From Succinivibrio dextrinosolvens (lineage in GTDB: Bacteria; Pseudomonadota; Gammaproteobacteria; Enterobacterales; Succinivibrionaceae): a DNA stretch of 64,000 bases. The stretch lies in contig NZ_CP047056.1 of NCBI RefSeq assembly GCF_011065405.1, positions 2,378,747 to 2,442,746 of the forward strand, written 5' to 3'. A program made the translations under genes and the position numbers. The notes under the pieces were generated by a model that had not been told where the DNA came from, did no database searches, and saw nothing but the letters and a program-made list of their open reading frames with translations. Shown here piece after piece: positions 1 through 64,000 of this stretch (positions are counted from its first letter, which is position 1; every line of letters begins with the position of its first letter).

Positions 1-173
1 TGTGTTCCGCAGCTAGAACCTAAAATTTAAGAAAATTCGAAAAAAACGTTTGGCTTCAAATAAAGGCTGAACGTTATTTTTTGCCTTAAATCACATGTTA
101 GTATTTTAGTATGCATTGATATGAATAATATGATATACTATACCTGTGAATTTCCTCTGCGGAGTACCTGTGT

Positions 174-2306
174 ATGTTTTTATCTCATAAGAAAAATAGT
201 AATGGCTTTTATTACCTTTACCTGATGGAAGGAAAATATAATCCTGAACTTAAAAGAACCACTACATATGTGGTTAAAAGTTTCGGCAGAGTTGACGAGT
301 TTAAAAGAATAACCCCGAGGAATATGCAAGTCTGGTAGAGAAATACGGAGATAAAAGACTCGTTCCAAAGCAGAGCAGGAACACACTATCCAGCAGTTTA
401 TTACTGCGGGACAAAAGGCAGAAGAACAGCTGAATTTCTTTTCAAAAGTTAAGGCGCTGATGCCTCAGCGAATTGCCCATCTTGCCTTACGCAGACTCTG
501 GAATGACGAACTGCAGATGTCAAAGTTCTTTGAATATATGACTCGCCACAACAGCGTTGATATTCAATACAACATTTCAGAGATAGCTTTGTATTTCTCC
601 ATGCTGAAACTGGTACAACCATCCTCTTATCTTGAAGGTTTGGAGCTAAGCCCAAGATTCCTGGGTGATCCGATGTCAGAGTACACTTCTGATGATGTTT
701 ACCGCAGTCTTCATGTGCTGGCAGAGTACAAAGACATGATTATGAAGCACGTAAACAAAAGAGTTGATGAGATGGTTCCAAGAGAGAAGTCTCTTATATT
801 CTTTGACTGCACCAACTGTTATTTTGAAACTGCCTACAATGATGTCTACTGGTACACAAAGAAGGCTCTGAGACTGCTACGAAGAGAGCTTAGACATGAA
901 GATAAAACATTAAAACAGCTCTCGGATAAAGAGCTTAACCAAATCATAGCCGATTCTCCTGTATATACACAGATGCTCGAAACTATCTATGAATCCCTGG
1001 GGGAGCCTCTGAGGATGCACGGCCCAAGTAAAGAAAAACGTTTCGACCTGCCATTGGTATCAATTGCTCTGGTGGTTGATGAACATGCTATTCCAATTGA
1101 CTTCAAAGTTTTTTCCGGAAATAAAGCTGAAACCTCAACCATGAAAGAGGTGGTTGGAGAACTGAAAAAGAAGCATCAGATACGCAATGCTGTTCTGGTT
1201 GCAGACAGCGCTCTGAACGGTACAAAGAATCTGTGCATGCTGCTTGAGGAAGGCTTAGGATTTTCTGTTGCTAAATCCTCATTGTCTTTTACAGAAAAAG
1301 TCAGAGAAAACGAGCTGAACCTCAATGACTTTGAAACCATTAAGGATGAAGCAGGTAACGATACCGGAATGCAGTATAAGATTGTGGATTTCCACAATGT
1401 AAGGTATGACCGTTCTGAACTGACTGAGGATGGAAAAAGTACAAAATACACCATCGACTGCAAGATGATGATTACGTTCAGCAAAACAAGATATGAAAGA
1501 GATATCGCAGTACTTGAAGAGAATATAAAAAGAGCTCAGCAGGCAATAGATACACAGGAGGCTATTGACATCAGTTCCAACGGCTGGAAGCAGTTAATTA
1601 TCCTGGAAAAGATGCAAGCAAGGAAGAAGAGTCCATCTCTGATGGAGACAAGACTTCAGAAAGCAAGAAAACCAAGAAAAAAGAGAGAACACAATTCGCT
1701 GTTTCACTGGACAGGAATGCTATTGAGAAACGGAGAAAATGTGCTGGCTTTGCCGGAATTCTATTCCATGAACCTCCTGAGGGTAAAGAACAGTTCACTC
1801 CCGCATATGTAAGTACTCTCTACCATCAGCTGGTGCAGATTGAGGACTGTTTCAGAGTAATGAAGAATGACTTTGAGATCAGACCTATGTACGTTAGGGA
1901 CAATCAGAGCATCAATGGGCACGTGCTGCTGTGCATTCTATCCCTGATTATGGCGAGAATCATCCAGAGAAAGTTTGCTCAAGAAGGTTACAGTGTAACT
2001 GTAGGACAACTTCAGGAGTGTCTTCAGAGTCTGAAACTTATGATTTTATCTTCGGATGGTAATCACTGCATATATATGAGATCAATGGAGGCAGAAAAAA
2101 GAGACTGTTTACGAAAATCAAGAAAGGAAAATGAACTGGGAGAAAATGAACTGAAACAAAGGATTATGAATATTCTGGGATGTTCACTGCAAGCACCAAT
2201 GAATACAGTTGAGCAACTTAGGAAGACCTTTAAGATCAAGAGCCTTGGTACCTCAAAATATCAGCAGGAGCTTATGTGTAAATATTACAGTAACGCTACC
2301 TCATAA
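174..2306 (+). pseudogene. IS1634-family transposase, frameshifted
   Basis: The reading frame starts at 174, shifts near 310-330 and again near 350-400, stays open from about 380 to 1812, and continues in another frame from before 1740 to 2306. Joined, these pieces match the intact 685-residue transposase at 9008-11065 along its length. Shared marks are the FFDCTNCYFET segment with the first catalytic Asp, the VADSALN segment with the second, and QIEDCFRVMKNDF with the catalytic Glu near the C-terminus. At least three frame changes are needed, so it is inactive unless supplied in trans. Family assignment is from the spacing of these motifs and a large insertion typical of IS1634/IS1549-like IS4-superfamily enzymes. 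Confidence 0.85.
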
Positions 2307-2336
2307 TATTCCTACTAAAAAACGAAATTCAAAAAT

Positions 2337-2380
2337 AGGTCAGATCCATTATTTAATCAGAGATCTGACCTTATTTTATT
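2337..2380 (+). terminator. Hairpin at the right end of IS copy A
   Basis: AGGTCAGATC (2337-2346) pairs with GATCTGACCT (2362-2371), followed by the T-rich TATTTTATT. It lies after the transposase stop and could end its transcription or form part of the subterminal structure of the element. Confidence 0.6.
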
Positions 2381-2480
2381 CAATTATGCTGCGGAACACA
2401 GGTGTACGATGGTACTTTCAGTGTCTAACAATTCAGGAGCTGATTTCATCAAAATTGTAAAAATACAGTAGCCGTCATGA

Positions 2481-2760
2481 CTATTCACTGATTATTCTGA
2501 TTAGTTCTCTTTGGTTTTTAGTTCCGGTTTTATCAAAAATTCTTGAAATACGGTATTTCACCGTTCTCTCCGTTATGTCTAACTCTAATGCCATATCTCT
2601 GATTGACTTTAACTGAACGATTTCCTTAAGAATATCAGCTTCCTTTTCAATTAAGTCACAAGCTGAATGCTTCATTTTTTTTTTGCTGAGTTTCTTTTTT
2701 TTGTGATGGCTGATCCTTACTTCTGTATTTTGGCTTTTCCAACTCTTTATTTTTTTTTCC
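2481..2760 (-). pseudogene. LuxR-type regulator, C-terminal remnant
   Basis: On the minus strand, the last ~65 codons encode a LuxR/GerE-type helix-turn-helix (ADILKEIVQLKS, LDITERTVKYRISRIF) nearly identical to the C-terminus of the full-length regulator at 4683-6278. Upstream of it only low-complexity lysine-rich coding remains, and the long membrane domain is missing. The open frame runs into the start of the following plus-strand ATPase gene, so the N-terminal part of that frame is probably not real. It looks like the 3' stump of a paralogue cut off by rearrangement beside IS copy A. Confidence 0.75.
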
Positions 2761-2799
2761 TGTGCTAAAATCTTAGACAGAAACAGTAACGAGGCGATT

Positions 2800-4626
2800 A
2801 TGAAGAAAGATGTTTTGTTTTTAACTGGTATTGAAGATTTTTCAACCATAATTGAAAAGGATGCATATTACGTTGATAAAACATCATATTTAAAAGAACT
2901 TTTCATGAGTAGCTCCGAAGTCATGAATGCTCTTTTTATTCGTCCCCGCAGATTCGGTAAAACACTTAACCTGAATATGATTAAGGCATTCTGTGAGCTT
3001 AACTATCAGAAACCTGGAGATAAATCATATCAGAAGAAACTCTTTGTAGATAACGGCCGAAATCTGGCTGTTGCAGGAGATGACTACAAAGAACTTCGAG
3101 AGAAAGTAATGGGAGAATTCCCTGTTATCAGTATCTCTTTTAGAGGTGTTGAAGGGAATACTTTCCAATCTGCTGTATCAGGCCTATTAGGAATAATAGC
3201 AGAACTCTACGAGCGTTTTTTGTTTCTTCGAGAGAGCGTTAAGCAGTCAGAGGAAAGAATAAATCAGTTCAGCGAGATATATTCTTTCTGTACCACCAAA
3301 TATAAAAAACTTTCAGATCCTGATAATTTGAATGAAGCAATTGTAATATGTGGTTCATTCCTTGCTACCTTAGCTGAAATGCTATACAGAGAATATGGAA
3401 GAAAGATCCTGGTCATAATTGATGAATATGACGTTCCTCTACAGAAGGCTGTAATTGCAGAAGAGCCATATTACAGCAAGATACTTGAAATCATCAGAAA
3501 AATCAGCGTGACGACCTTCAAGCAAAATCCAGATCCATGGCTTTACAAAGGAGTCGTCTCAGGTTGTCTGCGTGTAGCTCATCAGAGTGTGTTTACTGAT
3601 GCCAATAATTTTACAACCTTTGGAATGAATGATGAACCATATACCGGTTTCTTTGGCTTCACAGAGGAAGAAACTCATAAACTCCTGGCTGACTGTGGTC
3701 TTTCTGAGAAAGAGAATGAGGTTAAAGAATGGTATGACGGCTACAGATTCGGAGATAAACACATCTTTTGTCCATGGAGCTTAATCAGCTACTGCTATGC
3801 GGCAACTCAGAAAGACATCTATGCTCCTCAGCCATTCTGGGTGAACACCAGTGGTAACGATCTCATCACCATGTTCACAGACAACAGTATGGAAGCACAC
3901 AATGCAGAGAATATCGACAAACTGCAGAAACTTCTTGATGGAGAATCAATAGAAATAAGCCTAAAGGAATTTACCACCTATCCAGACCTTAGAAACAGAG
4001 TAAGCTTTGATGTCTTTATGACCATGATGCTGCATACTGGCTATGTAACCTTTGCAGAGGGCTCTGAGTTCACCGGCAAGGTAACTGTAAGAATTCCAAA
4101 TCAGGAAGTTCTTAAGTGTTTTAATGAGAAAAGAGAATATCTTTACGGAGAAGATAACCCATACTGGTACAATCAGGCCCTAAAGCTGGTTGATTTGCTC
4201 ATGGTAAATAATACTGATGAAGCTCAGATGCTCATCAGCACCATGCTAAAGGAGTTTTTAAGTATCAGAAACAGTGGTGATGAGCTCTACTACCACGGAT
4301 TTATGGTTGGCGTTCTGGGTATAGCCAGTGCAGCGAAAGGAATATCATTTCAAGAGGAAATTGAAAGCGGAGACGGTTTCCCTGATATTGTCTTAAAAAA
4401 TGATGCAACAGATACAGTAGCTGTTATTGAATTCAAAAAAGGGAAGAATGAACGTCTTGAGCGTATCCAGAGTGCAGAAGATGCAGCAAAGCAGATTTTA
4501 GAGAAAAGATATGCAGAACCATATCTTGCTGAAAAATATAAAAATGTATATGCCATTGGTATCGGTTTTGGAGGAAAGGACTGCTATATCCAATCTCTGG
4601 GCAATCTCGCAAAAGCAGCTATCTGA
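2800..4626 (+). CDS. AAA-ATPase-like protein with C-terminal PD-(D/E)XK nuclease-fold domain
   Basis: The 608-residue protein starts with the YVDKT motif typical of the AAA-ATPase-like family (Pfam PF09820 type), followed by Walker A RPRRFGKT at about residues 48-55 and Walker B VIIDEYD at about 206-211. The C-terminus has GFPDIVL (about 524-530) and AVIEFKKGKNE (about 544-554), the D...E-x-K layout of the PD-(D/E)XK nuclease fold (PF08011 type) that accompanies this ATPase. These proteins are very common in gut anaerobes, often in multiple copies; their biological role is not established. Broken remnants of a relative lie at 8666-8920 and 13999-14253. No partner gene is obvious; the next gene is convergent. 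Confidence 0.85.
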   Translation: MKKDVLFLTGIEDFSTIIEKDAYYVDKTSYLKELFMSSSEVMNALFIRPRRFGKTLNLNMIKAFCELNYQKPGDKSYQKKLFVDNGRNLAVAGDDYKELREKVMGEFPVISISFRGVEGNTFQSAVSGLLGIIAELYERFLFLRESVKQSEERINQFSEIYSFCTTKYKKLSDPDNLNEAIVICGSFLATLAEMLYREYGRKILVIIDEYDVPLQKAVIAEEPYYSKILEIIRKISVTTFKQNPDPWLYKGVVSGCLRVAHQSVFTDANNFTTFGMNDEPYTGFFGFTEEETHKLLADCGLSEKENEVKEWYDGYRFGDKHIFCPWSLISYCYAATQKDIYAPQPFWVNTSGNDLITMFTDNSMEAHNAENIDKLQKLLDGESIEISLKEFTTYPDLRNRVSFDVFMTMMLHTGYVTFAEGSEFTGKVTVRIPNQEVLKCFNEKREYLYGEDNPYWYNQALKLVDLLMVNNTDEAQMLISTMLKEFLSIRNSGDELYYHGFMVGVLGIASAAKGISFQEEIESGDGFPDIVLKNDATDTVAVIEFKKGKNERLERIQSAEDAAKQILEKRYAEPYLAEKYKNVYAIGIGFGGKDCYIQSLGNLAKAAI

Positions 4627-4628
4627 TC

Positions 4629-4654
4629 GGTCTAAGTAGGAATCAACTAAGACC
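4629..4654. terminator. Possible bidirectional terminator between convergent genes
   Basis: GGTCTAAGT pairs with ACTAAGACC with one mismatch, between the convergent ATPase and regulator genes. There is no strong T-run, so this is tentative. Confidence 0.35.
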
Positions 4655-4682
4655 AATTGCAGGAATACGTTTATAGTCTTTA

Positions 4683-6278
4683 CTATTCATTTATTTTTTT
4701 GAGTAGTTCTCTTTGGTTTTTAGTTCCAGTTTTCTCAAAAATTCTGGAAATACGGTATTTCACTGTTCTCTCCGTTATGTCCAGTTCTACAGCCATATCT
4801 TTAATTGATTTTAACTGTATAATTTCCTTAAGAATATCAGATTCCTTTGATGTTAGGTCATAAGCCGAAATAAAGTCTTTAAGATCATTCTGCAGAGATT
4901 CATTTTGACTTTGTATGTGGTTTTCCTTTTTTCCTTGCTTATTTTTGTGAGAATTTATTAAAAGTCTGTTGGTTATAGATACTCTTTTATAAGATTCTGA
5001 GGATATTACTCTATTGAAATCCTTTGCTTTACTGTTATTAACATCTTCAACTGCAGTTGGTCGTGACTTTTCTAGTTCTTTATTTAGTCTCATGCTCAGA
5101 GTACGATACTGTTTTTCTATCTGGTAGTTCATTGAGCCGTGATACAGCATAAAAATCAGTACGCACAAAAGAATCATGAAGATAAACTGTGATGTTGCAG
5201 TAAGATTTTGCTCTAGAAGCCACACAGAGATAACAGATCCAATCGAGTTCAATGCAAACTGAATGATTCTTCCAAGATTACACCACATCCATGGTTTATC
5301 AGTGACGGCTGAGGCTTCAGCAAATATGTTCATGATAAAGACAAGTATAAAACCGGAACAGATACTATCCAGGTAATGAACCACATTGAAGTACTCTGTG
5401 TTGTACAGCTGAAAGGTCAGAATCAGAAGACCTGTTGCAAGAATAGCAAGAAGCATCTGATAGTACTTGAACTTATCATAAAGTATGGCTGCAGTAATCA
5501 GACTTAAGACATAGAAAAGACGATAGTATTCGTGGACAACATCAACTTCACTGTTCTTGAAGATAAAGTAATCCACACCATCTGTCATTCCATGTAGAAA
5601 ACTCAGGACCGAAACCATAATGATGCCGTTCTTAAGATAACGTCTCATTCCTGGAGAAATGCGAACTTTTCTTTCTGTAAGCTCTAATTGCTGGCCTTCA
5701 ATTTTTATTCTGAAGAATAAGATAATCAGTACCTGACAGACAATTCCCAGATAGAAGTTGCTGCTAACTGGGGTTAATGGCAGTCTTCCAATAATCATTG
5801 TCAATAGCACTGCAAAGGCAAGAGAAAAACCGATATATCTTGCAAATCTGTTTCTAGGAGTAAGTTTTAGTCCTCTATAAAAGGCAAAGGCTGAGATATA
5901 GCCTAAATCAAGAGCATAAAGGACAATAAGCATAGTATTGACAATACTCAGATCACTTAACTTGTTATAAATACAGAGCCAGATAAGAATTCTTGTGATA
6001 CAGATTCCCGTTACAAAGATAGGAAGCCTTTTGTTAGAAACATAACGGTTAGTGAAGGCAAAAGACAGCATTCCAACAGATAAAAGACAGCAGAAGATGG
6101 ATATGGTTATGAGTTTACTGTCGAGAGTGAAGAAGGTCTCTGATATCGAGGTACTAAAAAACAGACCAAATCCGGTCAGATTTTCGGTAAAACAAATGGC
6201 ATAAATCAGTATTGGAAACAATACCAGAATATTATTCTGTTTAGCTGTACTATCACTAAGAATCTTCATATTTTTCAT
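4683..6278 (-). CDS. Membrane-anchored LuxR-family transcriptional regulator
   Basis: About 530 residues. The first ~380 residues are a series of hydrophobic segments (roughly ten or more predicted membrane helices), then a polar linker and, in the last ~65 residues, a LuxR/GerE-type helix-turn-helix (LKEIIQLKS, LDITERTVKYRISRIFEKTG). The regulator should therefore act while tethered in the inner membrane, probably sensing a signal there; the ligand is unknown. It is divergent from an autotransporter gene and their promoters share an 18-bp palindrome, so control of that surface protein and autoregulation are the natural hypotheses. The frame can be read from a GTG at 6290, but that lies inside the palindrome; I prefer ATG at 6278. 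No clear ribosome binding site is seen for any start. Confidence 0.8.
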   Translation of the reverse strand: MKNMKILSDSTAKQNNILVLFPILIYAICFTENLTGFGLFFSTSISETFFTLDSKLITISIFCCLLSVGMLSFAFTNRYVSNKRLPIFVTGICITRILIWLCIYNKLSDLSIVNTMLIVLYALDLGYISAFAFYRGLKLTPRNRFARYIGFSLAFAVLLTMIIGRLPLTPVSSNFYLGIVCQVLIILFFRIKIEGQQLELTERKVRISPGMRRYLKNGIIMVSVLSFLHGMTDGVDYFIFKNSEVDVVHEYYRLFYVLSLITAAILYDKFKYYQMLLAILATGLLILTFQLYNTEYFNVVHYLDSICSGFILVFIMNIFAEASAVTDKPWMWCNLGRIIQFALNSIGSVISVWLLEQNLTATSQFIFMILLCVLIFMLYHGSMNYQIEKQYRTLSMRLNKELEKSRPTAVEDVNNSKAKDFNRVISSESYKRVSITNRLLINSHKNKQGKKENHIQSQNESLQNDLKDFISAYDLTSKESDILKEIIQLKSIKDMAVELDITERTVKYRISRIFEKTGTKNQRELLKKINE

Positions 6279-6288
6279 TAAGTAAGAC

Positions 6289-6306
6289 ACTGTACTTCAG
6301 TACAGT
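6289..6306. promoter_or_regulatory. 18-bp palindrome between regulator and autotransporter (candidate operator)
   Basis: ACTGTACT-TC-AGTACAGT is a perfect 8-bp dyad around a 2-bp centre, placed between the divergent luxR-type and autotransporter genes. The same sequence is present at 11579-11596 in the duplicated copy. LuxR-type proteins bind such dyads as dimers, so it is a candidate site for the neighbouring regulator. This role is inferred. Confidence 0.55.
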
Positions 6307-6426
6307 TTACTCTAAAAATACATGATTTTTTGTGAGGAATTTTTTAAATCAGTTCATCATTTATTCAATCTGACAGATTTATTCACAAAAATAAAAAACG
6401 GTGATGGTCTAAATTTGTCTGAGGTT

Positions 6427-8577
6427 ATGATGATGAAAAGAAAAATAAGACATTTGGATGCGATAAAACATGGGAGTTCTCTTTACTCATTAAATACTTT
6501 GAGTGTAAACCCTCTTACGATTGCTGTTTACTCTGTTCTTGCTGGAATGTCGTTAACTGCTTCTGCTGATACGACTACTCAGTCTCCTTCTACAATTGAT
6601 GCAACTTTGCCATTACCGAACGGTAATAATAGGGTTACCTCTTTTACGACTTCACCTGCAACAATTACAGTCACATCATCTGGAGTGGTAAATTATCCTG
6701 ATGCCGACACTAATTTGTCTTGCAGCAAATTGTTTGTAGATGGAAGCAATGATGGCAACAGTATCACCAGTTACGGCACGATAAATGGATCGACAAATAA
6801 TCAGTATCAAAGTAACCTCATGGGTGCTTATACAAATTTGAACGCCGCTGTACAAGGAAATGTTCAAGGTAATAATAATACAGTAACGTTTAAAGCAGGA
6901 AGTTCTACCAAGAATTTGACTGTCTATGGAGCCCAAATTATAGATGATTATTCAGGAAATGCAGTAACAGCCTCTGGAAATACCGTTTTTATAGAAAACG
7001 GAAGTGAATTTCTTGGAAATAAGATGATTACAGGAGGTTATGCAGGAGGAAATGGAAGTTCAACTGCGTCTAACAATAAGGTAATACTGGGTTCTGGTAC
7101 ATATTCTTCTACCATTTATGGTGGTTGGGCCTATGGTCAGACTCAAGTAAACATCTCCAATAATACAGTTTATCTGTATGGAGATGCTAATGTAAGTGCT
7201 GCAGGTATATATGGAGGTGAAACTAATTGGTATATTAACGCAGTAACCTTGACCGGAAACACTTTGGTATTCGGTTATAACAATACCCCATGGACTCCAT
7301 CCTCCTATACCATCGGAAATGTTAAAAACTTTTCAACTATTCGTTTTGATAATGTAGTTTGGGGTAAAACAATTACTATTAACTTCTTTGCCAATAAATC
7401 AACAGATTCAACTGTTACAAAGATAGATGCTACCAAGGTTGCTTTTTCAGGTGTTGATTCCTTATCAAGTGGTGATTCCTATGATATGTTGACTATAGAG
7501 GAGCTTAACAGTGGCTCTCTGGCATTGTCATCTGAAACCTCAACTTACACAGTCGGTACAACCCTTGAGGGTACTGGTAAGGTAAGTCTGTCTGAGAATG
7601 GTAAGACTGTAACCTATACGGTGGATTCTGCATCAGAAAAAGCCTCATCTCAATCCCATGCTGCTGCTATGACTATGTCAGCAGGTACAGTTGCATTAAC
7701 TCAGGGTGCAGATACAACTTCTGCTGCAGGATTTAATCTGGCAAATTCTGGGATAACTGGCGTTCAGTCTTTCTCTTCAGTAGGAGGAGGAGCCGCAAGA
7801 GTTGAAACAGGATCATTTGTAAGTCTGAAGACATTGAATTTCTCAGTTGGTATAGGTAACAATGTTCAGAATGACTATGGACTGCTTTCAATAGGTGGTG
7901 CTTTTGAAGCCGGCTACGGCAAGTTTAAGAATCACTTTGATGCAGGTGCTGCAGATCCATATATCAAAAAGACCGGTCATGTTTCCTATTATGGTCTGGC
8001 TCTTCTGAGTAACTTTACTTTTGAGAATCTGTGGCATGTAAACGGGGCTGTTAGAGTCGGTCGTATGGAATCTACCCAGAATAACGCTCTGTATAATGCT
8101 GCAACAGGCGAAACATACGATATTAACATTGGAACAAATTACTACGGTCTGGAGTTAGGCGGAGGAAAACTCATTAAAATTGATGACACTAACAGTCTAG
8201 ATATCTATGGAAAGTATTTCTACCTCTATCAGGCTAGTGATTCCTTCAATGCTGGCGGTAAATATAAGCTCTCAGCTGTAAATTCAAATCGTTTACGTGT
8301 TGCAGGAAGATACAGTCACGATTTTACTCCTGTAACTTCTCTTTATGGTGGAGCTGGACTAGAGCATGAATTTGACGGTAAATCAAAGCTGAAGGTTGAT
8401 GATAAAGCATGGGCTAAGTCTTCTAAGACAAAAGGTACACGTGCTTTTGGTGAGATTGGTGTAGCAGTTAAGCCTGCATCCAATACAGGCCTTATCCTGG
8501 ATTTCAGTGTCAAGGGGCTGTACGGTGATAACTTCAGAGGTGCATGGGCCAGTGCTGATATCAAGTATATGTTCTAA
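6427..8577 (+). CDS. Autotransporter (type V secretion), copy 1
   Basis: About 717 residues. Three consecutive ATGs at 6427-6435 follow GAGG (6421-6424); the third has the best spacing. The frame is open from 6322 but no ribosome binding site precedes that start. A basic, extended signal peptide leads to a hydrophobic stretch ending near SLTASA. The passenger is rich in Gly, Asn, Ser and Thr with repeated short beta-strand motifs (NTVFIE, NKVILGSGTY, NTVYLYG), the usual beta-helix style. The last ~280 residues form an autotransporter beta-barrel and end in a terminal Phe (IKYMF), the outer-membrane assembly signal. Its twin at 11717-13909 shares the signal region and barrel almost exactly but has a different passenger. 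Confidence 0.88.
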   Translation: MMMKRKIRHLDAIKHGSSLYSLNTLSVNPLTIAVYSVLAGMSLTASADTTTQSPSTIDATLPLPNGNNRVTSFTTSPATITVTSSGVVNYPDADTNLSCSKLFVDGSNDGNSITSYGTINGSTNNQYQSNLMGAYTNLNAAVQGNVQGNNNTVTFKAGSSTKNLTVYGAQIIDDYSGNAVTASGNTVFIENGSEFLGNKMITGGYAGGNGSSTASNNKVILGSGTYSSTIYGGWAYGQTQVNISNNTVYLYGDANVSAAGIYGGETNWYINAVTLTGNTLVFGYNNTPWTPSSYTIGNVKNFSTIRFDNVVWGKTITINFFANKSTDSTVTKIDATKVAFSGVDSLSSGDSYDMLTIEELNSGSLALSSETSTYTVGTTLEGTGKVSLSENGKTVTYTVDSASEKASSQSHAAAMTMSAGTVALTQGADTTSAAGFNLANSGITGVQSFSSVGGGAARVETGSFVSLKTLNFSVGIGNNVQNDYGLLSIGGAFEAGYGKFKNHFDAGAADPYIKKTGHVSYYGLALLSNFTFENLWHVNGAVRVGRMESTQNNALYNAATGETYDINIGTNYYGLELGGGKLIKIDDTNSLDIYGKYFYLYQASDSFNAGGKYKLSAVNSNRLRVAGRYSHDFTPVTSLYGGAGLEHEFDGKSKLKVDDKAWAKSSKTKGTRAFGEIGVAVKPASNTGLILDFSVKGLYGDNFRGAWASADIKYMF

Positions 8578-8605
8578 AAGCTGAATATAAAGTCCATCAT
8601 TTTAG

Positions 8606-8656
8606 GGATCTCAGATGAAAACTCCGACATTATTTTATTTGAGATCCTTTTTTTCA
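8606..8656 (+). terminator. Rho-independent terminator after autotransporter copy 1
   Basis: GGATCTCA (8606-8613) pairs with TGAGATCC (8640-8647), followed by a run of T. It is repeated at 13938-13988 after copy 2. Confidence 0.8.
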
Positions 8657-8665
8657 GAACATTAT

Positions 8666-8920
8666 TCACCAAAGCAAAACATAATCAATGCTCGTCGGAC
8701 TTGATGGTTTAATAGAATAAATCAACTGATTAGCGGAATCTTTTACCTGATTTCCAAGGGAAATAATCTCACAGCTCTTTTTTGCAAAGCCAATACCGAT
8801 TCCATAGACTTTCTTTTATCTTCTGGAAATAAAATTTGAAGCATAATCTTTTTTGTTTATCTGCTTAGTTGCAGCCTGAGCTGCATCATAGCAGTATTCA
8901 AGTTTTTCAGTTTTCTTTAA
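8666..8920 (-). pseudogene. Remnant of an AAA-ATPase/PD-(D/E)XK protein (C-terminus), copy 1
   Basis: Minus-strand translation gives EYCYDAAQAATKQI, an in-frame stop, then KKVYGIGIGFAKKSCEIISLGNQ, which aligns with the end of the intact protein at 2800-4626 (EDAAKQILEKRY, NVYAIGIGFGGKDCYIQSLGN). Only the last ~80 codons remain. The coding end abuts the left inverted repeat of the IS at 8921. Confidence 0.75.
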
Positions 8921-11241
8921 CCTGTGTTTTGCAGCAATAGGAGTAAAAAATAAGGCTCAAACCTTGTCTGATAAGGAATGAGCCATTTTGATTTTGCACG
9001 TATAAAATTATTCAGCTGAATTCGGTGTAAACAGTTCCAGATTCTTAACACCAAATACCTTTCTTAAATCTTCATCGGAATTATAGTGATTCAGTTTACC
9101 TCCATCTATTACTTCGGTAAGCAAGTCAGTCACATTCATCTTGTATCCATTAACATTTCCTGTGGTTGATACCTCCATCCTGCGGACAGTCAGTTTCTCA
9201 TAAACGTTGATATTGTTTCTCACTGTGTAGGACAGTCTGGCATCGTTCAGACCAGTGCAGATCGCATTCTCTGACAGATGGATCCCTTTTTCCTCGAGTT
9301 TCTTCTGAATCAGTCTCAGTATAATCAGAGAGATAATGCAGATTAGGACATGAGCATTGATATGAGCTTCTGTTCTAACAAACATTGGTCTGATTGAGAA
9401 GTTAGACTTCATGATTCTGAAACATCTTTCAATCTGTACCAGGTGATGATAAACATTGGACATATCAATATTATCAAGGCCGTTTCTGCCGACGATTCCA
9501 AGCTCAGGTTTTGTCTCCTCCTTAGGAGACTGAAGCCAGATCAGCTCTTCCTTAGTTGGTACATCATGGTAAATTACAGCTGCGAAGCCGGCACGTTTTC
9601 TGTGTTTTTCAATAAGCTTCATTTTGATCTTTTTGGCTATCAGCTTTTTGGTATCAATATCAGCACTTAAAAAGGATGAGAAGCCTTTATTTACGGTCTT
9701 GATTTTATCTCCATCTGCAACTGCCTTTCTGGCTTTACCAAACTTTTCCTCAAGGACTGCGAGATCGTGCTGCTGTCTTTTCTTGCTGAAGGTAAGCAGC
9801 ATCTTATTTTGAATTACTACGGTCACAGGAGAATTTTCTGGATGCTCCTCGTCAATGATTTTGTACTTCTGTGGATAGTCAATGATCCTGTACATATAAT
9901 TCAGAGGATTACCCTGGGCATCAGTTTTTTCAGTGTATTTGCTCAGGTCGGTTATATCTGCTTCCATCTTCTTTGGAAGAGATAGAGCTGATTTAGAGAG
10001 GGCATAACCGAAGCCGTTCTTTAGCAGCATATACATGTTTGGTACAGAGTTCAGACCAGAATCTGCAACAATGATGGACTCAGTAATGTTGTAGGTGCTC
10101 TTGAGGCGGTCTATTGAGTTAACCATGTTTGTTTTTTCAGACTTATTTCCTGCAAAGACCATAAAGTCCACAGGAAAAGCGTTACTGTCAATGACCAGTG
10201 CTACTGAGACCATAGGTAAATCATAACGAAACTCTTTGCTAAGACCTCTCATTCTAATTGCCTCACCATATTCCTCTCGACACTTCTCATAGATTTCGAT
10301 AAGGGAAGGCTCTTTTTCCAGAAGAGCATTCACCTCATCAGGTGCAACCTCATAACTTTCATCTCTTAAAAGTTCACAGAAGTCCTGTTTAGCATAACGG
10401 GTAAAGGTCTGCTCATCATCCAGAGGTGTCTCAAAATAGCAGTTGGTGGTATCGTAGAAAAGCAGAGAATTCTGACGGGGATAGAGTCCTTCTACCTTTC
10501 TGTTGATGTGAGCCAGAATTGATCCCTTATTGGCATACAGATAATCAAGACATCTGTACAGAGAGGATAGCTCCAGTTCAGTAATGCCTGTACCAATATA
10601 TGAGGATAAAGAACTGTAGGCATGAAAGTGAGACTGAGGCTCAACCATTTTCTGCACTGCCAGATAACAGGTAAGCTTAGAAGCATCAAACTGAATATCG
10701 GTATCATTTCTGGTTTTCAGATACCTGAAAAACTCGGTCATACCAAGAGAATCTCTCCAGAGAGGATTAAGGATTAGGCTTGAATAATTCAGCAGCAGGC
10801 TTTCCTCACTGTCTCCGACTCCGGCAGAAAGAGAATTAACCAGACGCTCAAAGTTATCATTGCGAGCCAGGGCTTCCTTAGCTTTAACATTGGAGTACTT
10901 CTCCTCAAGCTCTCTTAAAACCTCTGGAGACTGCTCTTTAAGCTTTTCATAATTACCATAATTCTTAATAACCTTCTTACGATTGGTCTTGGTATTAGGA
11001 TCACGATAGCATTCCACCAATCTGATATAGGTATTCTTACCGCTTTTGAATTTTTCCAAATACATACAAACACCTCATGAGCCTAATTCTTAACAGATAT
11101 TATAACATATATGCAAGGTGTAATATACGTGCATTATTAAAACAGATAATCAGGTCACAAAAATAGGCTAGCCCCTTGTCAAATAAGGCAGTTAGCCTTC
11201 GCTAATTAGTCAAATTTTGGTGTTTTGCTGCAAAATACAGG
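8921..11241. mobile_element. IS1634-family insertion sequence, intact copy B
   Basis: The element is 2321 bp long. Left end CCTGTGTTTTGCAGCA (8921-8936) and right end TGCTGCAAAATACAGG (11226-11241) are inverted repeats with one mismatch. Just inside each end is a nested hairpin, AAGGCT...AGCC around CCTT...AAGG, at about 8952-8983 and 11167-11201. The single gene inside runs on the minus strand. No direct target repeat flanks it: the left side is the ATPase remnant and the right side starts within a copy of the regulator gene. This fits recombination between IS copies rather than a simple insertion. Confidence 0.85.
9008..11065 (-). CDS. IS1634-family transposase
   Basis: The 685-residue product is intact. 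It carries LLFYDTTNCYFET with the first catalytic Asp (about residues 200-212), IIVADSGLNS with the second Asp, and HHLVQIERCFRIMKSNF with the Glu of the DDE triad near residue 560, in the spacing seen for IS1634/IS1549-like transposases with a long insertion before the Glu. It should catalyse cut-and-paste or copy movement of the surrounding element. It fills most of the IS; the start codon is close to the right end (11065). Confidence 0.9.
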   Translation of the reverse strand: MYLEKFKSGKNTYIRLVECYRDPNTKTNRKKVIKNYGNYEKLKEQSPEVLRELEEKYSNVKAKEALARNDNFERLVNSLSAGVGDSEESLLLNYSSLILNPLWRDSLGMTEFFRYLKTRNDTDIQFDASKLTCYLAVQKMVEPQSHFHAYSSLSSYIGTGITELELSSLYRCLDYLYANKGSILAHINRKVEGLYPRQNSLLFYDTTNCYFETPLDDEQTFTRYAKQDFCELLRDESYEVAPDEVNALLEKEPSLIEIYEKCREEYGEAIRMRGLSKEFRYDLPMVSVALVIDSNAFPVDFMVFAGNKSEKTNMVNSIDRLKSTYNITESIIVADSGLNSVPNMYMLLKNGFGYALSKSALSLPKKMEADITDLSKYTEKTDAQGNPLNYMYRIIDYPQKYKIIDEEHPENSPVTVVIQNKMLLTFSKKRQQHDLAVLEEKFGKARKAVADGDKIKTVNKGFSSFLSADIDTKKLIAKKIKMKLIEKHRKRAGFAAVIYHDVPTKEELIWLQSPKEETKPELGIVGRNGLDNIDMSNVYHHLVQIERCFRIMKSNFSIRPMFVRTEAHINAHVLICIISLIILRLIQKKLEEKGIHLSENAICTGLNDARLSYTVRNNINVYEKLTVRRMEVSTTGNVNGYKMNVTDLLTEVIDGGKLNHYNSDEDLRKVFGVKNLELFTPNSAE

Positions 11242-11568
11242 ATCACTTAACTTGTTATAAATACAGAGCCAGATAAGAATTCTTGTGAAACAGATTCCCG
11301 TTACAAAGATAGGAAGCCTTTTGTTAGAAACATAACGGTTAGTGAAGGCAAAAGACAGCATTCCAACAGATAAAAGACAGCAGAAGATGGATATGGTTAT
11401 GAGTTTACTGTCGAGAGTGAAGAAGGTCTCTGATATCGAGGTACTAAAAAACAGACCAAATCCGGTCAGATTTTCGGTAAAACAAATGGCATAAATCAGT
11501 ATTGGAAACAATACCAGAATATTATTCTGTTTAGCTGTACTATCACTAAGAATCTTCATATTTTTCAT
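11206..11568 (-). pseudogene. LuxR-type membrane regulator, truncated duplicate
   Basis: From 11242 to 11568 the sequence repeats the 5' part of the regulator at 4683-6278 with a single base change (Ile to Phe in GICITRIL). At 11241 it runs straight into the right end of the IS and ends after a dozen unrelated codons (stop at 11206). About 110 residues of the membrane domain remain and there is no DNA-binding domain, so it cannot act as a regulator. Confidence 0.88.
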
Positions 11569-11578
11569 TAAGTAAGAC

Positions 11579-11596
11579 ACTGTACTTCAGTACAGT
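11579..11596. promoter_or_regulatory. 18-bp palindrome, duplicate copy
   Basis: Same ACTGTACT-TC-AGTACAGT dyad as at 6289-6306, upstream of autotransporter copy 2. Its own divergent regulator is truncated, so any control here would have to come in trans from the full-length regulator. Confidence 0.55.
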
Positions 11597-11716
11597 TTAC
11601 TCTAAAAATACATGATTTTTTGTGAGGAATTTTTTAAATCAGTTCATCATTTATTCAATCTGACAGATTTATTCACAAAAATAAAAAACGGTGATGGTCT
11701 AAATTTGTCTGAGGTT

Positions 11717-13909
11717 ATGATGATGAAAAGAAAAATAAGACATTTGGATGCGATAAAACATGGGAGTTCTCTTTACTCATTAAATAGTATGAGTATAAAA
11801 CCACTTTCGATTGCTGTTTGTTCTGTGCTTGCAGGGATGCCTCTTTTATCAGATGCTACTAGTTTTGACCCTGAAAACATTGGAGAGTCTGTAACAATTT
11901 CTGGGACATTGACTTTAACTCGACCATATAGTGATGTTTATGGCAATCCTGCCACATTCACAATTACTTCTACCGGCGTTGTAAATTATCCGCTTGTCGG
12001 TGGTTTCTTATATTGTTTTAATAATAATTCCTCAACAACTCAAGAAGCCGACACTAATAACAATAATACCATTATCAACTATGGAACTATTAATGGTTCG
12101 ACTGCGATTCCTGGCCAACTTGCTGGTGGTTTTATACATCAGGGATTGAGTGTAGATTATGGTTCAAGAATTAAAGCAAATAACAATACGGTATCTCTTA
12201 GGTCTGGCAGTACAACCTCAAATGTTATTGTATATGGAGGATATGTTTATGACTCATCAACTCGAACTATCCCTGGGTTGGAAGTTTCAGGAAATACAGT
12301 CTTTATTGAAGATGGAAGTAATGTTGAGAAAGTATATGTATATGGTGGATATGCTGAAACAGAGAATACAGCCTCAAGTGGAGACGTTACAGTTACAAAC
12401 AACAAAGTAATAATAGGCTCAGGAACTTATACAGGTACAATATTTGGAGGCAGTGCAATCTCTACAGCAGGAAGTCAAGTTCTAAAAGTTCAGGACAATA
12501 CAGTATATCTTTACGGGAATGCTGACTTAAGTGGTGCTGGTATAAAAGGTGGTGAAGCAGAAGGCGCTGGAACTAAAACAGTGTCCGGCAACATGTTGGT
12601 CTTCGGCTACAATAATCAGGCATGGGCCCCTTCAAACTATACCATCGGAAATGTTCAAAACTTTTCAACCATCCGTTTTGACAATGCTACCTGGGGCAAA
12701 ACTATTACCGTTAACTATTTTGCTAATCACTCAACAGATTCAAGTGTAACAAAAGTTGATGCTTCTAAAGTTGCTTTTTCAGGTGTTGACTCCTTATCAA
12801 GTGGTGATTCCTATGATATGTTGACTATAGGGGAGCTTGACAGTGGCTCTCTGGCATTGTCATCTGAAACCTCAACTTACACAGTCGGTACAACCCTTGA
12901 GGGTACTGGTAAGGTAAGTCTGTCTGAGAATGGTAAGACTGTAACCTATACGGTGGATTCTGCATCAGAAAAAGCCTCATCTCAATCCCATGCTGCTGCT
13001 ATGACTATGTCAGCAGGTACAGTTGCATTAACTCAGGGTGCAGATACAACTTCTGCTGCAGGATTTAATCTGGCAAATTCTGGGATAACTGGCGTTCAGT
13101 CTTTCTCTTCAGTAGGAGGAGGAGCCGCAAGAGTTGAAACAGGATCATTTGTAAGTCTGAAGACATTGAATTTCTCAGTTGGTATAGGTAACAATGTTCA
13201 GAATGACTATGGACTGCTTTCAATAGGTGGTGCTTTTGAAGCCGGCTACGGCAAGTTTAAGAATCACTTTGATGCAGGTGCTGCAGATCCATATATCAAA
13301 AAGACCGGTCATGTTTCCTATTATGGTCTGGCTCTTCTGAGTAACTTTACTTTTGAGAATCTGTGGCATGTAAACGGGGCTGTTAGAGTCGGTCGTATGG
13401 AATCTACCCAGAATAACGCTCTGTATAATGCTGCAACAGGCGAAACATACGATATTAACATTGGAACAAATTACTACGGTCTGGAGTTAGGCGGAGGAAA
13501 ACTCATTAAAATTGATGACACTAACAGTCTAGATATCTATGGAAAGTATTTCTACCTCTATCAGGCTAGTGATTCCTTCAATGCTGGCGGTAAATATAAG
13601 CTCTCAGCTGTAAATTCAAATCGTTTACGTGTTGCAGGAAGATACAGTCACGATTTTACTCCTGTAACTTCTCTTTATGGTGGAGCTGGACTAGAGCATG
13701 AATTTGACGGTAAATCAAAGCTGAAGGTTGATGATAAAGCATGGGCTAAGTCTTCTAAGACAAAAGGTACACGTGCTTTTGGTGAGATTGGTGTAGCAGT
13801 TAAGCCTGCATCCAATACAGGCCTTATCCTGGATTTCAGTGTCAAGGGGTTGTATGGCGATAACTTCAGAGGTGCATGGGCAAGTGCCGATATCAAGTAT
13901 ATGTTCTAA
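11717..13909 (+). CDS. Autotransporter (type V secretion), copy 2
   Basis: About 731 residues. The upstream region, triple ATG start and first ~23 codons are identical to copy 1. From about 11787 to 12770 the passenger differs, sharing only motif-level similarity (NTVFIEDGS, NKVIIGSGTYTGTI, NTVYLYGNA). From about 12780 to the stop, the end of the passenger and the beta-barrel are nearly identical again, including the terminal Phe. The new passenger keeps the Gly/Asn/Ser/Thr-rich beta-helix look. A conserved secretion unit with exchanged surface domains suggests surface variation. It lies just downstream of the IS-derived duplication junction. Confidence 0.88.
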   Translation: MMMKRKIRHLDAIKHGSSLYSLNSMSIKPLSIAVCSVLAGMPLLSDATSFDPENIGESVTISGTLTLTRPYSDVYGNPATFTITSTGVVNYPLVGGFLYCFNNNSSTTQEADTNNNNTIINYGTINGSTAIPGQLAGGFIHQGLSVDYGSRIKANNNTVSLRSGSTTSNVIVYGGYVYDSSTRTIPGLEVSGNTVFIEDGSNVEKVYVYGGYAETENTASSGDVTVTNNKVIIGSGTYTGTIFGGSAISTAGSQVLKVQDNTVYLYGNADLSGAGIKGGEAEGAGTKTVSGNMLVFGYNNQAWAPSNYTIGNVQNFSTIRFDNATWGKTITVNYFANHSTDSSVTKVDASKVAFSGVDSLSSGDSYDMLTIGELDSGSLALSSETSTYTVGTTLEGTGKVSLSENGKTVTYTVDSASEKASSQSHAAAMTMSAGTVALTQGADTTSAAGFNLANSGITGVQSFSSVGGGAARVETGSFVSLKTLNFSVGIGNNVQNDYGLLSIGGAFEAGYGKFKNHFDAGAADPYIKKTGHVSYYGLALLSNFTFENLWHVNGAVRVGRMESTQNNALYNAATGETYDINIGTNYYGLELGGGKLIKIDDTNSLDIYGKYFYLYQASDSFNAGGKYKLSAVNSNRLRVAGRYSHDFTPVTSLYGGAGLEHEFDGKSKLKVDDKAWAKSSKTKGTRAFGEIGVAVKPASNTGLILDFSVKGLYGDNFRGAWASADIKYMF

Positions 13910-13937
13910 AAGCTGAATATAAAGTCCATCATTTTAG

Positions 13938-13988
13938 GGATCTCAGATGAAAAACTCCGACATTATTTTATTTGAGATCCTTTTTTTC
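13938..13988 (+). terminator. Rho-independent terminator after autotransporter copy 2
   Basis: GGATCTCA (13938-13945) pairs with TGAGATCC (13973-13980), then seven T. It is a duplicate of the site at 8606. Confidence 0.8.
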
Positions 13989-13998
13989 AGAACATTAT

Positions 13999-14253
13999 TC
14001 ACCAAAGCAAAACATAATCAATGCTCGTTGGACTTGATGGTTTAATAGAATAAATCTACTGATTAGCAGAATCTTTTACCTGATTTCCAAGGGAAATAAT
14101 CTCACAGCTCTTTTTTGCAAAGCCAATACCGATTCCATAGACTTTCTTTTATCTTCTGGAAATAAAATTTGAAGCATAATCTTTTTTGATTATCTGCTTA
14201 GTTGCAGCCTGAGCTGCATCATAGCAGTATTCAAGTTTTTCAGTTTTCTTTAA
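13999..14253 (-). pseudogene. Remnant of an AAA-ATPase/PD-(D/E)XK protein (C-terminus), copy 2
   Basis: This is a near-identical repeat of 8666-8920, including the in-frame stop, so the gene was already broken before the duplication. Identity with the first copy stops at 14253. The next bases include CAAAATACAGG (14257-14267), identical to the last 11 bases of the IS1634 right end. Confidence 0.75.
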
Positions 14254-14291
14254 CTCCAAAATACAGGAGAGTTAATCGTCAATTCATTTTT

Positions 14292-15644
14292 CTAATTCAA
14301 AGCTGATACATCTATCTTATAAAACGAGGGAATATTGTCTGGTTTTTCCAAGAACATTACCATGTAAATCGGAAGGTATAGTTTGTTACCTTCAACCTGG
14401 ATATTAGAGTTAGTGAATACAATTGCTCTATCAATTTTGTATTCACTATCTGCCAATATGTTTGAAAGAGCTCTATGTATTTTGTAATCTTTTCCAGACT
14501 TAACCTCAATTGGTAAAACTTTTCCTTCATAATCAATAACAAAATCCAATTCTCCTCTCTTTTTGTTATTGTAATAAAAGAGTTCATAATCTTTAGACAA
14601 CAGTTCCTGAGCCACTGCGTTTTCAAATATAGAACCACAATTTATACTGTTGTCTCCGCTTATAATCCTAAGTTGAATTCCTTGAGAGTATTCAGCAGCA
14701 AGAAGACCTATATCATTCATGAACAATTTGAATAAGCTTCTGGATTTGGAAAGAATTAAAGGTATTTTTAAATCATCAATGTTATAGACAGGTATGGATA
14801 CACCTGCATCCTTTAACCATAGGAAGCTGTTTTCATATCGGTCGAATTTTATATTTTTCCCAAGATCCTTAATGATAAATCTCTTGTTAGGGTTATTAAG
14901 TTCAGGAGCAATTAGATTAAAAATTTCAATTATTGATAATCTGTTTTTGTCATCGTATTTACTTATGTCCTTTCTGTAAAGATTTAGGATTTGTTTCTGA
15001 GTTGATAAAACTTCCTGAAGATTGTTGGTTTCAATATATTTTTTTACTACAGCTGGCATTCCTCCAACAACTAAGTAAAGTCTGAATAATTCCATCATTT
15101 TCTGATGAACGAATTCGTCTATAGGTGATAGATTTATATAGGATTTTTTTAGCGACTCAATAATATTCTGTCCAATCCCAAGATTTGAGAAGAATTCTTC
15201 AATAGAAAGAGGATACATTCTCTTAATCGTGAGATATCCTACAGGAGCTGATCTTAGATTGTTGAGCTCTATTCCCAACAGTGAACCACTTAAAACGTAA
15301 CGGTAGGATCCTTCTTCAACAAGAAACTTAATGTATGTCAGTATTTCAGGACACACCTGAACCTCGTCGAAAAATATGAGTGTAGAATTTTTTTTGAGAG
15401 ACTTTGTAGTAAAAAGAGATAATCTTGCTAACAGATCCTTAGAATTCTTTAAATTCCTGAATAACGATACTGCTTCAGGTTGCTCAATAAAATTTATTTC
15501 GATGAAACTCTCATAATTTTTTCCATACTCTCTAATTGAGTATGTCTTTCCAATCTGTCTTGCTCCTTCGATTAAAAGGGCTGTTTTGTTGCTTTCAAAA
15601 TGAGTCTTTAGATAATGGTCTATTTTTCTTTTAAGAGAATTCAT
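14292..15644 (-). CDS. AAA_14/DUF4143-type ATP-binding protein
   Basis: A 450-residue ATPase of the AAA_14 (PF13173) plus DUF4143 (PF13635) architecture. Walker A is GARQIGKT (27-34), Walker B is LIFFDEVQ (about 89-96), and a sensor-like VLSGSLLG follows near 117. The C-terminal part has GELDFVIDYEGKVLPIEVKSG, with the D...E-x-K spacing of a nuclease-like fold. These proteins are widespread in gut anaerobes and their function is unknown. The start at 15644 has AGGCGA upstream. Its upstream region carries a 33-bp tandem repeat array, as does the second family member at 34750. No partner gene is next to it. Confidence 0.85.
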   Translation of the reverse strand: MNSLKRKIDHYLKTHFESNKTALLIEGARQIGKTYSIREYGKNYESFIEINFIEQPEAVSLFRNLKNSKDLLARLSLFTTKSLKKNSTLIFFDEVQVCPEILTYIKFLVEEGSYRYVLSGSLLGIELNNLRSAPVGYLTIKRMYPLSIEEFFSNLGIGQNIIESLKKSYINLSPIDEFVHQKMMELFRLYLVVGGMPAVVKKYIETNNLQEVLSTQKQILNLYRKDISKYDDKNRLSIIEIFNLIAPELNNPNKRFIIKDLGKNIKFDRYENSFLWLKDAGVSIPVYNIDDLKIPLILSKSRSLFKLFMNDIGLLAAEYSQGIQLRIISGDNSINCGSIFENAVAQELLSKDYELFYYNNKKRGELDFVIDYEGKVLPIEVKSGKDYKIHRALSNILADSEYKIDRAIVFTNSNIQVEGNKLYLPIYMVMFLEKPDNIPSFYKIDVSALN

Positions 15645-15690
15645 GCTTATCGCCTGTTTTGCTGGATCTTTGTTATATTATAGTTTTATT

Positions 15691-15809
15691 TTGTCCTCTT
15701 TTCCAACTATAAACAGGGGTGTTTTGCCCACTTTTTCAACTATAAACAGGGGTATTTTGCCCATTTATCCAACTATAAACAGGAGTGTTTGTCCACTTTT
15801 CCAACTATG
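15691..15809. repeat. 33-bp tandem repeat array upstream of the AAA_14 ATPase
   Basis: Units begin at 15691, 15724, 15757 and 15789 (periods 33, 33, 32). Each contains CCAACTATAAACAGGGGTGTT or a close variant, and the fourth is partial, ending in CCAACTATGTG. The array lies about 50-165 bases before the ATPase start, in its promoter region. It is too regular and too short-spaced to be CRISPR. A regulatory role is inferred. Confidence 0.85.
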
Positions 15810-15959
15810 TGTACTAGTCATGTGAAAAATATGAATTAAATTCAGAGTTAACTCAATTTGTTTTTTGGGTTGCCTGATTGAAAAAAAGAAGTCATACTTT
15901 TGAATAGTAATATTGAAAGATGTCTATCTAAATTAAGCGGAAATTTCTGAAAGTGTAAT

Positions 15960-16871
15960 ATGTTAAAAGATTTTATTGACAGGTATTTAGATAAACTTCG
16001 TTTTGAGAAACGGGCAAGTCAGCATACTATAGAATCTTATCAGCGTGTTCTTACTAAAGCTCTGGAGGTTCTGGAGCGCGAGTTTTCTGATCTTAAAGAA
16101 TGGAAAGACGTAAAACTCGAACAGATGCGAGTAATTCAGAGAGAATTTAATTTTGATGCTGATCTGAACAAGCTCAACAATAATTCTGTTGCCCATGATC
16201 TTTACGCCTTAAGTTCCTTTTTCAAATTTCTCGTATCAGTTGAAGAAATTCCCGATAACCCTTTTTCACTGATAAAGGCTCCCAAGATCAAAAGACATCT
16301 GCCAAAGATACTTTCTTTAACAGAGATAGATGCCATTCTGTCATTGAACCCGGAAACAATATACGAAAGACGTGATCTTGCTATTGTTGAACTGCTGTTC
16401 TCCTCTGGTCTGCGTGTTTCTGAACTGGTTGGCCTTGATCTTGAGGATTATGACGAATTTGTTCAGGAAGTCAGAGTGCTGGGAAAGGGAAGCAAGCAGA
16501 GAGTTGTTCCCGTAAATGACAGTGCCATTTCAAGAATAAATGACTATCTTTTGATTAGAGAAAGTTTTGAGCCTAAAGAGCCTGCTCTGTTTTTAAACCG
16601 TTTCGGATCAAGACTGACTACCCGTGCCGTGGAGCAGAATCTTTTGAAACTTTGTGATAAAGCCAGCGTTAGTGCCCATCTGAATCCGCATAAGCTCAGA
16701 CATTCCTTTGCTACGGAGCTGCTGCAGGGCGGAGCCGATCTGCGCTCGGTTCAGGAAATGCTGGGGCATGCCAGCCTTGCTGCAACACAGATTTATACTC
16801 ATCTGGATTTTGAACATTTAAAAGCCGTATATAATAACTCTCATCCATTAGCATCCAGGAAAAAGAATTGA
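15960..16871 (+). CDS. xerC: Tyrosine recombinase XerC
   Basis: This 303-residue tyrosine recombinase resolves chromosome dimers at dif together with XerD. The N-terminal SAM-like DNA-binding domain spans about residues 1-90, followed by the catalytic domain with GLRVSEL (first Arg), GKGSKQR (Lys), HKLRHSF (His-x-x-Arg), LGHAS and the nucleophile Tyr in TQIYTHLD. I call XerC rather than XerD because yigB and uvrD follow directly, the usual gammaproteobacterial order. Its stop overlaps the TTG start of the next gene by 4 bp, so translation is probably coupled. Only a weak ribosome binding site precedes the ATG. Confidence 0.92.
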   Translation: MLKDFIDRYLDKLRFEKRASQHTIESYQRVLTKALEVLEREFSDLKEWKDVKLEQMRVIQREFNFDADLNKLNNNSVAHDLYALSSFFKFLVSVEEIPDNPFSLIKAPKIKRHLPKILSLTEIDAILSLNPETIYERRDLAIVELLFSSGLRVSELVGLDLEDYDEFVQEVRVLGKGSKQRVVPVNDSAISRINDYLLIRESFEPKEPALFLNRFGSRLTTRAVEQNLLKLCDKASVSAHLNPHKLRHSFATELLQGGADLRSVQEMLGHASLAATQIYTHLDFEHLKAVYNNSHPLASRKKN

Positions 16872-17599
16872 AATTTTTAAAACAGATTAATCTCAGTAAG
16901 ATTAAAGTCCTTTCTTTTGATTTAGATAATACCCTTTACGACTGTGAAACAGTTCTTAGAAAGGCTGAGTCGTGGTTTACCCAGTACCTCTGCGATACCT
17001 ACGGTTTAGGCGGGGCCTGTCTTAAGTATGACTACTGGTCACAGGTTAAGGCTGAAGTTCTGCATGATAATCCTGCTCTTGCCGATGACGTTACCCTTTT
17101 GCGTGAGGTAAGTCTGGTTGAAGCTTTCAAGCGACTAAAGATCCCATTAAAGAATGGACTTGATGAGGCCAGAGAACTTGTTGATCTTTTTGTTGATCAC
17201 CGTTCGGCCGGATTTGTTCATCAGGATATCTATGATATGCTAGCCTCTCTCAGCGAGAAATATCCGATGATTGCGCTTTCAAACGGTAATCTTAAGCCTG
17301 AAAAAATCGGTCTTGAAAGGTATTTTGAGCGCGATATCCGTCCTTCTGTAGGCGGTCTGCGCAGAAAACCCTATGCAGATATGTTCATAGAGTGCGCTAA
17401 ATACAAAAATGTTAAAATAGATGAAATACTTCATATCGGTGATGATCCTTTCACCGATGTTTATGGAGCTGTTCAGTCCGGCTGTAAATGTGCCTGGGTA
17501 TACAAAGGCTACACCGGTATTTCACCTGATGAAAAGCAGCTTAAGGTGCTGCCTGATATTCTCCTGGACAATGTTCTCGAACTTAAAGATTTACTGTAA
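16868..17599 (+). CDS. yigB: HAD-superfamily hydrolase, YigB-like
   Basis: A 243-residue haloacid-dehalogenase-type phosphatase. Motif I is SFDLDNTLYD (nucleophile and acid Asp), motif II is ALSNGN, the conserved Lys is in RRKPYADMF, and motif IV is HIGDDPFTDVYGA. YigB of E. coli hydrolyses FMN and other small phosphates; substrate here is inferred from family and position between xerC and uvrD. It starts with TTG at 16868, inside the end of xerC, and ends 2 bp before uvrD, so the three genes form a tight operon. Confidence 0.88.
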   Translation: MKFLKQINLSKIKVLSFDLDNTLYDCETVLRKAESWFTQYLCDTYGLGGACLKYDYWSQVKAEVLHDNPALADDVTLLREVSLVEAFKRLKIPLKNGLDEARELVDLFVDHRSAGFVHQDIYDMLASLSEKYPMIALSNGNLKPEKIGLERYFERDIRPSVGGLRRKPYADMFIECAKYKNVKIDEILHIGDDPFTDVYGAVQSGCKCAWVYKGYTGISPDEKQLKVLPDILLDNVLELKDLL

Positions 17600-17601
17600 A
17601 T

Positions 17602-19764
17602 ATGCAAGACAATTCACTATACGAGTTTAACGACGGCCTATCAGAAGATGCTCTTGATGAAGATCCTCAGTCTGACAGCATTCTTGAAGGACTGAATGAA
17701 TCACAGCATGAGGCTGTTTCTGCTGAGCTACGCAATATGCTGATTATCGCCGGAGCCGGAACCGGCAAGACCAGAGTTCTGGTTTCAAGAATAGCCTGGC
17801 TTATAAAGCATTATCATATTGCTCCTCGCAACATCATGGCGGTAACCTTTACCAACAAAGCAGCTACCGAAATGCGTGAAAGACTCAGTCTGATGGTAGG
17901 CAATTCAGTTCAGTCCTCCCTATGGGCCAATACCTTCCATTCCATATGCCTAAGACTGCTCAGAGCCTATGCCCAGTATGCAGGTCTGGTTCCTGGTTTT
18001 ACCATTCTCGATACTGACAGTCAGGTCTCTCTGGTTAAGCGTCTGATGAAGGACATGAATATTGATACCAAGGAGTTTAAGCCTTCTGATATTGCCTCTA
18101 ATATCAGTAAGCAGAAGGAAAACGGAATTCGAGCTCTGGCCTACAGCAAGAAGGTTTCGGTCAAGTCTCCTGATTACGTGAAAGTAACCGATCGCGTCTA
18201 TACTGTTTATGAAAAGGTCTGCAATCAAGAAAATTCTGTTGATTTCAGTGAACTGCTCCTCAGAACCGTCGAACTTCTGGAAAACAACCGTGAAATCCGT
18301 GAGCTTCAACACCGCCGATTCAAAGAGATTCTGGTTGATGAGTTTCAAGACACCAACTCAATCCAGTACCGCTTCCTGCGTCTCATCGCAGGTCCAAACT
18401 CACATGTGCTGGTAGTTGGAGATGATGATCAGTCAATCTATGGCTGGAGAGGCGCTGATGTCGGCAACATGAGAAAGTTTCTGGAAGATTTCTCCGATGT
18501 TAAACAGGTACTTTTAGCACTTAACTACCGTTCCACTCAGAAAATCCTGGATGTTGCCAATACCATTATCGGCTTTAACAGTGACCGCCTGATGGAGAAG
18601 GTTTTAAAGGGTAATTTCGGTGAGGGTGACAAGGTTAAAATCCTGAACTGCGCCAACAACAAGGTTGAAGCGGCAACTGTTACCGACAGAATAGCCGCAC
18701 TGCATGATTCAGGCGTGGATTACAGAGATATCTCCATTCTGTACCGCAACAACTATCTGTCACTGGATTTTGAGCAGAACCTTTTAAGAAAACATATTCC
18801 ATTTGTGATTTATGGCGGACAGAAGTTCTTTGAGCGTGCCGAGATTCTGGATGCCATTGCCTACATGAGAATTCTCGTTAATGAAGATGATGATACTGCT
18901 TTACTTCGAATTATCAATACTCCCTCAAGAAAGATTGGACCAAAGGTTGTAGAAGGTCTCAGAACCATTGCCAGTGAAAGAAATTGTTCTCTAATAAAGG
19001 CAATCCGTCTTCTAGAGGCTCATGTAAATTCAGGGAATGTTGATAAGACCCTAAGCTCTCTTTATAAAAAGATTTCTGTATTCTATGAGCTTTTCAAGGC
19101 TCTGAATGAGAAAAGACAGAATATGAGTCTTTCTGCATTTGCAGATGAGATGCTCAGAATGACAGGCCTTTATAAGTACTATCAGGAAAAGGACTTCAAG
19201 GATGGCAAGGATACCGAGGAACACTCCCGTTATGCCAACCTTGGTATGCTGATATCCAATATAAAGGAATTTGAAGCAGCTCCTCCTGCTGAGGATGACT
19301 CTTCTGAGGAAAATACCTCTGAGTCTACAACAGAGAAGGAAAAGAAAACTGAAGATCCGCTTTTAACCTATTTGTCCAACATCACTCTGGTTTCAACCGG
19401 TGAGCTTAATGAGGAGGGCGGTACCTCCAATGTTGCGGATGCGGTAAATCTGATGACTATGCACGCCTCTAAAGGTCTTGAGTTCAAATATGTATTCCTG
19501 GTTGGTTTCGAAAAAGATATTCTGCCATCAAGACTCTGTGCCTATTCAGATAAGTCTCTTGCAGAGGAGAGACGTCTTGCCTACGTAGGGGTAACCCGAG
19601 CCAAGAAAGCTCTGTTTATCAGCTATGCTCAGGTCCGAAGCATGTTCGGTAAATCCGAACCTACTGGTGCCAGCTCTTTCCTTCGCGATCTGGTTCGTGA
19701 ATACAAGGGCAAGCAGGATGTGCCTCTGATGATTGAGGCAGTTAAAGGCTACTCTTTCTACTAG
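17602..19764 (+). CDS. uvrD: DNA helicase II (UvrD)
   Basis: 720 residues, superfamily 1A 3'-5' helicase for nucleotide-excision and mismatch repair. Motifs in order: AGAGTGKTR (about 50-58), TFTNKAATEM, VDEFQDTN (about 244-251), GDDDQSIYGWRGAD (about 273-286), LNYRST, MTMHASKGLEF (about 618-628) and YVGVTRAKK. The N-terminus has an acidic ~30-residue extension before LNESQHEAV, and an acidic low-complexity insert (about 565-590, Ser/Glu-rich) sits in the 2B region; both are longer than in E. coli. The C-terminal RNA-polymerase-interacting tail is short. It follows yigB by 2 bp. Confidence 0.93.
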   Translation: MQDNSLYEFNDGLSEDALDEDPQSDSILEGLNESQHEAVSAELRNMLIIAGAGTGKTRVLVSRIAWLIKHYHIAPRNIMAVTFTNKAATEMRERLSLMVGNSVQSSLWANTFHSICLRLLRAYAQYAGLVPGFTILDTDSQVSLVKRLMKDMNIDTKEFKPSDIASNISKQKENGIRALAYSKKVSVKSPDYVKVTDRVYTVYEKVCNQENSVDFSELLLRTVELLENNREIRELQHRRFKEILVDEFQDTNSIQYRFLRLIAGPNSHVLVVGDDDQSIYGWRGADVGNMRKFLEDFSDVKQVLLALNYRSTQKILDVANTIIGFNSDRLMEKVLKGNFGEGDKVKILNCANNKVEAATVTDRIAALHDSGVDYRDISILYRNNYLSLDFEQNLLRKHIPFVIYGGQKFFERAEILDAIAYMRILVNEDDDTALLRIINTPSRKIGPKVVEGLRTIASERNCSLIKAIRLLEAHVNSGNVDKTLSSLYKKISVFYELFKALNEKRQNMSLSAFADEMLRMTGLYKYYQEKDFKDGKDTEEHSRYANLGMLISNIKEFEAAPPAEDDSSEENTSESTTEKEKKTEDPLLTYLSNITLVSTGELNEEGGTSNVADAVNLMTMHASKGLEFKYVFLVGFEKDILPSRLCAYSDKSLAEERRLAYVGVTRAKKALFISYAQVRSMFGKSEPTGASSFLRDLVREYKGKQDVPLMIEAVKGYSFY

Positions 19765-19785
19765 TGGTGTATTAAAGTCAGTCTG

Positions 19786-20166
19786 CTACTCGTGGATTTC
19801 GAGTGGCAGATTGTCAGGATCACGGAAGAAAGTCATTTTCTTATGGGTAAAGCTGTCCTCTCTGATTGGTTCTGTTTCAATTCCCATACGATTAAGTTCT
19901 TTTACAGTTTCATTTACACTTTCCACCTTAAATGCCAGATGTCTGAGTCCTGCACTCTCCGGACCGCTATTTCTTTCAGGAGCATCTTCCTTGATAAACA
20001 GTTCGATTTCTATATCACCACAGGCAAGATCTATTTTCCAGTCATTTCTGTCTTCGCGGTGATTTTCTCTGATAACCTTAAATCCCAGCAGATCAACGTA
20101 GAAATGGCGGGATTTACTGTAGTTTCTTCCGATAATGGCGATATGATGTACTGCGTTGAGATTCAT
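19786..20166 (-). CDS. gloA2: VOC-family metalloprotein, YaeR/GloA2-like
   Basis: 126 residues, vicinal-oxygen-chelate (glyoxalase/bleomycin-resistance) fold with two beta-alpha-beta units. Likely metal ligands are His in HHIAIIG, Glu in IEIELF, His in LRHLAF and Glu in LPLEIHE. It is closest in length and motif spacing to YaeR/GloA2 of enterobacteria; the true substrate of this subfamily is not known, and a glyoxalase role should not be assumed. It is convergent with uvrD, 21 bp apart. Confidence 0.8.
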   Translation of the reverse strand: MNLNAVHHIAIIGRNYSKSRHFYVDLLGFKVIRENHREDRNDWKIDLACGDIEIELFIKEDAPERNSGPESAGLRHLAFKVESVNETVKELNRMGIETEPIREDSFTHKKMTFFRDPDNLPLEIHE

Positions 20167-20212
20167 TGAAAAAATCCTATGTGCTGAGGTATTCTGTTTT
20201 CTGAAAATCTAA

Positions 20213-20241
20213 AAAAATAACCGATATTTCAATCGGTTATT
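20213..20241 (-). terminator. Rho-independent terminator after the TRAP binding-protein gene
   Basis: Read on the minus strand, AATAACCGAT pairs with ATCGGTTATT around a 6-base loop and is followed by a T-run. It separates the solute-binding-protein gene from the VOC gene. Confidence 0.85.
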
Positions 20242-20292
20242 AAAGCTCAATAATTATAATGGAAGCGGATTATCTTTTGGCGCTATTTTTTT

Positions 20293-21288
20293 TCATCCCT
20301 CATGCGATCCCATACCTCTGGCTTTATCGTAAAGACTCTTAATCTCAGGTCTGGTCTTCAGCATATGCTCATGTATAGGAGTAACAGTTTTTCTGAAATC
20401 ATCCACATTAACTTCCATAAATTTTACCCCCATCTGCTTTGCACTTTTTTTAGCTTTTTCTATACTGTCTTTCCAAAGTGCAAATTCAACCTTCTGTGCC
20501 TCAAGTGCAGCCTGTCTGAACATTTCATAATCATCTTGTGGAATTGAGTATAGAAATACGGTTGAGCCTACCAGCAGATCGGGAATCATCTGATGATGAT
20601 CATAGGCGTAGTATTTACAGAATTCACCATGTTTCTGTTCTACCAGGGCCAGTTCATTGTTTTCGGCTCCATCTATCAGTCCTTTTTTCAGAGCACTGTA
20701 GACCTCTCCGAAACTGATGGTCATCTCATTGGCATTGAAAAAATCCATCATATCCTTATTGGTAAATCCGCTCTGTACACGGAAGGTTTTTCCCTTTAGA
20801 TCTTCAGGGGTTATGATAGGACTTTTAGCATAAAAACTTCTTGAACCTGCAGTAAAGGCAGAAAGAGGAGTAAAGCCATCTTCTTCGTTTTTAGCTCCCA
20901 GTTCCTCTAATATATTTGGATCTGTTATGAATTTTTCATAGTCGTTTTCTGAGGTAAACAAATAAGGAATAGAGAACAGGGAGTATTTTTTGTTGTATCG
21001 CTCTAAAATAGAGGTGGATATAACCATAAACTGAATGCTACCTGCTCTTAAAAGCTCTATGGCTTGTTCATTAGATCCAGCCTTTTGGTTTGGAAATATC
21101 TGTACTTCATAGGTCTCTCCAGCATGTTTTTCAATGTAATCTTTAAACGCCAGCAGTGCTATGTGGTCAGGATGAGTTTCCATTTGGGTATGAGCAACTT
21201 CAATAACAGTTTTAGCCTGTGCACTTGAAAAAGGTAGACAAAGTGCAGCTGTCAAAAAAAACACTGCAAAATATTTGAAAAGGTTCAT
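20293..21288 (-). CDS. TRAP-transporter solute-binding protein, DctP family (orphan)
   Basis: 331 residues with a classic signal peptide (basic start, hydrophobic core, SSAQA cleavage region near residue 25), so periplasmic. The body matches the DctP family: TQMETHPDHIALLAFKDY near the start, GKTFRVQSG and the loop around ALKKGLIDGAENN (about residues 195-207), where the family binds a carboxylate ligand, often a C4-dicarboxylate or sugar acid. No dctQ/dctM membrane genes are next to it, and a terminator follows, so it must work with a permease encoded elsewhere. An inverted repeat upstream (21344-21373) is a candidate operator. Confidence 0.87.
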   Translation of the reverse strand: MNLFKYFAVFFLTAALCLPFSSAQAKTVIEVAHTQMETHPDHIALLAFKDYIEKHAGETYEVQIFPNQKAGSNEQAIELLRAGSIQFMVISTSILERYNKKYSLFSIPYLFTSENDYEKFITDPNILEELGAKNEEDGFTPLSAFTAGSRSFYAKSPIITPEDLKGKTFRVQSGFTNKDMMDFFNANEMTISFGEVYSALKKGLIDGAENNELALVEQKHGEFCKYYAYDHHQMIPDLLVGSTVFLYSIPQDDYEMFRQAALEAQKVEFALWKDSIEKAKKSAKQMGVKFMEVNVDDFRKTVTPIHEHMLKTRPEIKSLYDKARGMGSHEG

Positions 21289-21343
21289 TTCTAAGCACCT
21301 ATATTAAGTTAAGCAGGTATTTTTAGTATAGGTCAATAAACGC

Positions 21344-21373
21344 ATACAAATATTACATAGTTCGCATTTGTAT
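21344..21373. promoter_or_regulatory. Inverted repeat upstream of the DctP-type gene
   Basis: ATACAAAT (21344-21351) and ATTTGTAT (21366-21373) form a perfect 8-bp dyad with centres 22 bp apart, two helical turns. It is close to the start of the minus-strand binding-protein gene, so it may be an operator for it. No regulator gene is adjacent. Confidence 0.4.
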
Positions 21374-21408
21374 AACAAAGAAGCAAACGGCATAAAAATC
21401 AAAAAAAA

Positions 21409-21551
21409 TTGCAAACTTTGAAAAAAACTGTGTTATGATACGCCTAACGTTGAGTCCAACGTTATCACCTAGGCCTATGTGTAACGGCCTAACACGGAAA
21501 AAATCCTTTTAACTTAACAAGTAAGAGATCCTTCCTGCATTCCCCATGCAG
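21409..21551 (+). promoter_or_regulatory. rho promoter and structured leader
   Basis: TTGCAA (21409-21414) and TATGAT (21434-21439) are a possible promoter with a long 19-base spacer. Three hairpins follow in the leader: TAACGTT/AACGTTA (21445-21464), TAGGCC/GGCCTA (21470-21491) and CTGCAT/ATGCAG (21535-21551), the last ending 23 bases before the rho ATG. rho is autoregulated through its leader in E. coli, so a similar role is plausible. Confidence 0.5.
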
Positions 21552-21574
21552 AACAAGATTGTAATTTAACTTAT

Positions 21575-22834
21575 ATGAATCTAACCGAATTAAAAAACAC
21601 TCCTGTAGCTCAGCTCGTTCAGATGTGTGAGCAGAATGGAATCGAGAACGTTGCCCGCCTCAGTAAGAAAGAAATTATCTTCCAGCTTCTAAAATCTTCA
21701 TCAAAAAACGGTGAAGACATTTTTGGCGAAGGTGTAATTGAAATTCTTCCTGACGGTTTTGGTTTCTTAAGAAGTGCTGATTCTTCATACCTTGCAGGTC
21801 CAGATGATATTTATGTATCTCCAAGTCAGGTAAGAAGATTCAACCTTAGAACAGGCGACTCAATTGCCGGTAAGATTAGACCTCCAAAAGAGGGCGAAAA
21901 ATATTTTGCTCTTCTGAAGGTGGATTCTGTAAACAATGACGACCCAGAAAATTCTCGTCACAAGATTTTATTTGAAAACCTTACTCCTCTGTTTGCTCAG
22001 GATAGAATGCAGCTGGAACTGGGTAATGGTTCAAAGGAAGACCTGACTGCAAGAGTTATCGATCTGGTTGCTCCTGTAGGTAAAGGTCAGCGTGGTCTGA
22101 TTGTTGCTCCTCCAAAAGCCGGTAAGACAATGCTTCTTCAGAATATTGCCCACTCTATTTCAACCAAATATCCAGAGTGCACCTTGATTGTTCTTCTGAT
22201 TGACGAGCGTCCAGAAGAAGTTACCGAAATGGTTCGTAATGTGAAGGGTGAAGTTGTAGCATCAACCTTCGATGAGCCTGCAACCCGTCATGTCCAGGTT
22301 GCTGAAATGGTTATCGAAAAAGCAAAGAGACTGGTTGAGCACAAGAATGACGTGGTTATTCTTATGGACTCAATTACCCGTCTTGCCCGCGCCTACAATA
22401 CTGTTGTTCCTTCATCAGGCAAGGTTTTAACCGGCGGTGTTGATGCCAATGCCTTACAGAAACCAAAGCGCCTGTTTGGTGCTGCACGTAACGTTGAGGA
22501 AGGCGGTTCACTTACCATCATTGCTACTGCTCTGATTGATACCGGTTCTAAGATGGATGAAGTTATTTACGAAGAATTCAAGGGTACTGGTAATATGGAA
22601 CTTCACCTCTCTCGTAAGATTGCAGAGAAGCGTGTATATCCAGCAATCGATGTTACCCGTTCAGGAACAAGACGTGAAGAGCTTATTACTACTCCTGATG
22701 AGCTTCAGAAGATGTGGATTTTAAGAAAGTTCCTGCATCCTATGGGGGAAATCGAAGCTATGGAGTTCCTAATCGACAAGCTTTCAATGACCAAGACCAA
22801 TAATGAGTTCTTTGATGTTATGAAACGCGGCTAA
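21575..22834 (+). CDS. rho: Transcription termination factor Rho
   Basis: 419 residues, the usual length. N-terminal Rho domain (1-45), cold-shock-like RNA-binding domain (about 48-125, with DGFGFLRS and [10 protein letters not shown]), then the RecA-like motor with Walker [10 protein letters not shown] (about 178-186), the Q-loop region and Walker [37 protein letters not shown] is the secondary RNA-binding loop. It acts as a hexamer on nascent RNA. No Shine-Dalgarno is obvious upstream of the ATG, which may fit leader-based control. It has its own terminator, so it is monocistronic. Confidence 0.96.
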
Positions 22835-22853
22835 AGCTTAGCGTCTTCAAACC

Positions 22854-22887
22854 AAACCCCCGATTTAAACTATTTAAACCGGGGTTT
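22854..22887 (+). terminator. Terminator after rho
   Basis: AAACCCC (22854-22860) pairs with GGGGTTT (22881-22887); an inner TTTAAA...TTTAAA adds to the stem. It lies between convergent rho and ddl and could serve both. Confidence 0.8.
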
Positions 22888-22915
22888 ATTCTGATTAAAT
22901 TCTCTTTTCTGTCTT

Positions 22916-23914
22916 TTACTTCTTCTCAGAAATAGCCTTCTTTACAGCCTTAGCAAGAAAATCAGACATTACATCCCCATTGTGTTCAAGCATCTTAGGG
23001 AACATTGAAATTGGAGTAGCTCCAGGGAACGTGTTGATCTCATTGATAAGAATTCCGTCTTCTTTTGACAGGAAGAAATCAATTCTTGAAAGATCACGAA
23101 GCTTCAGACCAATAAAGGCACGGCGGGCCATATCCTGAATAGTATGGATATCCTCTTCAGACAGATTATCTGGAGTTACTGTGGTAATGGTGCCTGAATC
23201 TTTTGAGTATTTTTCATCAAAAGTATAGAACTTGTTGTCAGGAATAATAATCTCGCCTGGGCGTGACAGCTTCAGTTCACCTCCTATTTCATAGGCTGCA
23301 ACCTCAAGCTCGCGGTGAATGATGTTCTTCTCTAAAATAACCTCTGAGCTGAACTGAAAGGCCTCGGCAATGCAGTCCCATACATCATCACGCCTGGTTA
23401 CATGATAGCAGCCTACGGATGATCCTTGACTTGCCGCTTTTACATAAATATCCTGATACTTATCAAAGAAAGCCAGTGCTTGTGCCTTGTACGTGTCATT
23501 CTGTAACGGAATGATCTCATAAGGAGAATTTGGAATACCCAGTGCATCAAGATACAGCTTGGTGGTGATCTTGTTGAAGCAGTATCGGCTTGCTTCGGCT
23601 TTGCAGCCAATATATGGAATATTGTGGATCTCAAGGAAAGACTGGATATCACCTGTTTCTCCTGGAATTCCGTGGATGCATGGAACAACGCAGTCAACCT
23701 TTATATTCTGTCCGTCAACTGAGAAGATATTGTCACCAAGGAAAATCCCATACTTATTCTCATCAACGATAAACTTGTGGTCGTGAATTACTGCTTTTGT
23801 TACTGAGAATTCAGGAGTCTTTTTTAACTGTTCTTCAATGAATTTTGCACTTAGAAGGGAAATATCGTGTTCGGAACCGTCTCCGCCACATAGTAAAAGA
23901 ATGTTGGTACTCAT
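22916..23914 (-). CDS. ddl: D-alanine--D-alanine ligase
   Basis: 332 residues from the preferred start at 23914, where AGGA lies 5 bases upstream; an in-frame ATG at 23935 lacks one. ATP-grasp enzyme making the D-Ala-D-Ala dipeptide of peptidoglycan in the cytoplasm. Seen: N-terminal LLCGGDGSEHDISLLSA, GSSVGC loop over ATP, and the metal-binding NEINTFPGATPISMFPK near residue 290. The Phe for Met/Leu and Ala for Phe changes in that last motif are small. No mur or fts genes are adjacent, so it stands outside the division cluster. Confidence 0.92.
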   Translation of the reverse strand: MSTNILLLCGGDGSEHDISLLSAKFIEEQLKKTPEFSVTKAVIHDHKFIVDENKYGIFLGDNIFSVDGQNIKVDCVVPCIHGIPGETGDIQSFLEIHNIPYIGCKAEASRYCFNKITTKLYLDALGIPNSPYEIIPLQNDTYKAQALAFFDKYQDIYVKAASQGSSVGCYHVTRRDDVWDCIAEAFQFSSEVILEKNIIHRELEVAAYEIGGELKLSRPGEIIIPDNKFYTFDEKYSKDSGTITTVTPDNLSEEDIHTIQDMARRAFIGLKLRDLSRIDFFLSKEDGILINEINTFPGATPISMFPKMLEHNGDVMSDFLAKAVKKAISEKK

Positions 23915-24123
23915 TTTTATCCTAAATAATGTCAAATTAGATTGAAAACATAATAGACACTATAAGGTCTCCTTTCAAGATGTATTTGGTATAATCTCGA
24001 CTTAAATAAGATAGAGGCGAGCCTGTTGGAATTTTTTTGTCTTACCAGAGCAGATTCTAATTAAATTATAATCATTCCGCTGTACTGTATGTTCGTAGAC
24101 TTTTAAGAAAAATCCCGCAGAAT

Positions 24124-24984
24124 ATGCGAATGATAGATAAAAGGCATAGTGTTATGAATATCGATGTAAACAAACCGGTGGAGAATCCAGAATTATCAAA
24201 GCTTCTCAACGAATATAACCTCACTGACAGTGAGGAAAAAAAGAACGATCTTCTGGATTACATTGCTCAGGAATTTGCTCTTCACTCACATCTGCTATCT
24301 GTGATTAAGGTTGACGATAACACGATCGTAGAAAAAAATGGACAGAAGTACTTCAAAGAGGACTCTAAAATCTCTTTTGTTCAGTTTACCTCAGAGGATA
24401 ATCAGGTATATTTTCCTGCCTTTACAGACTGGAGAGAACTTCGCAAGGGAGAAAGGTTCAAAAATGAGTATATCAAAACACTGATTATGTCCTTTGACGA
24501 CTATTATGCAATGGCTAAGGACAATGGAGCTGGAGTTGTAATTAATCCTTTCAGCCATAATCTAGTGTTCTCCAATGGCAATATACTATATATGAAACAG
24601 CGAAAGGACATGGTTGAAACAGGAAAATCAGAGGTAACTTTAAAGAAAGATACACACGTATTTTTAGGTGAGCCTAAAATTTACCCGGATGCTATGGTAA
24701 AAGCCCTTTCTGACTATTCCAGGAAAGTAAAGGAAATCAGGTCAATATGGCTTAAGCTTATGATTCAGGATCAGGAACAGAGTTACCTTCTGGTGGTTGA
24801 CTTTACCGGAGAAAAACAGAAAATCTTCTCAGGACTTGCAGATGTTGCAAGACCTTATCTTCCAGCAATATGTATATTGATATGGTGCCTTACGATGATG
24901 ATTTTGGCAGAAATGCAGCTCAAAACGGAAAGCCTTTTTATCAAAAAAGAAAAAGATTTTTGGGAATTTGGTGATAGGCATTAG
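24124..24984 (+). CDS. SseB-family protein with a C-terminal frameshift
   Basis: The 286-residue frame contains an N-terminal SseB domain (about 20-130) and an SseB C-terminal domain (DQEQSYLLVVDFTGEK, about 215-235). After PYLP (near 24870) the frame yields unrelated residues, whereas the next frame reads MYIDMVPYDDDFGRNAAQNGKPFYQ up to a stop at 24974, exactly the ending expected of this family. A one-base change near 24865-24872 therefore shifts the end; it could be a real mutation or a sequencing error. A start at 24124 or the ATG at 24154 is possible. SseB-type proteins are often of unknown function. Confidence 0.72.
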   Translation: MRMIDKRHSVMNIDVNKPVENPELSKLLNEYNLTDSEEKKNDLLDYIAQEFALHSHLLSVIKVDDNTIVEKNGQKYFKEDSKISFVQFTSEDNQVYFPAFTDWRELRKGERFKNEYIKTLIMSFDDYYAMAKDNGAGVVINPFSHNLVFSNGNILYMKQRKDMVETGKSEVTLKKDTHVFLGEPKIYPDAMVKALSDYSRKVKEIRSIWLKLMIQDQEQSYLLVVDFTGEKQKIFSGLADVARPYLPAICILIWCLTMMILAEMQLKTESLFIKKEKDFWEFGDRH

Positions 24985-25060
24985 TCTTTACTTGCAGTTG
25001 CTTGTACAATTCATAATATAATATTCCTTGATTAACATGGTAAGTATAGGAAAGAAAGAG

Positions 25061-25465
25061 ATGAATAGGAGTAAAATCGGATACGAGTTTAAGGTCTATC
25101 CCGTAGGCAGAGGTAGAGAGATTTACCGTGTTTTTCAGATCAGAGCTGATGCAACCTTTGATGAACTTTGTTTTTCAATTCTGGATCTGTTTGATTTTGA
25201 CTGTGACCATATGTATGAAATTTGCCTAAATAACAGACCATACGATCAGGATAATCTTCAGTGTCCCCGCGGTGCTTGCGGTCCCGCCAATACAGCCAAT
25301 ACCAGATTAAATGATGTTGGACTAACTAAAGGCTCTAAGTTTCTTTTTCACTATGATTTTGGTGATGACTGGAAGTTTAACGTTAGTACAGTTAAGGTTC
25401 TTGAAGATTTTACTTCCTCTGTAGCTTTACCTGTAAAAGAAAAAGGCAAGCTTAGACAGTATTAA
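25061..25465 (+). CDS. Plasmid pRiA4b ORF-3-like family protein
   Basis: About 134 residues from the ATG at 25061, which has AGGA-type sequence upstream; an in-frame ATG at 25028 is possible. The family signature HYDFGDDWKFNV is near residue 108, and the N-terminal part (YEFKVYP, YRVFQIRADATFDEL) fits the same family (PF07929). Family members are small globular proteins without a proven role. It lies alone between the SseB-like gene and the pqi operon. The product is shorter than many relatives, which carry an additional C-terminal region. Confidence 0.75.
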   Translation: MNRSKIGYEFKVYPVGRGREIYRVFQIRADATFDELCFSILDLFDFDCDHMYEICLNNRPYDQDNLQCPRGACGPANTANTRLNDVGLTKGSKFLFHYDFGDDWKFNVSTVKVLEDFTSSVALPVKEKGKLRQY

Positions 25466-25511
25466 GCTCTTCTTTGATTATTATACCGACCCGCTAATCT
25501 ATGTATAATGA

Positions 25512-25543
25512 AAAAGCTTCCATAGAACTCAGTGGAAGCTTTT
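25512..25543. terminator. Bidirectional terminator between the pRiA4b-like gene and pqiC
   Basis: AAAAGCTTCCA pairs with TGGAAGCTTTT around a 10-base loop. A-run and T-run on opposite sides allow use from both directions. Confidence 0.8.
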
Positions 25544-25566
25544 GACAAATCGTTATTTCCCTCTAA

Positions 25567-26103
25567 CTACCTGTTATTGTCTTTCAGTTCAGCAACTGCC
25601 TCATGGCAGACCTTGTCAAAGGAAGCACGAAGAGCTGAAACAAGCGCATCATAACCAGCTGTCTGCTGTTGTGTTTCAAGCTGACGGCTTGCTGTTCTGA
25701 TTGTCTGTCCCTTAGCATTTACCACAGAAAATGAAGCGCTTACATATATTTTTCCTGCCTCGCTACCCTGAAAACGGGATACATAAACATCGAGAGTCTG
25801 ATCTCTGAGGCTGAAATTCTCCTGTTTAATGGTGTTGATTACCAGAGCCTCAAGCTGCTCATTGAGTGGCTCTGCCCAGCGGTGAAAGCGGGCTTCTCTT
25901 AAGCTGTGTTCACTGACCTGTAGAACAATTCCCCCTCCATCCAATACAGGATTTAACTGCAGATTGATCTTATCGGAACCGGACATCATTTCTGGCTTGA
26001 GATCCTGTACCATTGAGTACCTGATCTGTGATGGCGTATCATTTGAACAGCCTCCAAGCATCGCAACGCTTAAAATCAGGCCTGTTAGAATTCTTGATTT
26101 CAT
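25567..26103 (-). CDS. pqiC: Intermembrane transport lipoprotein PqiC
   Basis: 178 residues with a lipoprotein signal: hydrophobic start and lipobox MLGGC, Cys19 to be lipidated. The rest matches the ABC-type transport auxiliary lipoprotein family (DUF330/PF03886), with ILVLQVSEHSLREARFHRWAEPLN-like core (given here in short form: FHRWAEPL near residue 73). In E. coli PqiC sits in the outer membrane and docks the PqiB tube. It is the last gene of pqiABC, 14 bp after pqiB, and ends before a terminator. Confidence 0.85.
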   Translation of the reverse strand: MKSRILTGLILSVAMLGGCSNDTPSQIRYSMVQDLKPEMMSGSDKINLQLNPVLDGGGIVLQVSEHSLREARFHRWAEPLNEQLEALVINTIKQENFSLRDQTLDVYVSRFQGSEAGKIYVSASFSVVNAKGQTIRTASRQLETQQQTAGYDALVSALRASFDKVCHEAVAELKDNNR

Positions 26104-26117
26104 TTTCTATTTCCTCA

Positions 26118-27716
26118 TTATCGACGTCCAGGTACGGGATCACTGGTAGTATCGCTGAAAATAATGGAGTTTGGTTTCTGACCCACATCTTTAACCGCAG
26201 GCTTGAGATCTTTTAATGCCTGATTTAGCTGTATTACTAGCTGGCTCATATCTTTATATATTTTTCCCTGTGCATCAAAGCCTGCCATAGTCTTTTCAAA
26301 TTGTTTAACCGTTTGGGTAAGTTCTTTAACCAGTTGCTGCTGGTTTACACTGTCAAGTGTGTTTGACATATGGTGCAGCGTTTTCTGAAGCTCAACCATG
26401 GTTTTTCGAAGCTCAGTACTGGTTTTATCCAGTTTCATCCCTTTGAGTTCGGTAAGAATTTCACCCATCAGTCTCTGAGGAGTACTGCTTATATCGTTCT
26501 GCATTGGTATAACGCGAATTCCGTCAAATTCTTTTTCTTTTGCTTTGCATTTGACGTGGTCACCTATTTCGAGATTCAGGGCATTTTCTCCGGACAATAT
26601 TGATGCGCTGTAGGTATTGATACAGACTTTGTTTTCATCCAGTTTTTCTTTAAAGAATTTCGTTGCTACTTCTTCATTACTTTCACTATAGGTATAAAGA
26701 GACACCAGCGCATATATATCATCATCAGGAGCAATAAAATCTACATCATCAATGTGCCATGGAACTTCAATAACCTTACCAGCAGGTACTCCGCGGTAGT
26801 AGATATCACTTCCAGCCTCAAGTGCTCCGGCGTCGTGTCCGAGGTTAACCAGAAACTTAGGATAGCTTTTTAGCATTTCGTTTTCTGCTGCATCACGGTT
26901 TTCATAGAGCTGATAGGTCTTTGAAAGATCAAGCATTTTATCAGCATTACGAAAACCGAAGCCTTCAAAGGTGATAGTTCCCTGCAGAACACTTAAGACT
27001 GATTTTGTACTTAGGCTGACACCAGAACCATTGATCTTCAGATCGATTCCGGCATCATTCCAGAAAAAGACATTTCCTTTTAGCAGAACATCATAAGGCT
27101 TGCGGATAAAGAGCTGGTATTCAAAGGTATCAGTGTTAGGATCAAGTTTTGATGTGGCCACATTGCCGACTTCAACTCCCTTGTATTCAACCACAGTTCC
27201 TTCAGGGATACTCTCTTTACCGTTAGATTTAAGGGTAACAGTAACACCGTCCTCATTGTAAGGATTAACCGGCTGATGTTCTTCAGCTACAAAGCGGTCA
27301 GCCCTCTTGTCAGAGCTTCCCAGTGCGATCTGGATGTATGATCCTCCTAAAAGTGTATCAAGTCCGGATATGGAGTTTGTATCAATCCTAGGTTTTACTA
27401 TCCAGAACTTTGAATCCTCTAGGAGTAGATCATCTGTATTGGGATTCATTCTGATGCCAAGTCGTACCGATTTGAGATCATCTTCAATTTCCACAGTTTC
27501 CACGCGACCGACATTTACAGAGCGGAATTTTACCAGAGTCTTTCCTGCCTCAATACCATCAGCTGAAGGAACTATCAGTTCAACCTCCGGTCCTTTATTG
27601 AGAGTGTTATCCCACAGCATAATTGCTGTAATAATCAGGGCAAGCAGAGGAATTATCCATGCAAATGATATTTTTCGTAGAGGATTTACCTTTGCCATCT
27701 CGTTAGTGTTGCTCAC
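26118..27716 (-). CDS. pqiB: Intermembrane transport protein PqiB (MCE protein)
   Basis: 532 residues: one N-terminal membrane helix (about 15-37) followed by three MCE domains (about 42-135, 155-250 and 285-400), each with the hallmark start such as VELIVPSADGIEAGKTLVKF, then a long C-terminal helical region with heptad-like repeats (about 415-510) that forms the central tube in E. coli. It is proposed to carry lipids across the periplasm. Its start overlaps the end of pqiA by 14 bp, so the two are translationally coupled. Confidence 0.92.
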   Translation of the reverse strand: MSNTNEMAKVNPLRKISFAWIIPLLALIITAIMLWDNTLNKGPEVELIVPSADGIEAGKTLVKFRSVNVGRVETVEIEDDLKSVRLGIRMNPNTDDLLLEDSKFWIVKPRIDTNSISGLDTLLGGSYIQIALGSSDKRADRFVAEEHQPVNPYNEDGVTVTLKSNGKESIPEGTVVEYKGVEVGNVATSKLDPNTDTFEYQLFIRKPYDVLLKGNVFFWNDAGIDLKINGSGVSLSTKSVLSVLQGTITFEGFGFRNADKMLDLSKTYQLYENRDAAENEMLKSYPKFLVNLGHDAGALEAGSDIYYRGVPAGKVIEVPWHIDDVDFIAPDDDIYALVSLYTYSESNEEVATKFFKEKLDENKVCINTYSASILSGENALNLEIGDHVKCKAKEKEFDGIRVIPMQNDISSTPQRLMGEILTELKGMKLDKTSTELRKTMVELQKTLHHMSNTLDSVNQQQLVKELTQTVKQFEKTMAGFDAQGKIYKDMSQLVIQLNQALKDLKPAVKDVGQKPNSIIFSDTTSDPVPGRR

Positions 27717-28956
27717 AATTCCCCCTTCTGTCCCAAATCATTCTTGAATCAAACTGTTCTGCAGAAATTAAAGTCAGTATAACCACTGCACAGAATGCCA
27801 CTATGGCAAATCCTGGATTAATAGTTATAAGTCCGCCGATTCTAACAACGGAAGACATAATAATTACTACAAACACATCTATCATTGACCATTTTCCAAT
27901 ATATTCAACCAGTCTGTAGATAAATACAAGTCTGTTTCCCTGACGGTCTTCTTTTGTTTTTTTTAAGTTGTATACCAGGAATACCAGCATCAGAATTTTT
28001 AATATTGGAATAAAAATACTTGCAATCAGAATCACCAGCGCTACAAAGTGTGAGTTCATATTCCACAGCGCCACCACACCATCGATAATATTAGAGCCGC
28101 TGTTTGCTCCCAGAAGGTCTGTGTACATAACAGGATAAAGATTGGAAGGCAGATACAGAATTGTTGCGGAAATCAGGAGCGCGCAGGTTTTCTGTATGGC
28201 AGCAGGATTTCTATAATGATTGATTCTTCCGCATCGAGGGCATACTGCACCATTTTCTGAGCCAGGGTATTGAGCTCCGCAGGTACGGCATACTATAAGT
28301 TTTTGCTCAATTCCTGTCTTACCAGATTGAGCTCCGTGAAAATGTCCATGAGCTTTCAGCTCCCATAGTCGGACAGGGCGGAAATGCATCCAGCACCATG
28401 CCATCATTACAGAAAAAATAATCGCTGAAAAAAAACCAAAATGAAAGGATACATGAGCAAGTGAGGTAAGTTTTATCAGACTGATAAGAACTCCCACAAT
28501 GAAAACATCCACCATGCAGTAGCGATGACAAAAGGAGAATATTTTAAGAGTGAATAATGTTGGCAGTATACCAAAAATACCCACTGAAACAGCCAGAAAG
28601 AGAACAACCAGTGGCATGAATAGAGTAACCGCCATAAAAATATACAGCAATCCTCCCCAGTCCAGGCGTAGCGTTGTCAGTACGTTATAAAGGGACATGC
28701 CGTTGGAAACACCGAACTGTTCAAGCGTCATAAAGGGCTGGGTCAGGGCTGCAAAAAGCATAATAAGTGCAGAAAGTGCCATGATTCCTACTGTTTGAAG
28801 AGAGTATTCTTTTGCACGTATCAGTACCGCACCGCATCGTGGGCAGCGATAAACCTTACCTGGCTCAGGTTTAGTCGGAAGCGTCACTCCCATATCGCAG
28901 CAGTGACAGATTTCAACATAACTCTCGGACGAAGGTCCCTGTTTTTCCTCTGACAA
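27703..28956 (-). CDS. pqiA: Membrane protein PqiA
   Basis: 417 residues with two halves, each with a zinc-ribbon-like Cys motif (CHCCDMG...CPRCGAV near 17-44; CRTCGAQ...CPRCGRI near 225-245) and four membrane segments. It is the inner-membrane partner of PqiB. It is the first gene of pqiABC; the 5' region to 29245 contains no other gene. The strand and order pqiA-pqiB-pqiC match enterobacteria, where the operon helps maintain the outer membrane. Confidence 0.92.
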   Translation of the reverse strand: MSEEKQGPSSESYVEICHCCDMGVTLPTKPEPGKVYRCPRCGAVLIRAKEYSLQTVGIMALSALIMLFAALTQPFMTLEQFGVSNGMSLYNVLTTLRLDWGGLLYIFMAVTLFMPLVVLFLAVSVGIFGILPTLFTLKIFSFCHRYCMVDVFIVGVLISLIKLTSLAHVSFHFGFFSAIIFSVMMAWCWMHFRPVRLWELKAHGHFHGAQSGKTGIEQKLIVCRTCGAQYPGSENGAVCPRCGRINHYRNPAAIQKTCALLISATILYLPSNLYPVMYTDLLGANSGSNIIDGVVALWNMNSHFVALVILIASIFIPILKILMLVFLVYNLKKTKEDRQGNRLVFIYRLVEYIGKWSMIDVFVVIIMSSVVRIGGLITINPGFAIVAFCAVVILTLISAEQFDSRMIWDRRGNCEQH

Positions 28957-29245
28957 GAATAACCTCGGTGGCAGACAAAAAAAGTTGGATACAATCCTAT
29001 ATTAATATTTAATTTGTCAATTTTCACTTAATCATGAAAAATTTCCTGATCTAATGCAAAACTTGTTTGTAGAAATCTCATGTCTGGTCATAATGGTAGA
29101 TAAAAATGAAAGAAATATCCCTATAGATAACGTACATAAAACTTCACTATATCAGTGCTATTAGAGTTAACAACCTCTATAATTTAAAAAAAAAGAAATA
29201 ACAGTAGGGCATTTTTTGACAGTTGATGTTTGGCTAAGGTGAGAA
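28957..29245. other. Intergenic region upstream of pqiA and the Sel1-repeat gene
   Basis: An AT-rich divergent promoter region of 289 bp. I see no gene, no strong inverted repeat and no convincing promoter pair. Confidence 0.6.
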
Positions 29246-29722
29246 ATGATAAGAACACTTAGTAAAGTTATTTCACTGGTACTGTGCACCATGTCTTTTA
29301 TGTCTGCTGCCGATGACAAGAATGAACATGAACTGCCAGTCGAGCAATGCAATCAGAACTCAGCAGAAGCCTGTGAGCATATAGGAATGTACTATACTAA
29401 TGTGGTTGGAGACGATTCTAAGGCCCTTCTTTTTTTTCAGAAAGGTTGTGAGCTTAATGCAAAAGAATCCTGCACCTTTTCAGGAAATATTTTTTCATAC
29501 GGAGTTGTGGTAGATAAGGACATGGAAAAAGCCCTGAATTACTACGAGAAAGGCTGTGAACTTAAGGATGGAATTGCCTGTAATCTGTTAGGGTCGTTTT
29601 ACGAAAATGGTGAGAATGTAGATAAAGACCAGAAAAAAGCTTTTTATTATTATACGAGAGCCTGTAATGAGGGGGACTGGGCCCAGGCCTGTGAAACCTT
29701 AAAAGAGATTTCTGAGAAATAG
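29246..29722 (+). CDS. Secreted Sel1-repeat, cysteine-rich protein
   Basis: 158 residues with a signal peptide (cleavage near MSAAD, residue 22). Three to four Sel1-like helical repeats follow, with paired Cys about 8-9 residues apart (EQCNQNSAEACEH, KGCELNAKESCTF, KGCELKDGIACNL, RACNEGDWAQACE). This layout, one disulphide per repeat, matches the cysteine-rich Sel1 proteins known from Helicobacter (Hcp family). It should be periplasmic and depend on disulphide formation. The function is unknown. The gene begins 6 bp after GGTGAG and ends at a shared terminator. Confidence 0.8.
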   Translation: MIRTLSKVISLVLCTMSFMSAADDKNEHELPVEQCNQNSAEACEHIGMYYTNVVGDDSKALLFFQKGCELNAKESCTFSGNIFSYGVVVDKDMEKALNYYEKGCELKDGIACNLLGSFYENGENVDKDQKKAFYYYTRACNEGDWAQACETLKEISEK

Positions 29723-29755
29723 TCAAATCAGAATCTGAAAAAGAGTCTACCTAAT

Positions 29756-29783
29756 AAAAAAGCTTCCCGAGGAAGCTTTTTTT
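29756..29783. terminator. Bidirectional terminator between the Sel1 gene and trxA
   Basis: AAAAAAGCTTCC pairs with GGAAGCTTTTTTT around a 3-base loop; A and T runs on both sides suit both convergent genes. Confidence 0.9.
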
Positions 29784-29804
29784 CAAAAAACGTTGTAAAA
29801 CGTC

Positions 29805-30128
29805 CTAAATGTTATTCTCGATGAATGCTTTTAGTTCATTCTTTGGAAGAGCACCGATCTGACGGTTAACAATATTGCCGTCCTTGAACAGCAGCATGTT
29901 AGGAATACTCATAACACCGTATTTGGCAGCGTATTCCTGGTTCTGATCGATATCTACCTTAACAAACTTAACGTTTTCCATTTCTTCGGCCAGCTCTTCA
30001 ACGATTGGTCCAACCATTTTGCAAGGACCGCACCACTGAGCCCAGAAGTCAACAAAAACAGGCTTGTCTGATTTTAAGACTTCCTCTTCAAACTGGCTGT
30101 CATCAATATGTAGAACTTTTTCGCTCAT
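29805..30128 (-). CDS. trxA: Thioredoxin 1
   Basis: 107 residues, the standard thioredoxin length. Active site WCGPCK at 32-37 (Asp26 in VFVDFWAQW upstream, cis-Pro in SIPNML near 75). It reduces cytoplasmic disulphides, for example in ribonucleotide reductase. Start preceded by GGAG with 8-base spacing. It lies 81 bp downstream of yhhQ on the same strand. In E. coli trxA is next to rho; here rho is about 7 kb away. Confidence 0.95.
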   Translation of the reverse strand: MSEKVLHIDDSQFEEEVLKSDKPVFVDFWAQWCGPCKMVGPIVEELAEEMENVKFVKVDIDQNQEYAAKYGVMSIPNMLLFKDGNIVNRQIGALPKNELKAFIENNI

Positions 30129-30209
30129 AATAAATCTCCGATAACTAACTGATTTCTATCTTATCATGAGAATTTTCGCAGAAATACAAATTGATATTAA
30201 AAATCAGTT

Positions 30210-30833
30210 CTAGGCGGCAGTAATTTTGCGGATGATGTATTTAAGCACTACACCGTACGCTGGTACGAAAATAATCATATTCGCAGCAAGTTTTACCATA
30301 TAGTCAAAGGTTGCAATCTCAACCCAGTGTTCAGCCATAAATGCATCATTGGTACCGCAGAATGCGACGGCGAAGAATACATAGGTATCAATGAGATTTC
30401 CTAAAATAGATGAGGTAACTGGAGCCGGCCACCACAGCTTAAGTTCTCTTAATCTCTGGAATACCAGAATGTCGCACAACTGTCCTAGAAGATACGCTGA
30501 CAGAGATGCGATGGTGATTCTGAATACAAAGTAGGAAAACTGTGAAAGATTAGCTAGTCCCTGAAAATCACCGTGTTCAAATAGAGTTCCTATCAGATAG
30601 GATACAATCAGACCTGGGATTGTAGCCAGAAAGACGATTTTTCTTGCTCTTACTTTTCCGAAGATTCTGACTGTCAGATCAGTAGACAGGAATACAAAAG
30701 GATAGGTGAAAGTTCCTACGGTTGTAACAATTCCAAACAGATTAAGTGGAATCTGCACAGCGTAGTTACTGATAACAAGGATAATAACATGAGCAAACCA
30801 AAGCTTTTTTAAAGGGAAAGAAAATTTATTCAT
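30210..30833 (-). CDS. yhhQ: Queuosine precursor transporter YhhQ
   Basis: 207 residues with about six membrane segments; matches the YhhQ/QPTR family (PF02592), with VFLSTDLTVRIFGK near 50-63 and GQLCDILVFQRLRE near 116-129. It imports preQ0/preQ1 for queuosine tRNA modification. queH, the last step of that pathway, is also in this window (44182-44841). No Shine-Dalgarno is seen before the ATG. A hairpin with a T-run lies 24-51 bases upstream on the same strand, so expression may be attenuated. Confidence 0.9.
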   Translation of the reverse strand: MNKFSFPLKKLWFAHVIILVISNYAVQIPLNLFGIVTTVGTFTYPFVFLSTDLTVRIFGKVRARKIVFLATIPGLIVSYLIGTLFEHGDFQGLANLSQFSYFVFRITIASLSAYLLGQLCDILVFQRLRELKLWWPAPVTSSILGNLIDTYVFFAVAFCGTNDAFMAEHWVEIATFDYMVKLAANMIIFVPAYGVVLKYIIRKITAA

Positions 30834-30856
30834 AGGATTTTCATTTCAGGATTGTT

Positions 30857-30884
30857 AAAAAAAGAACCTAGCAGAACGCTAAGG
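30857..30884 (-). promoter_or_regulatory. Terminator-like hairpin in the yhhQ leader
   Basis: On the minus strand CCTTAGC pairs with GCTAGG around GTTCT, followed by TTCTTTTTTT, within the yhhQ leader and not after any gene on that strand. It looks like a transcription attenuator. I could not match the leader to a preQ1 riboswitch class. Confidence 0.55.
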
Positions 30885-31109
30885 TCCGCCGATAAATAAG
30901 CCTATTCTAATCTTTTTTTTTGATATATTTCACACTTTTTTTTAACTTAAGCTGCCTGGTTGAACTGTTATTATTTAATTATTTAATTTTTAAAGAGAAA
31001 ATGAATGTTGTTACAAAAATGTGAGCTATGACATTAAAAAAAACACACTTCACGCTAATTTTCCAAGTCTATACTCAAATCTGTAGTTTGTTTTCATGTA
31101 AGGATGAGT

Positions 31110-31436
31110 ATGAAGGCTTTAAAAATATTAGTTCTTGCAGCTGCTGTATGCAGTTTTTCTTCTTTAGCCGCAGATAATGCATCAAAAGATGAGTCATTGG
31201 AAGACAAAATGTCCGCAATTGGCTCAAATATACAGAAGAAAGGTGCAAAGGTAGGAGAGAAAATCTCTGATGGTGCTGTTTACACCAAGGATAAGGTAGC
31301 TGATGGCTATGACTACACCAAAGGTAAGGTTGTAGATGGCTATGAATGGTCCAAGGATAAGGTTCAGAAAGGAGCTCAATACACCAAGGAAAAGTTTAAC
31401 GACGGTGTAGATTACGTTAAAGAAAAGACCGAATAA
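31110..31436 (+). CDS. Secreted 11-residue-repeat protein
   Basis: 108 residues from the ATG at 31110, 7 bases after AAGGA. A signal peptide (hydrophobic core then SSLA, cleavage near residue 20) is followed by a short acidic linker and then five uninterrupted 11-residue repeats from residue 54 to the end: DGAVYTKDKVA, DGYDYTKGKVV, DGYEWSKDKVQ, KGAQYTKEKFN, DGVDYVKEKTE. The 11-residue period suits an amphipathic helix of the LEA or apolipoprotein type. It would be periplasmic or surface-exposed; I do not recognise the family. It is monocistronic with its own terminator. Confidence 0.8.
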   Translation: MKALKILVLAAAVCSFSSLAADNASKDESLEDKMSAIGSNIQKKGAKVGEKISDGAVYTKDKVADGYDYTKGKVVDGYEWSKDKVQKGAQYTKEKFNDGVDYVKEKTE

Positions 31437-31468
31437 CAGTTCTCATTTCCATGTAAATCTTCAGCAAA

Positions 31469-31497
31469 ATACTTCCTCTTCGGGAAGTATTTTTTTG
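31469..31497 (+). terminator. Terminator after the 11-residue-repeat gene
   Basis: ATACTTCC pairs with GGGAAGTAT around TCTTC-type loop, followed by seven T. Confidence 0.88.
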
Positions 31498-31684
31498 AAA
31501 AATCCCAAAAAATCTCCATTTTCTATCCTTTTTTAAGAAAAAAACTCAAATTTAATCAATATTGAGTTCTGGATGTTTTTCTGTTTTCAATGAAAAGATA
31601 TAATGGAGAAAGTTAAAACAGAAAATAAAAAAACGGAGACGAATTTACTCTCTCTTTAGTGATACTCCAATTCGTACTAATTCT

Positions 31685-34480
31685 ATGACATATAATCTTC
31701 CCTTAGTCCTCGTTGATGGTTCATCATTTCTATACAGAGCCTTCTATGCTGCTCCTAAATCATTCACCAATTCAAAAGGAATTCCTACTGGTGTCTGCAT
31801 GATTCTCTCCAGAATGCTGGGAGGTCTTACCAGCAAGTTTTCAGGAGCCAAGTTTATTGTTGTATTTGATGCCAAAGGCAAGTCCTTTAGAAACGAGATG
31901 TACCCTGAATATAAGGCAAACAGACCTCCAATGCCGGATGAGCTTAGAATTCAGATTGAATATGTTCACAAGATTGTAAAGGCAATGGGCTTCCCTCTGG
32001 TTTCTATTGAAGGGGTAGAGGCTGATGACGTTCTTGGTACTTATGCAAGAGATGCCTCAAAGCTTGGAATTAAAACTGTAATCTGTACCGGTGATAAGGA
32101 TCTTGCCCAACTGGTTGATGATAATGTAATTCTTTATGATTCAATGAAGGATACCTACACCGATGCTAAAGGCGTGGTGGAGAAGTTTGGTGTCAAACCT
32201 GAACACATTATTGATTTTCTGGCTTTAAAGGGAGATAGCTCAGATAACATTCCGGGTATGGCTGGAGTTGGAGATAAGACTGCGGTAACCCTGATTAATG
32301 AGCTTGGCGGTATCCAGGAGATCTACAACAATCTTGAGAAAATTTCAGGACTATCCTTCAGAGGTTCAAAGACTTTTGCTCAGAAATATAAAGAATCCTT
32401 TGAAACAGTTGAACTTTCCTACAGACTTGCAACTATCAAAACTGATCTTGATCTGCCTTTGAAGATAGCGGATGTTACTCCGCCTTTTGCCAATAAGGAA
32501 GAACTTATCTCTATATATACTGAGCTTGAGTTTACCAAGCTTTTGGCTGAACTGAAAAATGGAGAGCCCCAGTCAAAAAAAGATACCGAGGAGAAGTTTG
32601 AGTTTTCCAAGGCAGCAGTCTCGGCTACAGAAAGTAATGTCTTTACCTCGGCACCTACTGATTACAAGAGCAGTAACGCCAGTTATATTCTGGTTGCAGA
32701 CGAATCTTTGCTAGATGAGCTTTGTTCAAAGATTCAAAGCTGCAGACTGGTTGCTATGGATACAGAGACCACTTCTTTAATGCCACAGGAAGCCTCTTTG
32801 GTTGGTATGTCTTTTTCTGTTAAGGCAAATGAAGGATACTATATTCCTTTAAACCATACCTATCTTGGTGTTCCTCAGTGTCTGAGTCTTGATAAGGTTA
32901 GAGAGAAACTGCTGCCGGTTCTCAATTCTTCCGATGTTAAAATCATCGGTCATAACATCAAATTTGATCTGCTGGTTCTGCATTATCAGAATTTCGAGAT
33001 TGATAAGGTTTACGCAGATACCATGGTTATGGCTCATCTTCTTGATTCAGCCTCTGCTATGAACATGGATGATCTTGCCTTGAGGTATTTAAACTATAGA
33101 ACCATTACTTATAAAGAGATCACCGGCGACAAGAAAAAGATCCCAATCAGTGAAGTTCCTGTAGAAACAGTATGTAACTATGCTGCTGAGGATGCAGAGG
33201 TAACTTTCCGTCTGTATCAGAATTTTGCAGAAAAGCTATTTTCATCCGAGAATGACAAAAAGATGTTTTTTGAGCTTGAAATGCCTTTTCTCAAGGTGCT
33301 CTACCACATGGAACTTGAAGGAGTCTACGTTTCTCAGAAGGAACTTGAGGCTCAGAACAGAAATCTTAAGACTGAACTTGTGGAGATTCAGAAACAGATT
33401 TATGTTTCAGCTGGTCAGGAGTTTAATATTGCCTCTCCTAAACAGTTGGGCAAAGTTCTGTTTGAAGATCTGAAGATTCCTTATCCAAAGAAGGTAAAAG
33501 ACGGCAAGTACTCAACTGCTGAGGATATTTTAGAGCAGATTGCCTTTAACTATGATATAGCCAATCTGGTTTTAAGATACAGAGCTCTGGCAAAGCTTAT
33601 CTCTACATATACTGAAAAGCTGCAGACTCTGATTTCTCCTAAGACAAACAGAATCTATACCTCCTTCAATCAGACCGGAACAGTAACTGGACGACTGTCA
33701 TCTTCAGATCCTAATCTGCAGAATATTCCTGCAAGAACAGAAGAGGGCAAGATGATTCGTAAAGCCTTTATTGCCCCTGATGGTTATAAGATTATTGCAG
33801 CTGATTATTCTCAGATTGAGTTAAGGCTTATCGCACATATTAGTGAAGATCCTAATCTTAGAAAAGCCTTCCTTGCCGGACAGGATATTCATCGAGCTAC
33901 TGCAGCTGAGGTCCTTGGTAAAAGTATTGAGGAGGTTACTCCTCAGGAAAGATCACATGCCAAGGCTACAAACTTTGGACTGATGTACGGCATGGGGGCT
34001 TTTGGTCTTACCAGACAGACTCACATGAGCATGACAGAGGCAAAGGTTTACATCCAAAGATATTTTGAACGTTACCCAAGTGTTCAGAAATATATGGAAG
34101 AGACAAAGGCATATGCCCACGAACACGGTTATGTAACTTCAATTATCGGTAGACATATCAGTGTTGCCAATATCAACAGTTCTAACACCATGCTCTCCAA
34201 GGCTGCAGAACGAGCTGCCATCAATGCTCCTATGCAGGGTAGTGCTGCGGACATAATTAAGACTGCAATGGTAAGACTAGATGAGTGGATTTCATCATTG
34301 CCACAAAATACCATCAGAATGACCGTACAGGTTCATGATGAACTTATCTTTGAGGTTAAGGATGATTTTGTGGAGGAAGCCAGTGCCAAAATCACTGAGA
34401 TTATGGAAAATGCCTTTAAGCTCTCAGTTCCTCTAACTGTAGGCGTTGGAGTGTCATCAAGCTGGGCTGATGCTCATTAA
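31685..34480 (+). CDS. polA: DNA polymerase I
   Basis: 931 residues, full length. N-terminal 5'-nuclease (1 to about 290: VDGSSFLYRAF, ADDVLGTYA, GDKDLAQLV), 3'-5' exonuclease (about 345-520; AMDTETTSL, GHNIKFDLL and YAAEDAEVTF keep the metal-binding acids, so proofreading should be active) and polymerase domain with motif A DYSQIELR (about 706), motif B KATNFGLMYG (about 760) and motif C VHDE (about 882). It joins Okazaki fragments and fills repair gaps. A stem ACGAATT/AATTCGT (31636-31675) lies in the leader. Confidence 0.96.
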   Translation: MTYNLPLVLVDGSSFLYRAFYAAPKSFTNSKGIPTGVCMILSRMLGGLTSKFSGAKFIVVFDAKGKSFRNEMYPEYKANRPPMPDELRIQIEYVHKIVKAMGFPLVSIEGVEADDVLGTYARDASKLGIKTVICTGDKDLAQLVDDNVILYDSMKDTYTDAKGVVEKFGVKPEHIIDFLALKGDSSDNIPGMAGVGDKTAVTLINELGGIQEIYNNLEKISGLSFRGSKTFAQKYKESFETVELSYRLATIKTDLDLPLKIADVTPPFANKEELISIYTELEFTKLLAELKNGEPQSKKDTEEKFEFSKAAVSATESNVFTSAPTDYKSSNASYILVADESLLDELCSKIQSCRLVAMDTETTSLMPQEASLVGMSFSVKANEGYYIPLNHTYLGVPQCLSLDKVREKLLPVLNSSDVKIIGHNIKFDLLVLHYQNFEIDKVYADTMVMAHLLDSASAMNMDDLALRYLNYRTITYKEITGDKKKIPISEVPVETVCNYAAEDAEVTFRLYQNFAEKLFSSENDKKMFFELEMPFLKVLYHMELEGVYVSQKELEAQNRNLKTELVEIQKQIYVSAGQEFNIASPKQLGKVLFEDLKIPYPKKVKDGKYSTAEDILEQIAFNYDIANLVLRYRALAKLISTYTEKLQTLISPKTNRIYTSFNQTGTVTGRLSSSDPNLQNIPARTEEGKMIRKAFIAPDGYKIIAADYSQIELRLIAHISEDPNLRKAFLAGQDIHRATAAEVLGKSIEEVTPQERSHAKATNFGLMYGMGAFGLTRQTHMSMTEAKVYIQRYFERYPSVQKYMEETKAYAHEHGYVTSIIGRHISVANINSSNTMLSKAAERAAINAPMQGSAADIIKTAMVRLDEWISSLPQNTIRMTVQVHDELIFEVKDDFVEEASAKITEIMENAFKLSVPLTVGVGVSSSWADAH

Positions 34481-34520
34481 ATCAGGTTTTAACAATAAAG
34501 AACATCAAAATGAGGCACAT

Positions 34521-34698
34521 TTTTTTGTCATGTGAGAAAGATACCGAAGATTCTCATGAAATGTGAGAAAAGGTTTAAAAGTGCCTCATGAAATGTGAGA
34601 AAAAGTTTAAAAGTACCTCATGAAATGTGAGAAAAGACTTCAAAGACCCTCATGAAATGTGATAGGATACTTATAAAGCTCCTCTTCAAGTGTGAAAG
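34521..34698. repeat. 32-bp tandem repeat array upstream of the second AAA_14 ATPase
   Basis: Units start at 34521, 34553, 34585, 34617, 34649 and 34681, an exact 32-bp period. The middle four share CTCATGAAATGTGAG followed by an A-rich stretch; the first and last are degenerate. The array ends about 50 bases before the ATPase ATG. The layout mirrors the 33-bp array at 15691 although the sequence is different. No spacers, so not CRISPR. Confidence 0.88.
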
Positions 34699-35085
34699 TT
34701 CTCGCTGAATATAATTCTTTTGATGCAGGTGTATAACGGAGTTTTTTAAATGTACTACAGACGAAAAATTGATGATTTCCTTATTAGATGGAAGGAGGAT
34801 CATGCACATAAACCTCTAATAGTGAAAGGCGCTAGACAGATTGGCAAAACAGAATCAATTATGCATTTTGCCAAGAGTAATTATGAGTATGTTGTATATA
34901 TCAATTTTGCGTTGGAAACGAAGTATAAGCATATTCTTGCCGATGGGTATGATGTTGAAAGTGTTATTAAGAATATTTCTTTAGTTGCTCCAACATTAAA
35001 ATTTGTTCCAAACAAAACGATTATTATTTTTGATGAAATCCAGGAAAATCCAGATGTAGCGACATCTCTTAAATCTTTTAGACTA

Positions 35086-36380
35086 GTATAACATTCGCTA
35101 AATTCGTTAACTAATTTTTAACTATCGTGATATAATACCTCTATACTGTAAATATAAGGGGTATTCTTATGGCACGACCTAAAAAGTTTCTCAAAACATT
35201 ATCTGAGGAAGAGTTAATAAAAATCAAAGAGCTCTCAAACTCCAGAACAGAAGAAGTAAGAAAAGTTCAAAGAGCAAAAATTATACTTCTTGCTTCTCAA
35301 GGTAAATCTAATGAAACTATATCCAAAGAGGTTGGTGTTTCAATACCGACAATATGTAAGGTCTTAAAGAAATGGACTGTATTTGATATTGATGCAGCTC
35401 TCTCTGATTTAGCTCGTTCTGGAAGACCTCCGGTAATTGATGTTGCTGCAAGGACATGGATCATCCAGCTTGCATGCCATTTACCCCAGGATTATAAAGA
35501 TGGTCCACATTCTCAGTTATGGACAATAACAAGTTTGTGCAATTATATACATAAGCATTGCATGAATGAAGGTCACGAATGTCTTGCTAATGTACAGGAG
35601 TCAACTGTTTGGGAGATCCTAAATAGCAACGATATAAAGCCACATAAGATCAAATATTATCTTGAGAGAAAAGATCCTGATTTTAAAGAAAAAGCAAAGA
35701 AGGTCTTATTGTTGTATAAGAGAGTTGCCTGGATTTTGCAGATGACAAGAGAGCAGACTGAAGAAGGGTAAGTGCCTCAAAACTGTCTGGAGAGGTTGTT
35801 ATATCTTATGATGAAAAACCAGGAATTCAAGCAATTGGCAATATAGCCCCAGATTTAAGACCCAATCCGGCAGTTGGAGCAAGATGCGTAGGTCGAGATT
35901 ATGAATATAAAAGATACGGAACGCTGTCTCTTTTAGCTGGGATTGATCTTATGAGTGGTGAAGTTATAGGGTTGGTCAGAAAAAGTCATACAAGTGCAGA
36001 TTTTATTGACTTCTTAAAAACAGTCGATGATAAATATGATAAGGATTTAAAGATAAGCATTATCTTGGATAATCATTCTGTACATAGGTGTAGAGATGTA
36101 ATGGAATTTCTTGCATCAAAGCCAGAAAGATTTGAATTTACTTTTACTCCTAAGCATGCATCATGGTTAAATCTGATTGAGAGTTTCTTTAGTAAATGTG
36201 CCAAACAATGTCTAAAACATCTAAGGGTAAATTCTATAGAAGAGTTGAAGACTCATATAGAATCATGGCTAAAGGAAACTAATGAAACCCCTGTAGTGTA
36301 TAGATGGCAATGGAAGTTAGAAGATATACAGGGGGCTTTCGCAGATAAAGATTAGTAAACGAAATTAGCGAATAATGTAC
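35086..36380. mobile_element. IS630-family insertion sequence
   Basis: 1295 bp, flanked by the TA target duplication (35084-35085 and 36381-36382), the hallmark of IS630/Tc1-mariner. Inverted ends: GTATAACATTCGCTAAATTC at the left and GTACATTATTCGCTAATTTC on the other strand at the right, about 26 bp with a few mismatches. It disrupts the AAA_14 ATPase gene. Confidence 0.9.
35169..36355 (+). pseudogene. IS630-family transposase, frameshifted
   Basis: The first frame (35169-35773) encodes the N-terminal helix-turn-helix half (ISKEVGVSIPTICKVLKKW). Near 35768-35772 the frame shifts, and the rest (to 36355) reads on with ISYDEKPGIQA, SIILDNHSVHR and ASWLNLIESFF, the three acids of the DDE triad. 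Relatives have one frame, so the likeliest reading is a small indel that inactivates this copy. A programmed frameshift cannot be fully excluded but no classic slippery heptamer is at the junction. Confidence 0.85.
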
Positions 36381-37441
36381 TAGATGGAAGGTATGATGTC
36401 ATCTGCAGTGGTTCAATGTTGGGGATCAATTATAGGAAAATTCACAGCAACAGTGTTGGCTCTAAAACCGACTATGAAATGCATTCAATGGATTTTGAAG
36501 AGTTTCTTTGGGCTAAAGGCTATAATCAGGAGCAGATCGATTCAGTTTTGTCTCATATGCTTTCCAATATTCCATTTAACGACAATGAATTTTCTGTTTT
36601 CAAGAGAATTTTCTTGGATTTCTGTGTTCTAGGTGGAATGCCGGAAGTTGTAAAGCTATATATTGAAACAGGAACTTTTTCTGGAATACTTGATGTTCAG
36701 AATCAGATTAGACTAGATTATGAAGAAGATGTCAGAAAGTATGCTGATGGCCTAGATCAAACCAAAATTATAAGTGTATATAGAAGTATTCCTGCCCAGC
36801 TAGCGAAAGAAAACAAGAAGTTTCAGTTTAATAAGATCGAAAAGAATGCAAGATCCAGAGAATATACTGGCTGTATTGAATGGCTGATTGATGCAGGAGT
36901 TATAACAGAATGCAACTGTCTGCGCTATCCTGAATTACCTTTGAAAGGCAATGTTGAGGAAAGCAAGTTTAAGTTATATTATCCAGATACAGGATTACTA
37001 GTGTCTGCTCTAGACGAGGAAGCTCAGGAAGATCTTCGAGTCAATAGAAATCTTGGGGTCTATAAAGGTGCATTGTATGAAAATTTTGTTGCTGAAGCTT
37101 TTGTTAAACAGGGCTTAGGTTTGTTTTATTACAAAAAGGAAAATGCTACGCTTGAAGAAGATTTTTTTGTGAGAACCAAGAATAATCTCATTCCTGTTGA
37201 AGTTAAATCTAACAATGATCAATCGAAGTCTTTATCGGCTTTAATCAAAAATGAGAAATACAGTGATATTTCCTACGGTATAAAATTTGGTGACCTTAAT
37301 ATTGGACACGCAAACAATGTATATAGTTTTCCATTCTTTTGTGCTTTTAAACTCAAAGATTATCTGAAGGCAAAAGATGAGAGCTCAGATACAAATATAA
37401 CTGAATGATAGACTAAGAATTTCCTAACCGCATCCACTGGT

Positions 37442-38188
37442 TTAGAAGTTCTTTTCCATGGCTCTCTGCACAAGCTTGAAATCAGTTCTATCGATTTTAA
37501 TGTAACTGTAGTGGGAGTCCCACATACCCAGTCCGAGTCTGCTTAATCCATCTCCAAACGCATTTTGTTCACCTCCGAATACGTGGAAGTGTCCATGTAT
37601 CAGAAGAGTACAGCCTGTATTCTTAAGGAAAGCAGCTCCTGCTTTTTTAACAACGGGATCCTGCAGAACCTTTTCAGAGTACTCTGCTCGTCGTTTTTCC
37701 TGCTGCTGACTTTTGTTGCGGATCTTCTGGGCAATAGCTGTACGCATACTCAGAGGCAACAGCATAAAGCAGAAGCGGACAAATCTGTTTTTTGCAAAAA
37801 CACGGAAGGTCTGATAAGAGCGGTCATGAAGACAGAGCTGATCACCATGGATAAGAAGAGCTTTGCCTTTTGAGGTGCTGAGTATAAAGAAATCCTTGAT
37901 AAGCTTCATGCCGAAATATTCAGCAGCCGATTCATCAAGCAGAAAATCTCTGTTTCCTGCCTGAAACAAGGTATTTACACCTCTTTGTTTTGCTTTGGTG
38001 ATGATGGACTTTACCTTCTGCTGAAATGCGGAATTAGGATCAACACCTACGAAGAAATCAAACATGTCTCCTGCAATAATGACTCGGTCATTGAGGATAG
38101 TGTTTCTTTCATAAAAGTTTGAAAGTGCATTAGTCAGAATTGGCTGAGATTCTGACAAATGAAGATCTGCAATAATGAAGGTTGCCAT
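37442..38188 (-). CDS. lpxH: UDP-2,3-diacylglucosamine diphosphatase
   Basis: 248 residues, calcineurin-like phosphoesterase of lipid A synthesis; it cleaves UDP-2,3-diacylglucosamine to lipid X at the inner membrane. Metal-ligand motifs: IADLHL (8-13), AGDMFDFFVG, GNRDFLL and HGHFHVFG, in the standard order. It follows ppiB by 22 bp on the same strand, and cysS is divergent, as in E. coli. Confidence 0.93.
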   Translation of the reverse strand: MATFIIADLHLSESQPILTNALSNFYERNTILNDRVIIAGDMFDFFVGVDPNSAFQQKVKSIITKAKQRGVNTLFQAGNRDFLLDESAAEYFGMKLIKDFFILSTSKGKALLIHGDQLCLHDRSYQTFRVFAKNRFVRFCFMLLPLSMRTAIAQKIRNKSQQQEKRRAEYSEKVLQDPVVKKAGAAFLKNTGCTLLIHGHFHVFGGEQNAFGDGLSRLGLGMWDSHYSYIKIDRTDFKLVQRAMEKNF

Positions 38189-38210
38189 GTCTGATTCTTC
38201 TTATCCGAGA

Positions 38211-38705
38211 TTAAGCTTCAACAGTAGCGTCTAAAATCTCGATAGTTTCTACAGGAACGTCCTGATAGTAAGAAACGGTAGTGGTCTTTGAAGCTTCGAT
38301 CTTGTCTACAACTTCCATTCCTGATATTACTTTACCGAATACACAGTAGCCCCAGCCGTTCAGATCTTTTGAACGGAAGTTCAGCATATCGTTGTTAACA
38401 GTATTGATGAAGAACTGTGCAGTTGCTGAGTGAGGATCCATGGTTCTTGCCATTGCAATGGTGCCACGATCATTCTTAAGACCGTTATCAGCCTCGTTCT
38501 TGATAGGAGCATTGGTCTGCTTCTGATTCATGTCCTTCTCAAGACCGCCACCCTGGATCATAAAGCCCTTGATAACTCTGTGGAAAATGGTTCTCTTGTA
38601 GAAACCTGACTTTACATAGTCCTCAAAGTTTTTAGCGGTATTAGGAGCCTTATCATAATCAAGCTCAATAACGATATCACCTAGGGTAGTTTTTAAAGTA
38701 ATCAT
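38211..38705 (-). CDS. ppiB: Peptidyl-prolyl cis-trans isomerase B (cyclophilin)
   Basis: 164 residues, no signal peptide, so cytoplasmic. Cyclophilin motifs: [13 protein letters not shown] (about 41-53), the active-site Arg and Phe in this stretch, and [13 protein letters not shown] (about 93-105). It assists folding by isomerising Xaa-Pro bonds. It leads the ppiB-lpxH pair, divergent from cysS. Confidence 0.95.
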
Positions 38706-39062
38706 TTAGGTTCTCTCTAATAAGATGATGAAAAATAATCTGATGCATTTTACAACGAACGAGCTGATTTTTACAGTTTTTAAGAACTTTAACTCGTATT
38801 GAAGGAGAAATACTGCAGAATTCTTCTAATTTATAAAAAAATTGAGCTCCCGTATTTACTTAAAACAGCTTCTGCACCATATCGATAAAAAAAGGAAGTA
38901 TAGTGGATACAGACTTGGCTTTTCGATGATATAGCAGCAAAAAAATGATATAATCCACGGCATTTGTAAATATAAATCAGTTTTCTGGGTAAAATCTTTT
39001 TCCCAAATATTACGTCGTATCTTCTTTTTATGAGGATAAATGACGGAACGCAGAGAAAAAAA
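38706..39062. promoter_or_regulatory. Divergent ppiB/cysS promoter region
   Basis: A 357-bp region without a gene. TATAAT at 38949-38954 is the best -10 for cysS, about 110 bases before its ATG; no good -35 is paired with it. The long leader is AT-rich. Confidence 0.45.
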
Positions 39063-40433
39063 ATGTTAAAAATATACAACACACTAACTAGAAGCAAGCA
39101 GGAATTCAAACCAATCAACGAGGGCAAGATTGGCATGTACGTATGTGGCGTTACCGTATACGATCTGTGTCATATCGGTCATGCTCGTACTTTTGTTAAT
39201 TTTGATGTGATTGTACGTTATCTGCGTTATTCAGGATATGATGTTACCTATATCAGAAATATCACCGATATTGATGACAAGATTATCAGAAGAGCAAATG
39301 AACGAGGCATTCCTGCAAAAGATCTTGCAGAACAGTTCATTGTTGAAATGCACAAGGACTTTGATGCTCTGAATATCAAGCGCCCTGATATTGAGCCTCG
39401 CGCTACTGACAATATTAAGGAAATTATTGCTCTTGTTCAGAAACTTATCGATAACGGCAATGCCTATGTTTCCGACAACGGTGATGTGGTATTCAATATT
39501 GACTCCTTCAAGGAATACGGTCGTCTTTCTGGTCAGAAGATTGAAGAACTGCAGGCTGGCAGCCGTATTGAGGTTGCTAAGACCAAGCACAATCCTCTGG
39601 ACTTTGTTCTGTGGAAGATGTCAAAGCCAGGTGAGCCTGCCTGGGAGTCCCCATGGGGTGAGGGCCGCCCTGGTTGGCATATTGAGTGTTCTGCCATGAA
39701 CGGTAAACACCTTGGTGCTGAATTTGATATTCATGGCGGCGGTTCAGATCTGATCTTCCCTCACCATGAGAATGAGATTGCTCAGAGTTGCTGTGCACAT
39801 CATTCTTCATATGTTCACTACTGGATGCACTCCGGTATGGTGATGATTAATGAGGAGAAGATGTCGAAGTCTCTGAACAACTTCTTTACTATCCGTGATG
39901 TTCTTGAGACATATGACGCTGAAACAGTACGTTACTTCCTGCTGTCTGGCCAGTACAGAAGTCCTCTGAACTATTCTCAGGAAAATCTGGATAAGGCAAG
40001 AGCTGCCCTTAACAGACTGTATACCACTCTGCGTGATACCACTCCTATTGAACCTCAGAGTGCTGAAGATGAGTACACTGCAAAATTCAAGGAGTATATG
40101 GATGATGATTTCAATACTCCAGGCGCTATTTCAGTTCTGTTTGACCTTGCAAAGCAGATCAACAAGGAATCAGGAGAAAAGGCTCAGTATCTGGCAGGAC
40201 GTCTAAAGCAGCTTGCTTCAGTCCTCGGAATATTAGAGCAGGACCCAACTGTGTTCCTGACCTCTGGTGCCGGTGACGATGATTCTGCTGAAATTGAGGC
40301 TCTAATCAAAGAGCGTAATGAGGCACGTAAAGCTAAGGACTGGGCTCGTGCAGATGCAGCCCGTGACAAGCTTAAAGAGATGCATATTGAACTTGAGGAC
40401 GGACCTCAGGGAACAACCTGGCATCGTGTTTAA
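39063..40433 (+). CDS. cysS: Cysteinyl-tRNA synthetase
   Basis: 456 residues from the ATG at 39063, which matches the universal MLKIYNTL start; an upstream in-frame ATG (39030) adds 11 residues unlike any relative. Class I synthetase: HIGHART (HIGH motif, about 31-37), zinc ligands in [26 protein letters not shown], and KMSKSLNNF (KMSKS). The C-terminal anticodon-binding domain ends in [10 protein letters not shown]. Only a weak GAGA ribosome site is present. Confidence 0.96.
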
Positions 40434-40447
40434 ACGCCAAATTTCTG

Positions 40448-40484
40448 AAAAAAAGCTGTGATTATTATCATGGCTTTTTTTTTA
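40448..40484 (+). terminator. Terminator after cysS
   Basis: AAAAAAGCTGTGAT pairs with ATCATGGCTTTTTT around TATT, followed by more T. Confidence 0.88.
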
Positions 40485-40546
40485 TTTGATTGCTTTGATT
40501 TTCACTCTACTTTAACTTTAGTAGTAGGTATGTACTAGGGAATTGC

Positions 40547-42436
40547 ATGTATCTCGAAAAAGCTAAAGTAGTTAATTTCCGTGGTATCCGTAAATTATCC
40601 ATAAACTTTGAAGATACCAGCACAGTTCTTATCGGTGAGAATCACTGGGGTAAGACATCTCTCCTTCGTGCCCTGTGGATGGTTCTCGGTCAGGGCGAAA
40701 AACTCTGTCAGTTTGAAGAAAAAGACCTTTACGTTCCTGTAGAGCTCAAGTCCTATGATACTTTCCCAAAAGAAAATCTGGTTGAAAGAGTAACCAGACG
40801 TAAGGCAATATCCTTTGAGGCTGAGGCTGTGGAACAGTACAAGAAGGACAAGCTTGAAAAAGCTCAGTCCATCATGAATGAACAGCTTTCAGGAACCTCA
40901 AACGCAGCCGATTTTCTTACTGAAATCAACCGGTTTATCTCCAACTACAAGCATCAGGAAGAGGAGGATGTTTTCAAGAAAACCGATAATCACATTCACA
41001 TCGATCTGTATTTCAGAGAAAGTGCGATTGCAGGTTATGCGGAATCACATCCTGCATTAAAGCCATTCTGGTATTTCGATGACTGCGGAGCCTATTACAT
41101 TCACTGGCAGATTGTGGCTTTCTACAGTGAGGAGAAGGATGAATTCGTAACTATTCATAATCTGGTAAATAAAAACAATGACAGTTTTAAAAAGACAGAA
41201 AACTACGAAGAAGCCTTCCATACAATTATCAGACTGAACCCTGTGTTCAGACTTCGTGACAGTCGTATGGACAACAAGAGAGTCTCCAAAAGCAAAAAGG
41301 GAGAGAAAATCTCCCATATGGCCTCTCTTATCTTTAATGACAACGATCTGTCCTCTGGGAATGTTTCATCGCTGCTTAAGATGTTTACCGCCTATCTTGA
41401 TAAATATCTTGGCAACTACAATCAGGATAATGATACAGATTCGGTCAGTAGAAACCCAAGAAACATTGATGAGATTGTAAAAAGTCCAATTTCCCTTGAA
41501 TCTCTGTCCTCAATCAGGAACATGCTGACTGCTCCAGGACTCACAAGATCTAAGGTGGTACTGACTTACATTGCTTCGGCACTGTTTCTCTCTCAGGGTG
41601 ACCGTGTTTTAGACAAGAATGCCTCTCCAATTATGATTATTGAGGATATTGAGTCACGTTTCCATCCTTCACTGCTACTGTCTTTCTGGTCTCTGCTTTC
41701 AGTAACTGCAACCCAGAAGATTGTAACCACCAACAGCGGTGATTTGCTGTCCTCCGTACCATTACAGTCTCTAAGACGCTTACACAGAAAGTTCTATGAT
41801 ACTGTCTGTTTCCAGATTGATCCTGAGACCTCTTCTCTTAACAATGATGATTTAAGACGAATTGCATTCCATATCAGAATGAACAGACCTATGGCATTCT
41901 TTGCAAGAACCTGGATTCTGGTTGAAGGTGAGACTGAAGTCTGGATTCTAACTCAGATAGCTTCAATTCTCGGTATATCTCTGGCCTGTGAGGGAATCAG
42001 AATTATTGAATTTGCCCAATGCGGATTGAAACCTCTGATAAAGGTGGCCACACAGCTGGGTATTGCCTTCCATGTTCTGACTGACGGTGACGAGGCCGGA
42101 AAAAAATATGCAGAGGTGGCTTTAAACTTTATTCCTAACAAGAGACGTGACCGTCACCTTACGGTTATTCCTCAGAAGGATATTGAACATTATCTGTATT
42201 CTCAGGGATATGACAAGACTTTCAGAATAGCTGCAGGAGTCTCTTCTAACAGTCAGCAGCGCAAGGGCCTGACTTCTGATAAAATCATTGATATGGCAAT
42301 TAAGCGCAAATCTAAACCGGGGTTGGCTCTGCTTCTGGTGGATGCAATACAGAAGAAGGGCGTTGAAGGAGTGCCTGTTGTCTTTGCAAGTCTGCTTCAG
42401 GCTGTTCGTGCTTTAGGTCAGGGTAATTATATCTAA
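40547..42436 (+). CDS. ybjD: OLD-family ATPase/TOPRIM nuclease, YbjD-like
   Basis: 629 residues. N-terminal ABC-type ATPase: Walker A GENHWGKTSLL (about 31-41), Walker B ASPIMIIEDIESRFHP (about 356-371). C-terminal TOPRIM nuclease: ILVEGETEVWIL (about 460-471) and LTDGDEAGKKYA (about 511-522), the Glu and Asp that bind metal. It matches the DUF2813/YbjD branch of OLD nucleases, a chromosomal group of gammaproteobacteria whose role is unresolved; other OLD proteins act against phages. It is alone, with AGGGA 6 bases before the ATG, and is probably monocistronic. Confidence 0.88.
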   Translation: MYLEKAKVVNFRGIRKLSINFEDTSTVLIGENHWGKTSLLRALWMVLGQGEKLCQFEEKDLYVPVELKSYDTFPKENLVERVTRRKAISFEAEAVEQYKKDKLEKAQSIMNEQLSGTSNAADFLTEINRFISNYKHQEEEDVFKKTDNHIHIDLYFRESAIAGYAESHPALKPFWYFDDCGAYYIHWQIVAFYSEEKDEFVTIHNLVNKNNDSFKKTENYEEAFHTIIRLNPVFRLRDSRMDNKRVSKSKKGEKISHMASLIFNDNDLSSGNVSSLLKMFTAYLDKYLGNYNQDNDTDSVSRNPRNIDEIVKSPISLESLSSIRNMLTAPGLTRSKVVLTYIASALFLSQGDRVLDKNASPIMIIEDIESRFHPSLLLSFWSLLSVTATQKIVTTNSGDLLSSVPLQSLRRLHRKFYDTVCFQIDPETSSLNNDDLRRIAFHIRMNRPMAFFARTWILVEGETEVWILTQIASILGISLACEGIRIIEFAQCGLKPLIKVATQLGIAFHVLTDGDEAGKKYAEVALNFIPNKRRDRHLTVIPQKDIEHYLYSQGYDKTFRIAAGVSSNSQQRKGLTSDKIIDMAIKRKSKPGLALLLVDAIQKKGVEGVPVVFASLLQAVRALGQGNYI

Positions 42437-42495
42437 TCCGTTTTTATGTGCTTTAAGTTGAAATTTACCTGTGGTTTTATAAGACAGGAGCATAA

Positions 42496-43359
42496 CTATT
42501 CTATGTTCTGAACCTGTTCTCTCATCTGCTCAACCAGTACCTTCAGCTCAACCGCAACCTGAGTGATCTCAAGATTTGATGCCTTTGAGGCCAAAGTGTT
42601 TGATTCACGGTTGAACTCCTGCATCATGAAATCAAGGCGCTTTCCGCAGATGCCTCCCTTTTCAAGAATGCTTTTTACTTCCTTAACATGTGCCAGAAGT
42701 CGGTCATACTCCTCACGAACGTCAGCTCGCTGAGCTGCCAGAGCGACCTCCTGCTCCAGTCTTTCCGGATTGACGTTTACATCCAGTGTACTGATTTTAC
42801 TTACAATTCTCTGTCTTTCCAGCTCAACCAGCTTCTCCAGCTGTGCTCCAACGATCTTAGATAACTCGACTATCTTATCCAGTCTGGAGATTAGAGCCTC
42901 TTTTAGTTTGATGCCTTCCTTTCTGCGGTTTTCTTTCATGGTATCAATAGCCTCTGAGAAGTTTCTTAAAATCTCCTCATCTATAAGTTCCTGAAGATTA
43001 GCTTCCTGACTGATTACTCCTGGGTAGTTCAGTATCTCCAGTGCATTAACGTTTGACTGAGGCAGTTCCTGGTTTATTTTTGATACTGCATTAGCCAGGG
43101 CATGCAGCACATCCTGATTGATATTAAGAGAATCTGTAGCATTTAAGGCATAGCTAAGATAGCAGTCAATCTTTCCTCGGGTCAGTTTTTCCTGAATAAT
43201 GCTTCTGAGTTTTGAATCAAGATGTCTTAGCTGATCCGGCATTTTGAGGTAAATTTCAAGAAAGCGGTTGTTGACTGAGGTGATATCAATACTGATGTTA
43301 ACTCTGTCGGTGTTTATGATTCTGTTTGATGAACCGGTCATGCTGGAAATATCAGCCAT
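42496..43359 (-). CDS. yicC: YicC-family endoribonuclease
   Basis: 287 residues; SSMTGSSNRI near the N-terminus corresponds to the family start SMTGF, and the C-terminal domain (GKRLDFMMQEFNRESNTLASKAS, short key: FMMQEFNRE) is the most conserved part, with the metal-binding Glu residues. YicC is a hexameric RNase in E. coli. Gly-Ser replacing Gly-Phe in the first motif is unusual. It is divergent from pyrE; rph, which lies between them in enterobacteria, is absent here. Confidence 0.9.
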   Translation of the reverse strand: MADISSMTGSSNRIINTDRVNISIDITSVNNRFLEIYLKMPDQLRHLDSKLRSIIQEKLTRGKIDCYLSYALNATDSLNINQDVLHALANAVSKINQELPQSNVNALEILNYPGVISQEANLQELIDEEILRNFSEAIDTMKENRRKEGIKLKEALISRLDKIVELSKIVGAQLEKLVELERQRIVSKISTLDVNVNPERLEQEVALAAQRADVREEYDRLLAHVKEVKSILEKGGICGKRLDFMMQEFNRESNTLASKASNLEITQVAVELKVLVEQMREQVQNIE

Positions 43360-43498
43360 AATTACCTCGTTTTCTCAGAAATGATTTCAAATTACCTGAA
43401 CATTTTAAGCATTTGCACTGCTCTTTTGCAAACAACATTTTTGTTTTGGAATCCTGGTAATAATAATGTAAGATGTGCGAAAACTTTCGAGGTTAAAA

Positions 43499-44140
43499 AT
43501 GCAGGAATATCAGAGAAAATTCATTGAACTTGCTTTAAGCAAGGGTGTTTTAAAATTCGGCAGCTTTGTTCTCAAATCAGGAAGAACCAGCCCATATTTC
43601 TTCAATGCAGGCGGTTTCAATACCGGTGAAGATCTGGCCACTCTTGGTTCATGCTATGCTCATGCCCTGGTGGATGCCGGCATATCGTTTGACGTCCTGT
43701 TCGGACCTGCTTACAAAGGAATCCCTCTAGCCTGCGCTACTGCCATGGCTTTATCTTCTGAGCACAACAGAAATGTTCCATGGTGCTTCAACCGTAAAGA
43801 GAAGAAAGACCACGGTGAAGGAGGAAATCTGGTAGGCGCTCCTTTAAAGGGGGATATTCTGCTGGTTGACGATGTAATCACCGCAGGTACCGCAATTCGC
43901 GAGTCTGAAGCTCTGATTAAGGAGAATGGCGCACATTTTAAGGCAGCAATTATTGCTTTAAACCGTATGGAAAAGGGTAAAGGCGAAAAGAGTGCTATTG
44001 CCGAGGCAGAGGAGCAGATTGGAATTAAGATTATTTCCATCGTTACATTTGATGATTTGCTCAAATATATTGAGAACGATGACAAGCTAAAAGAGCATAT
44101 TCCAGCAATGCTCAAGTACAGAAAACAGTACGGAGCCTAA
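43499..44140 (+). CDS. pyrE: Orotate phosphoribosyltransferase
   Basis: 213 residues from ATG 43499 with GAGG 6 bases upstream; an open stretch from 43475 precedes it but has no ribosome site. PRPP-binding signature [12 protein letters not shown] (about 121-132), [11 protein letters not shown] and [14 protein letters not shown] catalytic loop with Lys and His. It makes orotidine monophosphate in pyrimidine synthesis. Its own terminator follows at 44150, overlapping the end of queH. Confidence 0.95.
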
Positions 44141-44149
44141 CTTACATTT

Positions 44150-44192
44150 CTACACTGTTTCCTCTGTGAAGCAGTGTAGTCCTACTTTTTTT
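44150..44192 (+). terminator. Terminator after pyrE
   Basis: CTACACTG (44150-44157) pairs with CAGTGTAG (44172-44179), then a T-run at 44185-44192. It overlaps the 3' end of the convergent queH gene. Confidence 0.75.
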
Positions 44193-44841
44193 CTTCATTT
44201 TCAACTATACCTTTCTTACAGTAGTTTGCACTTATCTGAGAGAACTCACATCCGCAGTAAAGCTGATTATAGAAGTCGATTTCCTTTACCAGCTCATAGC
44301 GTCTGCCTACAAGGCCTTCCTTTCTCCAGTCCTGATCCCAGTAGAAGGTTCCTTCTACTTTATCCTGAGCTCTGAATCCTGCTTCATCTACCTGTTTTTT
44401 ACTTTTCCATCTTGAGGTACACAGGGTGGTTGTGAAGGTGTTGATATCACGGGATTTAGCAAAAAGAGCAGTTACTGTAAGTCTGTGAGTGAAGCACTTA
44501 AGACAGCGGCGACCTCTTTCAGGTTCATCCTCAAGTCCCTTTACTGCATCAAGCCACATTCTGTAGTCATAGTCGCCGATTACATATTCAATTTGTAGAA
44601 GTTCACACAGGTGAATCCATTCATCGCGTCTTTTTTCGTATTCTTCTGTTGGATAGATATTTGGATTGTAGAAAAACATCAGAGGCCTGATCTTGTTGAA
44701 GATTAGACATTCAACAAGACTTGTTGAGCATGGGGCACAGCAACAGTGAACAACCAGACCATTGGCATTGTCAGGAAGTTTAAGATCTCTTTTAGGCGAG
44801 TCTTTTGCAAAGTTGTCCGGCAGTCTGAAATTAAAATCCAT
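44182..44841 (-). CDS. queH: Epoxyqueuosine reductase QueH
   Basis: 219 residues of the QueH/DUF208 family (PF02677), the non-cobalamin enzyme for the last step of queuosine synthesis in tRNA. HCCCAPCS (about 32-39) binds an iron-sulfur cluster with RRCLKCF (about 118-124), and YCGCEFS (about 199-205) is a second Cys site. It pairs functionally with the queuosine precursor transporter YhhQ of this window. Confidence 0.92.
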   Translation of the reverse strand: MDFNFRLPDNFAKDSPKRDLKLPDNANGLVVHCCCAPCSTSLVECLIFNKIRPLMFFYNPNIYPTEEYEKRRDEWIHLCELLQIEYVIGDYDYRMWLDAVKGLEDEPERGRRCLKCFTHRLTVTALFAKSRDINTFTTTLCTSRWKSKKQVDEAGFRAQDKVEGTFYWDQDWRKEGLVGRRYELVKEIDFYNQLYCGCEFSQISANYCKKGIVENEEKK

Positions 44842-45076
44842 GCTGGTTTTATATCCTTTATATATACGAAAACAGGCGGTGATTATATCACTTTTCTTTG
44901 ACTATACTTAAGGTATTGCAAAACCGACATTTGTATCTAAGCTGTCGGTGTTAATCTGAAATTAGTGTGTTTTTCTGTCTTTGGAGTATGATATACGGCT
45001 AACAAATATGACGCCTGGTGAAATAAGGTGTTAATACTCTGATTTATAAAGATTTTGTATTCTTTAAGGCTACTTT

Positions 45077-46870
45077 ATGATATTCAGTTCGGACAAGAGA
45101 AATCTTCTGAGTCTTGCGGTGCCGGTTATCCTGACTCTGATTTTATATGGGGTATATGATTTTTCTTTACGCAGTTATATAACCTTTTTTATATACCTGA
45201 CTCTGGGCATAGTCTCTATTTTTATGGCTTTCCGACTCTCTGTATTTAAGAAGCCACTTATAAGATTTGCCATTGTTTTTCTGTTTACCTATCTGAGTGT
45301 CTATGTATTTTCTCTGCTACTGGGACTAAATACATCGCTGTTTGATTTCTGTAAAGGTATTGCTTTTTCCCTGGTGGCCTTTTCCGCCTGTACCATGGTA
45401 AAAGCTCTTGCTCTAGCCATAGAGACTGTTTTTTTAAGGAAAATCTGTCTGGTTATTTCCTATGTGGTGCTTTTTGCCTTTGTTCTTCTTCCCTCAGTTC
45501 TCATCTGTTATTTTGTGGCAACAGGTTCGCTGATTTCCTCTGATATCATCATCGCTCTGGCACAGACAAATGCTACAGAAGGTACAGAATTCATTCAGAG
45601 TAATTTCAATATCATGTGGTTCCTGGCCTTTGTTGCTCTGGTCGTTATATATGCAATCAATGCCTTTTTCTTCAGAAAGGTTGAGGGGGTTGATTCAAAG
45701 AATCTTTCTGTGTTTCTGTCTTTCTTCCTCTGTCTTGCCTCATCTGTTTGGCTGGCTCTGCCAAGAATGGACTATCTGCCATTCTCTATAATAAAGGTTA
45801 CGTCAAAACAGCTGGATAACTTTGAAATCTACAAACAGCAGAAATCACAGCGTCTTGCAAAGCTCAATAAGCTTAACACGCTGAAGCTATCTGACTCAAC
45901 TGATCCTGCAGGCAATCTTTTTGTGCTCGTGGTTGGGGAGTCTGAAACTCGAGACAGAATGCAGGCTTATGGTTTTGATAGGGAAAACACTCCATATCTG
46001 TGTGAACATCTAAAGAATCCAAATCATATTCTGTTTACCAATGCCTACTCTTCCTGGCCTCAGACAGTTCAGGCGTTATCCTATTCTCTGACCGAGGCAA
46101 ATCAGTACCAGAAAAAGCAGACTGTTGATGCTTATTCAATCATTGAGCTTGCCAGAGCCTCTGGATTTGATACCTACTGGATCAGTAATCAGCGTAAATA
46201 CGGAGTCTATGAAACTCCAGTAACTGTTATCTCATCAACAGCCAATCATGAAATCTGGGTAAACGGTTCCTCAAAGATGGAAGGAGTTTTTTTTGATGAG
46301 GAGATAGTAAAGAGATTCCCAAACATTGATGACAACAAGAACGTATTTGTGGTTATTCATCTGATGGGAAGTCATCAGAAGTACGATAAGCGACTGCCTT
46401 CAGAGTTTATTAGATTTGAAGGACAGGATGAGACTCTGGACTATTATGATGATACCGTACTCTATACAGACTATATTCTTGAGAAGATATACTCAAAGGC
46501 CAGTGAGAAATCCAATTTCAAGGCTATGATCTACTTCTCTGATCATGGAGAGGATCCTCATGTGGTAGGCGGTCATGATCCTGTAAATCTCAATGGTCAG
46601 ATGCTGAGGATCCCTTTAGCAGTCTATCTCTCTGATAGATATGTTCAGGATAATCCTAAAATCCATGACGCACTTGTCCAGAACAAGGATAAGTATTTTT
46701 CAAATGATCTTATTTTTGATCTTACAGTACGTATTATGGGGATAAGCGGTCTGCCTGGAATGGATGACAGTCTGAATCTTGCTGATAAAGCCTATGCTCT
46801 TGATAAAAATAGCGTCCTGACCATGTATGGCAAGATGCATCTTGATGAAATTCCAGAGACAAAACATTAA
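45077..46870 (+). CDS. Phosphoethanolamine-transferase-like sulfatase-fold membrane protein
   Basis: 597 residues: five N-terminal membrane segments (to about residue 235) and a periplasmic alkaline-phosphatase-fold domain. Metal ligands are likely Glu in VVGESETRDRM, Asp-His in YFSDHGEDP and His in GGHDP; the predicted nucleophile is the Thr of WPQTVQALS. This is the CptA/EptA layout, which adds phosphoethanolamine to lipid A, LPS core or periplasmic glucans. The substrate cannot be told from sequence. No partner gene is adjacent; the S10 operon follows after a 300-bp gap. Confidence 0.82.
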   Translation: MIFSSDKRNLLSLAVPVILTLILYGVYDFSLRSYITFFIYLTLGIVSIFMAFRLSVFKKPLIRFAIVFLFTYLSVYVFSLLLGLNTSLFDFCKGIAFSLVAFSACTMVKALALAIETVFLRKICLVISYVVLFAFVLLPSVLICYFVATGSLISSDIIIALAQTNATEGTEFIQSNFNIMWFLAFVALVVIYAINAFFFRKVEGVDSKNLSVFLSFFLCLASSVWLALPRMDYLPFSIIKVTSKQLDNFEIYKQQKSQRLAKLNKLNTLKLSDSTDPAGNLFVLVVGESETRDRMQAYGFDRENTPYLCEHLKNPNHILFTNAYSSWPQTVQALSYSLTEANQYQKKQTVDAYSIIELARASGFDTYWISNQRKYGVYETPVTVISSTANHEIWVNGSSKMEGVFFDEEIVKRFPNIDDNKNVFVVIHLMGSHQKYDKRLPSEFIRFEGQDETLDYYDDTVLYTDYILEKIYSKASEKSNFKAMIYFSDHGEDPHVVGGHDPVNLNGQMLRIPLAVYLSDRYVQDNPKIHDALVQNKDKYFSNDLIFDLTVRIMGISGLPGMDDSLNLADKAYALDKNSVLTMYGKMHLDEIPETKH

Positions 46871-46958
46871 TAAATTATAACTTACAAGTGAGTTTCTGAA
46901 TAAAACAGAGAAATAACTTTTTGTTTGGGAACTGATTTTTAAATAATTAAAAAAAAGC

Positions 46959-47483
<525 letters not shown>

Positions 47484-47498
47484 TAGGGGAATAATACA

Positions 47499-48137
47499 AT
47501 GTCAATCGGTTTAATCGGCCGCAAGCTTGGTATGACCCGTGTTTTCAATGAGAACGGCAAATCTGTTCCAGTAACAGTCATCCAGGTTGAGGCAAACCGC
47601 GTAACCCAGATCAAGAACCTAGAGAATGACGGCTATACCGCTATTCAGGTTACAACTGGTGATCGCAAAGCAAGTCGTATGACCAAAGCTGAAATTGGTC
47701 ACTTCGCAAAGTCAGGCGTACAGGCAGGCCGTGGCTTATGGGAGTTCCGTTTAACTGATACCGAGCTAGCTTCATACAAAGTTGGCGACGAGATCAAAGT
47801 AGACGCTTTTCAAGATGTTAAGAAAGTAGACGTTACCGGCCAGTCAAAAGGTAAAGGTACTGCAGGTACTATCAAGCGTTACAACTTCTTACACCAGGAT
47901 TATACACACGGTAACTCACGTTCACATCGTGTACCTGGTTCTACCGGTCAGAACCAAACTCCAGGTAGAGTTTTCAAGGGCAAGAAGATGGTTGGTCACA
48001 TGGGTTCTGAGAAGGTTACTGTACAGTGCCTTGACTTAGTTCGCATCGACGCAGAACGCAATCTACTTCTCGTAAAAGGCGCTGTTCCAGGTGCTAATAA
48101 CGGTGACGTGATTGTAAGACCAAGTCTTAAAGCTTAA
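47499..48137 (+). CDS. rplC: Ribosomal protein L3
   Basis: 212 residues (E. coli 209). Starts [34 protein letters not shown] (key: the loop with Gln in TGQNQ) reaches the peptidyl transferase centre. It helps start 50S assembly. Second gene of the S10 operon, 15 bp after rpsJ. Confidence 0.96.
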
Positions 48138-48154
48138 CCCGAGGTAATAGGATC

Positions 48155-48766
48155 ATGGAATTAAAGTTAGTTGGCGCAGACAAGCAGCTAGAAGTGCTAG
48201 ACAGCACCTTTGGTCGCGAGTTCAACGAGCCATTAGTGCACCAGGTAGTTGTTTCATACCTAAGCACTGCACGCGCCGGTACTAAAGCTCAGAAGACCCG
48301 TTCTGAGGTTTCAGGCGGCGGTAAGAAGCCTTTCCGTCAGAAGGGCACAGGTCGCGCACGCGCAGGTTCTACCCGTTCTCCATTATGGCGTGCAGGTGGT
48401 ACTGTATTTGCTGCTAAGCCACAGGATTGGACTCAGAAGGTAAATCGTAAGATGTACCGTGTTGCAATGTGCAGCATCCTATCTGAGTTAGTTCGTCAGG
48501 ACCGTTTAGTTGTTGTTGACGATTTCAAGGTAGAAGACCACAAGACCAAGTCTTTAGTTAATAAGCTAAAGGATCTAGGTCTAAAGCAGGTTCTAATTGT
48601 TACTGATGCTTTCGAACAGAATTTATTCTTAGCATCTCGTAACCTATACAGAGTAGAAGTTTGCCAGCCAGGTACTGCTGAGTTCAACCCAGTAAATCTA
48701 GTTGGTTTCGACAAGGTTCTAATGACTTCTGCAGCTGTTAAGAAGGTAGAGGAGTTGCTTAAATAA
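48155..48766 (+). CDS. rplD: Ribosomal protein L4
   Basis: 203 residues. The loop [20 protein letters not shown] (about 46-66) lines the exit tunnel. In E. coli L4 represses its own operon via the S10 leader. It overlaps the start of rplW by 1 bp. Confidence 0.96.
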
Positions 48767-49083
48767 TGTCTGAAGCTCGTTTATTAAATGTTCTTCGTGC
48801 ACCAGTTATCTCTGAGAAGAGCACCGCTGCACAGGAAAAGAATACTCTAGTATTCAAGGTATTAAAGGACGCAACCAAGGAAGAAATCAAAGCTGCTGTT
48901 GAGATGATCTTCAATGTGAAGGTTGAAGGTGTTCGCACCCTAAACTTCCAGGGTAAAGTACGTCGCACTGCACGTGGTATTGGCAAGCGTTCAGACTGGA
49001 AAAAGGCTTATGTTACTCTTCCAGAGGGCACTCAGTTAGATCTTGAGGCTACCTCACAGCAGATTAACAAGGAGAGCAAATAA
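48766..49083 (+). CDS. rplW: Ribosomal protein L23
   Basis: 105 residues, a 50S protein at the tunnel exit and docking site for trigger factor and [10 protein letters not shown] near the start is the family mark. It shares 1 bp with rplD and with rplB, so translation is coupled. Confidence 0.95.
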
Positions 49084-49898
49084 TGGCAATCGTTAAGGCA
49101 AAGCCAACCACTCCAGCTCGTCGTCACGTTGTTCAGGTTAAGACCCCTGGCTTATGGAAAGGTGGTCCATTACGTTCTCTAACCGTTGAGAAGCGTAAGA
49201 CTGGTGGTCGTGATAATTACGGTCACATTTCAACTCGTCACATTGGTGGTGGTCACAAGCAGCGCTATCGTTTAATCGATTTCAAGCGTCAGAAGGATGG
49301 TATTGAGGCACGCGTAGAGCGTATTGAGTATGATCCAAACCGTTCAGCTCACATCGCATTAGTTTGCTATACCGATGGTACCCGCAGCTATATCCTAGCT
49401 CCTAAGGGCTTAAAGCAGGGTGATGTTGTTGTTTCAGGTGTTGATGCTCCTATCAAGGTAGGTAATGCATTACCAATGCGCAACATTCCTCTAGGTACTA
49501 CCATTCACGCAGTTGAGTTAAACCCAGGTGCAGGTGCTGTATTCGCACGTTCAGCTGGCTGCTACTGTGAACTAGTTGCTAAAGAAGGTGCATATGTAAC
49601 CTTACGTATGCGTTCAGGCGAAATGCGTAAAGTTTTAGCAGAAGGCCGTGCAACTGTTGGTGAAATCGGTAATGGCGAGCATATGCTTGCTCAGTTAGGT
49701 AAAGCTGGTGCTAACCGTTGGCGCGGTGTACGTCCAACCGTTCGTGGTATGTCAATGAACCCTATCGATCACCCACATGGTGGTGGTGAGGGCCGTAACA
49801 AGGGCATTCAGCCACGTTCTCCTTGGGGTACTCCATGTAAGGGTTACAAGACCCGTAAGAACAAGCGTACTGACAAGTACATTGTTCATCACCGTTAA
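49083..49898 (+). CDS. rplB: Ribosomal protein L2
   Basis: 271 residues (E. coli 273). [13 protein letters not shown] near residue 226 holds the conserved His close to the peptidyl transferase centre. It binds 23S rRNA and bridges the subunits. Confidence 0.96.
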
Positions 49899-49917
49899 TC
49901 GATAGCGAGGATTTAAA

Positions 49918-50190
49918 ATGCCACGTTCTTTGAAAAAAGGTCCATTTATTGATGCGTCCTTATTAAAGAAGGTACTAAAGGTTCTTGAGACTGGTGACAA
50001 GAAGCCAGTTAAGACCTGGTCACGCCGTTCAGTTATCATTCCTCAGATGATTGGAATGACCATCGCTGTTCACAACGGTCGTCAACATGTACCTGTATTC
50101 GTTTCAGACGAAATGGTTGGTCACAAGCTAGGTGAGTTTGCACCTACTCGTACCTTTAAGGGTCACACCGTAGCTGATGCTAAGGCCTAA
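49918..50190 (+). CDS. rpsS: Ribosomal protein S19
   Basis: 90 residues starting [11 protein letters not shown], the family signature; the C-terminal [16 protein letters not shown] is also typical. It lies in the 30S head and works with S13. Confidence 0.96.
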
Positions 50191-50205
50191 TTGGAGTTTA
50201 ATGTA

Positions 50206-50538
50206 ATGGAAGTTAAAGCAATCCACAAATATGCTCGCTCTTCTGCTCAGAAAACCCGCCTGGTCGCAGATCAAGTTCGCGGTTTACCTGTTCAGAAAGC
50301 TCTGGATTTGTTAGAGTTCAGCCCAAAGAAGGCTGCTGCACTAATCCGTAAAGTTCTGCTTTCAGCAATTGCTAACGCAGAGCACAATCAGTCTTTAGAC
50401 ATCGACGATTTAGTTGTTGCTAAGATTATGGTTGATGAGGGTCCATCTTTAAAGCGTATCATGCCACGTGCTAAAGGCCGTGCTGACCGCATTGTAAAGC
50501 GTACCTCTCACATTACCGTTGTTGTTGCAGAGCGTTAG
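50206..50538 (+). CDS. rplV: Ribosomal protein L22
   Basis: 110 residues from ATG 50206, with GGAG upstream at 50193-50196; the longer frame from 50191 includes that ribosome site. Starts [18 protein letters not shown]. Its hairpin ([10 protein letters not shown]) enters the exit tunnel and contacts macrolide sites. Confidence 0.96.
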
Positions 50539-50546
50539 GAGTAAAT

Positions 50547-51323
50547 ATGGGTCAGAAAATTAATCCAAACGGAATTCGTCTAGGTATCACCAGACCATAT
50601 TCATCAGTTTGGTATGCATCTACTGCACAGTTCCCAGCTAACATCAAGAGCGATGCCGAAGTTCGTAAGTATTTAACTGCTGAACTGAAGAATGCATCTG
50701 TTTCTAAGATTGTTATCGATCGTCCTGCAAAGAGTATTCGTGTAACTATCTGCACTGCTCGTCCTGGTATCGTAATTGGTAAGAAGGGCGAAGACGTTGA
50801 GAAGTTACGTCAGAAGATCTCTGCAATTGCTGGTGTTCCAGCTCAGGTTAATATCAGCGAGATTCGCAAGCCTGATCTAGACGCTAAGTTAGTTGCTGAT
50901 TCTATTGCTTCTCAGTTAGAGCGTCGTGTAATGTTCCGTCGCGCTATGAAGAAGGCAATCCAGAATGCAATGCGTGCTGGTGCTAAGGGTATCAAGGTTG
51001 AAGTATCAGGCCGTCTAGGTGGTGCTGAAATCGCTCGTTCAGAGTGGCTACGTGAAGGTCGCGTACCTCTACACACTCTACGTGCTGATATCGACTACGC
51101 TTTATCAGAGGCTGTTACAACCTATGGTGTAATCGGTGTTAAGGTTTGGATCTTCAAGGGTGAAGTTTTAGGTGGTCTACCTCTAACTCAGGAAGAGACT
51201 GAGAACCGTAACAATGCAGCTGCTCCAGCAGGTCGTCGTGGTCGTCGCGATGAGAACCAGGCTCGTCCAGGCCGTGGTCGTCGTGGTGCTAAGAAGGCTG
51301 AAGAAGCAAAGGCTTCTGAGTAA
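50547..51323 (+). CDS. rpsC: Ribosomal protein S3
   Basis: 258 residues against 233 in E. coli. The KH domain ([15 protein letters not shown], about 77-90) is present and the helicase-region basic residues are kept. The extra ~25 residues are an Arg/Gly- and Ala/Glu-rich C-terminal tail ([21 protein letters not shown]). Confidence 0.96.
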
Positions 51324-51336
51324 CGGAGAAGGATAA

Positions 51337-51750
51337 ATGTTACAACCAAAACGTACTAAATATCGTAAGACTCAGAAAGGCCGTAACGAGGGTCTAGCAT
51401 ACGCTGGCTCAACCGTTTCATTCGGCGAGTTTGGTCTTAAGGCAACTTCTCGCGGTCAGATTACTGCTCGTGAGATCGAAGCTGCACGTCGTGCATTCAC
51501 CCGTGAGATGAAGCGTGAAGGTAAAGTTTGGATTCGTGTATTCCCAGACAAGCCAATCACTCAGAAAGCTCTAGGTGTTCGTATGGGTAAAGGTAAAGGT
51601 ACTGTTGAGTACTGGGTTGCTCCAATTCAGCCTGGTCGTGTACTTTTCGAGATTGGTGGTATTACTGAAGAAGTTGCTCGTGAGGCATTCCGTCTTGCAG
51701 CTGCTAAACTTTCTGTAACAACTACCTTCGTTCGTAAGCAGGTGATCTAA
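51337..51750 (+). CDS. rplP: Ribosomal protein L16
   Basis: 137 residues, starting [34 protein letters not shown] is the family core that contacts the A-site tRNA. It shares the ATG of rpmC at its stop (1 bp overlap). Confidence 0.96.
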
Positions 51751-51953
51751 TGCAAGCAAACGATTTACGTAATAAGTCCGTTGAAGACTTAAAGACTGAA
51801 CTTTCAAATCTTCAGCGCGAGCAGTTTAATCTACGTTTTCAGTTAAAGACTGGTTCATTACAGCAGACTGACAACGTTCGTAAGGTACGTCGCGACATCG
51901 CACGTATTAACACTATCCTTTCTGAGAAGTTAAACTCAGAGAGCGCAAAGTAG
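51750..51953 (+). CDS. rpmC: Ribosomal protein L29
   Basis: 67 residues, two helices with [13 protein letters not shown] and [10 protein letters not shown]. It lies at the tunnel exit near L23. Confidence 0.94.
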
Positions 51954-51965
51954 AGGAAGACATAA

Positions 51966-52226
51966 ATGTCAGAGAAAATCGCTCGTTCCCTACGTGGTCG
52001 TGTTGTTAGCGACAAGATGCAGAAGGCTTGTGTAGTTGCTGTTGAGCGCCGTGTTGCTCACCCAGTATACGGTAAGATTATTACCCGTACTACCAAGTTC
52101 CACGTATCTGATGCTGAGAACGCTGCTCACGTTGGTGATATTGTTGAGATTTGCGAATGCAGACCAGTTTCTAAGACTATCGCTTGGAAGCTAGTTAGCG
52201 TAATCGAGAAGGCTGTTAACGCCTAA
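51966..52226 (+). CDS. rpsQ: Ribosomal protein S17
   Basis: 86 residues with an OB fold; [14 protein letters not shown] and [19 protein letters not shown] are typical. Last gene of the S10 operon; a terminator follows at once. Confidence 0.95.
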
Positions 52227-52235
52227 TAAAATATA

Positions 52236-52279
52236 AAAAGAGACCGCTGCATTTTTGTGCTTGCGGTCTCTTTTTTTTT
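52236..52279 (+). terminator. Terminator of the S10 operon
   Basis: AAAAAGAGACCGC (52236-52247) pairs with GCGGTCTC (52263-52270), followed by nine T. A strong rho-independent site between rpsQ and rplN. Confidence 0.9.
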
Positions 52280-52289
52280 GTGGTATATT
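52261..52289 (+). promoter_or_regulatory. spc operon promoter, nested in the S10 terminator
   Basis: TTGCGG (52261-52266) and TATATT (52284-52289) are exactly 17 bp apart. The -35 lies in the 3' arm of the terminator stem and the spacer is the T-run. A 60-base leader leads to rplN. Confidence 0.6.
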
Positions 52290-52353
52290 TTAGCGCCTTT
52301 CTAATTTTGTTTTAGAAAGTTGTTTTAATTGGTATTAACCGGAGCATTTACAA

Positions 52354-52722
52354 ATGATCCAGATGCAAAGCATGCTTGACGTTGCCGACAATTCTGGCGC
52401 ACGTGCTGTTATGTGTATTAAGGTTTTAGGTGGTTCACACCGCCGTTACGCAGGCATTGGCGACATTATTAAGGTGTCTGTAAAAGACGCTATTCCTCGC
52501 GGCAAAGTTAAGAAGGGCGACGTACTAGACGCTGTTGTTGTTCGCACCAAGAAAGGTGTTCGCAGACCAGACGGTTCAGTAATTCGCTTTGACAGTAACG
52601 CAGCAGTTCTTTTAACTGCACAGCATGAGCCTATTGGTACTCGTATTTTCGGACCTGTTACTCGTGAACTACGTTCAGAGCAGTTTATGAAGATCGTATC
52701 ATTAGCTCCAGAAGTACTCTAA
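52354..52722 (+). CDS. rplN: Ribosomal protein L14
   Basis: 122 residues; starts [17 protein letters not shown] and ends with [12 protein letters not shown]. It contacts 16S rRNA at a subunit bridge. First gene of the spc operon. Confidence 0.96.
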
Positions 52723-52746
52723 TTTAAAATCGGGAGTATTAAAACT

Positions 52747-53073
52747 ATGGCAGCGAAAATTCGCACCAATGACGAAGTAATCGTTATCACTGGTAAAGAT
52801 AAGGGCAAGACTGGTAAGGTTACCCGCGTATTACCAAGTGAGCACAAGGTGTTTGTAGAAGGCATTAATGTCAAGAAAAAACACCAGAAACCTAACCCAA
52901 ATCTTGGCATTCAGGGCGGTATTGTTGACTTAGTAGCACCTATCGATGTTTCTAACGTTGCAATCTATAACCCAGATACTAAGAAAGCAGATCGTGTTGG
53001 TTTTAGAGTAGAAGACGGCAAGAAAGTTCGTTTCTTCAAGTCTAACGATAAAACTATCCCTTCAGCTAAGTAG
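52747..53073 (+). CDS. rplX: Ribosomal protein L24
   Basis: 108 residues, KOW motif ([19 protein letters not shown]) near the start. It starts 50S assembly and sits near the tunnel exit. Confidence 0.95.
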
Positions 53074-53095
53074 TGTTTATTAAAGGAGAATAACG

Positions 53096-53647
53096 ATGGC
53101 GAAACTGCATGATCTATACAAGCAGGAAGTAATCAAAGCCTTAACAGAAAAATTTGGTTACAAGACAATCATGCAAGTCCCTCGGATTGAGAAGATCACC
53201 CTGAATATGGGTGTTGGTGAAGCAGTTGCAGACAAGAAAGTTCTAGAGAACGCTGCAAAGGACATGACTGCTATTGCTGGTCAGAAGCCTCTAATCACCA
53301 AAGTTCGCAAATCCGTAGCGGGCTTCCATATTCGTGAGGGCTATCCAATCGGTTGTAAAGTTACCCTACGCGGTGAGCGTATGTGGGAGTTCCTCGAGCG
53401 TTTAATCGTGATTGCAATTCCACGTATCCGTGATTTCCGTGGCTTATCAGCTAAGTCATTTGATGGTAGAGGAAATTACTCTATGGGCGTACGTGAGCAA
53501 ATCATTTTCCCTGAGATCGATTTTGATAAAGTTGATACAGTTCGTGGTTTAGATATTACTATCACCACCACTGCTAAGTCAGATGAAGAAGGCAGAGCAC
53601 TTCTTGAGGCTTTCAACTTCCCATTCCGTACTCAGGCCAACAAGTAA
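53096..53647 (+). CDS. rplE: Ribosomal protein L5
   Basis: 183 residues (E. coli 179). [13 protein letters not shown] and PFRTQANK ends are typical. It binds 5S rRNA and touches the P-site tRNA. Confidence 0.96.
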
Positions 53648-53662
53648 TTCGAGGACGAACTA

Positions 53663-53968
53663 ATGGCTAAGACTTCAATGATTTACAGAGATCTTAAGAG
53701 AAAGCGTCTTGCAGAGCAGTATCGTGCAAAGCGTGAAGATCTCAAAAAGATTATTTCAAGTGTTTCTTCTTCAGATGAAGAGCGCTTCGCTGCAGTGCAA
53801 GCATTAGCTTCACTACCTCGCGATTCAAGCCCTTCACGTCAGCGTAACCGCTGCAGTGAGACTGGTCGTCCACATGGTTACTTACGTAAGTTCGGTTTAT
53901 GCCGTATCAAGCTACGTGAGCACATGATGCGTGGCGAGATCCCTGGTCTACACAAGGCTAGCTGGTAA
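53663..53968 (+). CDS. rpsN: Ribosomal protein S14 (zinc-free form)
   Basis: 101 residues, the long form without the CxxC pairs of the zinc-binding paralogue; [19 protein letters not shown] is the core. It lies in the 30S head. Confidence 0.95.
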
Positions 53969-53982
53969 GAGGAGAGATACAA

Positions 53983-54372
53983 ATGATGCAAGATCCTATT
54001 GCGGATTTACTAACCCGCATTCGCAACGGCCAGGCATCTGGCAAAGTTTCCGTTTCAATGCCTTCATCAAAGTTAAAGGTTGCTATTGCTAACCTACTAC
54101 TGAAGGAAGGTTACATTTCTTCAGTTTCTGAGAACGGAGACGTTAAGAAGGTTTTAGAAATTGGCCTTAAGTACTACGAAGGTGCTCCAGTTATCGAGTT
54201 AATCCAGCGTGTTTCACGTCCTGGTCTTCGTATTTACAAGAGAAGCAACGAGCTACCACGTATCATGAACGGTTTAGGTATCGCTGTTATCTCTACTTCT
54301 AAAGGCTTAATGACCGATCGTGCTGCCCGTAAGGACGGCTTGGGCGGCGAAGTTATCTGCTACGTCGCATAA
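53983..54372 (+). CDS. rpsH: Ribosomal protein S8
   Basis: 129 residues; two adjacent ATGs (53983, 53986) could start it. [16 protein letters not shown] is typical. In E. coli S8 represses the spc operon by binding rplE mRNA. Confidence 0.96.
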
Positions 54373-54386
54373 TTTAGGGAGGCAAC

Positions 54387-54920
54387 ATGTCACGTATTGC
54401 TAAGGAACCTATCGTTGTTCCTCAGGGCGTCGAAGTTTCTCTCGACGGTCAGAAAGTTACCATCAAGTCTAAGAAAGGCGAGATGAGCTTAAATGTACAT
54501 CCTTTAGTTACTGTTACCGTTGATAACGGCCAGATTAAGGTTGCACAGAAAGATGAGTCTCAGAACTCAAATATGCAGTCTGGTACCACTCGTGCTCTTC
54601 TACACAACATGGTTGTTGGTTTAGATAAGGGCTTCGAGAAGGCATTAAAGCTAGTTGGTGTTGGTTACCGTGCTGCTGTTAAGGGTAAGGTTCTAAACTT
54701 AGTTTTAGGCTACTCACATCCAATCGATTTCGAGCTACCAGAGGGTATCACCGCTGAGTGCCCAGCTCAGACTGACATTATTTTAAAGAGCTATGATAAG
54801 GCTCTGCTAGGTCAGGTTGCAGCTAAGGTTCGCGCATTCCGTGCTCCTGAGCCATACAAGGGCAAGGGTATTCGTTATGCTGACGAAATCATTCACATTA
54901 AAGAAGCTAAGAAGAAATAA
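54387..54920 (+). CDS. rplF: Ribosomal protein L6
   Basis: 177 residues; two alpha/beta repeats and the C-terminal [10 protein letters not shown] signature. It lies near the factor-binding site of the 50S subunit. Confidence 0.96.
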
Positions 54921-54934
54921 TAGGGTGGCATAAC

Positions 54935-55288
54935 ATGTTCGATAAGAAAGAAGCACGCATTCGCCGCGCTACTAAGTCTCGTGCAAAGATGCATGAGTTA
55001 GGTGTAACCCGTTTAGTTGTTACCCGTACTCCACGTCACATTTATGCACAGATTATCAGCAATGATAACCGTGTTTTAGCTTCAGCTAGCACTTTAGATA
55101 AGGACCTTGCAAAGGACCTTAAGTACACTGGCAACATCGAGGCTGCTAAGGCAGTTGGTAAGGCTGTTGCTGAGCGTGCAATTGCAGCTAAGGTTGAAAC
55201 CGTAGCTTTTGACAGATCAGGCTATCAGTATCACGGTCGTGTAGCAGCATTAGCTGACGCAGCTCGTGAAGCCGGCCTTAAGTTCTAG
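54935..55288 (+). CDS. rplR: Ribosomal protein L18
   Basis: 117 residues; [23 protein letters not shown] at the end is the family signature (short key: [10 protein letters not shown]). It binds 5S rRNA. Confidence 0.96.
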
Positions 55289-55297
55289 GAGTGTGAA

Positions 55298-55804
55298 ATG
55301 CAACACAAAGACGAAACTCAAGCTGGCGAGCTGCAGGAAAAATTAGTTGCAGTTAATCGTGTAGCTAAAGTTGTAAAAGGTGGTCGTATTTTCTCTTTCA
55401 CCGCTCTAACTGTAGTTGGTGATGGTAACGGCCGTGTAGGTTATGGTTATGGTAAGGCTAGCGAAGTTCCAGCTGCAATTCAGAAGGCAATTGAGCAGGC
55501 TCGCCGTAACGTAAACAGCAATATTCAGTTAAACAATGGAACCTTATTCCACGCTGTTAAGGGTGAGCATTCAGGTTCTATGGTTTACATGCAGCCTGCA
55601 TCAGAAGGTACCGGTATTATTGCTGGTGGTGCTATGCGTGCTGTTCTTGAAGTAGCTGGTGTTCGTAATGTTCTAGCTAAGGCTTACGGTTCAACAAACC
55701 CAATCAACGTAGTTCGTGCTACTGTTGCTGCTTTAGCTTCAATGCGTACTCCTGAGGCAATTGCTGCAAAGCGTGGCCTTTCAGTTAAGGAAATTCTGGA
55801 GTAA
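55298..55804 (+). CDS. rpsE: Ribosomal protein S5
   Basis: 168 residues; double-stranded-RNA-binding-like N-terminal domain ([27 protein letters not shown]). It aids decoding fidelity. Confidence 0.96.
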
Positions 55805-55807
55805 AAA

Positions 55808-55993
55808 ATGGCAGATAAGAAAACCGTTAAAGTTACTCTAATTAAGAGCGTTATTGGTCGCAAGCCAAAGCACGTTGAGACTGTTAAAGGTCTAGGCTTA
55901 CGCCGTATTCGTCACACTGTTGAGCTTGAGGATACTCCATCAGTTCGCGGTATGATTAATAAGGTTAGCTACTTACTAAAGGTAGAGGAGTAA
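55808..55993 (+). CDS. rpmD: Ribosomal protein L30
   Basis: 61 residues (E. coli 59); [25 protein letters not shown] is the family core (key: IGRKPKH, KGLGL). It lies 3 bp after rpsE. Confidence 0.95.
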
Positions 55994-55996
55994 ACC

Positions 55997-56596
55997 ATGC
56001 AACTAAACACTTTAAAGCCTGCAGAGGGATCACGCAAGGTTTCTAACCGCGTTGGTCGTGGTATTGGTTCAGGCTTAGGTAAGACCTGTGGTCGTGGTGT
56101 TAAGGGTGCTGGCGCACGTAAGAGCGCTCACAAGCGTCCAGGCTTCGAAGGCGGTCAGATGCCATTAAAGATCCGTTTACCAAAATTTGGTTTCTGGTCT
56201 CCAAAGGCTGACGTTACTGCTGAAGTAACACTAAACGATTTAAATCGTATCGAAGGTGATGTTGTTGATATGAATGCTTTATTAGCAGCTCGTTTAATCA
56301 GCAAGAAAGTTAAGTACGTTAAGGTTGTATTATCACGCGTTCCTAACTTCACCAAGAAGATCACTCTAAAGGGCTTAGGCTGCACCAAGGGTGCTAAGGC
56401 TGCTATTGAGGCAGTTGGCGGTACCGTTGAGATTGCTCAGTACACTACTGATGCGGCTGCTCGTCGCGAGTTATCAAACAAGAAGTCAGCTGCTAAGCAG
56501 AAGACTCGTTTAGATAACCTAGCAGCAGTTGGCAAGGTAAAGCCTGCCAAGAAGACTGCAGAGCAGAAGGCAGCAAAAAAGGCTGCTAGAGGCTAG
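55997..56596 (+). CDS. rplO: Ribosomal protein L15 with a long C-terminal tail
   Basis: 199 residues compared with 144 in E. coli. The first ~146 residues are a normal L15 ([32 protein letters not shown]), and about 53 residues of a Lys/Ala-rich tail follow ([34 protein letters not shown]). The tail is in frame with no sign of a lost stop. It is followed by a G/C hairpin and secY. Confidence 0.95.
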
Positions 56597-56604
56597 TTAT
56601 TAAC

Positions 56605-56622
56605 GGGGGCTTTATGGCCCCC
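56605..56622 (+). promoter_or_regulatory. GC-rich hairpin between rplO and secY
   Basis: GGGGGC pairs with GCCCCC around a short loop, 15 bases before the secY start. No T-run follows, so it may act in RNA processing or translation rather than termination. Confidence 0.5.
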
Positions 56623-56636
56623 TAATGAGGTTTTGC

Positions 56637-57983
56637 ATGGCTAGAAAGTCGCTTTTTGAAAGAAGTCGCGAAATGGCAAATCAGCAGACTAAGGGCTCTG
56701 GCGAATTACGTCAGCGTCTTTTATTTGTTGTTATTGCTTTAATTATTTTCAGACTTGGTTCATATATTCCTGTTCCAGGTGTGAATGCTGACGTACTTCA
56801 ACGCGTTTTCGATTCGCAAAGCGGAACCATTATTGGCATGTTCAACATGTTCTCTGGGGGCGCTTTAGAGCGTGCTTCAGTTTTAGCATTAGGTATCATG
56901 CCATATATCTCTGCATCAATTATCATCCAATTGCTTGCTGTTATTAACAAGGATTTAGCTGCTCTTCGTAAAGAAGGTGAGTCTGGTCGTCGTAAGATTA
57001 CTCAGTACACACGTATTTCAACAGTGCTCCTTGCTGCAATTCAGGCTTTTGGTATGGCAACCGGTATTCCAAACATGATGCCTGGATTAGTTGATAATCC
57101 TGGTTTCGGTTTCTACTTTGTTACAACTGTTAGCTTAGTAACCGGTACTATGTTGCTAATGTGGCTTGGTGAACAGATTACCGAGCGTGGCGTTGGAAAT
57201 GGTATTTCACTTATCATTTTCGCTGGTATCGTAGCAGGTCTGCCTTCAGCACTTGCAAGAACCTTTGAACAGTCACGTCAGGGTGATTTATCAACCATCG
57301 CATTGCTACTGATTGGTGTAGTTGTGGTCCTAGTGACCTTCTTCGTGGTTTTCGTTGAGCGCGGTCAGCGTAAGATCGTAATCGAATACGCTAAACGTCA
57401 GATGGGTAATAGAATTTACTCTCAGCCACGCTCTAATTTACCATTAAAGATCAACTTATCAGGTGTTATTCCAGCAATTTTTGCTTCATCAATTATTCTG
57501 TTCCCTGGTACTGTTGTATCTTGGTTCGGCCAAGGCGATAATGCTGTAGCTAATGTTTTAAGCAGCATTTCAGTGTTCTTACAACCTGGTCAGCCTCTAT
57601 ATGAATTACTTTATGCAGCTGCTATCGTATTCTTTACCTTCTTCTATACTGCACTTGTGTTTAATCCTCGTGAAGTAGCAGAGAACTTAAAGAAGGGTGG
57701 TGCCTTTATTCCTGGTATCCGTCCTGGTGAGCAGACAGCAAGATTCATTGATAAGGTAATGACTCGTCTAACCTTAAGTGGTTCTTTATACATGGTAGCA
57801 GTATGCCTTGTTCCACAGTTACTTATGAATTGGTTTAATGTTCAGTTCTATTTCGGTGGTACATCATTATTGATTATTGTTGTTGTATGCATGGACTTCG
57901 TCTCTCAGTTACAGAGTCACATGATGAATCAGCAGTATGGCGACATCATGCGTAAAGCAAATTTAAGAAATTACGGTCGTTAA
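56637..57983 (+). CDS. secY: Protein translocase subunit SecY
   Basis: 448 residues from ATG 56637, which has TGAGG 6 bases upstream. Ten membrane helices; plug and pore regions ([10 protein letters not shown] near 40, [13 protein letters not shown] near 83) are conserved, and the basic loop [13 protein letters not shown] is the cytosolic SecA/ribosome site. It forms the SecYEG channel. It is in the usual place between rplO and rpmJ. Confidence 0.96.
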
Positions 57984-58006
57984 TATTTGTTAATTGGAGA
58001 ATAAAA

Positions 58007-58120
58007 ATGAAAGTTGGTGCTTCAGTTAAAAAGATTTGCCGCAACTGCAAAATTGTTCGTCGCAATGGTGTAGTACGTGTTATCTGCGATAATCCAAAGC
58101 ATAAGCAGCGTCAGGGCTAA
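58007..58120 (+). CDS. rpmJ: Ribosomal protein L36 (zinc-binding form)
   Basis: 37 residues, easily missed: [15 protein letters not shown]... with Cys11, Cys14, Cys27 and His32, the zinc-ribbon form. GGAGA lies 9 bases before the ATG. Last gene of the spc operon. Confidence 0.95.
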
Positions 58121-58142
58121 TGCTTTAAATATGCAATTTATG

Positions 58143-58171
58143 TTGCATATTTAGATTAAAATCTGTATAAT
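58143..58171 (+). promoter_or_regulatory. Alpha operon promoter
   Basis: TTGCAT (58143-58148), a 17-bp spacer and TATAAT (58166-58171). It would start transcription near 58178, upstream of rpsM. Confidence 0.65.
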
Positions 58172-58183
58172 CATACAGCTTAA

Positions 58184-58213
58184 AAAAGCACTAAGAGAAA
58201 TCTTGGTGCTTTT
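58184..58213 (+). terminator. spc operon terminator or alpha-operon attenuator
   Basis: AAAAGCACTAAGA (58184-58196) and TCTTGGTGCTTTT (58201-58213) form a 13-bp stem with one G-T pair, closed by a GAAA tetraloop. The T-run is short. It lies just after the probable alpha-operon start site. Confidence 0.65.
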
Positions 58214-58238
58214 CTGACATGCCAAAGTGCACTATAGC

Positions 58239-58273
58239 GGTTGTCGCGTATCCTAACGGGCTTTGCGACAGCC
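58239..58273 (+). promoter_or_regulatory. Alpha-operon leader hairpin
   Basis: GGTTGTCGC (58239-58247) pairs with GCGACAGCC (58265-58273), one G-T pair, 37 bases before rpsM. In E. coli S4 represses the operon by binding a pseudoknot at this place; similar control is possible here. Confidence 0.5.
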
Positions 58274-58310
58274 TTTGTTTTAAACCGACCTATGTTATAG
58301 GAGATCAATA

Positions 58311-58667
58311 GTGGCCCGTATAGCTGGCATTAATGTGCCTGATCAGAAGATCGCCGTGATTGCTTTACAGTCAATCTATGGTATCGGCCCAACCCGCGCT
58401 AGCGAAATCTTAGCTAACGCTGGTGTTGATGAGTATGCTAAGTTAAAAGACTTAGATGAGACTGTCATCGACAAGATTCGTGCCGAAGTTGGTAAGTTCA
58501 CCGTTGAAGGTGACTTACGCCGTGAAATTTCTATGAACATCAAGCGCCTAATAGACTTAGGTACTTATCGTGGTTTACGTCACCGCAGAGGTTTACCAGT
58601 ACGTGGTCAGCGTACTAAGACTAATGCACGTACTCGTAAGGGTCCACGTAAGAGCATTAAGAAGTAG
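58311..58667 (+). CDS. rpsM: Ribosomal protein S13
   Basis: 118 residues from GTG 58311, with AGGAG upstream. [12 protein letters not shown] start and [20 protein letters not shown] tail (key: RGLPVRGQ) are typical. It lies in the 30S head and contacts tRNA. First gene of the alpha operon. Confidence 0.96.
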
Positions 58668-58678
58668 GAGAGCTTTAG

Positions 58679-59074
58679 ATGGCAGAAATTAATAACAAGG
58701 CTCGCTCAAGCAAGCGCTCAAAGAAGCAGGTTGCTGATGGCGTAGCTCATATCCATGCATCTTTCAATAATACTATCGTAACCATTTCAGATCGTCAGGG
58801 TAACGTTCTTTCATGGGCAACCGCAGGTGGTTCAGGTTTCCGTGGTTCACGTAAATCAACTCCATATGCTGCACAGGTTGCTGCTGAGCGTGCAGGCGAG
58901 TCTGCAAAAGAGTTCGGTGTTAAGAACCTTGAAGTTATGGTAAAGGGACCAGGTCCTGGTCGTGAGTCTTCAATCCGTGCTTTAAATGCACAGGGTTACA
59001 AGATCACTAACATTACTGATGTTACCCCTATCCCTCATAACGGTTGTCGCCCACCTAAAAAGCGTCGCGTATAA
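58679..59074 (+). CDS. rpsK: Ribosomal protein S11
   Basis: 131 residues; [19 protein letters not shown] and C-terminal [18 protein letters not shown] are typical. It lies in the 30S platform. Confidence 0.96.
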
Positions 59075-59105
59075 CCTGTCGAGTTCAATTTCTGGAGAAA
59101 GATAA

Positions 59106-59729
59106 ATGGCAAAATATACAGGTCCAGCCCTGAAATTAAGCCGCCGTGAGGGTGTAGACTTATTCTTAAAGTCAGGCGTTCGCGCAATTGACACCAAGTG
59201 CAAGTTAGATACTGCACCTGGTCAGCATGGCGCAAACAAAGCACGTCTATCAGATTACGGCATGCAGTTACGTGAGAAGCAGAAGGTTCGTCGTATTTAC
59301 GGCGTTCTAGAGCGTCAGTTCCGTAACTACTACAAGAAAGCTTCAAGAATGAATGGTAACACCGGTGAGAACCTGTTACAGCTTCTAGAGGCTCGTTTAG
59401 ATAACGTTGTTTATCGTATGGGTTTTGGTTCAACTCGTATGGAAGCACGTCAGTTAGTAAGCCACAAGGCTATTACTGTAAACGATCAGATCGTAAACAT
59501 TCCTTCTTACCAGGTTCAGCCTTCTGATGTTGTAGCTGTTCGCGAAAAGGCTAAGAAGCAGTTACGTATCAAGGCAGCTATCGATTTAAGCGGTCAGCGT
59601 GCTACAAAACCTACTTGGATCGATGTTGATCACGATCATATGAAGGGTACTTATAAGAGCAATCCTGAGCGTGCAGAGCTACCTTCTGATATCAAGGAAG
59701 CACTGATCGTCGAATTGTATTCTAAGTAA
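59106..59729 (+). CDS. rpsD: Ribosomal protein S4
   Basis: 207 residues; TAPGQHG near 38 and the S4 domain ([20 protein letters not shown], about 94-113) are typical. It nucleates 30S assembly and in E. coli represses the alpha operon. Confidence 0.96.
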
Positions 59730-59776
59730 TTTAGGCAACATTGCCAGCACCGCTTTAACAATGTGGGGTATCTCTA

Positions 59777-60769
59777 GTGTCTGTTGTTGAACTACTAAAG
59801 CCAAAGCCAGTTGATTATAATGAAATCAGTCCAAATCATGCACGTTTAGTGCTTGAGCCTTTGGAGCGTGGTTTCGGTTATACTCTTGGTGTAGCTTTAA
59901 GTGGAATTTTACTAAAGACCCTGTCTGGAACAGCGATTGATGCATTCCAGATGGCGGGCGTAAAGAATGTAAACAGCAAAAAGGATGATCTTGTTGAAAG
60001 TATTTTCGAAGTGGTTATGAATTTAAAATCACTTGCAATTACTTCAAAAGAGCCTCTTACTGAGCCTGTTTGGTTAACAATTGAGAGACGTGGCGAGGGA
60101 GAAGTTCATGCTTCTGACATCGTATGTCCTGAAAATTTATCATTTGTTGACCCTGAAGCCCGTATTTGCACTTTAAAAGGTGCCAAGGCTTCGTTGTCGA
60201 TGAAACTTCGCATTACCTCAGGTTGTGGCTATGCTACAACCACCTCTGAGGACCATGTACCTGCCGAGTCAGAGGACGTTATTCTGATTGATGCTAACTA
60301 CTGCCCAGTACGTCGTTACGTATATGAGGTTGAGTCAGCTCGTGTTGAACAGCGTACAGACTTAGACAGATTAGTCATTGATATGGAAACCGATGGAACT
60401 ATTGCTCCAGAGGTTGCCTTAATGAAAGCTTCTGGCCTGATCTGTGACAGCATGGTAAATCTGGTTGATAAGGAAGAAATCAGTGAGAGAGTTGTTACTC
60501 CAGCTGCTCCTCCTATGCCAGATCCTGTTTTAATGCAGCTTGTTGATGATTTAGAGCTTACTGTTCGTTCAGCAAACTGCTTAAAGGCGGAGCAAATCAT
60601 TTACATCGGCGATTTGGTACAAAGAACAGAAGTTGAACTTCTAAAGACTCCAAATCTAGGTAAGAAGTCATTAAATGAAATTAAGGATGTTCTTGCTCAG
60701 AGAAATCTGTCTTTAGGTATGCGTGTGGCTAACTGGCCTCCTGCAGGACTTCGTGTGCCAAACAAATAA
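59777..60769 (+). CDS. rpoA1: RNA polymerase alpha subunit, first paralogue (diverged at the beta-binding surface)
   Basis: 330 residues, GTG start at 59777. It sits where rpoA normally lies, between rpsD and rplQ. The N-terminal domain keeps [12 protein letters not shown] and [21 protein letters not shown], as in E. coli (residues 29-40 and about 188-210). It has lost others: E. coli ALRRILLSSMPG is [12 protein letters not shown] here (Arg45, needed for binding beta, is Gly43), HEYSTKEGVQED is [12 protein letters not shown], and GIGPVT is GEGEVH. The C-terminal domain ([29 protein letters not shown]) keeps the DNA- and activator-binding residues. It probably serves as the beta-prime-side alpha in a heterodimer with the second paralogue at 61270-62259. 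Confidence 0.95.
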
Positions 60770-60790
60770 CTGTTTTAGAAGGAATTAAAA

Positions 60791-61189
60791 ATGCGTCATC
60801 GTTTAAGTGGCCGTCATTTAGGTCGTACTTCAGCACATCGTGCTGCTCTGTACCGTAACCTAGCTAAGGCATTAATCACTTACGAAGTAATCAAGACCAC
60901 TGTTCCTAAGGCTAAGGAACTACGTCGCTTCGTTGAGCCATTAATCACTCTAGCTAAGGTTGATACTGTTGCTAACCGTCGTTTAGCTTTTGCTCGTCTT
61001 CGTGACGATGCAGTTGTAGCTAAGCTTTTCACTGTTATTGGTAAGCTATCTGCTAACCGTAACGGCGGCTACACCCGTATCTTAAAGGCTGGTTTACGTG
61101 CATGTGATAGAGCACCAGTTGCTTACATCATGCTAACTGACCGCCCAGAAGTTGCTGAAGAGTCAAAAGATTCATCTGCAGCTGAATAA
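60791..61189 (+). CDS. rplQ: Ribosomal protein L17
   Basis: 132 residues; [17 protein letters not shown] start and [10 protein letters not shown] core are typical. It normally ends the alpha operon; here a second alpha-subunit gene follows. Confidence 0.96.
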
Positions 61190-61197
61190 AAATCCTG

Positions 61198-61222
61198 ATG
61201 GGCGCTGTTTAACTGCGCCCAT
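61198..61222 (+). terminator. Hairpin between rplQ and the second alpha gene
   Basis: ATGGGCGC (61198-61205) pairs with GCGCCCAT (61215-61222) and is followed by TTAGATTTTC, a poor T-run. It may be a partial terminator, an RNA processing site or the relic of the old operon end. Confidence 0.6.
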
Positions 61223-61269
61223 TTAGATTTTCTAGCTTACTAACTGTACTTAAAAACGAGGGTGAGACC

Positions 61270-62259
61270 TTGGATCAGATCATTGATTCTATTAAGCCAA
61301 ACATAAAAGATGTTACTGAGCTTTCTCATAATATAAGCCGTGTAATTCTTGAGCCATTTGAGCCACACTATGCTCAAATTGTAGGCACAGCACTCCGTCG
61401 TATTATGCTGTCCTCTATTCCTGGATATGCCATCACCGCAGTTGAAATTGATGGTGTAGTGCATGAATACAGTGCAGTAGAAGGCATACAAGAAGATATT
61501 CTTCTTATTCTTTTAAATTTAAAAGAAGTTGCTGTAGCTGCTGAAGGAATGCTAAGAGATGAACCAGTTCTTCATATTAGAAAGAAAGGCATTGGCCCTG
61601 TAACTGCAGGTGATATTCAGTGTCCTGCTGGCATCGAAATTAGAAATCCTGAGCAGATCATCTGTCATCTGACAGAAGAAAACAAAGAACTTAATATGCA
61701 CCTTCACGTAACCCGTGGTCGTGGATATGTTCCTTCAGTAAATCATCCACACGTAGATGGCACTGAAGAAAGATTTATTGGTCGTCTACTGATTGACGCT
61801 TCTTACTGCCCAGTATTAAATGTTGCAGTTCACACTGCACCACTAGCTGACAAGAAAGAGCAGTTAATCCTAGACATCGAAACCAACGGAACAATTGATC
61901 CAAAGAATGCAGTTGGCATTGCTGCAACTATTTTTGCTGATCAGTTAAATTCATTCGTTGACATCAGAAATTCTGTAGCACCTGCTGAAGATGCTTCATT
62001 CCGTCCTCTAATCGATCCTAAGTTGATCTGTCCTGTTGAGGATCTAGAGTTAACTGTTCGTTCAGCTAACTGCTTGAAGACTGAAGGCATCAAATACATT
62101 GGTGATCTTGTACAGAAGACTGAAGTTGAGCTTCTTAAGACTCCAAATCTTGGTAAAAAATCACTTACTGAGATCAAGGACGTTCTTGCAGAGAGAGGAT
62201 TATCTCTTGGTATGCGCCTAGAGAACTGGCCTCCAGCAGAGCTTGATTCAATAATGTAA
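61270..62259 (+). CDS. rpoA2: RNA polymerase alpha subunit, second paralogue (retains beta-binding surface)
   Basis: 329 residues, TTG start at 61270 with GGTGAG upstream. It follows rplQ by 80 bp. The conservation is the mirror image of the first paralogue: [12 protein letters not shown] (equivalent of E. coli Arg45 kept), [37 protein letters not shown] and AATIFADQL are all standard. But the segment [12 protein letters not shown] is [12 protein letters not shown], and E. coli [21 protein letters not shown] is [19 protein letters not shown], two residues shorter. The C-terminal domain is standard ([29 protein letters not shown]). It probably serves as the beta-side alpha in a heterodimer. 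Confidence 0.95.
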
Positions 62260-62269
62260 TTTTCAAATG

Positions 62270-62293
62270 GCCGCATTTTTATGCGGCTGTTTC
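62270..62293 (+). terminator. Terminator of the alpha operon
   Basis: GCCGCAT (62270-62276) pairs with ATGCGGC (62281-62287), followed by TGTTTC. It comes right after the second alpha gene, so that gene is inside the operon. Confidence 0.8.
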
Positions 62294-62441
62294 ATTTCTA
62301 TAGTTTCGCTTTTCTCATTTTTACTAATTATTTTTAGTTCTTAAGCATTCTGATCAATAACCACTATTCTAAAAATTTCGATTCATGTTATTCTTTTCTT
62401 ATCGTATGATTTTATGCGCAAGTATAACTAAGGAAAGATGA

Positions 62442-62996
62442 ATGTATAAGAATATTGAATTAAACCTTGCATACAGAGCTTTTACCGGTGGGCCTATGAT
62501 TTGTATTTTCACAAAATCTAAGGATGGTGTGCCAAACGGTATGAGTGCAGCATGGAATTGTCCTTTTGATACAGATGAACTTATTCTAGTTCTAGATAAG
62601 GGACATACAACTGCAGAAAACATCAGAAACGGCAGCAAGATTGTTGTAGCTATACCAAGTTCAAATCAGATCCCTGAAATCCTTAAGCTAGGTTCCGTAC
62701 ATGGCAGAGACTGTTCTGTGAACAAGTTTGTAAAGCAGCAGGTTGAAACCGAAGATTCTGAGCTCTTTAAGATGCCTGTAATCAAAGGTGCTTTAGCATA
62801 CTTTGAGTGTGAGCTTAATGATAAGGCTCTGTTCGAGGATAAAGGTATCTGTCTTGTAAAGGTTAAGAACTGCTATGTTCAGGAGAATATGTGGGATGAG
62901 GCTTCTAACAGCTTCAAAAAAGGCTGTCTGAACAGCCTCCACCATGTATCAGAGGCAGTATTCTGTACCGGCGGAGAACTAGTTTCAAATGATTGA
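62442..62996 (+). CDS. Flavin-reductase-like domain protein
   Basis: 184 residues, FMN-binding split-barrel fold (flavin reductase-like, PF01613). PNGMSAAWNCPFDTDE (about 31-46) corresponds to the FMN-binding stretch. Such proteins reduce flavin or bind FMN as electron carriers in anaerobes. Reaction here is unknown. Its stop overlaps the next gene by 8 bp, so the two are probably co-translated. Confidence 0.8.
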   Translation: MYKNIELNLAYRAFTGGPMICIFTKSKDGVPNGMSAAWNCPFDTDELILVLDKGHTTAENIRNGSKIVVAIPSSNQIPEILKLGSVHGRDCSVNKFVKQQVETEDSELFKMPVIKGALAYFECELNDKALFEDKGICLVKVKNCYVQENMWDEASNSFKKGCLNSLHHVSEAVFCTGGELVSND

Positions 62997-63348
62997 TATT
63001 AATGCTTTAACAGAAGACGAGTTCAACGATTACGTTGATTATGCACTTGATCTTTTTCATATCCTAGCTTCAGATGCTCTTCCTATCAATGACGAAGATG
63101 CCTATGACAGGCTGTACAGACTAGATACAGATGAAGACTACTCCATGGAAATTTCGCTGAGGAATGCTGATGAAAAGGATGAGTTTGACCCTGATATCGG
63201 AGAGCCTGATCAGGTCTTATGTGCTACGGTTCAGTTTGTAGCTGCTGAAGGTTCCTTAAAGAATGATATTAAAGCTGTTGAAATCTTCTTTAACGAGCAC
63301 CGAGATGATGAGGCTAATCTTTCTGCAATCTGGTTTCCAGAGGACTAA
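62989..63348 (+). CDS. Acidic protein of unknown function
   Basis: 119 residues, strongly acidic (many Asp/Glu, for example DEDAYDRLYRLDTDEDY). No membrane segment or signal peptide. I do not recognise the family; the size and acidity recall RNase E inhibitor RraB, but the sequence does not match it. It is translationally coupled to the flavin-reductase-like gene. Confidence 0.65.
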   Translation: MIDINALTEDEFNDYVDYALDLFHILASDALPINDEDAYDRLYRLDTDEDYSMEISLRNADEKDEFDPDIGEPDQVLCATVQFVAAEGSLKNDIKAVEIFFNEHRDDEANLSAIWFPED

Positions 63349-63393
63349 AGGTGCTCATCTATTGATATAGCAAGTTGTAAAAGTGTCGTGTAT

Positions 63394-64000
63394 ATGACTG
63401 AAACAGTTGCCACTAAACCAAGAACACGAGATCTGTTTCTCTTAAAGGCTTTAAATGCAACCTTCAAACTTCCATTTGTTAAGGTCGATCGCGAACGCTT
63501 TTTACGAAAAGCTTTATTATCTGCAGGATGCACTTCAGATCAGATAGATCAGGCCATTAAAACATCACCTTTGGAAGTCCTGTCATCCGAAGAGCTGAAG
63601 GCTCTTGCCATGAAGATTAGACGCCACCACAGGACTGGATTATCGGCATTATCTGCTGCCTGTGGTGTCCCAGGCGGTATCTTTATTTTTGTTGCTGTTC
63701 CTGTGGATACTGTTCAATTCTTTTATCATACTTTTGTTCTTTCTCAGAAAATTGCCTATATTTACGGCTTTCCTCCTTGTATGACTGAAGAGGAATTTCG
63801 TGACATGATGATTATTGCTCTTGGTGTAGGTGCAGGCGTGAGCAAGGCGAACAAGGCTTTTAAGTTTGTTGCCAAACAGGCTAAGAAGCAGCTTATATCT
63901 CAGCTGCAGAAACATCAGGAACTGCTACTGCCTCAGCTTATAAGAGAAGTCTGCAAAGCCCTTGGAGTAAAGCTTACTAACAATACTTTAACTCAGATAA
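63394..64000 (+). CDS. Membrane-associated protein, truncated by the window end
   Basis: At least 202 residues, open to the end of the window. The middle has two hydrophobic stretches (GLSALSAACGVPGGIFIFVAV and MMIIALGVGAGVS) with a conserved-looking VPVDTVQFFYHTFVLSQKIAYIYGF between them (key: PVDTVQFF, KIAYIYG). This layout recalls EcsC-type or DUF697-type proteins, but the match is weak. ATG at 63394 is the best start; no strong ribosome site. Confidence 0.65.
   Translation, partial: MTETVATKPRTRDLFLLKALNATFKLPFVKVDRERFLRKALLSAGCTSDQIDQAIKTSPLEVLSSEELKALAMKIRRHHRTGLSALSAACGVPGGIFIFVAVPVDTVQFFYHTFVLSQKIAYIYGFPPCMTEEEFRDMMIIALGVGAGVSKANKAFKFVAKQAKKQLISQLQKHQELLLPQLIREVCKALGVKLTNNTLTQI

Follow-up and report, generated by a model that had tools for sequence, protein, structure and literature searches.

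Textbooks present bacterial RNA polymerase as alpha2-beta-beta-prime, the two alphas being identical. A pair of different alphas, encoded almost side by side, was found in a window of 64,000 nucleotides, the whole stretch of DNA that was analysed, from a Succinivibrio genome, in the gene order rpsM-rpsK-rpsD-rpoA1-rplQ-rpoA2. A preliminary description of the locus had given this order with two alpha genes, and open reading frames and alpha protein models confirmed it (Table 1). Both RpoA1 and RpoA2 contain the three Pfam alpha domains (dimerisation, insert and C-terminal) and exceed the cut-offs of the NCBI rpoA equivalog models NF003513 and TIGR02027, and E. coli alpha chains were the first structural matches for the predicted models of both. 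In the single-contig genome of 3.47 Mb, PF01000 matched rpoA1 and rpoA2 only, with no third rpoA, and rpoB and rpoC are present once each; two diverged alpha genes thus accompany single beta and beta-prime genes, an arrangement of the Francisella type. The rpoA1 product is predicted to be the beta-prime-side alpha subunit and the rpoA2 product the beta-side one.

Table 1. Features of the alpha operon region in the window; residue numbers are those of E. coli alpha.
Feature	Position	Strand	Basis
Alpha operon ribosome binding site RF00140, before and into rpsM	58229..58343	+	63.9 bits vs gathering score 38
rpoA1	59777..60769	+	ORF, 330 aa, GTG start; NCBIfam and Pfam alpha models; copy 1 clade 100/99
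RpoA1 segment 40-55: R44 and R45 replaced by S and G, S49 by K, S50 by T	59888..59935	+	alignment
RpoA1 segment 65-83: H66, E67, Y68, E72, G73, D77, L82, L83 lost	59963..60019	+	alignment
RpoA1 segment 220-233, dimer helix: I223, Q227, L228, F231 lost	60428..60469	+	alignment
rplQ (ribosomal protein L17), separates both alpha genes	60791..61189	+	ORF
G+C-rich hairpin without T-run between rplQ and rpoA2	61198..61222	+	sequence
rpoA2	61270..62259	+	ORF, 329 aa, TTG start; NCBIfam and Pfam alpha models; copy 2 clade 100/99
RpoA2 segment 33-39: R33, G34, F35, G36, T38, L39 lost	61363..61383	+	alignment
RpoA2 Arg-Arg, R44-R45, retained (beta contact)	61396..61401	+	alignment
RpoA2 HEYS..EGIQED block, 66-77, retained	61462..61497	+	alignment
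RpoA2 segment 185-200, beta-prime side: conserved residues lost, four-residue deletion	61828..61863	+	alignment
Terminator-like hairpin 3' of rpoA2	62265..62292	+	consensus match only

Spread, origin and transcription of the two genes

In a survey kept within the Gammaproteobacteria, the class of the window's organism, both rpoA copies were found in 45 of 49 genomes from 12 genera of the Succinivibrionaceae, a family of gut bacteria, the remaining four comprising one with a match at a contig edge and three without any. Wherever the two could be read on a single stretch (44/44 genomes), rplQ lies between them, and two other genera of the family (g5 and g10) have a single rpoA. Eight genera, including that of the window, are referred to as clade B and four as clade A. 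In trees of the family each copy formed one clade, both for the N-terminal domain (100/99 each) and for the C-terminal domain (95/90 and 98/85). The best reading of these sequences is one old rpoA duplication in the ancestor of the 12 genera. Separate duplications in clades A and B are ruled out by the N-terminal tree, in which RpoA1 and RpoA2 are single clades whose A and B halves mirror each other. Recent gene conversion of the near-alike C-terminal domains is ruled out by the C-terminal tree, where RpoA1 and RpoA2 likewise group separately. As duplication of an rpoA-rplQ block would predict a leftover second rplQ, this gene was looked for 3' of rpoA2, where tblastn gave no match within up to 800 bases (several loci being shorter). 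For the N-terminal domain, dN/dS was at most 0.16 for RpoA1 and RpoA2 in 11 species pairs, indicating purifying selection on both and ruling out a pseudogene or relaxed copy.

The preliminary description had placed both genes in one operon, which is likely for clade B but probably does not hold fully for clade A. When the whole gap was counted, T-run terminators occurred at the rplQ-rpoA2 position in 6/6 single-copy, 7/8 clade A and 3/36 clade B genomes, and a near-consensus promoter-like site precedes rpoA2 in five of the eight clade A genomes; in clade B terminator and promoter are mostly absent. The hairpin between rplQ and rpoA2 in the window may be the eroded remnant of the terminator that the ancestral operon had, and no good match to a promoter for rpoA2 was found there. 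Start codons, assigned as the ATG, GTG or TTG nearest the E. coli start, were ATG for every single rpoA (48/48), GTG (36), TTG (8) or ATG (1) for rpoA1, and TTG (43) or GTG (1) for the 44 rpoA2 genes counted.

Losses at the assembly surfaces

Window RpoA1 reads ALSGILL where E. coli has ALRRILL, and the alignment bore out the loss of the Arg45 segment and of HEYS..EGVQED (H66-E67-Y68 and E72-G73 are absent) that had been described by eye. A claimed loss of GIGPVT did not hold: only the less conserved positions 107, 109 and 111 are changed, whereas the window and 94-97% of the clade B RpoA1 sequences retain G106, G108 and V110. Window RpoA2 has a segment of its own (10 protein letters, not shown) in place of LERGFGHTLG and a four-residue deletion across VEQRTDLDK. 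Throughout clade B, RpoA1 lacks Arg45 (0/36) and most of HEYS/EGVQED, which RpoA2 retains (R45 in 35/35), and RpoA2 lacks R33-T38 and the 190-199 block, which RpoA1 retains (R191 and T196 in 36/36 RpoA1 and 0/35 RpoA2); neither copy retains all assembly surfaces. Some contact residues speak against the split: the beta-contact residue L48 is retained by 35/36 clade B RpoA1, and among the sites for beta-prime binding K86 is common to RpoA1 and RpoA2, while neither V173 nor V180 tells the two apart. According to PMC3294249, the E. coli R45A exchange blocks alpha2-beta formation, and residues 186-194 fall between, not within, the two beta-prime footprints quoted. Among the six papers listed by a literature search, none was of further use for E. 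coli alpha contact residues.

RpoA2 had been called the mirror image of RpoA1. Opposite blocks are indeed lost: at conserved positions, 34 losses specific to one copy fall into 6 runs, a number that was not undercut or equalled in any of 100,000 shuffles. Position by position, however, 5 positions are lost in both copies versus 7.1 expected (p = 0.30), an overlap at about chance level, and therefore the complementarity sits in blocks and not in single residues.

The surface between the alphas is affected as well. T38 is present in 36/36 RpoA1 and 0/35 RpoA2 of clade B, Q227 in 5/36 and 35/35, respectively. We read the loss of 33-38 in RpoA2 as loss of one half of the alpha-alpha dimer contact, because it covers positions 35 and 38 and pairs with RpoA1 losses at 50 and 227. 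In clade B RpoA1, F35 is Y in 11/36 and L39 is I in 9/36, and the kept half of the contact is therefore not untouched.

The C-terminal domains, for which a use by activators as two non-identical modules had been proposed, are 81% identical, all seven DNA-contact residues checked are common to both, and fixed differences in the C-terminal half, by the rule used here, are confined to the linker. Position 258 shows a smaller shift, being E in 34/35 RpoA2 and D in 24/36 RpoA1. Domains so alike give no hint of a new function with activators.

Clade A presents a milder picture. Its RpoA1 retains R44, R45, L48, S50 and Q227 (8/8) and most of the ARVEQRT block, Arg45 occurs in both copies (8/8 each) and not in one only, and the dimer contact is near-intact. 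The absence of S49, E72, G73 and V74 suggests that beta binding by clade A RpoA1 is already weakened; this protein may still be able to form a working homodimer.

A probable matched pair of alphas and the alternatives

For clade B we are fairly confident of an oriented RpoA1-RpoA2 heterodimer that arose step by step after one duplication, RpoA2 facing beta and RpoA1 facing beta-prime; the pair of identical alphas has probably become a matched pair. One duplication would have given rpoA-rplQ-rpoA, the products of which then divided the asymmetric work of an identical alpha pair. RpoA2 would be the alpha holding beta, having retained Arg44/45, HEYS and EGxQED but not the 190-199 block, which lies close to the beta-prime footprint, and RpoA1 would hold beta-prime, retaining a segment of 10 protein letters (not shown) and having lost Arg45 and most of HEYS/EGVQED in clade B. 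The dimer contact would be divided into an RpoA1 half, mainly 38 and also 35/39, and an RpoA2 half at 46/50/227, the mirror contact being altered in both. With surfaces and dimer contact so divided, RpoA1 homodimers would fail on beta, RpoA2 homodimers on beta-prime, and both would pair poorly, so that the clade B polymerase would be RpoA1-RpoA2-beta-beta-prime in a fixed orientation. The cell would need one of each alpha and not two of one kind, which is consistent with the weak GTG/TTG starts. What the sequences show directly is the genes and their distribution, the trees, the losses, the assigned start codons and the sequence signals; heterodimer, orientation, stoichiometry and expression are what we infer from these. 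The proposals made earlier that RpoA1 serves the beta-prime side and that a heterodimer is to be preferred over two homodimers agree with the sequences and with the same split in Francisella; the beta side for RpoA2 is supported likewise, except that the 33-38 loss lies inside the beta-protected segment 30-55 and misfits a kept beta surface. In Foldseek comparisons, seven E. coli entries had both of their alpha chains in the match lists of RpoA1 and of RpoA2, and in 7/7 the predicted models preferred opposite chains; in 6/7 RpoA1 fitted the chain named second and RpoA2 the one named first (8y5l is reversed, and RpoA1 is also close to 8sy6_A, a first chain); this is given little weight, as models were built from 18 sequences, the C-terminal domain of the RpoA1 model is weak, and the meaning of alpha chain names in E. 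coli entries is presumed.

A milder form of the heterodimer reading, which we hold possible though rather unlikely, is that heterodimers dominate and one homodimer (clade A RpoA1, perhaps clade B RpoA2) gives some enzyme. The residues retained by clade A RpoA1 fit it, and so does the weak activity of Francisella alpha1 alone (PMC3294249). In clade B it is opposed by the loss of residues on either side as well as in the dimer contact, and in clade A by the four lost beta-side residues. The term obligate, used in the preliminary description, should accordingly be kept conditional. That the cell switches for regulation between an (RpoA1)2 and an (RpoA2)2 enzyme is very improbable: both copies are retained under selection with their seven checked DNA-contact residues, but clade B RpoA1 lacks Arg45 in 36/36 and RpoA2 lacks R191 and T196 in 35/35, rpoB and rpoC are single, and the fixed C-terminal-half differences lie in the linker. 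We find it scarcely credible that one alpha only works in the polymerase while the other decays or moonlights. In the N-terminal domain, window RpoA1 stands further from E. coli than RpoA2 does (43% versus 50% identity), yet the low dN/dS holds for both copies, both persist across 12 genera, and neither unites all assembly surfaces.

Returning to the oriented heterodimer, clade A would represent its earlier stage, with rpoA2 at least partly its own transcription unit, a near-intact dimer contact and Arg45 in both copies. It is more probable than not that living genera preserve the steps from one alpha, through two alphas with rpoA2 as its own unit (clade A), to mutually dependent alphas in one operon (clade B), forming an obligate oriented heterodimer; this would be a second, probably independent bacterial case of a change that archaea and eukaryotes underwent, and with C-terminal domains near-alike, the split may have become fixed simply because the assembly surfaces were divided, with no gain in regulation. 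In the proposed order, the beta-prime contacts of RpoA2 and part of the beta surface of RpoA1 would be lost, followed by Arg45, the dimer contact and operon fusion. Since the family includes genera with a single alpha as well as genera in which the split is partial or full, this order is testable.

Comparison with Francisella and other systems

Francisella is the exception that we found described, and if the same blocks were divided in the same way in another lineage, the Succinivibrionaceae, this would suggest that the split is a repeatable outcome. A literature search found no report of two alphas in Succinivibrionaceae, Francisella being the precedent, and a 2026 review (PMC13374769), checked by term counts and in 12 passages, mentions neither. 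Francisella alpha1 and alpha2 heterodimerise in vitro, homodimers barely form, and alpha1 alone gave weak activity (PMC3294249). With 6wmp as source of the reference chains, alpha1 resembles RpoA2 in retaining Arg45 and HEYS without ARVEQRT, and alpha2 resembles RpoA1 in lacking Arg45 and HEYS and retaining RTDLD. The split matches that of Francisella alpha2/alpha1 (three genomes) at 17/20 comparable positions (Fisher p = 0.0055), and clade A alone does so more weakly, at 10/12 (p = 0.06); the p values overstate the evidence because neighbouring positions are not independent. The Francisella genes lie at separate loci, as had been stated and as also given in PMC3294249, whereas the Succinivibrionaceae pair flanks rplQ with the Arg45-bearing alpha downstream, unlike in Francisella. 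Francisella C-terminal domains have diverged (alpha2 has 261 N and 273 V, for example) and those of Succinivibrionaceae stay close; furthermore, in the latter an intermediate survives in living genera (clade A).

We regard it as improbable that the likeness stems from descent and not from convergence, through acquisition of Francisella alpha2 from a relative of the clade A RpoA1 proteins. When Francisella was added, RpoA1 was no longer one clade in the unconstrained tree, which nests alpha2 in clade A RpoA1 (96/89), and this placement holds without the 58 split positions (93/80; with all RpoA1 97/96). However, alpha2 sits on a branch of about 3 changes per column, and neither a Francisella-only pair (p = 0.458) nor an RpoA1 clade without alpha2 (p = 0.522) is rejected by AU tests. 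Moreover, 13 positions (70% conserved among single alphas) are altered in alpha2 as well as in clade A RpoA1, and the new residue is the same at 0/13.

More than one rpoA is also found in Psychromonas, Leptospira, Chloroflexus and Streptomyces avermitilis (PMC3294249). Psychromonas resembles Succinivibrionaceae in having more than one rpoA per genome, but the six pairs compared are 86-100% identical and retain ALRR. What the beta-side and beta-prime-side alphas each do at promoters is an old question; if the proposal is true, the clade B polymerase would carry two distinguishable alphas in fixed positions, and these roles could be addressed in a native enzyme. The small alpha-like subunit of archaea and eukaryotes has no C-terminal domain. 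In archaeal Rpo3/Rpo11 and eukaryotic Rpb3/Rpb11 the symmetric scaffold is split in two, with the larger subunit on the beta-like side; its partner is far smaller, and additional small subunits are required (PMC3294249). Like these, the Succinivibrionaceae pair would divide a symmetric scaffold between two different subunits; RpoA1 and RpoA2, however, are both full-length alphas with a C-terminal domain, and no descent from or with the Rpo3-Rpo11 type is claimed.

Two rpoA genes around rplQ in the Succinivibrionaceae

At its end the window carries an alpha operon with the gene order rpsM, rpsK, rpsD, rpoA1, rplQ, rpoA2, as the preliminary description had stated. RpoA1 (copy 1, upstream of rplQ) and RpoA2 (copy 2, downstream) both exceed the NCBI rpoA equivalog cut-offs NF003513 and TIGR02027, each contains the three Pfam alpha domains, and their genes are the only two PF01000 matches in this single-contig genome, which has one rpoC and one rpoB (two matches in the same 1513-codon frame). 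The window RpoA1 is 99% identical to RpoA1 of Succinivibrio dextrinosolvens DSM 3072 and ACV-10, which places the window in Succinivibrio, family Succinivibrionaceae.

Features of the alpha operon region (positions in the window)
Feature	Position	Remark
alpha operon leader element RF00140	58229-58343	precedes the operon
rpoA1	59777-60769	
rplQ	60791-61189	
GAGGGTGxxACC, then TTG	61256-61272	directly 5' of rpoA2
rpoA2	61270-62259	
184-aa frame	62442-62996	downstream of rpoA2

The motif 5' of rpoA2 was seen by eye to recur in most genomes of clade B, with a variable remaining gap. Relatives of the 184-aa frame occur in the corresponding stretch of eight loci of genus g1 (including the window), of g3 (43%) and of two genomes of clade A (28-31%). 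At 1499 and 1513 codons, the open frames of rpoC and rpoB exceed those of E. coli in length and may carry lineage inserts.

In a family survey of 56 Succinivibrionaceae genomes from 14 genera, 12 genera comprise 49 genomes, 45 of which have two rpoA matches; the others have one (G015, 41 bases from a contig start) or none (G003, G070 and G072). Copies flank rplQ in 44/44 genomes with both on one stretch, and in G005 they are split over two contigs. In the metagenome-assembled RUG260 (G011), rpoA2 has a broken 5' frame, through assembly error or a true change. Genus g5 has a single match in 5/5 genomes, and in genus g10 there is one match in G027 and none in G079. Each of the 24 genomes examined from other families of the order has one match. 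A survey of the class gave matches in 349 of 369 genomes, and since the 20 genomes with zero matches include nearly complete ones, this search misses some rpoA genes. Besides the window's own genome, four had two matches, three of them from one genus with copies at distant loci. The fourth is G292, which belongs to another gammaproteobacterial family; its two alphas look ordinary and sit on different contigs, one of them at the contig's end, and may reflect contamination.

An N-terminal tree of 69 rows (20 of 45 copy 1, 20 of 46 copy 2, 6 single-copy sequences of the family, 22 of the order, and E. coli) resolved copy 1 and copy 2 as one clade each, both with support of 100/99. The split between clade A (genera g6, g7, g8 and g11) and clade B (the remaining eight two-copy genera, window included) is mirrored inside each copy. 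The single-copy genera branch outside both, the node that unites the two copies having moderate support (95/78). In the C-terminal tree the copies are again clades (95/90 and 98/85). Judged from these trees, rpoA1 and rpoA2 are the products of one old duplication.

Copy-specific losses in the alpha proteins

Positions conserved in at least 90% of 49 single alphas (22 from the order, 20 from the class, 6 from the family, and E. coli) amounted to 87 in the N-terminal domain (E. coli numbering). After removal of rows that were truncated at a contig end or lacked an intact start (G005 copy 1; G011, G015 and G017 copy 2), 36 RpoA1 and 35 RpoA2 remained for clade B and 8 of each for clade A. Of the 87 positions, clade B has lost 18 in RpoA1 only (R44, R45, S49, S50, H66, E67, Y68, G73, D77, L82, L83, I168, G169, L171, I223, Q227, L228 and F231) and 16 in RpoA2 only (R33, G34, G36, T38, L47, Y185, V187, A190-T196, L198 and D199), the remainder being lost in both (5), in neither (30) or mixed (18). 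The earlier claims that RpoA1 had lost the Arg45 region and that RpoA2 was its mirror image are borne out at the level of blocks, R33-T38 and A190-D199 in RpoA2 standing against R44-S50 and H66-L83 in RpoA1. The 34 copy-specific losses form six runs, as few as which occurred in 0 of 100,000 shuffles; overlap of the two loss sets is not unusual (5 versus 7.1 expected, p = 0.30). Both copies are under constraint: across 11 species pairs, dN/dS does not exceed 0.16.

For E. coli alpha, R45A is reported to block alpha2-beta formation and L48A to weaken it; the footprint of beta covers residues 30-55 and 65-75 and that of beta-prime 175-185 and 195-210, and beta-prime binding is harmed by changes at 86 and 173 and by insertions at 180 and 200 (PMC3294249). 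Read through these data, much of the beta surface would be missing from RpoA1 and part of the beta-prime surface from RpoA2, in line with the proposal that RpoA2 serves the beta side and RpoA1 the beta-prime side. Against this, both copies retain K86, the residues at 173 and 180 do not distinguish RpoA1 from RpoA2, clade B RpoA1 still has L48, and 186-194 falls between the beta-prime footprints. Position 200 is R in 35/36 clade B RpoA1; in RpoA2, Q, R or A predominate.

In the E. coli alpha-alpha contact, residues 35, 38 and 39 of one subunit meet 46, 50 and 227 of its partner (PMC3294249), and the RpoA2 loss at 33-38 together with the RpoA1 losses at 50, 227, 228 and 231 would fit this dimer contact. 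One half is largely kept in clade B, by RpoA1 at 35 (F 25, Y 11), 38 (T 36) and 39 (L 27, I 9) and by RpoA2 at 46 (I 35), 50 (S 34) and 227 (Q 35). The other, mirror half is changed in both genes, which is the outcome that a standing heterodimer would give. Modelled from alignments of 18 rows, RpoA1 and RpoA2 show good N-terminal domains and best match E. coli alpha chains.

The C-terminal domains of the window RpoA1 and RpoA2 are 81% identical, the N-terminal domains 33%. Residues that we take to matter in the C-terminal domain (R265, N268, C269, G296, K298, S299, E302 and T285-E288) are kept in 87/87 rows of both copies, and fixed differences (>70% in each copy) in the C-terminal half are confined to the linker, 245-255. 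Non-identical C-terminal domains for activators had been proposed; these sequences do not suggest, though they would allow, a new role of that kind. The two domains are nevertheless not interchangeable, because they form separate clades and position 258, below the >70% rule, is shifted in clade B (E in 34/35 RpoA2, D in 24/36 RpoA1).

Clade A and the expression of rpoA2

Clade A RpoA1, at what would be the INTERMEDIATE stage, keeps R44, R45, S50, Q227 and F231 (8/8 each), has lost S49, E72, G73 and V74, and has C (6/8) or V (2/8) at position 46. Its RpoA2 keeps G36 and T38 (8/8) and F35 (7/8) and has lost R33, G34, A190, R191, E193, Q194, T196 and D199.

When the whole gap after rplQ was scanned, a T-run terminator (stem of at least 5, at least 3 G-C pairs, 6 T in 8) was found in 6/6 single-copy genomes, 7/8 of clade A (8/8 if 2 G-C pairs are allowed) and 3/36 of clade B. 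A promoter-like site matching at 11 or 12 of 12 positions follows rplQ in 5/8 clade A genomes, namely TTGACA-17-TATAAT in G024 and TTGACT-16-TATAAT in all four of g11 (equalled in 0-4 of 200 shuffles), and in 0/36 of clade B, whose sole site rarely reached by shuffles (1/200) is that of G068, with 10 of 12. By these counts rpoA2 looks separately transcribed in some or all of clade A and like a member of the operon in clade B, for which the "one operon" of the preliminary description is likely. As a single clade A/B split underlies all counts, the contrast is one event seen many times.

Starts were assigned to the ATG, GTG or TTG closest to the E. coli start. Single rpoA genes start with ATG (48/48), rpoA1 (n = 45) with GTG (36), TTG (8) or ATG (1), and rpoA2 (n = 44) with TTG (43) or GTG (1). 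The weaker starts would fit a halved need for each product in a heterodimer. In Francisella, alpha1 has GTG (3/3) and alpha2 ATG (3/3).

Known rpoA duplications and the Francisella pair

The preliminary description was unaware of a described tandem spanning rplQ, and the literature searched agrees: no report was found for Succinivibrionaceae or Anaerobiospirillum with rpoA, although one may exist among subscription papers, which mostly lie outside this search. The papers matched to Succinivibrio and the RNA polymerase alpha subunit concern the rumen. For rpoA duplication, two rpoA genes or alpha heterodimers, Francisella work and, for plastids, one paper (PMC4834550) were among the matches listed, and others may exist. 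In the part of its text available, a 2011 survey of 1055 genomes names other rpoA duplications, none in Succinivibrionaceae (PMC3294249). Psychromonas genomes have several rpoA copies (five of six compared pairs 97-100% identical, the MB-3u-54 pair 86%) and, unlike the pair described here, keep ALRR in both copies shown.

The two Francisella alphas (chains in 6wmp) resemble the present pair; alpha1 is matched full-length (625 bits) by one alpha of the three-genome genus of the class survey. Clade B and Francisella have 20 copy-specific positions in common, of which 17 split alike, RpoA1 with alpha2 and RpoA2 with alpha1 (Fisher p = 0.0055, neighbouring positions not being independent), as do 10/12 for clade A (p = 0.06). 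Similarly, the window RpoA1 scores 190 bits to alpha2 and 158 to alpha1, and RpoA2 204 to alpha1 and 144 to alpha2. G36A and T38I are common to alpha1 and clade B RpoA2, but alpha1 shares 8/22 new residues with clade B RpoA2, barely above 5/20 with RpoA1, so the likeness lies more in kept and lost positions than in new letters.

In the free tree, Francisella alpha2 falls inside clade A RpoA1, with a branch length near 3 changes per column, as descent by transfer would predict; this placement may also be a tree artefact. AU tests rejected none of three arrangements: a Francisella-only pair (p = 0.458), an RpoA1 clade (p = 0.522) and a clade of the family's copies (p = 0.453). Transfer is less favoured and convergence favoured, on two grounds: the sister genera, like the sampled remainder of the order, carry a single alpha, and no new residue is shared at the 13 positions changed in both Francisella alpha2 and clade A RpoA1.
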